Assembly: GCA_003130845.1 (NCBI GenBank)
Contig: QEXW01000058.1
Location: 1 to 32,716 of the forward strand
Length of the DNA stretch: 32,716 nt
Direction of reading: 5' to 3'
DNA from: Anaerolineae bacterium
GTDB lineage: Bacteria > Chloroflexota > Anaerolineae > Anaerolineales > Villigracilaceae
Each line of letters starts with the position of its first letter. Position 1 is the first letter of the stretch. Below are positions 1 to 32,716 of the stretch, one piece after another. Below the pieces are notes generated by a model that saw only the letters and a list, made by a program, of their open reading frames with translations, was not told the DNA's origin and did no database searches. The translations under genes were made by a program, and so were the position numbers.

Positions 1-156
1 GTGCAAGTTTTCGTGCGCCTGGCAGCGCGCCCAACCGAGCCAGTACTTGCCGAGTGGCAGCAGTTGCACCGGCCCGCAAGGAATGCCGTGTAGGCGGGAG
101 ATGAGACGGTTGATGGTGCGGAGACAAATGGCGTTATCGCGGCAAATGATGAACAT
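1..156 (-). CDS. Hypothetical protein, N-terminal fragment (cut by window edge)
   Basis: An open frame of 52 codons runs from an ATG at 156 off the left edge of the window. A purine-rich GAGG lies just before the ATG, as expected of a ribosome binding site. The visible residues contain several Cys, Arg and Trp, with no signal peptide or membrane segment, and I do not recognise the family. It begins 35 bases after the stop of the flippase on the same strand, so it is probably the next gene of the same polysaccharide-type operon. A glycosyltransferase or related surface-polymer enzyme would fit the context, but nothing in the visible part shows this. Confidence 0.5.
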   Translation of the reverse strand, partial: MFIICRDNAICLRTINRLISRLHGIPCGPVQLLPLGKYWLGWARCQAHENLH

Positions 157-191
157 AGGACCTCGTGCTTGGAAAGCGCTGGTAGTTGTAC

Positions 192-1724
192 TTAAGCGTG
201 ACGTTTGATGATTGCAAGACTTTGTGCTAGAAACTCACTTCTTTCGCTCTTTGTCATGAATACCAACGTAAGACCAAAATAGAGGGTAGATAATCCGCTC
301 GCCGCAACAAATAAATCTATAAAATTGCGTATTGGTACGTAATTTTGTAGAAAAATCCCGAAAGCACAGGTGATAGCCGCTATAGAAACAGGAAAAAACA
401 AGCCTTGATAGTATGCGAATTTCGGTTGGCGCGTAATGAGCGACGAATACAATGGGTAAAAAATCACCGAGCGTGCCGTCGCTGTAATCACCCCTGCCAG
501 GACGATGCCGAAGATGCCTAACCGGAAAGTGGATACCATTAAGATTGCCAAAACAACGTTGGTGACGCCAAATAACAATGTGGCAATGGCGGGAATTTTG
601 ACCTTGTTCGAGGCTTGCTGCACAATGTACATCTGATGTGCCGCCAGGCTGACTGTGAGGGGAAGAAGCATCAAAACAATCAGATACTTATAGTCTGAAT
701 AATCTTTTCCCAACCAGAGATGAAGAATTGGCACACCTAACCCGCTGATAATGGCAGCTGGCCAGCCGATAAGAATGCCGATAAATTTGATGGCGTTGTT
801 AATATAATTTCGCAAGTTTTCCATATCGCCGGACGAATACAGCTTGATGGTAGTGGGGCTGAAAGCCAAGGAGGCAGCAGAAGCGATATTCCGAATGGTA
901 TTCGGCAGTAACAAAATCGCCGCGTACATCCCCACAATGTCACCGGGCAAGAAGCGGTTACCCACAATCAGGTCAATTTGCGTGAGAAAATTGTTCCCTA
1001 GCAAAATAATTGAATTGAAAAAACCAGCTGATAGAAGTTCCCATGCCATATCGAAGCGAAAGCGCTGGAGTTCAAGTTTGACTCCTGGAAGTAACTTATC
1101 TAAAAAGAACAAAATTATTATGAGATACGTGAGCGTTTGCAGAACGCTGGCCAGGTTGTACAGCCAAATTTGCGCGCTCAGCACCGAAAAAATCACAAAA
1201 ACAAAGGAGACTCTCACGATGCTTCCTAGAATGCTGACCCAGTTTGAAATATCTAGGCGGTTTGCGGCATACGGATAGGCTGCTAGAACGAGTGTGATGG
1301 AGTTAATCAGAAAGGCTGTCCCCGCTATCACAAAAGCAATCTTGACATCCGTGACAAATTCAGTTTCGATTTTGAAAATCTTATCGGCGTATGCACTGAA
1401 AATGGTGATGATTGGGAAAAGCACGGCAACCATCACCAAATTGGTCACCAAAGCGCTACTGATGTAATCGCTGGCTTGCTCTGGGCCCCGTTTTTCAAGC
1501 GAGACTATCAAAAAGCGGGCGACCATCGAGGTCAAGGTATAGGTGATGACTGCCATGAAGTTGGTGATGTTGTTCATTAACCCAATATATCCGTACGCCA
1601 CTAAACCCAATTTGTTAATCACGTAAGGAGTAAGTAAGATGCTGACCAACATCCCAATTCCCATGGAAAGGATGTTCGTAAATAGGTTTAAAGCAATTTG
1701 TTGTTTGTTCGAAAGTGTGTGCAT
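192..1724 (-). CDS. Wzx-like polysaccharide flippase (MOP superfamily)
   Basis: A 510-residue integral membrane protein with about 12-14 hydrophobic segments spread over its whole length. The N-terminus (SILLTPYVINKLG around residues 28-40) has the LLTPYxxxxLG pattern typical of O-antigen/teichoic acid flippases of the MATE-like MOP superfamily, and the length is normal for them. Such proteins move lipid-linked oligosaccharide repeat units across the cytoplasmic membrane. No clear Shine-Dalgarno precedes the ATG; the next in-frame Met (residue 21) would cut the first membrane helix, so the longer form was kept. It follows a leader of about 275 bases with an attenuator-like hairpin (see 1888-1951). 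The downstream partner gene is cut by the window edge. The family is confident; the exact substrate is unknown. Confidence 0.85.
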   Translation of the reverse strand: MHTLSNKQQIALNLFTNILSMGIGMLVSILLTPYVINKLGLVAYGYIGLMNNITNFMAVITYTLTSMVARFLIVSLEKRGPEQASDYISSALVTNLVMVAVLFPIITIFSAYADKIFKIETEFVTDVKIAFVIAGTAFLINSITLVLAAYPYAANRLDISNWVSILGSIVRVSFVFVIFSVLSAQIWLYNLASVLQTLTYLIIILFFLDKLLPGVKLELQRFRFDMAWELLSAGFFNSIILLGNNFLTQIDLIVGNRFLPGDIVGMYAAILLLPNTIRNIASAASLAFSPTTIKLYSSGDMENLRNYINNAIKFIGILIGWPAAIISGLGVPILHLWLGKDYSDYKYLIVLMLLPLTVSLAAHQMYIVQQASNKVKIPAIATLLFGVTNVVLAILMVSTFRLGIFGIVLAGVITATARSVIFYPLYSSLITRQPKFAYYQGLFFPVSIAAITCAFGIFLQNYVPIRNFIDLFVAASGLSTLYFGLTLVFMTKSERSEFLAQSLAIIKRHA

Positions 1725-1887
1725 ATTGTTATTGTTTGCAGATGTGCCCCTATGAAAATCGGTAGATGCACAAGGAGAAGGTTCAAGGAAGTTAGGTTGT
1801 GTTGCTTAAACCCCATGTGGTGCAATAAAACCCTGTCTTTTTCGTTGCCAAAGTCAAAATCCCACCGCAGTTCCTTGTTTGTATTTC

Positions 1888-1951
1888 TAAAACAAAAACC
1901 CCGATTGAACTACGGGGCGAGAATCTCTGCAACGTTGGCTTGTAGCGCCCC
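1888..1951 (-). terminator. Leader terminator with competing upstream stem (attenuator-like)
   Basis: On the minus strand, CCCCG (1913-1917) and CGGGG (1899-1903) form a hairpin followed at once by TTTTTGTTTT (1888-1898), an intrinsic terminator. The same CGCCCC segment (1914-1919) is also complementary to GGGGCG further upstream (1946-1951), so the two pairings exclude each other. This is the geometry of terminator and antiterminator. It lies between a good -10 box (2006-2011) and the flippase start at 1724, inside the presumed leader. The stems are short (5 and 6 bp), so this is plausible rather than proven. Confidence 0.5.
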
Positions 1952-2005
1952 TTGCGTTTGCGTTATCGAAAACTGAAACGCTTTGCCTTACAAAATTGTA
2001 AACAC

Positions 2006-2014
2006 ATTATATCA
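2006..2014 (-). promoter_or_regulatory. Extended -10 promoter for the flippase leader
   Basis: On the minus strand the sequence reads TGATATAAT, a perfect -10 box with the TGN extension. No convincing -35 box is seen 16-18 bases upstream, which is common for extended -10 promoters. Transcription would begin near 1999 and leave a leader of about 275 bases before the flippase start. Confidence 0.5.
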
Positions 2015-2122
2015 CACTTTGCTTTTTTTCTACGGGTTGGCGTAGGGAATTAAGGGGTGCCGTGCCTTTTGGACGGGTTGGCTTGATATTTTGCGAGTGG
2101 AAGAAGTTTTCATCCAGGCGTA

Positions 2123-2131
2123 TGCTATAAT
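2123..2131 (+). promoter_or_regulatory. Extended -10 promoter for the STAS-like gene
   Basis: TGCTATAAT is a perfect -10 box with TGN extension. Start of transcription would fall near 2138, about 38 bases before the ATG at 2176. A recognisable -35 box is missing. It is divergent from the flippase promoter about 115 bases away. Confidence 0.5.
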
Positions 2132-2175
2132 TTTCACCAGTGTGAAAGATGTTGGAGCGGAATTGGAGGCAAGCG

Positions 2176-2550
2176 ATGAAATCGCGCTGGGTAACACACC
2201 ATGGGGTTCCTATTTTCATCGCGGATTTTTCGCACCGGGGCAGCAATGTTGATGAAATTGCTGCCGAATGCCAGGCGATTCGACAAGAATTAAGTGGCCG
2301 CCCTGCTCATTCGGTTCGTTCAGTTTCTTATGTCGAAGGCACGCTGGCCAACGAAGACATTATTCATGAATTGCTCGAATTGGTCAAAGTGACAAATCAG
2401 TATATTGAAAAGCGCGCTGTGGTAGGTGTAAGTGGCTATCGGCGTTATTTGCTGTATGCGTTTTCCAAAGTAGTTGGCGAGTTGAAGTTCAACGTGTTTG
2501 ACACACTGGAAGAAGCCCTGGATTGGCTTGCAAGCCCCAAAGGAGCATAG
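2176..2550 (+). CDS. SpoIIAA/STAS-like single-domain protein
   Basis: A 124-residue soluble protein. The ATG at 2176 is chosen over an upstream in-frame ATG at 2149 because GGAGG stands six bases before it. The second half has a beta strand (RAVVGVSG), an amphipathic helix and then the ending FDTLEEALDWL, the F-x-x-x-x-EA-x-x-WL pattern common in SpoIIAA-like (STAS/SEC14-type) small proteins. Such domains often act as phospho-regulated binding partners, but no serine phosphorylation motif is obvious here. It is directly followed by the SDR gene with no gap, so the two are co-transcribed. A second protein with the same type of ending is encoded at 24508. Function unknown. Confidence 0.65.
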   Translation: MKSRWVTHHGVPIFIADFSHRGSNVDEIAAECQAIRQELSGRPAHSVRSVSYVEGTLANEDIIHELLELVKVTNQYIEKRAVVGVSGYRRYLLYAFSKVVGELKFNVFDTLEEALDWLASPKGA

Positions 2551-3396
2551 ATGTCTGCCTCAATGCAAGGAAAAACTGTATTGATTACCGGCGCTACCTC
2601 CGGTATTGGTTTGGCGATGGCGCGTGAACTTGCCGAACGTGGGGCACATGTTACGCTGGTCGGACGCAATTCTGCGAAATTGGCAACGGTGGCAGAACAA
2701 ATCCGCACGCAGACTGGCAACCCAAATATTGAAACCATCTTGGCAGACCTGGCTACCCACGCCGGTGTTCAGTTAACGGCGCATGAATTCAAACGACGCC
2801 GAACGCGCTTGGATGTTCTTATCAATAACGCTGGCGCAATTTATATGACGCGACAGGTTTCGCCCGACGGCCTGGAAATGACCTTTGCGCTCAATCATTT
2901 GAACTATTTTCACTTGACCAATCTGTTGCTCGATACCTTGAAAGCCACTGCCCCAGCGCGCATCATCAATGTCTCTTCGGATGCACACCGGGGCCAGGTG
3001 ATTGACTTTGACAACTTGCAAGGCGAGAAATCTTATAGTGGATGGACAGTGTATGGCCGGTCCAAACTGATGAACCTGCTGTTCACCTACGAACTGGCAC
3101 GCCGCCTAACCGGTAAAGGCGTTACCGTGAATGCGATGCACCCCGGCTTTGTGGCTACCGGTTTTGGCAAAAACAATGGCGCTTTGATGAACCTGGCCAT
3201 GCGCCTTATTTCACCAATTGCTCGTACGGCCGAAGAGGGCGCATCCACCGGCGTGTATCTCGCTTGTTCGGCAGAAGTTGAAGGCGTGAGCGGCAAATAT
3301 TTTGTAGATAAACAGCCCGTTCCCTCGGACCCGGCTTCCTATGACCAAAAAACGGCCGAGCGCCTGTGGGAAATTAGCCTAGAAATGATTGCTTAG
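2551..3396 (+). CDS. Short-chain dehydrogenase/reductase (retinol dehydrogenase-like)
   Basis: A 281-residue classical/extended SDR oxidoreductase. The cofactor-binding TGATSGIG lies at residues 13-20, the structural NNAG at 92-95, the active-site Ser in NVSS near 142-143, and the catalytic YxxxK is Y168/K172 (YGRSK). All parts of the SDR active site are present, so it should be an active NAD(P)H-dependent enzyme. Local sequence (INVSSDAHR, MHPGFVATGFG) resembles the retinol dehydrogenase/WWOX-like subgroup, which acts on many hydrophobic alcohols and ketones; the substrate cannot be told. AAAGGAG lies ten bases before the ATG, within the end of the preceding gene. Confidence 0.85.
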   Translation: MSASMQGKTVLITGATSGIGLAMARELAERGAHVTLVGRNSAKLATVAEQIRTQTGNPNIETILADLATHAGVQLTAHEFKRRRTRLDVLINNAGAIYMTRQVSPDGLEMTFALNHLNYFHLTNLLLDTLKATAPARIINVSSDAHRGQVIDFDNLQGEKSYSGWTVYGRSKLMNLLFTYELARRLTGKGVTVNAMHPGFVATGFGKNNGALMNLAMRLISPIARTAEEGASTGVYLACSAEVEGVSGKYFVDKQPVPSDPASYDQKTAERLWEISLEMIA

Positions 3397-3442
3397 CCAG
3401 CTCCGAATGTATCTAGTGGTGCAAAGGGGATTGCCCAGCGTA

Positions 3443-4159
3443 TTATGTCAACCAAAAATATAACAACACGGCCATTAGCAAGACCAGAATAACAAACATG
3501 AGCAAGCCGAGAACCCAATCGCCGCGCAGCCCGAAAAGAACGGCAACCAGCGTAACAATGGCAGCCATTCTTAAGCCTCTTCGCAAGGCAGTGTTGCGAC
3601 TGCTTATGCTGGCTTGTTTTTCTAAAAGCCCAAAGCCAACCAGCAGACCAGCGATGCTGATTGCAAGCCAGAGCGCCAATAAGGCATTTCCATCCAACAA
3701 TGGGAAATTTACAACGAGAATGCCGCAGGTATCTTCCGCCAAGGATGTGCGATACTCAGGATAGCGAAAGGCTTTCGCGAAGATGAAGAAGCCTAGGTCT
3801 ATGTTCGCACTCGAAAGCGGCCACGCCAGCGTGGTGCTTTCGCCTGGTTGGAGGATAGGGGTTTTTTCGCGGTCCGAGGTCATCAACGCCGGTCCGCTGA
3901 TTTCCACCCGAATTAGGGGTGAAATGGCGCGGTCCGTCTGGTTGCGTACAGTGACGTATAGATTGGCCGTTTCGGAGCGGGTCATCAACGGCGGACAAGA
4001 TAAGCCACCAAAGCGCTCGTTGGTTAACGTGGGCAGACCATAAAAAACGGCTTCGATGTCTGACCAAATCAGGCCGCCAGCCAAGAGGGCTGCCAGCAAA
4101 AGGCCTGTCCAAACAAAAATATAGCCAGCAATGGAGTGAGATCGGAGAGATGTGTCCAT
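3443..4159 (-). CDS. Membrane protein with one extracytoplasmic beta domain, unknown function
   Basis: A 238-residue protein with an N-terminal membrane segment (about 12-32), a large presumed extracytoplasmic region of about 120 residues, and three more hydrophobic segments towards the C-terminus (about 157-177, 190-210, 212-236). The outer region has alternating strands and phrases such as VTVRNQTDRAISP and PILQPGESTTLAW that look like an Ig-fold or NEW3-type domain, with two Cys that could form a disulfide. It is convergent with the SDR gene and divergent from radC. No family name is recognised. Confidence 0.6.
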   Translation of the reverse strand: MDTSLRSHSIAGYIFVWTGLLLAALLAGGLIWSDIEAVFYGLPTLTNERFGGLSCPPLMTRSETANLYVTVRNQTDRAISPLIRVEISGPALMTSDREKTPILQPGESTTLAWPLSSANIDLGFFIFAKAFRYPEYRTSLAEDTCGILVVNFPLLDGNALLALWLAISIAGLLVGFGLLEKQASISSRNTALRRGLRMAAIVTLVAVLFGLRGDWVLGLLMFVILVLLMAVLLYFWLT

Positions 4160-4232
4160 AGGGATTTGATTTTACAATTAACTCGTGTTTTGCGCAGGGC
4201 TTGCGCAATTTCAAGCATGGAAACATCGGTTC

Positions 4233-4937
4233 ATGATAGAAAACTCTTCAAAACCCACCTACCGAATTACCGATTGGCATGAAGCAGACCGTCCGCGCGA
4301 ACGGCTGGCTGCGTTGGGGCCGCAGGCACTCTCGAATGCGGAGTTGATTGCTATTTTATTGCGCGTGGGCGTGCCGGGGGAAAATGCGGTACAAGTCGGT
4401 CAGCGCCTATTAAAAACGTTTGGTGGGATTGCCGGGCTGCATCGCGCACCTTTTGTGGATTTGACCAATCAACATGGTATCGGCGAAGCCAAAGCGGCGC
4501 AACTCAAAGCCGCCATTGAACTTGGACGACGGCTGATGCTGGAATCACCTGAAGAGCGTCCATCCATCCATTCCCCGGCGGATGCGGCGGCGCTGGTGAT
4601 GTATGAAATGTCGGCGTTGGAGCAGGAACATCTACGGGTTATGTTGCTTGATCGCCGCAATCGAGTCATAGACTTGGTGGACCTCTATCGCGGCTCGGTC
4701 AATTCGGCGCAGGTCAGGATAGGAGAAGTTTTCCGCGAGGCCATTCGCAAAAATGCTTCGGGGCTAATTGTTATCCACAATCACCCTAGCGGCGACCCAA
4801 CGCCCAGCCCGGATGACGTAACCCTGACCCGCGCCCTCGTTCAGGCGGGCAAGATGCTGGATATTGAGATATTTGACCATCTGGTGATTGGCCAAGGTCG
4901 CTGGGTTTCACTGCGAGAGCGCGGATTAGGATTCTAG
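4233..4937 (+). CDS. radC: RadC family protein (UPF0758, JAMM/MPN domain)
   Basis: A 234-residue protein with the two RadC parts. The N-terminal half has helix-hairpin-helix features ([24 protein letters not shown], then [13 protein letters not shown], given here in pieces). The C-terminal MPN/JAB domain carries a complete JAMM metal site: Glu in IGEVFREA, then [14 protein letters not shown]. The original role in DNA repair assigned to RadC is doubtful and the biochemical function is unsettled. The start at 4233 is chosen because typical family members begin just before the [16 protein letters not shown] region; an upstream in-frame start would add 16 unlike residues. No strong ribosome binding site is visible. 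Confidence 0.9.
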
Positions 4938-4944
4938 TTTTGGC

Positions 4945-5862
4945 TTAAACCGTTTCTTGGCAGGCGTGCAATTCGGTGCAACACTGTTCTTCGGTTTGCT
5001 GTGGCACCGGTAAGAGTGGCGGGCGCACGGGCCAACGTGCAAATCCATAAATGCGTGCTAGCATGGCCTTCAAAATAGAGGGGAAAGGGGTGTAATGGTC
5101 GAAAACGCTTCGGCAACGCGTCAGTTCTTCTTGTGCTTCAATCGCATCTTCGCCTTGGGAGAAGATATTCCAGACTTGTCGTAAAAGCGGCGAATACAGG
5201 TTGGCAATGGCTGTGATAGCGCCGCCGGCGTGGTGTTCGAGCGCATGTAACAACAAGCGGTCGTTTCCGGTCAGCACGAGCAGGTCTGGGCCAAAGCGTC
5301 CTCCGAGAGCAATGGCATAGTCAGCGTCGCCGGAAGAGTCTTTAATGCCGGCAAATTTTTGCGGATGCGCATCTTTCAAACGCGCCAGCAAATCGAGCGA
5401 GAGTCCCATGCCGGCTTGATGTGGAATGTGATACCCCAGCAGGTAACCGCCTTGCGGTACTGCCTGGCGGATTACTTGGTCGTACCACAAAAACAGGCCA
5501 TCATCATTCGCTTTTCTGTAATAGTAGGGTGGCAAAACAACCACGCCCTCGCAGCCAGCCTCGAAAGCCAGGCGAGTCAGGGTGATGGTTTCTGTTAGGC
5601 TGGGAGTGCCGGTTCCAGCTAGCAGGCGAAACTCCGGAAAGGTTTGGCGTACGCCTTGTGCCACCTGGAACATTTGTTTTCGTTCTTCGGTGCTAAAGGA
5701 AGGTCCCTCGCCGGTGGTGCCGAACAACAGCGCTCCATGACAATCACGCGCAGCCAGAAAATTCAAAAACGGGACAATGGCATCCGGATCGATCGAAAAA
5801 TCAGGTTTGAGAGGGGTGAGTGCGGCGGCATACACCCCGGCTAAAGGGTGGCGAGTAGTCAT
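4945..5862 (-). CDS. Dihydrodipicolinate synthase/N-acetylneuraminate lyase family aldolase
   Basis: A 305-residue TIM-barrel class I aldolase. It has the family GTTGE signature (48-52), the catalytic tyrosine in YHIP (Y144) and the Schiff-base lysine in GIKDSSGD (K174). In true DapA the YNVP motif is followed by an Arg that binds the aspartate semialdehyde carboxylate; here the segment is YHIPHQAG, so this is probably a paralogue acting on another 2-keto acid, such as a sugar-acid aldolase, and not the lysine-pathway enzyme. The C-terminal tail is Cys-rich (CCTELHAC). It starts 12 bases after the metallophosphoesterase stop and is probably in one operon with it. Confidence 0.8.
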   Translation of the reverse strand: MTTRHPLAGVYAAALTPLKPDFSIDPDAIVPFLNFLAARDCHGALLFGTTGEGPSFSTEERKQMFQVAQGVRQTFPEFRLLAGTGTPSLTETITLTRLAFEAGCEGVVVLPPYYYRKANDDGLFLWYDQVIRQAVPQGGYLLGYHIPHQAGMGLSLDLLARLKDAHPQKFAGIKDSSGDADYAIALGGRFGPDLLVLTGNDRLLLHALEHHAGGAITAIANLYSPLLRQVWNIFSQGEDAIEAQEELTRCRSVFDHYTPFPSILKAMLARIYGFARWPVRPPLLPVPQQTEEQCCTELHACQETV

Positions 5863-5874
5863 TGGATTGGTTCT

Positions 5875-6495
5875 CTATTCAATTTCCATGATGCGATAGG
5901 GGTAAACATTGACAACCTGACAGCCATGGTAGAGGGTGATATGGCTCTTTAGATTTTGGCGGTAGAAGATTGTGTGCCCATGCAGAAAATACCGTGGTTT
6001 GGCCCAGCGGATGAGAAAATTGAGCGCGTGCATTCCCTGATGAGCCGGGTCATCGTCATCATGAATGCCTGCTGGTGGTGAATGCGCAATGAAAATATCT
6101 AACGGGCGGCGGTAACGAATTTTCCCTAGTATGATTTTGGGGAGTAGGGCGTAAGCACGCAAGTACATTTCTCGTTGCGAATATTGGTTGGGCGTGTGTG
6201 ATTGATAGCGAATACAACCTCCCAAGCCCGCCAGTAACAACCCTTTTGAATACAGCACTTCGCCGTCTACATTATCTCCCCCTGCTACGCGGGAATTGGC
6301 TTGCTGACCATATTCTGGGTCGTGATTGCCCGGCACATATAATAAGGGGACGTTATATACCGTAAGCAAAAATTCCAAGTAAGGATACGGAAGGTCCCCA
6401 CACCCGATGATCATCTGCACATCGTTGTAGAACTCCCGCACGGAACTGGTATACAGCCGGTCTATGACCTGGTCGCTTACGGCAAGGATTTTCAT
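5875..6495 (-). CDS. Calcineurin-like metallophosphoesterase with altered metal ligands
   Basis: A 206-residue protein of the calcineurin-like phosphoesterase fold. Visible motifs are SDQV (D8), GCGD (D34), GNHD (N57-D59), AHSPP (H138) and HGHT (H172-H174). Two usual metal ligands differ: the first motif DxH has Val in place of His (V10), and the GHxH motif has Ile in place of the second His (I176). The remaining ligands could still hold one metal site, so activity may be changed rather than lost. No signal peptide, so cytoplasmic. It heads the two-gene minus-strand operon with the aldolase; substrate unknown. Confidence 0.75.
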   Translation of the reverse strand: MKILAVSDQVIDRLYTSSVREFYNDVQMIIGCGDLPYPYLEFLLTVYNVPLLYVPGNHDPEYGQQANSRVAGGDNVDGEVLYSKGLLLAGLGGCIRYQSHTPNQYSQREMYLRAYALLPKIILGKIRYRRPLDIFIAHSPPAGIHDDDDPAHQGMHALNFLIRWAKPRYFLHGHTIFYRQNLKSHITLYHGCQVVNVYPYRIMEIE

Positions 6496-6573
6496 TGTTG
6501 TGGGGAATTTTGCCCTAAAACGGACGCACAGGCAAGGGTTGCAGGGAGAAACATGCGAACTTCAATGCAAAAT

Positions 6574-6603
6574 TTGAAATTTCGTAGGAGAATAGACTAT
6601 AAT
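6574..6603 (+). promoter_or_regulatory. Promoter of the kinase operon
   Basis: TTGAAA (6574-6579) and TATAAT (6598-6603) are separated by 18 bases, close to a consensus housekeeping promoter. Transcription would start near 6610. A second TATAAT lies at 6637-6642, a few bases before the ATG; transcription from it would be nearly leaderless. Confidence 0.6.
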
Positions 6604-6644
6604 TTCATATCACTTTTATTCTTCGTTTTCTTATTCTATAATAG

Positions 6645-8543
6645 ATGGGTATGGAAACGCAACGCATCGAATTGTCTCCAGATTCTGGAGAGCGCCGGAC
6701 AAACACAGGCCAACTCAAACCTGGCACCAACCTGGTTAATCGCTATTTAATTCAAGAAGTGATTGGCGTTGGTGGCATGGGGTCGGTGTATCGCGCACGC
6801 GATTTGCACTTTCCAAACGTTGTCAAGCTGGTGGCCGTCAAAGAGATGATTAACCAGGCACCCGACCCGCTCGTGCGTCAAACGATTGTCCAGAACTTTG
6901 AGCGCGAAGCCAATATCCTGGCTACGCTCAGCCATCCATCCATTCCACGAATTTATGATTATTTTACTCTCGATAATCGCTCCTACCTGGTCGAAGAATT
7001 CATTAATGGCCGTGATTTAGAAGTGGTGCTTAGCCAAACCGATGGATTTTTGCCTGAAGAGCAAGTGCTGGATTGGGCTATTCAGCTGTGTGATGTATTA
7101 TCGTACTTGCATAATCACAAGCCTGACCCGATTATCTTTCGCGACATGAAGCCCTCCAATGTGATGGTGAATCAATACAATCACATTGTGCTGGTAGATT
7201 TTGGAATTGCCAAGCCGTTCCAGACCGGCCAAAAAGGGACCATGATTGGCACGGAGGGCTACTCTCCGCCGGAGCAATATCGTGGCGAAGCCAGCATTCA
7301 AGCCGATATTTATGCCTTAGGCGCAACCTTACATCACCTGCTCACACGACGTGACCCGCGCTTAGAGCCGCCGTTTTCCTTTGCCGAGCGCCCCATTCGA
7401 AAAATTAATCCGAGTGTCTCGGTGGAGGTTGAGACGGTAATCAATACCGCCTTGCAATATAACGTGGAAGACCGCTTTAAGACGGTGGATGATTTTAAGC
7501 AAGCCCTGCTGAGCGCCGGACGCAAAACAGGGTTGCTTAACCGCATTGGCACCAAATCGGTTACGGTGGCGGCCATTCTCTCGGAGGGGATTAAACCCGT
7601 CTGGGCATTTCAGTGTGAAGATGAAGTGCGTGGCACACCCCTGGTGTATAAGGGCTTTGTTTATATTGGCTGTTATGATAATAACCTGTATGCTTTGAAC
7701 GCTTCGAGTGGGGAATTCCAGTGGAAATATGCGACTGAAGGCGGCATTGTCAGCCGCCCTGCCGTGGCGGATGACACGATTTTCTTTGGCTCAGCCGATA
7801 GTCGGGTGTATGCCGTCAGTGCGCGTCTGGGAAAAATATCGTGGGTGTACTACTCGGATGGGCCTATTCGCTGCTCTGGACGGATTGCCGATGGACACCT
7901 CTTCATCGGTTCAGACGACCATTTATTACATGCCATTAACATCACGACTGGACGTGCGGCTTGGAAGTTTGATAGTGGCGATGAAATCCGCTCTACCCCC
8001 TTCGTTGTAAACGAGATGGTCTATTTCGGCACAGAAGGCGGTGAATTGTTGTGTTTGGATTTTCGTGGTCAGGTCAAATGGCGCTTCAAGGCCAAGCGGG
8101 CCATCACCTCCTCTCCCTGGGTGGAAGATAACGTTGTATATGTCAACTCTATGGATGGTTTTCTCTACGCGGTAGATGCCAAGTCGGGCTGGATGTTGTG
8201 GCGCTTCCGCATGGACAAGCCGTCTATTGTTTCACCGGCCATCGCAGACAACCTGGTGTTTACCGGTTCTGCGGATGGACATGTATATGCTGTTGATAAG
8301 AGAAGTGCCAAGGAGATTTGGCGCTTTAAGACCAATCACCAGGTGAATAGTTCTCCCGTTGTATACAAAGATGCGATTTACATTGGCTCGGTAGACAATC
8401 ATCTGTACTGTCTCGAATATCGTACCGGACGATTGCGTTGGAAATTTGAAACCAAAGGCCCGATTACTGGCACACCAACGGTATTCGATGACATCGTGTA
8501 CGTTGGCTCGAACGACCACTTCGTGTATGCGCTGTTGGCCTGA
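6645..8543 (+). CDS. Ser/Thr protein kinase fused to an eight-repeat PQQ-like beta-propeller
   Basis: A 632-residue fusion. Residues about 34-295 are a Hanks-type kinase: glycine loop GVGGMG (41-46), ATP lysine K66, helix-C glutamate E88, catalytic loop FRDMKPSN (165-172, with Phe replacing the usual His of HRD), metal-binding DFG (185-187) and PPE (208-210). From about 310 on there are eight repeats of the type VYxGSxDxxLYALxxxxG with W-x-F strands. The last repeat ends at the C-terminus without its W-x-F strand, while VWAF near 322 supplies one at the start, so the ring probably closes as eight blades. No membrane helix is seen, so the sensor is cytoplasmic. ATG at 6645 or 6651; neither has a clear ribosome binding site. 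First gene of a six-gene signalling operon. Confidence 0.92.
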   Translation: MGMETQRIELSPDSGERRTNTGQLKPGTNLVNRYLIQEVIGVGGMGSVYRARDLHFPNVVKLVAVKEMINQAPDPLVRQTIVQNFEREANILATLSHPSIPRIYDYFTLDNRSYLVEEFINGRDLEVVLSQTDGFLPEEQVLDWAIQLCDVLSYLHNHKPDPIIFRDMKPSNVMVNQYNHIVLVDFGIAKPFQTGQKGTMIGTEGYSPPEQYRGEASIQADIYALGATLHHLLTRRDPRLEPPFSFAERPIRKINPSVSVEVETVINTALQYNVEDRFKTVDDFKQALLSAGRKTGLLNRIGTKSVTVAAILSEGIKPVWAFQCEDEVRGTPLVYKGFVYIGCYDNNLYALNASSGEFQWKYATEGGIVSRPAVADDTIFFGSADSRVYAVSARLGKISWVYYSDGPIRCSGRIADGHLFIGSDDHLLHAINITTGRAAWKFDSGDEIRSTPFVVNEMVYFGTEGGELLCLDFRGQVKWRFKAKRAITSSPWVEDNVVYVNSMDGFLYAVDAKSGWMLWRFRMDKPSIVSPAIADNLVFTGSADGHVYAVDKRSAKEIWRFKTNHQVNSSPVVYKDAIYIGSVDNHLYCLEYRTGRLRWKFETKGPITGTPTVFDDIVYVGSNDHFVYALLA

Positions 8544-8578
8544 ATGCTCTGCAAATCACTCACAAGGAGACTCCTCTT

Positions 8579-9487
8579 ATGGATTTCTTCCGCAATCTGT
8601 TCGGCAAAAAAGAAACCAAAAAGGCTGCCGTATCGAACGATAACGTCGTGACAGCGCCGCTTTCTGAGCTACAGCTGCAAACGATAAAATCCATGGCGCT
8701 CAACCGCCATGAACCGGCTCAGTTGCTTGTGGCAAGTGGGCAATCGGTCGGGCGTCAACGTGAGCTCAATGAAGATAGTTTGTTCTCGCTGACAACCACC
8801 ATCGCCGGCAATAACAGCAATCCGCCGTTTGGGTTGTTTATCATTGCAGATGGGATGGGCGGTCACCAATATGGTGAAGTGGCCAGCAACGTTGCCATTC
8901 GGACGATTTCTGGCTATGTGATGAAAAAATTTTACAGCACCTTGTTCAACCTGCCTTCGTTGCCGCTGGATGAATCGTTGCAAGAAATTGCCCAAGCGGC
9001 TGTGCAGGAAGCGCAACGGGCTGTCTTACGGGAGGCTCCTGGCTCTGGCACGACCGTTACTGCAGCGATTGTGCTAGGACAACAATTGACGATTGCCCAT
9101 GTGGGTGATAGTCGTGCCTATCTCCTCTACAATGAACAACGGATGGAGGCGATTACCCGTGACCATTCGCTGGTGCAGCGCTTAGAGGAATTGGGGCAAA
9201 TCACATCGGCGGAGGCTGCGGTCCACCCTCAGCGCAATGTTCTATACCGCGCATTAGGCCAAGGCGAAAACTTGGAACCCGATGTGGTCACAACTCCCTT
9301 CCCGGTTGGCGGCTATCTGCTCCTTTGCAGTGACGGTTTGTGGGGCGTTGTGCCTGAAGATGAAATTCGTAAAATCATCTACGAAGCACCCAATTTACAA
9401 CGCGCTTGTTATAACCTGGTCGCAGCCGCCAATGAAGCCGGCGGGCCTGATAACATCAGCGCGATTTTGGTGCAACTGCTTGCTTGA
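8579..9487 (+). CDS. PP2C-type Ser/Thr protein phosphatase
   Basis: A 302-residue PPM/PP2C phosphatase after an N-terminal extension of about 50 residues. Metal and catalytic motifs are intact: RELNEDS (61-67), ADGMGGH (90-96), GSGTTVTAA, HVGDSRAYL, TRDHSLV, CSDGLWG and GGPDNIS. It should remove phosphate from Ser/Thr, the natural opponent of the kinase encoded 35 bases upstream. AAGGAGA lies ten bases before the ATG. No membrane segment. The N-terminal tail is Lys-rich with NLFGKKETKK and could serve as a docking segment. Confidence 0.93.
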   Translation: MDFFRNLFGKKETKKAAVSNDNVVTAPLSELQLQTIKSMALNRHEPAQLLVASGQSVGRQRELNEDSLFSLTTTIAGNNSNPPFGLFIIADGMGGHQYGEVASNVAIRTISGYVMKKFYSTLFNLPSLPLDESLQEIAQAAVQEAQRAVLREAPGSGTTVTAAIVLGQQLTIAHVGDSRAYLLYNEQRMEAITRDHSLVQRLEELGQITSAEAAVHPQRNVLYRALGQGENLEPDVVTTPFPVGGYLLLCSDGLWGVVPEDEIRKIIYEAPNLQRACYNLVAAANEAGGPDNISAILVQLLA

Positions 9488-9492
9488 AGTGT

Positions 9493-10974
9493 ATGCCCAT
9501 CAAACGACCTGATTTTTATGCTTTGTTGGGGCTCTTGCGTTCTGCCACGCAAGAAGAAATCAGGCGTGCTTATCATAAAGCTGCCAAGCGCCTGCATCCT
9601 GATGCAAACCAAGCGCCTGGCGAAACAGAACTCTTCCTAGAAGTTCAACAAGCCTATCAGGTTCTTTCCGACCCGGCACGCCGTTCGGCGTATGATGCCA
9701 CCCTTGGACCTGAAGAAACCGCCCCTGAAGTGGTTGAGAAGCGTGTTTTACTCAGCCGCAAAGAAATCGCGAGATTGCCAGAATCTCAACTGCTATACGT
9801 GCTCATTGATATTATCCCCAGCGAAGAACAAAAAAAGACCATTTCCGGTGCACCGCTTAACCTGTGTTTAGTACTCGATTGTTCCACTTCGATGAAAGGC
9901 GAGCGGCTCGACACGGTCAAATCAAGCGCGGTGCAGATTATCCGCCAGCTGAAGCCGAACGATATTTTTTCGGTTATTTCCTTCAACGACCGAGCAGAAA
10001 TCGTCATTCCGGCTACACGTCATCAAGGCAACACCCACCGACTTGAAACGCGCATTCAAATGCTGCAAACCGCCGGTGGCACAGAAATCTTCAAAGGGTT
10101 GCAGGCCGGGTTTGAAGAGATTCGCCGCTATGCCAACCCAACCACCGTGAGTCACATCATTCTTTTGACGGATGGACGCACGTATGGAGATGAACAACAG
10201 TGCTACGAACTGGCCAAACAGGCGGCTGACTTGGGAATTGGGATTAGCGGCCTAGGAATTGGGAGCGGTTGGAATGATATTTTTCTCGACCAGTTGGCTT
10301 CCTACACTGGCGGGACAGCCATGTACGTCTCTCAACCCAAAGACATCGAACGCTTGCTCAACGAAAAATTCTCCAATCTGAACCAGACGTTTGCCGAAAA
10401 TGTGGTGTTAGACTTCCAGCCCTCTGAGCAGGTTACGGTCAGTTACGCTTTTCGCCTGCAACCAGAAGCGGCGCCGCTTTCCAAACAACCTCCCATTCCA
10501 CTCGGGCCTATTCTGAAAGATTGGCCGCTCTCAGTGTTGCTCGAATTTCTCATCCAGCCGGTCAAGGCGGGACAAGAGACGGTAGATCTCATCAACGGGA
10601 AACTGGAAATTTCTGCTGCTACGCTCAATATGGCCTTTCAGCCCGTTCCACTCCGTTTGGCGGTTTCAGTTCGCGAAACGATAACGCCCGAACCTCCCCC
10701 GCCGGCTTTGGTGCAAGCGCTCTCTAAATTGACTCTGTATCGTTTGCAAGAAAAAGCGCGTGCTGAAGTGGAAGCCGGAAACTACGAAAAAGCAACCCAG
10801 CATTTGCAAAAAATGGCCACGCATTTGTTGGTGCAAGGGGAACGCAGCATGGCCAAGACGATTATGCTGGAAATTGAAAACATTGAACGTGAGAAGAAAT
10901 TTTCCGAATCTGGAGATAAACAGATAAAATACGGAACGCGGGCGCTTTTGTTGCCCGGGGAGCGAAAACGATGA
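9493..10974 (+). CDS. J-domain/von Willebrand A domain fusion protein
   Basis: A 493-residue protein joining two domains rarely seen together. Residues 5-70 are a J domain with the Hsp70-stimulating HPD at 35-37 (RLHPDAN). Residues about 100-300 are a vWA domain with a complete MIDAS metal site: DCSTS (129-133), T197 in GGTEIF and D227 in LLTDGRT. A beta-rich middle follows, then a helical TPR-like end (GNYEKATQHLQKMATHLL). The ATG at 9493 follows the phosphatase stop by five bases; an in-frame TTG at 9484 would add three residues. It overlaps the next gene by four bases. Probably a cytoplasmic, metal-dependent scaffold that recruits a chaperone; no Hsp70 gene is nearby. Confidence 0.88.
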   Translation: MPIKRPDFYALLGLLRSATQEEIRRAYHKAAKRLHPDANQAPGETELFLEVQQAYQVLSDPARRSAYDATLGPEETAPEVVEKRVLLSRKEIARLPESQLLYVLIDIIPSEEQKKTISGAPLNLCLVLDCSTSMKGERLDTVKSSAVQIIRQLKPNDIFSVISFNDRAEIVIPATRHQGNTHRLETRIQMLQTAGGTEIFKGLQAGFEEIRRYANPTTVSHIILLTDGRTYGDEQQCYELAKQAADLGIGISGLGIGSGWNDIFLDQLASYTGGTAMYVSQPKDIERLLNEKFSNLNQTFAENVVLDFQPSEQVTVSYAFRLQPEAAPLSKQPPIPLGPILKDWPLSVLLEFLIQPVKAGQETVDLINGKLEISAATLNMAFQPVPLRLAVSVRETITPEPPPPALVQALSKLTLYRLQEKARAEVEAGNYEKATQHLQKMATHLLVQGERSMAKTIMLEIENIEREKKFSESGDKQIKYGTRALLLPGERKR

Positions 10975-11462
10975 TTGTCTGTCCAAACTGCAAACACCAG
11001 GAATCCGACGGCGCTATCTTTTGCAGTGAATGTGGAATGCAACTGGTTCAGTATACGCCAGGCGAAACGCAGCGCTTTGATACAGCCACCGGCGAACTAC
11101 AGACGGTTTCTGCACCGCAGCCGGTTTCTCAGGTGCCTGCGTGGATTTCCCTTCACCTGCTCGAAAGCGGTCAAATATTACCGATTTCCGACCGTATGGA
11201 ATTTACGATGGGCCGCGTCAGCGAAAATCAACCGATTATGCCAGATATTGACCTTTCGCCCTTTAAGGCATTTGATAATGGTGTCTCCCGTTTGCACGCG
11301 GTGATTCGGAACAATGCCGGTAACATTGTCATTATGGACTTGGGCTCATCCAACGGCACATATATCAATGGAATGCGAATTGTGCCGAACATTGAACAAC
11401 CCCTTCGGCACGGCGATATTGTTGCGCTGGGCAAACTCAAAATGCAAATCGTCTTATCCTAG
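10971..11462 (+). CDS. Zinc-ribbon/FHA domain phosphothreonine-binding protein
   Basis: A 163-residue protein. A four-cysteine zinc ribbon is at the N-terminus (C4, C7, C18, C21). After a linker, residues about 58-160 form an FHA domain with GR (81-82), SRLH (106-109), GSSNGTYING (125-134), the residues that contact phosphothreonine. It should read phosphorylation made by the operon's kinase, on the kinase itself or on the J/vWA protein. The ATG overlaps the previous stop as ATGA, so the two are translationally coupled. Cytoplasmic. Confidence 0.92.
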   Translation: MIVCPNCKHQESDGAIFCSECGMQLVQYTPGETQRFDTATGELQTVSAPQPVSQVPAWISLHLLESGQILPISDRMEFTMGRVSENQPIMPDIDLSPFKAFDNGVSRLHAVIRNNAGNIVIMDLGSSNGTYINGMRIVPNIEQPLRHGDIVALGKLKMQIVLS

Positions 11463-11471
11463 AGGTGCCTC

Positions 11472-11714
11472 ATGCCCACCATCCTCATTCATATTTTGAA
11501 CGAAGACCCCATTTTGGGAGAAATTAACGAATTGCCCTCGCCAACCGACCAAATTATTACCGTCAAAAATCCGCGCCGCCGCGATGGGAAAGACCTGCAC
11601 TACCTGCAAGCCAACGTGACCGAAGTCATCTGGCCTATGGCGCGCATTGCTTTCATCGAAATTATCCCCGGAGAAGAAGAGGAAGAAATCATCGGCTTTG
11701 TGAGGGAGAAATAA
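11472..11714 (+). CDS. Conserved-looking 80-residue protein of unknown function
   Basis: An 80-residue protein starting nine bases after the FHA gene, with AGAGGTG before its ATG, and ending one base before the response regulator. It has no membrane segment or Cys. Its strands ([24 protein letters not shown]) and the short turn RRRDGKD suggest a small beta-barrel, and the C-terminus carries a run of five Glu. The pattern loosely recalls Sm/SH3-like barrels, but that is inference only. Position between a phosphopeptide reader and a response regulator suggests a part in the same pathway. Confidence 0.75.
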
Positions 11715-11715
11715 T

Positions 11716-12441
11716 ATGCCGGACGAAATGGAAAGACGACGAATCTTGGTCGTGGATGACGAAGAGCGCATGGTGCGCTTTATTCGGCTCAATTTGGAGC
11801 ATGATGGCTTTCAGGTGAGTGAGGCATTTAATGGGCGTCAGGCCATTCAGAAACTGCGCGATGTTAACCCCGACTTGATTTTGTTAGACGTGATGATGCC
11901 TGACTTGGATGGCTTCGAAGTGCTGGAGATGATACGGGAAATCAGCAACGTGCCGGTGATTATGCTGACCGCTAAGGGTGAAGAAGATGACCGGGTGCGC
12001 GGCTTAGAATTAGGCGCTGACGATTATGTCACCAAGCCATTCAGCCCGCGTGAACTTGTCAGCCGCGTGCGGGCCGTGTTACGCCGCACAGAAAGCGCGA
12101 GCGGCTCGATGCATGGGCTGATCGAAGTGGATGAGCGTTTGAAAATTGATTTCGATCGTCGGGAAGTCTGGCTGGAAGGAAAAATCGTCAAACTGCGCCC
12201 GACAGAGTATCGCTTGCTCTATCACTTAGTACAAAATGCCGGTTGGGTGGTCTCTCATGACCAGTTGCTGGCCAAAGTTTGGGGCTATGAATATCGTGAC
12301 GAGCCACATTACGTGCGGCTTTATATTAACTACCTGCGCCAAAAACTTGAAAAAGACCCGGCGAACCCGAAATACATTCTGACCGAGCGCGGAGTAGGTT
12401 ATCGTTTTATTGATTTTCGGCGCCAGTCCAAAGACAACTAA
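11716..12441 (+). CDS. OmpR/PhoB-family response regulator
   Basis: A 241-residue two-domain regulator. The receiver domain has the acidic pair VVDDEE (13-16), the phospho-acceptor D58 in LLDVMMPD, the switch Thr in MLTA and Lys in TKPFSP. The C-terminal half is a winged-helix DNA-binding domain with [24 protein letters not shown] and the final [12 protein letters not shown] lies shortly before the ATG, one base after the preceding stop. No histidine kinase is encoded in the window, so its partner is elsewhere, or input comes through the Ser/Thr pathway of this operon. Confidence 0.93.
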
Positions 12442-12460
12442 ACTTTTTTGACGAACTTTT

Positions 12461-12499
12461 TATACAGGGTTTGCGTTTTTCTAACGCAAGCCCTGTATA
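12461..12499 (+). repeat. Long inverted repeat between the signalling operon and hsp20
   Basis: TATACAGGG-TTTGCGTT (12461-12477) is mirrored by AACGCAA-GCCCTGTATA (12483-12499) around a 5-base loop, giving about 16 pairs with one imperfect position. There is no run of T after it on either strand, so it is a poor intrinsic terminator. It could be a factor-assisted end of the signalling operon or an operator overlapping the hsp20 promoter; it does not match the CIRCE heat-shock operator. Confidence 0.6.
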
Positions 12500-12549
12500 G
12501 TTTAGGCTGTAAAAACAAATTCCATCAGATAAGGAAAGGAGATGATACT

Positions 12550-12987
12550 ATGTCCAATCTTATCCGTTGGGAACCGATGCGCGAAATGATGAGCCTGCGC
12601 GAAGCCATGGACCGCTTGTTCGATGATGCTTTTACCCGCCCCATCAGCCTGAACAACTGGGGCATGCCCGCGGTGGATATGTACCAAACCGATGACAAAG
12701 TCGTTGTCAAAGCCGCGCTGCCCGGCTTGTCTGCTGAGGATGTGCAAATTTCAGTGACGGGTGATGTCCTCACGATTAAAGGCGAATTCCGCCAGGATGA
12801 GGACGTGAAAGACGCTGTCTACCAAGTGAAAGAGCGCCGCTTTGGCTCCTTTGAGCGCAGCATGTTACTGCCCACGCAGGTCGAAACTGACAAAGCCAAG
12901 GCAGAGTTCCAAAATGGCGTGTTGACCATTACCTTGCCCAAAGCCGAAGCCGTCAAACCGCGCACCATCACTGTCAAGGCCAAATAA
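12550..12987 (+). CDS. Hsp20/alpha-crystallin family small heat-shock protein
   Basis: A 145-residue protein with a short N-terminal arm and an alpha-crystallin domain: PAVDMYQTDDKVVVKAALPG, then the hallmark NGVLTITLPKA near the end. It is an ATP-independent holdase that keeps unfolding proteins soluble. The start at 12550 is set by AAAGGAG nine bases upstream and by the usual RWEPMREM-type opening. It follows the signalling operon after a strong inverted repeat, so it is probably transcribed separately. Length and motifs are normal. Confidence 0.95.
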   Translation: MSNLIRWEPMREMMSLREAMDRLFDDAFTRPISLNNWGMPAVDMYQTDDKVVVKAALPGLSAEDVQISVTGDVLTIKGEFRQDEDVKDAVYQVKERRFGSFERSMLLPTQVETDKAKAEFQNGVLTITLPKAEAVKPRTITVKAK

Positions 12988-12996
12988 GTCCCCTCT

Positions 12997-13032
12997 GCTC
13001 GTCCTGGAGACTTGCTAGTCTTCGGGACGAGC
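12997..13032 (+). terminator. Hairpin after hsp20, possible terminator
   Basis: GCTCGTCC-TGG-AGACT and AGTCT-TCG-GGACGAGC pair around a 4-base loop, a long hairpin starting ten bases after the hsp20 stop. The bases after it (CTTATCC) are not a proper T-run, so termination may be weak and the FmdB-like gene may be partly co-transcribed. Confidence 0.45.
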
Positions 13033-13056
13033 CTTATCCTTCATACGGAATTGCCT

Positions 13057-13281
13057 ATGCCATTCTATGATTTTACCTGCGTTGAATGTGGAACAAATTT
13101 TGAGAAACACATTCCTTATTCCAGCGCAACGCAAGAGATAACCTGCCCGCGCGGACATCACACCGTGCGACGCCTTTATGTTTCACCGCAGGTGATATTT
13201 AAGGGCGGTGGCTGGTATATCACTGACCATCGCAAGTCCAATGCTCCACAAGCGGCAGGGGCGGCAAACGCAACCGAATGA
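13057..13281 (+). CDS. FmdB-family zinc-ribbon protein
   Basis: A 74-residue protein with the opening [12 protein letters not shown] of the FmdB-like putative regulatory family and the usual later part [12 protein letters not shown]. The zinc ribbon is incomplete: C8, C11 and C30 are present but the position of the fourth Cys is Gly (CPRGHH), with two His next to it that might act as ligand. Family members are small proteins of poorly known role, first named from the formamidase operon. Start chosen at the family-typical MPFYDF; the upstream in-frame extension has no support. Confidence 0.8.
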
Positions 13282-13298
13282 AATTGTGAAGATTTCAA

Positions 13299-13332
13299 CC
13301 TGCGCCCGCAGTAGTTTTTATGCGGGCGCAGG
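13299..13332 (+). terminator. GC-rich hairpin after the FmdB-like gene
   Basis: CCTGCGCCCGCA (13299-13310) and TGCGGGCGCAGG (13321-13332) are perfect 12-base complements with a 10-base loop. It sits 17 bases after the FmdB-like stop and before the next promoter, so a terminator is likely, although no T-run follows on either strand. Confidence 0.5.
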
Positions 13333-13348
13333 TGAGTTTATCCAGACC

Positions 13349-13377
13349 TTGCCTTTTGAAAATCTCTCGACTATACT
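13349..13377 (+). promoter_or_regulatory. Promoter of the LuxR-type regulator
   Basis: TTGCCT (13349-13354) and TATACT (13372-13377) are separated by 17 bases. Transcription would start near 13384, about 20 bases before the ATG at 13403. Confidence 0.55.
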
Positions 13378-13402
13378 CTCAAGTCAATCACACGAGGAGA
13401 GA

Positions 13403-14071
13403 ATGAAATCCATGACCAAACAGCGTATTGTGCTGGTAGATGACCACGAAGTTGTGCGCTTGGGACTGAAAGCTCTGTTGGAACGACACCCTAACTTCGA
13501 TGTGGTGGGTGAGGCTGCCTCGGCCAGAGAGGCCATTGAATTGGTGGCTTCGTTACAGCCTTCGGTGGTTGTCATGGATATTCGTCTGCCGGGGACTTCA
13601 GGCATTGAAGCCTGTGAAGAAATTGTGCAGCGCTTCCCGGATACCAAAGTGTTGATGCTGACCTCCTATGCCGAGGATGAGATGTTGTTTTCGGCTATCC
13701 GCGCAGGCGCTTCGGGGTATGTTCTCAAGCAGATTGGCGGTGAGGAACTCGTGCGTGCCCTGGAAGCCGTAGGACGCGGAGAAGCCTTGCTGGACCCAGC
13801 CGTCACCCAGCGCGTTTTCCAGGAAGTGCGTAAGGCAGTCAAAGAAGAAGAAGCCTCAGCGTTTTCGCACCTTAGCCAGCAGGAAAAACATGTTCTTTTG
13901 CTCGTTTCGGAAGGTAAAACCAACCGCGAAATTGCCAAAGCGCTCTTTTTGGGCGAAGGCACGGTGCGAAATTATGTCAGCAGTATTCTCTCCAAACTAG
14001 GCGTCAACAACCGGGCCGAAGCCGCGGCGTATGCGGTGGAACATAACTTGAAAGAATATATTCAGCCTTAA
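13403..14071 (+). CDS. NarL/LuxR-family response regulator
   Basis: A 222-residue regulator. The receiver domain has VDDHE (12-16), phospho-acceptor D59 in [18 protein letters not shown] and the conserved Lys in VLKQIGG. The C-terminal LuxR helix-turn-helix includes [25 protein letters not shown] and [13 protein letters not shown] (read in pieces). GAGGAG lies three bases before the ATG at 13403; an ATG three codons on (13412) is the alternative. It has its own promoter and ends in a strong terminator, so it is a single-gene unit. No histidine kinase is adjacent: an orphan in this window. Confidence 0.92.
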
Positions 14072-14090
14072 TGTTTTGTCTCGTCTATGG

Positions 14091-14117
14091 CGCCGGCTTG
14101 AGACCGGCGTTTTTTTA
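14091..14117 (+). terminator. Intrinsic terminator of the LuxR-type regulator
   Basis: CGCCGG (14091-14096) and CCGGCG (14104-14109) form a stem with a 7-base loop, followed directly by seven T. A textbook intrinsic terminator; it also overlaps the thrC stop codon on the other strand. Confidence 0.9.
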
Positions 14118-15185
14118 TGTTGCTTTGCCCTCGCCCAAAATGACCTGCTCCAGTGCATCTAAGCGTGGAGCAACAAGGATTGGCTGGTGCAAGCCTTTGG
14201 TTACGATGTCAGGGTCTTTTAGGCCGTGACCGGTGCAGATAGCGACAATCCGCTTTCCACGTAGGTCGAGTTTTTCATGAACCACTTGATGCGCTAGGCC
14301 GGCCAAGCCAGCTGCAGAGGCAGGTTCGACCCAGATGCCCTCTAATTTTGCCAGTATTTTCTGCATGTGAAGAATTTCCTCATCGCTGACAGCGATGATA
14401 CGACCATCTGATTCATCTGCGGCCTCTAGCGCTTGTTCGCCGCGTGCCGGTTTTCCAATGCGGATGGCGGTTGCTACGGTTTCAGGTTTTTCCACGGGAT
14501 GTCCAAGCACCAGCGGGGCTGCACCTGCCGCTTGTACCCCCAGCAGGCGCGGCAAACCGCACCACTTTAGGTCGTTGTATTGCCGAAAGCCTGCCCAATA
14601 GGCAGTAATGTTGCCAGCATTGCCCACCGGCAGGCACAACCATTCAGGAGACTGGCCAAGCACATCGCAAATCTCAAAGGCGGCGGTCTTCTGGCCCTCG
14701 ATGCGATACGGATTGATGGAATTGACCAGCGCGATGGGGTGTTTGTTCGAAATTTCGACCACCATCGCCAATGCATCATCAAACGAGCCGTCAATTTGCA
14801 CGACTTGCGCTCCATACGCCACCGCACCGGCCAGTTTGCCAGCCGCCACTTTTCCCTGGGGAATCAGCACAATGGACTTCATGCCGGCGCGTGAGGCATA
14901 GGCAGCAGCAGAAGCGGCTGTGTTGCCTGTGCTGGCGCAAATCACGGTCGTCACACCGCGTCCGGCGGCCTCACTGATGGCAGCCGTCATGCCCCGGTCC
15001 TTAAACGAGCCGGTTGGGTTCAAGCCTTCATATTTGATAAACAACTCGAAACCGCCTCCCAGTTCATGCGCCAGATGTGGTGCAGGAATGAGCGGTGTAT
15101 TTCCTTCTAACAGGGTGATTGGTCGGGTGTGGGCAGGCAAGTTCAGTAGAGCGCGATATTGAGCAAGCAATCCACGGTATTGCAT
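14115..15185 (-). CDS. thrC: Threonine synthase
   Basis: A 356-residue fold-type II PLP enzyme converting O-phosphohomoserine to threonine. The PLP lysine is K62 in NPTGSFKDRGM, and the phosphate-binding and nucleotide-like loops ASTGNTAAS and LPVGNAGN are present. The length fits the short class of threonine synthases. CTGGAG lies eight bases before the ATG. It is divergent from the glycine-riboswitch-controlled gcv genes, with a leader of roughly 100 bases holding a modest hairpin (15221-15269). Threonine is one source of glycine, so the neighbourhood is metabolically sensible. Confidence 0.92.
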   Translation of the reverse strand: MQYRGLLAQYRALLNLPAHTRPITLLEGNTPLIPAPHLAHELGGGFELFIKYEGLNPTGSFKDRGMTAAISEAAGRGVTTVICASTGNTAASAAAYASRAGMKSIVLIPQGKVAAGKLAGAVAYGAQVVQIDGSFDDALAMVVEISNKHPIALVNSINPYRIEGQKTAAFEICDVLGQSPEWLCLPVGNAGNITAYWAGFRQYNDLKWCGLPRLLGVQAAGAAPLVLGHPVEKPETVATAIRIGKPARGEQALEAADESDGRIIAVSDEEILHMQKILAKLEGIWVEPASAAGLAGLAHQVVHEKLDLRGKRIVAICTGHGLKDPDIVTKGLHQPILVAPRLDALEQVILGEGKAT

Positions 15186-15346
15186 GATAAAACTCCAGAA
15201 ATACGCAAGTTTCAGGGCCGCCAGAGCGCCCAGGGATAATACACACGTCCATCGTTTTCGTTGCTCTGGTAGGGCCGAATTTCGCCGAGTGTATCATGAA
15301 AGCCTTGGTCAGGCCAAAAATCGCCCGAATCGGTGAGCGTTTGCTC

Positions 15347-15375
15347 TTGACTTTTGTTTTCCTTGCCCATAGAAT
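15347..15375 (+). promoter_or_regulatory. Promoter of the glycine riboswitch-gcv operon
   Basis: TTGACT (15347-15352) and TAGAAT (15370-15375) are spaced by exactly 17 bases. Transcription would start near 15382, about 15 bases before the first glycine aptamer. Confidence 0.75.
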
Positions 15376-15396
15376 GAGCATGACAATCCAACGGTG

Positions 15397-15607
15397 GTAG
15401 GGAAGAGACTTTCGCCCGTCCTGAACTCATAGCGCAAAACGGGCCGAAAGCGCCGAAGGGGCAAACCCGTTTCTGGCCAGGGCGGGTGAAACTCTCAGGC
15501 AAAAGGACTCTACCCCGGAACACTCTGGAAAATGCCGTACATCCGGCTGCCGACGGGGCAAACCTGCGCTAACCCGGCAGGTGCATCTCTCAGGCTCGAT
15601 TACAGAG
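15397..15607 (+). promoter_or_regulatory. Tandem glycine riboswitch (two aptamers)
   Basis: Two consecutive glycine aptamers are visible. Aptamer 1 (about 15397-15513) has GGAAGAGA, GCCGAAGGGGCAAAC and CTCAGGCAAAAGGAC. Aptamer 2 (about 15514-15607) has CACTCTGG, GCCGACGGGGCAAAC and CTCTCAGG ... ACAGAG. These are the family's conserved core segments in the right order and spacing. The closing stem of aptamer 2 (CTCTG 15523-15527 with CAGAG 15603-15607) directly abuts an intrinsic terminator, and the gcv genes follow. By known examples, glycine binding should prevent termination and switch on glycine cleavage. Confidence 0.95.
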
Positions 15608-15636
15608 GGCGCGCGAGGGAATTCGCGCGCCTTTTT
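15608..15636 (+). terminator. Riboswitch-controlled intrinsic terminator
   Basis: GGCGCGCGA (15608-15616) and TCGCGCGCC (15623-15631) pair perfectly over nine bases around a 6-base loop, followed by TTTTT. It begins at the last base of the second glycine aptamer and is the expression platform. Confidence 0.92.
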
Positions 15637-15725
15637 ATCGTTTGGGCTGCATCGTGCACGTGTTAACACTCCATTTCAAGTCCACATTTTGTCGTCTGTT
15701 CATTTCCTAAAAAGGAGTTCACCCT

Positions 15726-16103
15726 ATGTCCACCTTCCTTTCTACCCTCAAATATGCCAAAACCGATGAATGGTTTGACCCAGCGACCGGCAAAGTCGGC
15801 ATTAGCGACTATGCCCAGGACCAACTTTCGGACATCGTATTTATGGAAATCACCGTTAGCGTAGGCGATGAAGTGCAAGCGGGAACGCAAATTGCGTCCG
15901 TCGAATCGGTCAAAGCCGCCTCTGAAGTGCTAGCACCGGTCAGCGGTAAGGTAGTGGCTATCAATGAAGATTTGCCGAATAACCCGGAAACCATCAACAG
16001 CGACCCCTATGGTGCGTGGTTTATTCAAATCGAAGGCGGCGACCCTGCCAACCTGCTTGATGCTGCTGAATACGAAAAGCACTGCCAGGAACGCGCCCAT
16101 TAG
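15726..16103 (+). CDS. gcvH: Glycine cleavage system H protein
   Basis: A 125-residue lipoyl carrier protein that shuttles the aminomethyl group between the P, T and L proteins. The lipoylation lysine is K63 in SVESVKAASE, and the typical FMEITVSVGDEV and the C-terminal NxxPYGxGW-like part (NSDPYGAWF) are present. AAAAGGAG lies about eight bases before the ATG. It is the first gene after the glycine riboswitch. Length normal for the family. Confidence 0.97.
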   Translation: MSTFLSTLKYAKTDEWFDPATGKVGISDYAQDQLSDIVFMEITVSVGDEVQAGTQIASVESVKAASEVLAPVSGKVVAINEDLPNNPETINSDPYGAWFIQIEGGDPANLLDAAEYEKHCQERAH

Positions 16104-16113
16104 TTAGGAGTGA

Positions 16114-16140
16114 ACGGCTCCACAGCCATTGTTGAGCCGT
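16114..16140 (+). other. Small hairpin between gcvH and gcvPA
   Basis: ACGGCTC (16114-16120) and GAGCCGT (16134-16140) pair over seven bases in the 64-base gap, followed by CCTTTG. It may be a weak attenuator or a processing site that sets more gcvH than gcvP, as the H protein is usually needed in excess; this is inference. Confidence 0.4.
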
Positions 16141-16167
16141 CCTTTGTGAGGACAAGCGGAACGTGTT

Positions 16168-17520
16168 ATGACCTATATTCCCATTTCTCCCCAAGAACGG
16201 GATGAGATGTTGAAGACGATTGGTGTAGAGAGCTTGGATGCGCTCTTTGAGGCCGTACCGTCGAAATATCGCTTCCCCCAACTCAACTTACCCCCGGCCC
16301 TGACCGAAATGGAAGCCGCCAGCCTGCTTTCCGAAATTGCCGCCAGCAATGAAAATGTGCGCAGCGATTTGGTTTCCTTCCTGGGGGCCGGTATGTACAA
16401 TCACTATATTCCGGCGGTTGTAGACCACATTTTGCGGCGTGGTGAGTTCTATACGGCCTATACCCCTTATCAACCTGAAATTTCGCAAGGTACCTTGCAG
16501 GCCATCTTTGAATACCAAAGCTTGATGACCGCTCTGACCGGCATGGAACTCTCGAATGCCAGCCATTATGATGGGGCGACGGCTGCCGCTGAAGCGGTGA
16601 ATATGGCCTTTGCCGTGTTTCGGGGCAAGCGGCGCAAGGTGGTGATTTCCCCTACCGTCCATCCACAATATCGCCAGGTGATTCGCACCTATACTCAGGG
16701 GATGGAGCTTGAACTAGAGGGAGATGACCCCAACGCCGATTTGCAAGCCAGCCCCCAGGCATTGGTTCCCTTCATTGACACGAATACCGCCCTGGTAATT
16801 GTGCAATATCCTGATTTCTTTGGCCGAATTTTTGATTACACCCAGCTGATAGAGGCTGCCCATGCCCAAGGCGCGTTGGTGTGTGTGGTGGCGAACCCCA
16901 CCGCTTTGGCGCTGTTTAAGACCCCCGGTGCAATGGGCGCAGATATTGTGGTGGGTGAAGGCCAACCCCTGGGCATTCCCATGTGGTACGGCGGCCCGTC
17001 CTTGGGCTTTTTTACCACCCGCAAACAATATGTACACAAAATGGCCGGTCGCTTGGTGGGCGAAACGGTTGATTCGCGTGGACAACGTGGTTATGTGCTG
17101 ACTCTCACTGCGCGTGAACAGCACATCAAACGCGAAAAAGCCACCTCCAACATTTGCACCAACCAGGGCTTGCTTGCGCTGGCTTCGGCGGTCTATTTGG
17201 CAGTCTTGGGCAAAAATGGCCTAAAACAGGTAGCAAACTTGTGCTATCAAAAGGCGCATTATGCCGCCAGCGCGTTGAGCAAATTGCCAGGGGTGGGTTT
17301 ATGCTTTAGCCAGCCCTTCTTCCATGAATTCGCGGTTTGTTTCCCCAAGCCGGTGGCTGAAATTAACGAACATTTGCTTGAACATGGCATACTCGGTGGG
17401 TATGACCTAGGCCAAGATTATCCTGCGCTCAAAGACCATGCCCTGATTGCCGTGACCGAAATGAACACCCGCGATGAAATTGATACGCTGGTTGAGGTGG
17501 TTCAGGAGGTGCTCTCATGA
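16168..17520 (+). CDS. gcvPA: Glycine dehydrogenase (decarboxylating) subunit 1
   Basis: A 450-residue alpha subunit of the split P protein of the glycine cleavage system. The opening MTYIPISPQERDEML, FLGAGMYNHYIPA, TPYQPEISQGTLQ and the glycine-rich GQPLGIPMWYGGPSLG are typical of GcvPA. It pairs with GcvPB to decarboxylate glycine and pass the aminomethyl group to GcvH. The PLP lysine lies on the other subunit. GAGGA stands upstream of the ATG, and the stop overlaps the start of gcvPB by four bases (ATGA), which favours equal amounts of the two subunits. Confidence 0.97.
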   Translation: MTYIPISPQERDEMLKTIGVESLDALFEAVPSKYRFPQLNLPPALTEMEAASLLSEIAASNENVRSDLVSFLGAGMYNHYIPAVVDHILRRGEFYTAYTPYQPEISQGTLQAIFEYQSLMTALTGMELSNASHYDGATAAAEAVNMAFAVFRGKRRKVVISPTVHPQYRQVIRTYTQGMELELEGDDPNADLQASPQALVPFIDTNTALVIVQYPDFFGRIFDYTQLIEAAHAQGALVCVVANPTALALFKTPGAMGADIVVGEGQPLGIPMWYGGPSLGFFTTRKQYVHKMAGRLVGETVDSRGQRGYVLTLTAREQHIKREKATSNICTNQGLLALASAVYLAVLGKNGLKQVANLCYQKAHYAASALSKLPGVGLCFSQPFFHEFAVCFPKPVAEINEHLLEHGILGGYDLGQDYPALKDHALIAVTEMNTRDEIDTLVEVVQEVLS

Positions 17521-18995
17521 CCGAGCCAACCCTGTTTGAGTTATCCTCCCCCGGACGTACTGGGATGACCTTCCCTGAACCGGATGTGCCGCGTTTTGAT
17601 TTGCCCGAAGCCGGTTTGTTGCGTGATGACCTACCCCTGCCCGAACTGGCTGAAGTGGATGTGGTGCGACACTACATGGCACTTTCGCGCTACAACTATA
17701 GCGTAGATGGCGGTTTCTACCCGCTGGGGTCTTGTACGATGAAATACAACCCCAAAATCAACGAAGATACCTGCCGTTTACCAGGCTTTTTGTTCACCCA
17801 TCCGTTACAGCCCATTGAAACCGTGCAGGGCAACCTGATGCTGATGTATCAATTGCAGGAGTGGCTGAAGGAAATCAGCGGATTTGCGGCGGTTACGCTT
17901 CAGCCAGCAGCGGGGGCGCATGGTGAATTTACCGGCGTCTTGATGATGCGTGCTTATCATAAAGCACGCGGTGACTCGAAGCGCGTGAAAATGCTTGTCC
18001 CCGATTCTGCGCATGGCACCAATCCTGCTTCGGCGGGGATGTTGGGCATGACGGTCAAGGTCATCCCGTCGGATGCACGGGGCAATGTGGATTTGCAAGC
18101 ACTCAAAGCGGAATGTGATGATACCGTCGTGGGTTTGATGCTCACCAATCCAAATACACTGGGGTTGTTTGATGAAAACCTCGAGGAAGTCATCCGCCTG
18201 GTGCGCGAATGTGGCGGTCTGATGTACGGTGATGGCGCAAATCTGAATGCCTTGCTGGGCATTGTCCGTCCTGGCGATTTGGGCTTCGATGTCATGCACT
18301 TTAATTTGCATAAGACTTTCTCGGTTCCGCATGGCGGTGGTGGCCCTGGCTCTGGTCCGGTTGGGGTCAGTGAGCGCTTGGCCGATTTTCTGCCTGCTCC
18401 GCAAGTAGCCATTTTGGAGCCTGCCATAGGGGATACCCCGCCACTTTACGGCTTTGTGACACCCAAACACAGCATTGGGCGCATGAAGGCGTTTCACGGT
18501 CACTTCGGTGGTGGCTTAGTGCGCGCTTACACTTATATCGCTATGCATGGCGCTGAGGGGTTGAAGGATGTTTCCCAATACGCTGTACTCAACGCCAACT
18601 ATTTGGCCGCTCGTTTGCGTGGAACGTACAAAATCCCTTACGACCGCATCTGCATGCATGAGTTCGTCATGGAAGGTCGGGTCGAAGGCTCTGACGTGCG
18701 CGCGCTAGATATTTCGAAACGATTGATGGACTATAATTTCCATCCACCCACCAACTATTTCCCGCTGATTGTTCACGAAGCCTTGATGATTGAGCCGACC
18801 GAGACCGAAAATAAAGACACCTTAGACCGCTTTGCCGATGCGCTGCTCGCCATTGCGGAAGAAGCGCGCACCAACCCGGAAGTGGTCAAAAACGCCCCTC
18901 ACAACACGCCTTTTGGGCGCATGGATGAAGTCAAGGCGGCGCGCGAGCTGGTCTTGTGTTGCTGGCTGCCCGAAGGATACGAGAGTAGCCGGTAA
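17517..18995 (+). CDS. gcvPB: Glycine dehydrogenase (decarboxylating) subunit 2
   Basis: A 492-residue PLP-carrying subunit of the split P protein. The PLP-binding lysine is K266 in NLHKTFSVPHGGGGPG; other family marks are YPLGSCTMKYNPK, QPAAGAHGEFTG and PDSAHGTNPASA. It translates from an ATG overlapping the gcvPA stop. The gcv unit ends here; the T protein (gcvT) and the lipoamide dehydrogenase are not in the window and must lie elsewhere. A long imperfect hairpin follows at 19023-19064. Confidence 0.97.
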   Translation: MTEPTLFELSSPGRTGMTFPEPDVPRFDLPEAGLLRDDLPLPELAEVDVVRHYMALSRYNYSVDGGFYPLGSCTMKYNPKINEDTCRLPGFLFTHPLQPIETVQGNLMLMYQLQEWLKEISGFAAVTLQPAAGAHGEFTGVLMMRAYHKARGDSKRVKMLVPDSAHGTNPASAGMLGMTVKVIPSDARGNVDLQALKAECDDTVVGLMLTNPNTLGLFDENLEEVIRLVRECGGLMYGDGANLNALLGIVRPGDLGFDVMHFNLHKTFSVPHGGGGPGSGPVGVSERLADFLPAPQVAILEPAIGDTPPLYGFVTPKHSIGRMKAFHGHFGGGLVRAYTYIAMHGAEGLKDVSQYAVLNANYLAARLRGTYKIPYDRICMHEFVMEGRVEGSDVRALDISKRLMDYNFHPPTNYFPLIVHEALMIEPTETENKDTLDRFADALLAIAEEARTNPEVVKNAPHNTPFGRMDEVKAARELVLCCWLPEGYESSR

Positions 18996-19022
18996 CGCAT
19001 CAGCGGTGAAGCATTACTCACG

Positions 19023-19064
19023 TGACGGTGGCAGTCATCCAGGCTTGGGTGGCTGTCACCGTCA
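19023..19064 (+). terminator. Long hairpin after gcvPB
   Basis: TGACGGTGGCAG (19023-19034) and CTGTCACCGTCA (19053-19064) pair over 12 positions with a single G-T pair, and the loop can pair further (CCA with TGG). No T-run follows, so it is a likely but not canonical gcv terminator. It lies only 24 bases before cbiR and could instead act in the cbiR leader. It does not contain cobalamin-riboswitch core sequences. Confidence 0.45.
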
Positions 19065-19088
19065 ATTACAAGCATTGTTTGAACGGCG

Positions 19089-19898
19089 ATGACCAAGTTC
19101 CCCTTTCGACTAGGCACCACCTCCTATATCGTCCCTGCTGATATTCTCCCTAACTTGTCATACTTGGCCGGCAAGGTGCAGGATGTCGAACTGATTCTAT
19201 TCGAGGTGGATGATGGTCCGAACAACCTGCCCTCACCTGCCCAGGTAAGCGAGATGAAAGCAATTGCGCTCGAACATGGGCTGACCTACACCGTTCACCT
19301 GCCGCTTGACCTGCGGCTGGCGGATGACGGTTCTTTGCAGCACGCCTCGTTACAAAAAGCGCGCCGTGTCATCGAGTGTACCTGCTCACTTGAGCCTTGG
19401 GCGTATGTCTTACACCTGGATGGCAGGGCAGTGCGCCACCAACCCGCTACTTCCGCATATCAGCGTTGGCTAGAGCAGGCCAATATCTCTTTGCAGCAGG
19501 TGGGGCAATGGGCTGGTGGGCTAGAGCGGCTGGCCGTTGAAAACCTGGAGGGTTACCCAGCCGATTTTTATGAACCGGTTTTTGAGCAAGTATCGGTCAG
19601 CCGTTGTGTAGATATAGGTCATCTCTGGCTGGATGGGCAGGACCCACTGACGTATCTGCGCCGCGCTTTGCCTCGCACACGCGTGGTTCACATTCATGGC
19701 TTGGCCGAGCGCGACCATCGCTCTTTGCGTTATGTCCTGCCAGAGAGTTTACGTGCAGTGTTGGATGTATTGCGACAATCTGAATATCATGGCGTGTTGA
19801 CGGTGGAGGTCTTTTCGGAAGAAGATTTCCTGTCCTCGCTAGAAGCGTTGCAGCAGGCAGCCGAATGGACATCTTTGGATAAAGAGGGGTGCAGATGA
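19089..19898 (+). CDS. cbiR: Cobamide remodelling phosphodiesterase CbiR (AP endonuclease-like TIM barrel)
   Basis: A 269-residue TIM-barrel protein of the sugar-isomerase/AP-endonuclease-2 superfamily. Metal-ligand-like positions are visible: Glu in AVENLEGY, Asp/His in VDIGHLW, His in HIHGLAERDH and Glu in LTVEVFSE. The opening FPFRLGTTSYIVPADILPN and the LxFEVD, VHLPLDLRL segments match what I remember of CbiR proteins. CbiR cuts the nucleotide loop of cobamides, giving adenosylcobinamide phosphate and alpha-ribazole, so the lower ligand can be replaced. The next gene, overlapping by four bases, is cobU, whose substrate is exactly that product; this strongly supports the call. Confidence 0.8.
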   Translation: MTKFPFRLGTTSYIVPADILPNLSYLAGKVQDVELILFEVDDGPNNLPSPAQVSEMKAIALEHGLTYTVHLPLDLRLADDGSLQHASLQKARRVIECTCSLEPWAYVLHLDGRAVRHQPATSAYQRWLEQANISLQQVGQWAGGLERLAVENLEGYPADFYEPVFEQVSVSRCVDIGHLWLDGQDPLTYLRRALPRTRVVHIHGLAERDHRSLRYVLPESLRAVLDVLRQSEYHGVLTVEVFSEEDFLSSLEALQQAAEWTSLDKEGCR

Positions 19899-20446
19899 AT
19901 CTTCCCTCAACGGGTCTCACTTTGATTTTAGGTGGTGCGCGCAGCGGCAAGAGTGCTTTTGCCGAGCGTATGGCGCGCGAGACCGGGCGCCCGGTGCTAT
20001 TCATTGCTACGGCCACCGCACTGGATGAGGAAATGCGTGAGCGCATCGAAAAACATCGCGCTGCCCGCCCGGCCGAGTGGCAAACCCTAGAAGCCGCTCT
20101 TCAGGTAGGCGCATCTGTGCGCCGGTATGCCCCTTCCCACGAGGTGTTCCTTTTGGATTGCATCACCTTGCTGGTAAGCAATGTGCTGCTCTCTTTGCCC
20201 GAGGAGACACCGTTTGAGGTTGTGTTGCAGCATGTGCAAGCGGAAATTGAGGCGCTGTTACAGGTGCAAAAAGAAAGGGGTGGCTTGTGGCTGGTAGTCT
20301 CAAATGAAGTTGGTTTGGGGGTCGTGCCGCCCTACCCGCTGGGCCGAATCTATCGTGATGCGCTGGGGTGGGCCAATCAGCGCTTGGCGCAGGAAGCCGC
20401 TCGGGTGCTGTTTATGGTGGCAGGCATTCCGTTGGTCGTTAAGTGA
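19895..20446 (+). CDS. cobU: Adenosylcobinamide kinase/guanylyltransferase
   Basis: A 183-residue bifunctional enzyme of cobamide nucleotide-loop assembly: phosphorylates adenosylcobinamide and transfers GMP to give adenosylcobinamide-GDP. Walker A is GGARSGKS (13-20); the guanylylation-site region is ERIEKHRAARPAEWQT; DCITLLVSN and VSNEVGLGVVP...GRIYRD are hallmark segments. ATG at 19895 overlaps the cbiR stop (ATGA) with GAGGGG five bases before it. cobS and the other nucleotide-loop genes are not in this window. Confidence 0.95.
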   Translation: MNLPSTGLTLILGGARSGKSAFAERMARETGRPVLFIATATALDEEMRERIEKHRAARPAEWQTLEAALQVGASVRRYAPSHEVFLLDCITLLVSNVLLSLPEETPFEVVLQHVQAEIEALLQVQKERGGLWLVVSNEVGLGVVPPYPLGRIYRDALGWANQRLAQEAARVLFMVAGIPLVVK

Positions 20447-20595
20447 TGATGCGAAGAGACACTTCTTTTGAACGTATGAAGTCTTTCCCTCCCATTCAAA
20501 ACCCTGCTTTCCGTTTGTTCTTGCCTGTCTTGCTGGTGATTGCGAACATTTTGTGTTTTGCCTGTTTGGTGCTGTTCGTTTTGCGTCTGTTGTGA
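20446..20595 (+). CDS. Small single-pass membrane peptide (49 aa)
   Basis: A 49-codon frame whose ATG overlaps the cobU stop as TGATG, a classic translational-coupling arrangement. The peptide has a basic, soluble N-terminus (MMRRDTSFERMK) and then one long hydrophobic stretch from about residue 24 to the end (LFLPVLLVIANILCFACLVL), with two Cys inside the membrane. A positive-inside start and a tail ending in RLL fit a one-helix membrane protein with cytoplasmic N-terminus. It could be a small subunit, an anchor or a chance frame; the overlap and composition favour a real gene. Confidence 0.5.
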   Translation: MMRRDTSFERMKSFPPIQNPAFRLFLPVLLVIANILCFACLVLFVLRLL

Positions 20596-20611
20596 TGGAA
20601 GTTGGGTCGTT

Positions 20612-20944
20612 ATGCCTATCAATCGCTTGGCTGCCATCAGCCTGATGATGGCTGTGTTGACTGTTATCTCGTTTTGTATTGGGTTTGCACCCTTTTTGCC
20701 GCTTACTTCGCTGGTGTGCTATCCGCTGGCGGTTGTGTTGGGTGGGATGTCGTTTTTGAGCGGCGTGTTGGCTTTACGGCAAATGCGCTTGGGCGGCTCT
20801 GGCGGGCGTTGGATGGCGCTCACCGGCATTGGGACGGGGGTGCTTGTTATCTTGGCGGTGGGGTGTGCTACCACGCTGACCGTGACGGCTTTGGTAACGG
20901 GTGTACAATCATTGCGTTTGTTTTGGCCTACGCCGGGGCCGTGA
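20612..20944 (+). CDS. DUF4190-like small membrane protein
   Basis: A 110-residue protein of three hydrophobic segments (about 5-27, 33-57, 70-95). The pattern AAISLMMAVLTVIS, then LAVVLGGMSFLSGVLALRQM and GGRWMALTGIGTGVL is that of DUF4190-type membrane proteins of unknown function. Start chosen at the ATG 16 bases after the small membrane peptide; an upstream in-frame start would overlap that peptide. Probably co-transcribed with cobU but not obviously connected to cobamide chemistry. Confidence 0.65.
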   Translation: MPINRLAAISLMMAVLTVISFCIGFAPFLPLTSLVCYPLAVVLGGMSFLSGVLALRQMRLGGSGGRWMALTGIGTGVLVILAVGCATTLTVTALVTGVQSLRLFWPTPGP

Positions 20945-20969
20945 TTGTTACGCTCCGGCAGCAGGTCCC

Positions 20970-20998
20970 TTGCCAATCCTGCGGGCCTCGTGTATCCT
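20970..20998 (+). promoter_or_regulatory. Promoter of the tRNA-Sec gene
   Basis: TTGCCA (20970-20975) and TATCCT (20993-20998) are spaced by 17 bases. The expected start of transcription, about seven bases past the -10 box, is 21005-21006, which is the first base of the mature tRNA. Confidence 0.6.
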
Positions 20999-21005
20999 TG
21001 CTCGT

Positions 21006-21099
21006 GGGAGCGCATAAGTCCCGGTGGGCTTCACGGTCTTCAAAACCGTTGTTGGGGCGCGTTGCGTTCCAGGGTGGGTTCGACTCCCATGCGCTCCCG
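21006..21099 (+). tRNA. selC: tRNA-Sec (anticodon TCA)
   Basis: A 94-base selenocysteine tRNA. The 8-bp acceptor stem is GGGAGCGC (21006-21013) with GCGCTCCC (21091-21098), then discriminator G. The D arm has the Sec-type 6-bp stem AAGTCC/GGGCTT with a 4-base loop. The anticodon arm is ACGGT-CTTCAAA-ACCGT with TCA at 21040-21042. A long variable arm follows (about 21050-21073), and the T arm is GTGGG-TTCGACT-CCCAT. This 8+5 geometry is that of bacterial tRNA-Sec. CCA is not encoded. The gene shows that the organism decodes UGA as selenocysteine; selA, selB and selD are not in this window. Confidence 0.95.
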
Positions 21100-21158
21100 C
21101 TGAATGGTGTTTTGGGTTGTTCTCTGTTTATCGAAGATTATTTTTTTGGATGCCTCCC

Positions 21159-22343
21159 ATGTCTCTCCCTGAATCAGAAACTCTCATCTCTATCGTCTCG
21201 CGTGTCTTTCACATCGAAGATGTGACGAGCGGCGAGCAGGAATATCTGTATCGTTTTCGCGGCCAATTGCGGATGGATTCTCTTCAGGCATACGAGGAAT
21301 TATCTCAACAAGTGCAGCCGTATGGGTTAACGCCGCTTTTTCGCAAAGATAAAGGTGGAATGCAGGTGATTTATCTGGTGCGCAGTTTGCCGGCGCCGCA
21401 AAAGTCGAATGCTGCTGTCAATCTGCTGTTGTTTTTATTGACTTTGGTCAGCGTCATGTGGGTTGGAGCCCAGTTTACCGACCCAGCCTTGCTACCACCA
21501 GGGGCTTCCTTGTGGCAATCGTTTTGGTTTTCACTGTTGAATAGTGGTTTGCCGTTTGCAGTGAGCATGCTTGGCATATTGTTGGCGCATGAGTTTGGTC
21601 ATTATTTGGCGGCACGCCGTCATAAGACAGCCGCCACCCTGCCCTACTTTATCCCCATGCCGATTACTATCCTTGGCACGTTGGGGGCAGTGATTGTCTG
21701 GAAAGAATTGCCGCGCAATAAGCGCGTCTTGTTTGACGTGGGCGTTGCCGGGCCGCTGGCGGGACTGGTGGTGGCCATCCCGGTGCTGTTATATGGGCTT
21801 TCCATTTCTAAATTGGGGCTGGTGGAACCCTCGCCGGGCGGGTTTATCGAAGGCAATTCCATTCTCTACTTGTTGGCGAAATTTGTGGTCTTTGGTCGTT
21901 TCCTGCCGGAGCCGGCGACGTATCAGGGTTTGTCGCCGGTGGTGTACTGGTTGCGTTACTTTTTTACCGGCATGCCTGCACCGTATGGCGGCGTGGATGT
22001 ATTCATCTCGCCGGTGGCGTTGGCGGGCTGGGCGGGTATTCTCGTCACTGCGCTCAATCTCTTGCCGGTTGGCCAATTAGATGGCGGTCACATTCTCTAT
22101 ACACTCTTTGGGGGCAAATTGCGTTACGCGTTTCCGGTGATTATCGTTTTTATGGCTGTCATGGGGCTGTTTTGGAGCGGTTGGTGGTTGTGGGTGGTGC
22201 TTTTGTTCCTTTTTGGGCGCCGTTCTGCTGAGCCGCTAGACCAGATTACCGAACTTGACCCTAGGCGCCGCGCCTTAGCCTGGCTGATGATTTTCATCTT
22301 CTTCCTAGTCTTTACCCCGGTTCCTATGGTGCCATTAGGATAA
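21159..22343 (+). CDS. Site-2 protease family (M50) membrane metalloprotease
   Basis: A 394-residue polytopic protease. The zinc site HEFGH is at 144-148 within a membrane segment (LLAHEFGHYLAARRH), and the third ligand lies in the conserved NLLPVGQLDGG (N300-G310). A soluble N-terminal part of about 85 residues precedes the first helix. About seven membrane segments are seen. Such enzymes cut substrates within the membrane, but this subgroup with PYFIPMP and ISPVALAGW is of unknown target. The long upstream in-frame extension would run through the tRNA gene and is rejected; ATG at 21150 is an alternative start, three residues longer. Confidence 0.88.
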   Translation: MSLPESETLISIVSRVFHIEDVTSGEQEYLYRFRGQLRMDSLQAYEELSQQVQPYGLTPLFRKDKGGMQVIYLVRSLPAPQKSNAAVNLLLFLLTLVSVMWVGAQFTDPALLPPGASLWQSFWFSLLNSGLPFAVSMLGILLAHEFGHYLAARRHKTAATLPYFIPMPITILGTLGAVIVWKELPRNKRVLFDVGVAGPLAGLVVAIPVLLYGLSISKLGLVEPSPGGFIEGNSILYLLAKFVVFGRFLPEPATYQGLSPVVYWLRYFFTGMPAPYGGVDVFISPVALAGWAGILVTALNLLPVGQLDGGHILYTLFGGKLRYAFPVIIVFMAVMGLFWSGWWLWVVLLFLFGRRSAEPLDQITELDPRRRALAWLMIFIFFLVFTPVPMVPLG

Positions 22344-22346
22344 CCA

Positions 22347-23744
22347 ATGTCGCGCACAATCCGTCGCCTTTTGAGTGTCACCGCTTGGGTGGCTTTCCTG
22401 TTGGTTGCTTGTTCACCGGTCGTGACGCTCATCACGCGCCCGCCCGAGGCAACTCCTACGGTACAAGTTGACTTCGGGTTGGTGACTCCTGTCCCTCCCC
22501 CCACCCGTGCTATTCTGCCTAGCCCGACACCCCCAATGCGACTGAACCCGGAGATTGCGCGTGGTGTTGAAGTGCAAGCCTGGTTCAGCGCAGACCTTTG
22601 GTTTTTGGAACAACTTGCGGCTGATTTTAATGCAACCAACCCTTGGGAGATAAAACTCTCGCTGGTCTCTTACCCGAACTTAAACCGATTAGCACAAGCC
22701 GTTTCGGATTCGTTGACGGGTGATTCGCACCCCGACCTGGTGTTGGCGTTGCCCGAACAATTGACCGGCTGGCGTGATGCTTTGCTGGACCTGACCCCTT
22801 ATGCTGCACATCGCGAGTGGGGCGTGGCACGTGAGGAGATTCTGCCTGTTTTTTGGGAGCAATCGCACAGGGCAGGCACGCAAATTGGTTTGCCGGTGAT
22901 TCGCTCTGGGCGCTATCTATTCTACAACGTGACCTGGGCGCGTGAATTGGGCTTTTCTGCAGCACCGCGTACTTGGGATGAGTTTCGCGCTCAGGCTTGT
23001 GCAGCCAATGCTTTTTGGAAAAGTGACTCTGACCCGACCAATGATGGCTTTGGCGGCTTGGCTTTAGAGACGTTCTCGAACTGGCAAACCCCCTACGGTT
23101 GGATTCGCGCTGCCGGCGGCGAAGTGATTGCGAAAGAAGCGTATCACTTTGCAGATGAGAAGAACGCTGCCGCGCTGGAACAGTTGGTCGAATTGCGCAC
23201 AACAGGTTGTGCTTGGCTCCCGACTACGTTAACCAACTTCGAGAATTTGGCCACGCGCCGGGCCTTGTTCATCACTGGTAGTTTGGCCGATTTGCCGGCT
23301 CAACGAGCGGCATTTTCGGCGGCAGGCTCAGCCGATGAATGGACGTTGATTGCGTTTCCTGGTCAATCCCCCACGGTTCCAGTCTATGGTTTGGATGCAG
23401 CCCTGTTTTCGTCTGACGAGCGCCGAGAATTGGCGGCCTGGCTGTTTTTGCGTTGGCTGTTGACCCCCGAAGCGCAAGTCCGTTTGGCACGGGCGAGCGA
23501 CCTGTTTCCGGTTAATCAAGCAGCCTTTGATTTGCTGAGGGGTGATTTCTCCGCCAACCCGCAAAAAGGTGCGGCTGTGGCTTTGTTGAAGGACGCCATC
23601 GGTTACCCCGGCGCTCCTGGCTGGGATTTGGCAAGCCGTGTCTTTGCCGATGGCTTTTTTAATCTGTTTCTCGCCTTTCCTAATGGTTCGGTGCAAAGTA
23701 CTCTGCAGCAAATGGATGCAGTTGTGAACGATTTGTTAAAATGA
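22347..23744 (+). CDS. Extracellular solute-binding lipoprotein (ABC transporter type 1, sugar-like)
   Basis: A 465-residue lipoprotein. A short basic start and hydrophobic stretch lead to the lipobox LLVAC with the lipidated Cys at 22. A Pro/Thr-rich tether of about 40 residues follows, then a type I solute-binding fold: VQAWFSADLWFLEQLAADFN, DLVLALPEQLTGW, LPVIRSGRYLFYNV, PRTWDEFRAQA, and the closing FLRWLLTPEAQVRLA. The family binds sugars or oligosaccharides for ABC import. No permease or ATPase gene is adjacent, so it either serves a remote transporter or works as a surface binder. It starts three bases after the protease stop. Confidence 0.88.
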   Translation: MSRTIRRLLSVTAWVAFLLVACSPVVTLITRPPEATPTVQVDFGLVTPVPPPTRAILPSPTPPMRLNPEIARGVEVQAWFSADLWFLEQLAADFNATNPWEIKLSLVSYPNLNRLAQAVSDSLTGDSHPDLVLALPEQLTGWRDALLDLTPYAAHREWGVAREEILPVFWEQSHRAGTQIGLPVIRSGRYLFYNVTWARELGFSAAPRTWDEFRAQACAANAFWKSDSDPTNDGFGGLALETFSNWQTPYGWIRAAGGEVIAKEAYHFADEKNAAALEQLVELRTTGCAWLPTTLTNFENLATRRALFITGSLADLPAQRAAFSAAGSADEWTLIAFPGQSPTVPVYGLDAALFSSDERRELAAWLFLRWLLTPEAQVRLARASDLFPVNQAAFDLLRGDFSANPQKGAAVALLKDAIGYPGAPGWDLASRVFADGFFNLFLAFPNGSVQSTLQQMDAVVNDLLK

Positions 23745-23766
23745 CCAGGGCGGTGAGCATCTCCGG

Positions 23767-23795
23767 TTGCGCTTGGTCGTAGATATGGCTATACT
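23767..23795 (+). promoter_or_regulatory. Promoter of the AIM24-family gene
   Basis: TTGCGC (23767-23772) and TATACT (23790-23795) are spaced by 17 bases, and the expected start lies about 18 bases before the ATG. It begins 23 bases after the stop of the solute-binding protein. Confidence 0.6.
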
Positions 23796-23819
23796 GTGAG
23801 AGGTGAAAGGAGAATCTAC

Positions 23820-24500
23820 ATGCAAATTGAAATTCAACACCGTCCTTCGTATTCCCTGGCGATTGTGCAACTTGCTCCGAATGAGCGGATTCGCGCTGAA
23901 GCCGGCGCTATGGTCAGCATGTCGGCAGGCATAAACATCGAAACTCAGGCGGCAGGCGGAATTTTGAAATCTCTTACCCGTGCTGTGTTGGGTGGAGAGT
24001 CGTTCTTTCAAAACTTTTATCAGGCTGGGCCACAAGGCGGGGAGGTGACTCTGGCCCCCAACTTGCCGGGTGATATTGCCCTCATCGAATTGCGCGGGGA
24101 AACCATGATGGTGCAGGCTGGTTCGTATCTGGCCTCCGAAAGCGGCATCGAGTTGAACGCCAAAATCAGTGCCAAGGCTTTCTTATCGGCTGAGGGCCTG
24201 TCTATTTTAGAGGCCAAAGGCAGCGGCAAATTGCTTGTTTCCTCGTATGGTGCTATTTTTGAGCGTGTTTTAACGCCAGGCGAAAAGTATGTGGTGGATA
24301 CTTCACATCTGGTGGCTTTTGATGCCACTATTCAAGCGGTACCGCGCAGTGCAGGTGGCTTGAAAACCACGTTGTTTAGTGGAGAAGGCTTGGTTGTTGA
24401 ACTGACCGGTCCGGGACGGCTTTACATTCAAACGCGCTCGCCGCAGGCACTGATTAATTGGATTATTCCCCACCTTCCGAAATCTGGTGGTGATTCTTAG
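23820..24500 (+). CDS. AIM24 family protein (TIGR00266-type)
   Basis: A 226-residue all-beta protein of the AIM24/TIGR00266 family, with typical phrases EAGAMVSMSAGI, GGESFFQNFY, LAPNLPGDIALIEL and QTRSPQALINWI near the end. Bacterial members are widespread and of unknown function; the name comes from a mitochondrial inner-membrane biogenesis factor. AAAGGAGA before the ATG at 23820 decides the start over an in-frame codon eight residues upstream. No membrane segments. It has a good promoter of its own. Confidence 0.88.
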   Translation: MQIEIQHRPSYSLAIVQLAPNERIRAEAGAMVSMSAGINIETQAAGGILKSLTRAVLGGESFFQNFYQAGPQGGEVTLAPNLPGDIALIELRGETMMVQAGSYLASESGIELNAKISAKAFLSAEGLSILEAKGSGKLLVSSYGAIFERVLTPGEKYVVDTSHLVAFDATIQAVPRSAGGLKTTLFSGEGLVVELTGPGRLYIQTRSPQALINWIIPHLPKSGGDS

Positions 24501-24507
24501 GTGAACT

Positions 24508-24927
24508 ATGACCGAGATAAAACCTTTGCATTGGCAGCCCAAAGCGGGGATTGGCTACACCGTTGCTCGCCGCGCCGATGGCGGGATGAACCTGACCTTT
24601 ACCGACCTCTCTGAAGCAACCCTGGCCGACTGGCGGGAATTTGCTTATGAGCACTTGCTTGGCTCTGACCGCTTGACGCGTAACTTGTATGATTTGCGCG
24701 CCGTGTCTGAAATTCCTGAACGGGCCATCAAGCTGGCCATGGAGGTAAACAATGACCCAGCCACCCGCAATTTACGCGTTGCGGTGGTGGTTGTGGATGA
24801 AGCCGCGCGCCAAGCAATTCTTAAGGTGGCGGCTGGGGCGGTGGGTAGCGGCGCGGTCATTCGCGTCTTTACCAATCTAGCCGAAGCCGAAGCTTGGTTG
24901 ATGAAACCGATGGAGCAGATGGCGTGA
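24508..24927 (+). CDS. STAS/SpoIIAA-like protein
   Basis: A 139-residue soluble protein of unknown function. The second half has a beta strand (LRVAVVVV), a helix (EAARQAILKVAAGAVG) and the ending VFTNLAEAEAWL, the same kind of F-x-x-x-x-EA-x-WL close as in the protein encoded at 2176 and in SpoIIAA-like domains. TAGGTGA lies before the ATG. Its stop overlaps the folP start codon by the GTGA arrangement, so the two are coupled, although no functional link is known. Confidence 0.65.
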   Translation: MTEIKPLHWQPKAGIGYTVARRADGGMNLTFTDLSEATLADWREFAYEHLLGSDRLTRNLYDLRAVSEIPERAIKLAMEVNNDPATRNLRVAVVVVDEAARQAILKVAAGAVGSGAVIRVFTNLAEAEAWLMKPMEQMA

Positions 24928-25805
24928 AACCGCTTCGAGTCGGTTCAAAGGTTTTTGATTGGGGCACCCGCACGTTTGTTATGGGGATTTTAAATATCAC
25001 TCCCGATTCGTTTTCGGGGGATGGTTTGCTCTCGCGTCAGGAAGTGGTGGACGCTGCCATTGACCAGGCGCAGCGCTTTTTGCAAGCCGGCTGCGATATT
25101 CTGGATGTAGGCGGTGAATCAACCCGCCCTGGCGCGCAGACCATAACAGCTGAAGAAGAACTCCAGCGCGTTTTGCCGGTCATTGAGGCCCTGGTACGTG
25201 CTTTCCCTGAAGCGGTGATTTCCATAGATACTTATAAAGCGGCGGTTGCCCAGGCGGCTTTGCAATCTGGGGCGCACATCATCAATGACGTTTGGGGTTT
25301 ACGCGCCGATGCGCACATGCCGCTGGTGGCTGCCCAGCAGGGGGCGCCGGTGATTCTTATGCACAATCGCAGCAAGCCGGCCAATGCCCAGGTTTTACAA
25401 CAACTTGGCGGACGCTATGTGGGCGTGGAGTATGAAGACCTGCTCGAAGATGTCAAGCGCGAACTGATGGAATCGGTCAACCTTGCGCGCCAGGCCGGTA
25501 TTCCAGACGAAAACATTCTCCTCGATCCAGGCATTGGCTTTGGTAAGACGGTAGAGCAAAATCTCGAACTGCTCAACCGGCTCGATGAAATTCGCGCCCT
25601 GGGATTTCCGGTGCTATTAGGTCCTTCGCGTAAATCGTTTATTGGCTACACTTTGAACTTGCCCCCTGACCAGCGCTTGGAAGGCACAGCCGCCGCCGTT
25701 TCGGTGGGAATTGTGCGTGGCGCCGATATTGTGCGGGTTCATGATGTCGAATTCATGGTGCGTGTGGCGCGTATGACCGATGCGATAACCCGTCCCCAAG
25801 TTTGA
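24924..25805 (+). CDS. folP: Dihydropteroate synthase
   Basis: A 293-residue TIM-barrel enzyme that joins p-aminobenzoate to dihydropterin pyrophosphate in folate synthesis. All signature segments are present: MGILNITPDSFS, DVGGESTRPGA, SIDTYKA, IINDVWG, LDPGIGFGKT and GPSRKSFIG. A GTG start at 24924 is chosen: it overlaps the previous stop (GTGA), has GGAG seven bases upstream, and gives the usual short N-terminus; an upstream TTG at 24894 is less likely. Folate is also the carrier of one-carbon units from glycine cleavage, but the gene is not in the gcv unit. Confidence 0.95.
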   Translation: MKPLRVGSKVFDWGTRTFVMGILNITPDSFSGDGLLSRQEVVDAAIDQAQRFLQAGCDILDVGGESTRPGAQTITAEEELQRVLPVIEALVRAFPEAVISIDTYKAAVAQAALQSGAHIINDVWGLRADAHMPLVAAQQGAPVILMHNRSKPANAQVLQQLGGRYVGVEYEDLLEDVKRELMESVNLARQAGIPDENILLDPGIGFGKTVEQNLELLNRLDEIRALGFPVLLGPSRKSFIGYTLNLPPDQRLEGTAAAVSVGIVRGADIVRVHDVEFMVRVARMTDAITRPQV

Positions 25806-25817
25806 GTAACGACTGAT

Positions 25818-27107
25818 ATGACCGATTACGATAATCAACTCTTGCGACAGGCCATTATTCATGCCAAAGCCGGTGAGTATGAGGCTGCGCGTCGGTACCT
25901 CGCGCGCGCACTCGACTTGGCAGATGACCGTGAAACACGGGTTTGGGCGAATTATTGGATGAGCAAAGTGGTCAATGACCCACAAGAAAAACGCGAGTAC
26001 TTGGAAGAGACGCTGGCCTACGAGCCAACCCACCCTGAAGCCCGCCGTGAATTGGCGATTTTGGATGGCAAGCTTAAACCCGAAGACCTGGTTAACCCAG
26101 ATGCGTTGCCGACTGCCACTGCTGAAGCGCAAACTGCCCAGGCTGACCGTTTTACTTGCCCCAAATGTGGCGGACGGATGGTCTATGCCCCAGATGGGCG
26201 TTCGCTCTATTGTGAGTATTGTACGCGCAATCAAACATTGTCCGCTGCACCACTGCAGCAAGAGCAGGATTTTATTCTTAAAATGGCTACGGCGCAGGGG
26301 CATCGAACCGCGCTCGCGGTCAAGACCTTAACCTGTCAGGGTTGTGGAGCGCAATTTGTCCTGCCTCCGCAACAAATGACCGGTGAATGTGCTTATTGTG
26401 GTTCCAACCATATCATCCGCGGCGATGGGCAGCTGTTGCAGCCCGACTCGATTCTGCCCATGCGGCTGACTCAGTCTCAGGCGGTGCAAACCTTGGTGAA
26501 TTGGGTGGAACAGCAAGGCATTCAGCCGCAGCGCAAGGTCCAGGTTCCACGCGGCATGTACTTGCCCATGTGGACGTTCGACATCATTGGTGTCATTCCC
26601 TGGAGTGGGTATATCGTTCGCAGCAAGTACAACTCGTCTGAGTGGGAAGAGCGTGAATATGTGCAAGGGGAAAAGCAGATTTACTATGATGACATCCTCG
26701 TGCCAGGCGCGCCCAAGTTGGCCGATTTGTTGCCAATGATTGCTTCTGCTTTTGAGATTCAGTCGGCTGTTCCCTATGATGCGCGCTATTTAGCAGGTTG
26801 GCCGGCTGAGTTGCCCCAGATGAGCCTGGCTCAGGCCTCGCTGGAAGCCCGTCAACAGGCCGCCTATCGTGCGCGTCAGTTCATTCAGCGTGATTTCGGT
26901 AGCCAGCATATTGTCAATTTTTCTTATAGCACGGCCAGGGTCTCGGTGGCAACCTTCAAATTGGTGTTGGTTCCACTCTGGCTGACCATTTTACCGGCAG
27001 AAGGAAGCGAATATCGCGTTTTAATAGATGGGGTGAAAGGCACACTGTATTGCGAATTGCCGCCGCGCGGCTGGATGGGATGGTTAAAACAACTCCTGGG
27101 AACCTAA
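25818..27107 (+). CDS. TPR-like/double zinc-ribbon protein of unknown function
   Basis: A 429-residue protein. Residues 1-90 are helical with TPR-like repeats (AIIHAKAGEYEAARRYLARAL). Two four-cysteine zinc ribbons follow: C114, C117, C132, C135 and C173, C176, C191, C194. The rest, about 200-429, is a mixed domain with PMWTFDIIGVIPWSGYI and YDDILVPGAPKL, the kind of C-terminal domain seen in other zinc-ribbon proteins of unknown role. No enzyme motif and no definite membrane helix. It begins 12 bases after folP and is followed after two bases by the membrane protein gene. Confidence 0.7.
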   Translation: MTDYDNQLLRQAIIHAKAGEYEAARRYLARALDLADDRETRVWANYWMSKVVNDPQEKREYLEETLAYEPTHPEARRELAILDGKLKPEDLVNPDALPTATAEAQTAQADRFTCPKCGGRMVYAPDGRSLYCEYCTRNQTLSAAPLQQEQDFILKMATAQGHRTALAVKTLTCQGCGAQFVLPPQQMTGECAYCGSNHIIRGDGQLLQPDSILPMRLTQSQAVQTLVNWVEQQGIQPQRKVQVPRGMYLPMWTFDIIGVIPWSGYIVRSKYNSSEWEEREYVQGEKQIYYDDILVPGAPKLADLLPMIASAFEIQSAVPYDARYLAGWPAELPQMSLAQASLEARQQAAYRARQFIQRDFGSQHIVNFSYSTARVSVATFKLVLVPLWLTILPAEGSEYRVLIDGVKGTLYCELPPRGWMGWLKQLLGT

Positions 27108-27109
27108 TT

Positions 27110-28717
27110 ATGCTGATTGCGCTTGTCACCTGGATGTATGCAGGAGTGCTGTGCTACGTGTATGGCGCTCTTTTTTTTAGAAAATTACCGGTTTCACTCA
27201 CCACACTCGCGGGCTTGGTGGTTTTGACCGTTTTGGCTGAGTTTTTCAGTCTGGTGTTTCCCATTTCTGGGTGGCTTCATCTCCTGTTGATTGGTGGAGC
27301 AGTGGCTTTGGTAGCCACGCGGCGAATTGAATTTCCCAGTGTGCGCGAACTTTTCCCTGGAAATACCCGATTTCTAAACGCCGTGGCGTGGCTGGTGTTG
27401 TTGCTTGCCTTTCTCCTGGTCCTTGAAAACGCCACGCGCCGGCCTGCTAACCCCGATACGAATGGGTATCATGCGCAAGCCATCCGCTGGATTGAAACGT
27501 ATCCTGCTGTGCCAGGCCTGGGGAACTTGCATGGGCGGCTGGCGTTTAATTCGGCCTGGTTCGTGACCAATGCGCTCTTCGGTTTGGCTTTTTTAGGTCA
27601 AGGCTCGTTTCCGCTGGCTGCTGGGCTGTTGACCCTGATGGTGCTATCGTTCTTTTGGAAAGGACTGGTTGCATGGTTGGCAGGGCAGGTTTCGGCTGCC
27701 AATGGACTTCGCTTGCTGTTTGTGCCGCTGACGTTCTATCTGCTCGGTGGTGAATTATCCTCCCCCGGCACGGATTTGCCGGTCACGCTTCTGGCTTGGG
27801 TGATAGCTGTTTTATGGGTAGAGAGCCTGGAGCGTGACACCCCCTATCATCTACTGTTGATGACTTTGTTGGCTGCTTTCGCCGTTACCTTGAAACTCTC
27901 GGCCTTGCCGCTCTTGCTTTTTCCTCTATTTTCTGTTTTTTTGCAAAAACAGCGACTGTTTTCTACAGCTCTCATTTTCACCGTGGTGTTTGTGCCATTT
28001 GTGGCTCGCAATCTCATTTTGAGTGGGTATCTGCTCTACCCCTATCCGGCCTTGGATTGGTTTAATTTCGATTGGAAAATCCCCGCCGAACGAGCGGAAG
28101 AAGACCGGCGCGCAGTGATTGTGTATGGGCGGTGGGTGGGACCGGGGGAGTTTTCAGCGCCTTTGTCGGAGTGGTTTCCGCATTGGCTTGGGCGTCAGAC
28201 CTTCAATCGCAAGGTTTTGTTCTGGGGGGCTTTGCTCACGCCGCTGGCGGCTGTGTTCTATCGCTTGCGCCCTCCCCAACTCTGGCTAGGCTGGTTGGCT
28301 GGCTATCTCGGGTTGTGTTTTTGGTTTTTTAACGCGCCGGATTTTCGTTTTGGATATGGGTTTTTATTGGCGACTCTCTTGTTGGCGCTTACTCCCCTTT
28401 TGCTCTCTGCAATAACGCGTTTCTCTGTTTGCTACCGCTTCGGTGCCGCTTGGTTGGGTGGATTGCTTGGCTTGTATCTGGCCTTTATGCTAATTCGCTC
28501 TTTTGAGCCGCACACCTTTGCCAAGCGTTTGGTCTGGCCGATAGGGTATGATGATGTTCCGGTGCAAGAATGCGCTCTAGCAAATGCTCCTGCCTTTTGT
28601 GCGGTGGAATATGGTTTTTGTGGGTATCATGAACTGCCGTGTGTCCCATCCCCTCGTTATTGGGTGGAGCAGCGCGGCGCTGATTTGCGAGATGGATTCC
28701 GTTCTCTCCCCCGATGA
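27110..28717 (+). CDS. Polytopic membrane protein, GT-C/LIC_10190-like
   Basis: A 535-residue integral membrane protein with about 11-13 hydrophobic segments. The loop after the third or fourth helix reads NPDTNGYHAQAIRWIE, then VPGLGNLHGRLAFNS. This matches my memory of the LIC_10190-type membrane family and is like the acidic first loop of GT-C glycosyltransferases, so transfer of a sugar from a lipid carrier is possible. The C-terminal part is soluble with several Cys (VQECALANAPAFC, YGFCGYHELPC), suggesting disulfides outside the membrane. ATG at 27110 stands two bases after the previous stop; an overlapping ATG at 27080 is an alternative. Confidence 0.65.
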   Translation: MLIALVTWMYAGVLCYVYGALFFRKLPVSLTTLAGLVVLTVLAEFFSLVFPISGWLHLLLIGGAVALVATRRIEFPSVRELFPGNTRFLNAVAWLVLLLAFLLVLENATRRPANPDTNGYHAQAIRWIETYPAVPGLGNLHGRLAFNSAWFVTNALFGLAFLGQGSFPLAAGLLTLMVLSFFWKGLVAWLAGQVSAANGLRLLFVPLTFYLLGGELSSPGTDLPVTLLAWVIAVLWVESLERDTPYHLLLMTLLAAFAVTLKLSALPLLLFPLFSVFLQKQRLFSTALIFTVVFVPFVARNLILSGYLLYPYPALDWFNFDWKIPAERAEEDRRAVIVYGRWVGPGEFSAPLSEWFPHWLGRQTFNRKVLFWGALLTPLAAVFYRLRPPQLWLGWLAGYLGLCFWFFNAPDFRFGYGFLLATLLLALTPLLLSAITRFSVCYRFGAAWLGGLLGLYLAFMLIRSFEPHTFAKRLVWPIGYDDVPVQECALANAPAFCAVEYGFCGYHELPCVPSPRYWVEQRGADLRDGFRSLPR

Positions 28718-28729
28718 TAAAATACGTCC

Positions 28730-31519
28730 ATGTCGTCTCTTTCTGTTCTGCGCAGGCGCCGTGAACGGCGTATTGAGCAGCGTCAGCGTGCCGGTGAACG
28801 CCTAAATGGCAGTCTGATTGGCTTGGGACTGCTTTTCTTTGCCCTGCTCGGTTTGACCATTTTGGGGTTGGCGCTGGCCTACTCATTTTTGACGGCTGAT
28901 TTGCCTTCTCCAGAAACCATCCCGGCTTTGTTAGAGCCGCCCTATGGCTCTCTGTTGCAACCAACCCGTATTTATGACCGCACAGGCACTCATTTGCTGG
29001 CGGTACTCGCACCCCAAGATGCGCCTCGGCAGTATCTGCCTTTGGTGGCAGATGCTTCTGCCGAAGCAACGTTACCTGAGACTTTAGCCCGTGCGACAGT
29101 AGCGTTGATTGACCCGGGCTTTTGGCTTCATCCTGGCTATACGTTGGATGGCCTGACCGATCCATCCGACCATCCTACCATCCCACAGAAACTGATTGCG
29201 GAACTGGTTTTGTGGCAAGAACCGCCCAGTTTGCGGCGCGCGTTGCGCGAGCGAATCTTGGCTGCCCAGCTGGTGAGACGCTATGGACGCCCAAAAGTTT
29301 TAGAATGGTATCTGAACTCTGCCAACTATGGCCGTTTGGCGTATGGGGCTGATGCCGCGGCTCGCTTGTATTTTGATAAACCGGCCTCTGCGCTCAGCCT
29401 GGCCGAATCGGTTCTCTTGGCGTCGGTGAACCAACTCCCGGCCATCAACCCGCTCGATGCGCCACAAGCCGCCTTGCAGCGACAGCAGGAAGCGTTGAAG
29501 AATTTGCAAGCGACGGGTGCTTTCTCGCCTGAAGAAGTGGAGATGGCGCGGGCCGAAACGTTGCTTTTTGCCCCTGCGGTTTCCTTTCCCAGCCCCGCAC
29601 CGGCCTTTGTGGCCCTGGCGCTTTCGCAACTCGAACGTCAGTTTGACCGCGCCCGGGTGGAGCGGGGTGGCATGGTTGTGTTGACCACGCTTGATTACGA
29701 AATCCAAGCGCGCGCCGCGTGCCTTGTTCGTGTTCAGTTGGCGCGCTTGGCCGAAGTGGAGCCGCCTGCCTGCGAGGGCGCAGCGTTTTTGCCGCCCCTG
29801 CCGCCTGATTCTGTCAATCCAGAAGTCTCAGCCTCTGTTGCCATTTTGGATCCACGCTCTGGGCAGGTCTTGGCCTTGGTGGGGGATACTCGCGCTGGAC
29901 AGGAGTTAGCCTTTCTGCCGCCCTATCGTCCGGGCAGTTTGTTTACGCCTTTTGTCTATTTGGCCGGCTTTACGCGTGGACTTTCTCCTGCCAGTCTTAC
30001 CTGGGATCTTCCACCCCCGGGAACTTCACCGGAGATTGCCAAGCAATATCGTGGTCCGGTGCGGTTGCGGGTTGCGATGTCGAATGATTTGCCTGGTCCT
30101 ACCCGCCAGATGTTCGATGCGATGGGCGCGGCGCTGATTGGCCAAACGTTACGTGCCTTTGGGTTAGATATTACTCCTACCTCGTTGGATGATTTGCTTG
30201 CCTTGGAAAATCGTTATACCGTTTTGGATGTGGCGCGGGTATATGGCATTTTTGCTGCGCAAGGCACTCTGCTTGGGCAGCAAACCTCGCCTGGCGTATT
30301 AGGCGAATGGGCATTGCTTTCTATTCGTGGGGCGGATGGGCGTGATTATGTGCAATGGGATGCGCCTCGTTCGGAACCGGTGCTCAGTCCAGCCCTGGCA
30401 TATCTGGTGACCGACGTTTTGCGCGATGCAACCGTGCGCCAAGACCCCAGCCTGTTTGAGATAGGTCGGCCTGTGGCAGTTAAGACCGCACAAGGGTCGC
30501 AGCCGGGGGAATTTTGGGCGGTTGGCTACACTCCCCAACGGGTTGTTGTCTTATGGATGGGCGGTGAACGCCTTTCAGAGCGTCCGGTTTCCGGTTTATG
30601 GTTGGCGCTTATGCAAGCGGCCAGCCGCAATGCACCGGCTGAAGATTGGCCGCGCCCGGCGGGCATTGTGCGCCTGAGAGTGTGTGACCCCTCGGGCTTG
30701 CTTCCCACCGAAGCCTGTCCTAACCAGGTGATGGAGACCTTTATTGATGGCTATCAACCCATGCAGCCGGATTCGCTTTACCGCGCTTATGCTATCAACC
30801 GTGAAACTGGCCTGTTAGCCACCGTTTTTACCCCCCCGGCCTTGATAGAAAATCGTGTCTACTTGCAAGTTCCTGCTCAAGCGCAGGAATGGGCGGCTGC
30901 GGTTGGGATAGAATCGCCGCCAGACACCTATGATACCATTCGCCCACCGCGCGTTTCACCTTCAGCGAACATCGTGGCCCCGGCGCTGTTCGAGCAACAG
31001 AAAGGCACAATCTCAATCCTTGGAACAGCTGCAGGGCAAGATTTTGTTTCTTATCGTTTGCTCTATGGCCAAGGCTTGAACCCTTCCGGTTGGGTATTGA
31101 TTGCCGAGGGTAATCAGCCGGTCGAGGCAGCAACGCTTGCCGAGTGGGATACCACCGGCTTAAATGGCTTGTATGTTTTACAACTGATTGTCCTTCGGAC
31201 AGAAAATCGCATCGAAACCGCCTCCACGCTTGTGATGATAGATAACGAGCCGCCGCACATCGCTTTAGACTTCCCAAAAAATGACACAAATTTGGTCCTG
31301 ACTGAGCAGCCACAGCTTGTTTTTCAGCCTCGTGTCAGTGACAATTTCCACCTTGCGCGGGTTGAAGTTTGGTTGGATGGTCGGCAGCTAGCTACGTTTG
31401 ATGCGCCTCCATTCACTGTGACCTGGAACGCACGGCGCGGCCAACACAACCTACGCGTTTTGGCGCGCGACCGGTTGGGGCATGAGACGACCTTGGATGT
31501 AACTTTTTCGGTCGAGTAA
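28730..31519 (+). CDS. Class A penicillin-binding protein homologue with degenerate catalytic motifs
   Basis: A 929-residue protein with the layout of a bifunctional PBP: basic N-terminus, one membrane helix (about 28-52), a GT51-like domain (about 75-245), a transpeptidase-like domain (about 365-640) and C-terminal Ig-like domains (about 720-929). Fold marks remain (EWYLNSANYGRLAYGADAAARLYF; ASVAILDPRSGQVLALVG), but active sites are changed. The GT51 EDxxF motif reads IDPGF (127-131), losing the catalytic Glu, and GGSTITQQ is PTIPQK. The transpeptidase SxxK is SLFT (403-406), without Lys; SxN is replaced by SND (451-453), and KTG is KTA (585-587). It is full length and not broken, so probably a maintained non-enzymatic cell-wall protein. 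GATGATAAAATAC lies just upstream. Confidence 0.85.
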   Translation: MSSLSVLRRRRERRIEQRQRAGERLNGSLIGLGLLFFALLGLTILGLALAYSFLTADLPSPETIPALLEPPYGSLLQPTRIYDRTGTHLLAVLAPQDAPRQYLPLVADASAEATLPETLARATVALIDPGFWLHPGYTLDGLTDPSDHPTIPQKLIAELVLWQEPPSLRRALRERILAAQLVRRYGRPKVLEWYLNSANYGRLAYGADAAARLYFDKPASALSLAESVLLASVNQLPAINPLDAPQAALQRQQEALKNLQATGAFSPEEVEMARAETLLFAPAVSFPSPAPAFVALALSQLERQFDRARVERGGMVVLTTLDYEIQARAACLVRVQLARLAEVEPPACEGAAFLPPLPPDSVNPEVSASVAILDPRSGQVLALVGDTRAGQELAFLPPYRPGSLFTPFVYLAGFTRGLSPASLTWDLPPPGTSPEIAKQYRGPVRLRVAMSNDLPGPTRQMFDAMGAALIGQTLRAFGLDITPTSLDDLLALENRYTVLDVARVYGIFAAQGTLLGQQTSPGVLGEWALLSIRGADGRDYVQWDAPRSEPVLSPALAYLVTDVLRDATVRQDPSLFEIGRPVAVKTAQGSQPGEFWAVGYTPQRVVVLWMGGERLSERPVSGLWLALMQAASRNAPAEDWPRPAGIVRLRVCDPSGLLPTEACPNQVMETFIDGYQPMQPDSLYRAYAINRETGLLATVFTPPALIENRVYLQVPAQAQEWAAAVGIESPPDTYDTIRPPRVSPSANIVAPALFEQQKGTISILGTAAGQDFVSYRLLYGQGLNPSGWVLIAEGNQPVEAATLAEWDTTGLNGLYVLQLIVLRTENRIETASTLVMIDNEPPHIALDFPKNDTNLVLTEQPQLVFQPRVSDNFHLARVEVWLDGRQLATFDAPPFTVTWNARRGQHNLRVLARDRLGHETTLDVTFSVE

Positions 31520-31661
31520 TCTCTCACACTGCTGCTTTCTAAGTGCCGGATTGTTCCTGACACGGTGAACGTGTAGCACAAACATCTTTGGGTTTGAGCA
31601 GCGGTTTTTCATGCCTGCAGCGCTTTGGCGTGTAAAACACTGTTCTACGACTTCTCTTTTA

Positions 31662-31670
31662 TGCTAAACT
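31662..31670 (+). promoter_or_regulatory. Possible extended -10 promoter of the stalk protein
   Basis: TGCTAAACT is a near-consensus -10 box with TGN extension, 33 bases before the ATG at 31704. No -35 box is evident. Nothing else recognisable was seen in the 184-base gap (31520-31703), apart from a small ACACG/CGTGT hairpin. Confidence 0.35.
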
Positions 31671-31703
31671 AATTCGACTCATCCCTTCGCGTTCAGCCCA
31701 ATC

Positions 31704-32716
31704 ATGCCCATTTCTGCTCTGATTCAGGCCCTGATTATTTTCTTTGGCCTCCTGGCGTTGTTTTGCGTCTGGATGGGGGTCAGTTTCATTCGGGCCGGCA
31801 TGAAAATCAAGTTCTATCGTACGCGGCAGCAAAAAATTATCACTGGTTGGCGTTGGATTGGTGTTGCGGTGTTGATGGGCAGCCTTTCGTTTGCGGGAGC
31901 GCGTTTTGGTCAGACGTTCGCTACGCAATGGCTCTTTCCGCCGACCGCGACCGTGCTTCCAACGTTAACGCTGACGCGCACGTTCACTGCCACCTTGCGG
32001 CCTTCGACGACCCCTCGTCCAACTTTAACCGAATCTCTCTCGACTACCCCTGACTTACCCCTTGTCACTCTGACGGTTGTCTCTTCGCCTACCCTTATCC
32101 GTACCCTCACCAAGACGCCTCTTCCCTCCCTGACACCCAGTCTAACTGCCACGCGAGTTACGCCACCCACCCCTACGCCTTCTCGCACGTTTACCCCCTC
32201 GAAGACTGCGCGTCCCAGCCTGACCCCTTCCCCTCGTGCTACGCGCGCCCCTTCCAATACACCTACCTTTACGCCAACCAACACCTTTACCCCCACGGCG
32301 ACCTTCACGCGCACCTCGACCCCAACGGCCACATTCACCTTCACCGCGACCGCCACACGCACCCCCACCGCCACCTGGACGCCTTCTAACACGCCGACGG
32401 CGACCTTCACGCGCACCTTTACTCCAACATCTACCCACACCTTCACGCCCACCGCCACCTGGACACCATCCAGCACGCCGACCGCGACCTTTACGCGCAC
32501 ACCTACTGCCACCTGGACACCTTCTAGCACGCCCACGGCGACCTTTACGCGCACACCTACTGCCACCTGGACACCTTCTAGCACGCCCACGGCGACCTTT
32601 ACGCGCACCTCGACCCCAACGGCCACGCACACCTTCACGCCCACCGCCACCTGGACGCCTTCCCAAACGCCCACGGCGACCTTCACGCGCACCGCGACCC
32701 CAACGGCCACCGCCAC
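31704..32716 (+). CDS. Membrane-anchored Thr/Pro-rich stalk protein (cut by window edge)
   Basis: An open frame of 337 codons running off the right edge. Two hydrophobic segments (about 5-28 and 52-72) flank a short basic loop ([12 protein letters not shown]). From about residue 80 the protein is almost only Thr, Pro, Ser, Ala and Arg, with units such as [18 protein letters not shown]. Such low-complexity stretches in Chloroflexota usually form extended, often glycosylated stalks that lift a domain away from the surface; the domain itself would be beyond the window. The opposite strand is also open for about 800 bases here (31910-32716), a by-product of the repeats. No clear ribosome binding site before the ATG. 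Confidence 0.7.
32487..32594 (+). repeat. Perfect 54-base tandem repeat within the stalk gene
   Basis: Two identical 54-base copies (32487-32540 and 32541-32594) encode the 18-residue unit [19 protein letters not shown] third copy starts at 32595 and diverges after about 15 bases, and older diverged copies extend back to about 32260 and forward to the window edge. Identity at the DNA level means recent duplication or active homogenisation. Confidence 0.9.

Follow-up and report, generated by a model that had tools for sequence, protein, structure and literature searches.

Active class A penicillin-binding proteins (PBPs), represented here by the PBP1A family and the structures 3dwk, 5u2g and 3vma, carry a GT51 and a transpeptidase domain on one chain with an N-terminal anchor. 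The protein described below has the same domain order, fold and anchor but differs in that both of its active sites are disabled. Roles of PBPs that do not depend on catalysis are known from other systems. Bacillus subtilis PBP2B belongs to class B. According to PMC5656894, the catalytically dead protein supports division, and PBP2B has a structural role that does not depend on catalysis; it differs from the present case in that PBP2B is naturally active and the dead form was engineered. PBP3 of C. difficile has, according to PMC12154710, a regulatory role for which catalysis is not needed and is found in a complex with a class A PBP; here the difference is that PBP3 is of class B and the class A protein is the regulated partner. 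Similarly, E. coli RodA is stimulated by the conformation of PBP2, as stated in PMC6207328. Among the matches listed from the open-licence PMC literature, neither naturally doubly dead class A PBPs nor PBPs of Anaerolineales were found; the one match that combined the Anaerolineales terms, PMC8510549, deals with an unrelated subject.

The window, i.e., the whole stretch of 32,716 nucleotides that was analysed, contains on its + strand a protein of 929 amino acids that we call pseudo-PBP. Its open reading frame runs exactly from 28730 to 31519, starts with ATG and is unbroken, in agreement with the preliminary description. Residues 1-58 (28730..28903, +) form an Arg-rich N-terminus with a hydrophobic stretch, modelled as one long helix (residues 4-55), and from this helix we infer the membrane insertion of the anchor. 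The GT51-like domain (residues 115-262; 29072..29515, +) and the transpeptidase-like domain (residues 366-645; 29825..30664, +) follow on the same chain. The post-transpeptidase module (residues 646-838; 30665..31243, +) contains Cys652 and Cys663 in the segment VCDPSGLLPTEAC and then a beta-sandwich, and the protein ends with an Ig-like domain (Big_7; residues 839-929; 31244..31516, +) that is absent in many relatives. This end is optional: in the best 80 of 249 relatives the match reaches residues 928-929 in 23, stops at 827-846 in 56 and at 873 in one.

Homology to GT51-transpeptidase proteins is found in both sequence and fold. Pfam recognises Transgly (PF00912) with 82.2 bits (cut-off 27) and Big_7 with 31.2 bits, while Transpeptidase (PF00905), at 23.0 bits, is barely above its cut-off of 22.1. 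The AlphaFold2 model, built with a 39-row alignment of relatives, has a mean pLDDT of 91.0 and a pTM of 0.73, and its top Foldseek matches in the PDB are class A PBPs: 3dwk (penicillin-binding protein 2, presumably from S. aureus), 5u2g (H. influenzae PBP1A) and 3vma (E. coli PBP1b). For 3dwk the E-value is 8e-29 and the TM-score is 0.47 by query and 0.67-0.70 by target. From these matches the protein is predicted to fold as a bifunctional class A PBP, and the earlier claims of retained domain folds and an Ig-like C-terminus both hold.

The protein resembles PBP1C and other BiPBP_C proteins in its C-terminal Ig-like end, but its BiPBP_C match (22.0 bits) is below the cut-off of 26.8. It scores 152.8 of the 494.2 bits required by the PBP1C equivalog TIGR02073, a level that intact relatives from the class also miss (L041, 417.0; another, 412.6). 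On TIGR02074 it reaches 198.6 of 508.75 bits; this cut-off is no test, as intact class relatives miss it as well (480.6 and 468.7). The C-terminal module was also considered as a recognisable binding domain and rejected, as Foldseek returned only generic Ig/FnIII-like matches (best 3pdd, E 4.2e-12). A search of 21 genomes for stand-alone copies of this module gave, outside PBPs, weak matches to the sandwich part only.

The active-site motif columns were placed by a MAFFT alignment with relatives and paralogues. At GT51 motif 1, LIDPGFWLHPGY (29105..29140, +), Ile127 stands in the column of the catalytic Glu, i.e., pseudo-PBP has I127-D128 where active proteins have E-D, and Asp128 is kept. It has DHPTIPQKLIAE in the place of GGSTITQQLVKN, and the GGS of GGSTITQQ is gone. 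At the place of motif 2, HPTIPQKLIAE (29171..29203, +), the Lys is lost; this column holds Lys in 37/37 intact rows but Ser, Ala or Glu in 28/48 dead rows. The preceding loop is shorter than in intact proteins. The spacing of the Glu column and the motif 2 Thr column is 24 residues in pseudo-PBP, with a median of 23 (range 10-35) for the 48 dead rows from the order and of 34 (range 34-61, n=37) for the intact orthologues.

In the transpeptidase domain the SxxK place reads SLFT (S403-L-F-T406; 29936..29947, +), with the Ser kept and the Lys lost, the SxN place reads DLP (D453-L454-P455; 30086..30094, +) and the KTG place reads KTA (K585-T-A587; 30482..30490, +). The change from Gly to Ala in the latter is atypical, as K at 585 is found in 35/48 and G at 587 in 36/48 order-level dead rows. 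Neither the GT51 Glu nor the SxxK/SxN/KTG set of a class A PBP enzyme is present. The preliminary description had already reported the loss of the Glu at 127-128 and the altered GGSTITQQ loop, both of which the alignment reproduces; its readings of SLFT and KTA were also right, while the SND (S451-N452-D453) that it took for SxN was not, since that motif aligns with residues 453-455.

Could the catalytic residues have been sought in the wrong places? A HMMER alignment of the family profile to PDB chains (chain u69512, 4oon) gives the same columns as MAFFT, and the PDB-chain letters at those columns are EDDNF, GSTITMQ, SSFKP, SRNM and KTGTT. Neither this independent alignment nor a search for newly uniform residues supports the idea of misplaced motifs. 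In the 102-row alignment, the Glu, the SxxK Ser and Lys, the SxN Ser and Asn and K-x-G are all kept in 37/37 intact orthologues, counted as full-length rows, and in 9/9 outgroup rows. In contrast, the SxxK Lys is found in 0/48 order-level and 0/8 class-level dead rows, and the Glu in 3/48 order-level rows. Judged by these motifs, pseudo-PBP is predicted to be able neither to polymerise lipid II nor to cross-link peptides via known mechanisms.

One domain might instead work through remapped residues, e.g. with Asp128 or Glu174 as the base, or with Ser403 and another general base. Some residues suited to this are frequent in the dead rows: Asp128 is found in 36/48, Glu174 in 21/48, Ser or Thr at 403 in 42/48, and Asp at 453 in 37/48, the last in a column where 28/28 intact rows have Ser. 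However, none of these four positions is invariant in the dead rows, and motif 2 is lost together with part of the loop that precedes it. There are 16 newly uniform columns that are at least 85% uniform in the dead rows with a different commonest letter in the intact ones, of which the charged or amide residues are R173, R416 and N452, and N452 also occurs in 4/28 intact rows. We therefore consider remapped catalysis very unlikely.

The distribution of dead and intact copies was studied in an evenly drawn set of 161 genomes from the order, each with a completeness label of at least 90%, using protein and alignment searches followed by motif typing. The alignment search covered the 161 genomes among the matches listed, and 31 left-over genomes were then re-searched with a divergent dead protein and a C-terminal alignment as queries, which added seven dead copies (six from one f9 genus, one from f13; families are denoted by f and a number). 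Rows grouping with canonical paralogues were excluded before counting. A dead orthologue was found in 126 genomes, an intact one in 10, untypable pieces in four and none in 21. The pieces include a C-terminal end at a contig edge (G059), an N-terminal piece only (G042) and a C-terminal module that ends a frame otherwise unlike a PBP (G125). The state is uniform within each family of the order: f3, f4, f10, f11 and f15 are intact (10/10), while f1, f2, f5-f9 and f12-f14 are dead (126/126). Among the typed orthologues, no genome has a dead and an intact one together.

Outside the order, 121 evenly drawn genomes from the class were searched and 37 matches, mostly the strongest, were chosen. These are 27 intact orthologues, a canonical paralogue (L296), a piece without GT domain in which the transpeptidase is intact including the Lys (L294, not counted as dead) and eight dead copies. 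The dead copies come from f33 (three), f58 (one) and f46 (four, beside one intact f46 copy). In those of f33 and f58 the GT51 Glu is still present, but motif 2 and the transpeptidase Lys are gone. When the typed genomes from the whole class are taken together, the SxxK Lys is present in 0/152 dead copies. The GT51 site is affected less uniformly than the transpeptidase site, since a Glu letter is found in 9/152, including four copies from f33 and f58, and the Glu column is gapped in five. In addition, a scan of GTDB species genomes matched 272 places, of which 249 are relatives; Lys and Glu are both missing in 80/80 of the loci kept, i.e., the best 80 of the 249. These 80 are nearly all labelled Anaerolineales, Anaerolineae, Anaerolineaceae or Chloroflexi/Chloroflexota, with few genera, e.g. 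Brevefilum fermentans and Candidatus Desulfolinea.

The source genome is a draft of 3.77 Mb in 159 contigs (completeness label 100), and an assembly, frame or alignment artefact might be suspected from such a draft. The losses recur in the 80 GTDB loci and in the 152 genome copies, two sets that overlap in genomes, and the profile alignment to PDB chains gives identical columns; the probability of an artefact is negligible.

It had been proposed that relatives with intact motifs would point to recent decay. Intact relatives do exist, but in other families and orders. The comparison with active class A PBPs and relatives reveals losses that are conserved, old and shared, and recent decay is not the explanation because the loss is common to most of the order and is present beyond it.

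How often catalysis was lost was estimated from trees. In a quick tree of 66 rows with the motif columns included, the 22 intact rows all lie to one side of a branch with SH-aLRT 99, and the dead row L046 sits weakly beside them. A second quick tree, of 102 rows and without the motif columns, has two state changes. The careful tree (LG+C20, 60 of the 102 rows) has three, of which its starred branches force at least two, and one origin suffices in 4% of 200 bootstrap trees. In this tree the order's dead clade (20 rows, 100/100) adjoins intact copies of the order (81/90), the dead f46 clade adjoins the intact f46 copy (83/99) and the dead clade of f33 and f58 adjoins an intact f57 copy (95/100). 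AU tests rejected no grouping (p 0.77 for uniting all dead rows, 0.82 for uniting the order and 0.79 for uniting f46); they were run on the quick tree, whose free search missed better trees. A single origin of the dead state is disfavoured by the careful tree and compatible with the AU test. Recurrent loss within the class is likely from these trees, in which long branches are in play.

Intact orthologues from the class (e.g. L041 and L260), whose position in the tree adjoins the dead clades, have a similar N-terminus and post-transpeptidase module, and L041 has the Big_7 end as well; they differ in having every catalytic motif. The preliminary description had called the protein a paralogue. 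By the careful tree, an orthologue of enzymes that are still active elsewhere in the class is a better description than a fresh duplicate.

If the protein is inactive, is it still maintained? It could be a pseudogene in decay, a no longer needed enzyme whose frame is merely unbroken so far. The GT and transpeptidase domains are indeed less conserved than in the intact orthologues, and the motif places drift far in f2, f9, f12 and some f13 rows. Furthermore, no orthologue was found in 21/161 genomes of the order. These 21 carry completeness labels of at least 90%, 18 of them belong to family f13, and it follows that some lineages manage without the gene. However, the typed copies are long open frames and come from ten families within the order and three others beyond it, and the stops, among the matches listed, sit in alignments extending beyond residue 840, where the short form naturally ends. 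Outside the active sites, many columns are invariant.

The rates of substitution also speak against decay. By the Nei-Gojobori method, the 60 most similar of 609 dead pairs, several of which are one genome under two locus numbers, have dN/dS values of 0.07-0.2 with two distinct exceptions. These are a pair at 0.29 (dS 0.29, three entries in the list) and a near-identical pair at 0.54 (dS 0.02, two entries). Between pseudo-PBP and its nearest relative the ratio is 0.22/1.90 = 0.116. The intact paralogues in these two genomes give 0.088/1.87 = 0.047, and dS is close to saturation in both comparisons. The constraint on pseudo-PBP is strong, though weaker than on the active paralogue.

This constraint is unevenly distributed along the protein. 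Mean pairwise identities were calculated by region for 32/48 dead and 28/37 intact rows, the more divergent rows being left out. In dead and intact rows, respectively, they are 0.507 and 0.628 for the GT domain, 0.444 and 0.611 for the transpeptidase, 0.610 and 0.538 for residues 646-715, 0.434 and 0.495 for 716-745, 0.498 and 0.493 for 746-838 and 0.364 and 0.379 for the Ig-like end. Relative to the intact relatives, residues 646-715 are thus held tightest by selection, being better conserved in the dead rows, which also argues against decay. We consider a decaying pseudogene highly improbable. Cys652 and Cys663 are found in 48/48 dead and 32/37 intact rows, and Cys331 and Cys348 in 46/48 dead and 16/37 intact rows. 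One could guess that these cysteines form disulphides.

Conserved loss of catalytic residues is here combined with purifying selection on the rest of the protein, and on these sequence data pseudo-PBP is almost certainly a pseudoenzyme. The earlier proposal of a scaffold that was kept while both chemistries were lost agrees with the motif losses across the order and the retained predicted fold. The same proposal included a structural or regulatory role, which pseudo-PBP would probably have.

Pseudo-PBP might be a passive membrane tether, binding peptidoglycan, lipid II or a different envelope polymer via its old grooves or its C-terminal sandwiches and not regulating any synthase. The retention of the fold and of the C-terminal module is consistent with this, as are Tyr194 (35/48 dead rows), Asn196 (47/48) and the frequent Lys585 and Gly587 described above. 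In active enzymes, the Lys residues of motif 2 and motif 3 are thought to face the phosphates of lipid II. These residues, present in 37/37 and 28/28 intact rows, respectively, are not among the commonest letters in the dead rows, so the old lipid II site is probably unused. The passive tether is a possibility that we regard as rather doubtful.

The genome contains two GT51 places, pseudo-PBP itself and an intact class A PBP (L062, contig C134), so that the proposed search for active paralogues yields one class A PBP with intact motifs. Six other transpeptidase-domain places and three SEDS places are also found. As a separate observation, a SEDS protein is fused to a second dead transpeptidase, in which SxxK is found in 0/36 typed genomes.

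Upstream of pseudo-PBP and on the same strand lie the dihydropteroate synthase FolP (Pterin_bind; 24894..25805, +), a TPR-like protein, whose TPR match is below threshold and which has CxxC pairs (25818..27107, +), and, separated by a gap of 12 bases only, a hydrophobic protein without a Pfam match (27086..28717, +). The latter is matched in few near relatives only. FolP and the TPR-like protein are neighbours in part of the family: of the 59 loci among the best 80 that have at least 4 kb upstream, 33 have FolP there on the same strand, 26 have the TPR-like protein and 25 have both. They were rejected as a clue to function, as they say little on wall synthesis. MreB was likewise discarded as a correlate; it is present in 61/61 relatives, dead and intact alike, and is uninformative for this reason.

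We suggest that pseudo-PBP is a fixed pseudoenzyme that is anchored in the membrane and serves active wall synthases as a scaffold or regulator. Based on the conservation pattern and the PBP precedents of PMC5656894, PMC12154710 and PMC6207328, this role appears reasonably probable. The protein would have derived from a class A PBP that is still intact elsewhere in the class. Its GT51 and transpeptidase folds would persist as a membrane-anchored rigid body with docking surfaces outside the cytoplasm, and the selected contact would be made by the conserved post-transpeptidase module, i.e., the Cys segment and the Ig/FnIII-like sandwiches. Most likely, pseudo-PBP would bind an active synthase and then position it or tune it allosterically; candidate partners are a SEDS complex or the genome's one intact class A PBP, each of them less probable than the role as a whole.

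If the loss is recurrent, the non-catalytic task probably predates it and was already present in the active ancestor, and it would have become the sole task where other synthases supplied the chemistry. It can be speculated, tentatively, that this duty of the ancestral class A PBP was so important that two to three lineages independently dropped catalysis and kept the scaffold.

Non-catalytic functions of PBPs are usually approached with engineered dead mutants, while a natural loss gives an evolutionary answer. Here the double loss is old, widespread and perhaps recurrent within one orthologous group, and what is conserved in the remainder indicates which surfaces are important, most of all residues 646-715. 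It is also a warning that GT51 and transpeptidase domain matches in this phylum are not proof of wall-synthesis activity or of beta-lactam targets. If the speculation about the ancestral duty is true, then, together with the fusion of a SEDS protein to a dead transpeptidase, dedicated pseudo-PBPs would be control subunits of separate polymerases and cross-linkers.

The pseudo class A PBP of the window carries Cys331 and Cys348, and the pair is present in 46 of 48 rows of dead orthologues inside the order of the window and in all eight (8/8) such rows outside the order at class level, while it is found in only 16 of 37 orthologues with intact motifs.

The dead gene of the order also occurs at loci L080 and L081, whose record titles name Chloroflexus sp. 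and Arcobacter sp.; both appear to be mislabelled metagenome bins. The post-transpeptidase module is located at the end of a 1046-aa frame in genome G125 (G125:C1:1355368-1356219; loci L368 and L392). The part of this frame preceding the module fails to align as a PBP and, judged by eye, looks UvrA-like. The frame may have been joined in assembly, or it may be a genuine fusion.

Within the window, the frame of an M50 peptidase starts at 21024, inside the tRNA-SeC (anticodon tca) called by ARAGORN at 21006-21100. The two overlap; either this start or the tRNA call is wrong. At the downstream end, a frame whose first part lies at 31704-32714 continues past the end of the window; its sequence is strongly repetitive, with periods from 18 to 108, and has no match in Pfam.

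A SEDS domain (PF01098) and a class-B-like transpeptidase domain are joined in a single 814-aa chain in genome G000 (contig C148:72967-75408, minus strand; locus L308:328-2772, minus strand). The two mostly form one fused frame, with separate frames in families f4, f10 and f5 and in a few f1 genomes. At the place of the SxxK motif, the transpeptidase domain of the fusion reads DILL, and S-x-x-K is found at this column in none of the 36 genomes with a covering row (41 genomes searched). The SEDS-fused domain is a second pseudo-transpeptidase that is spread across the order.
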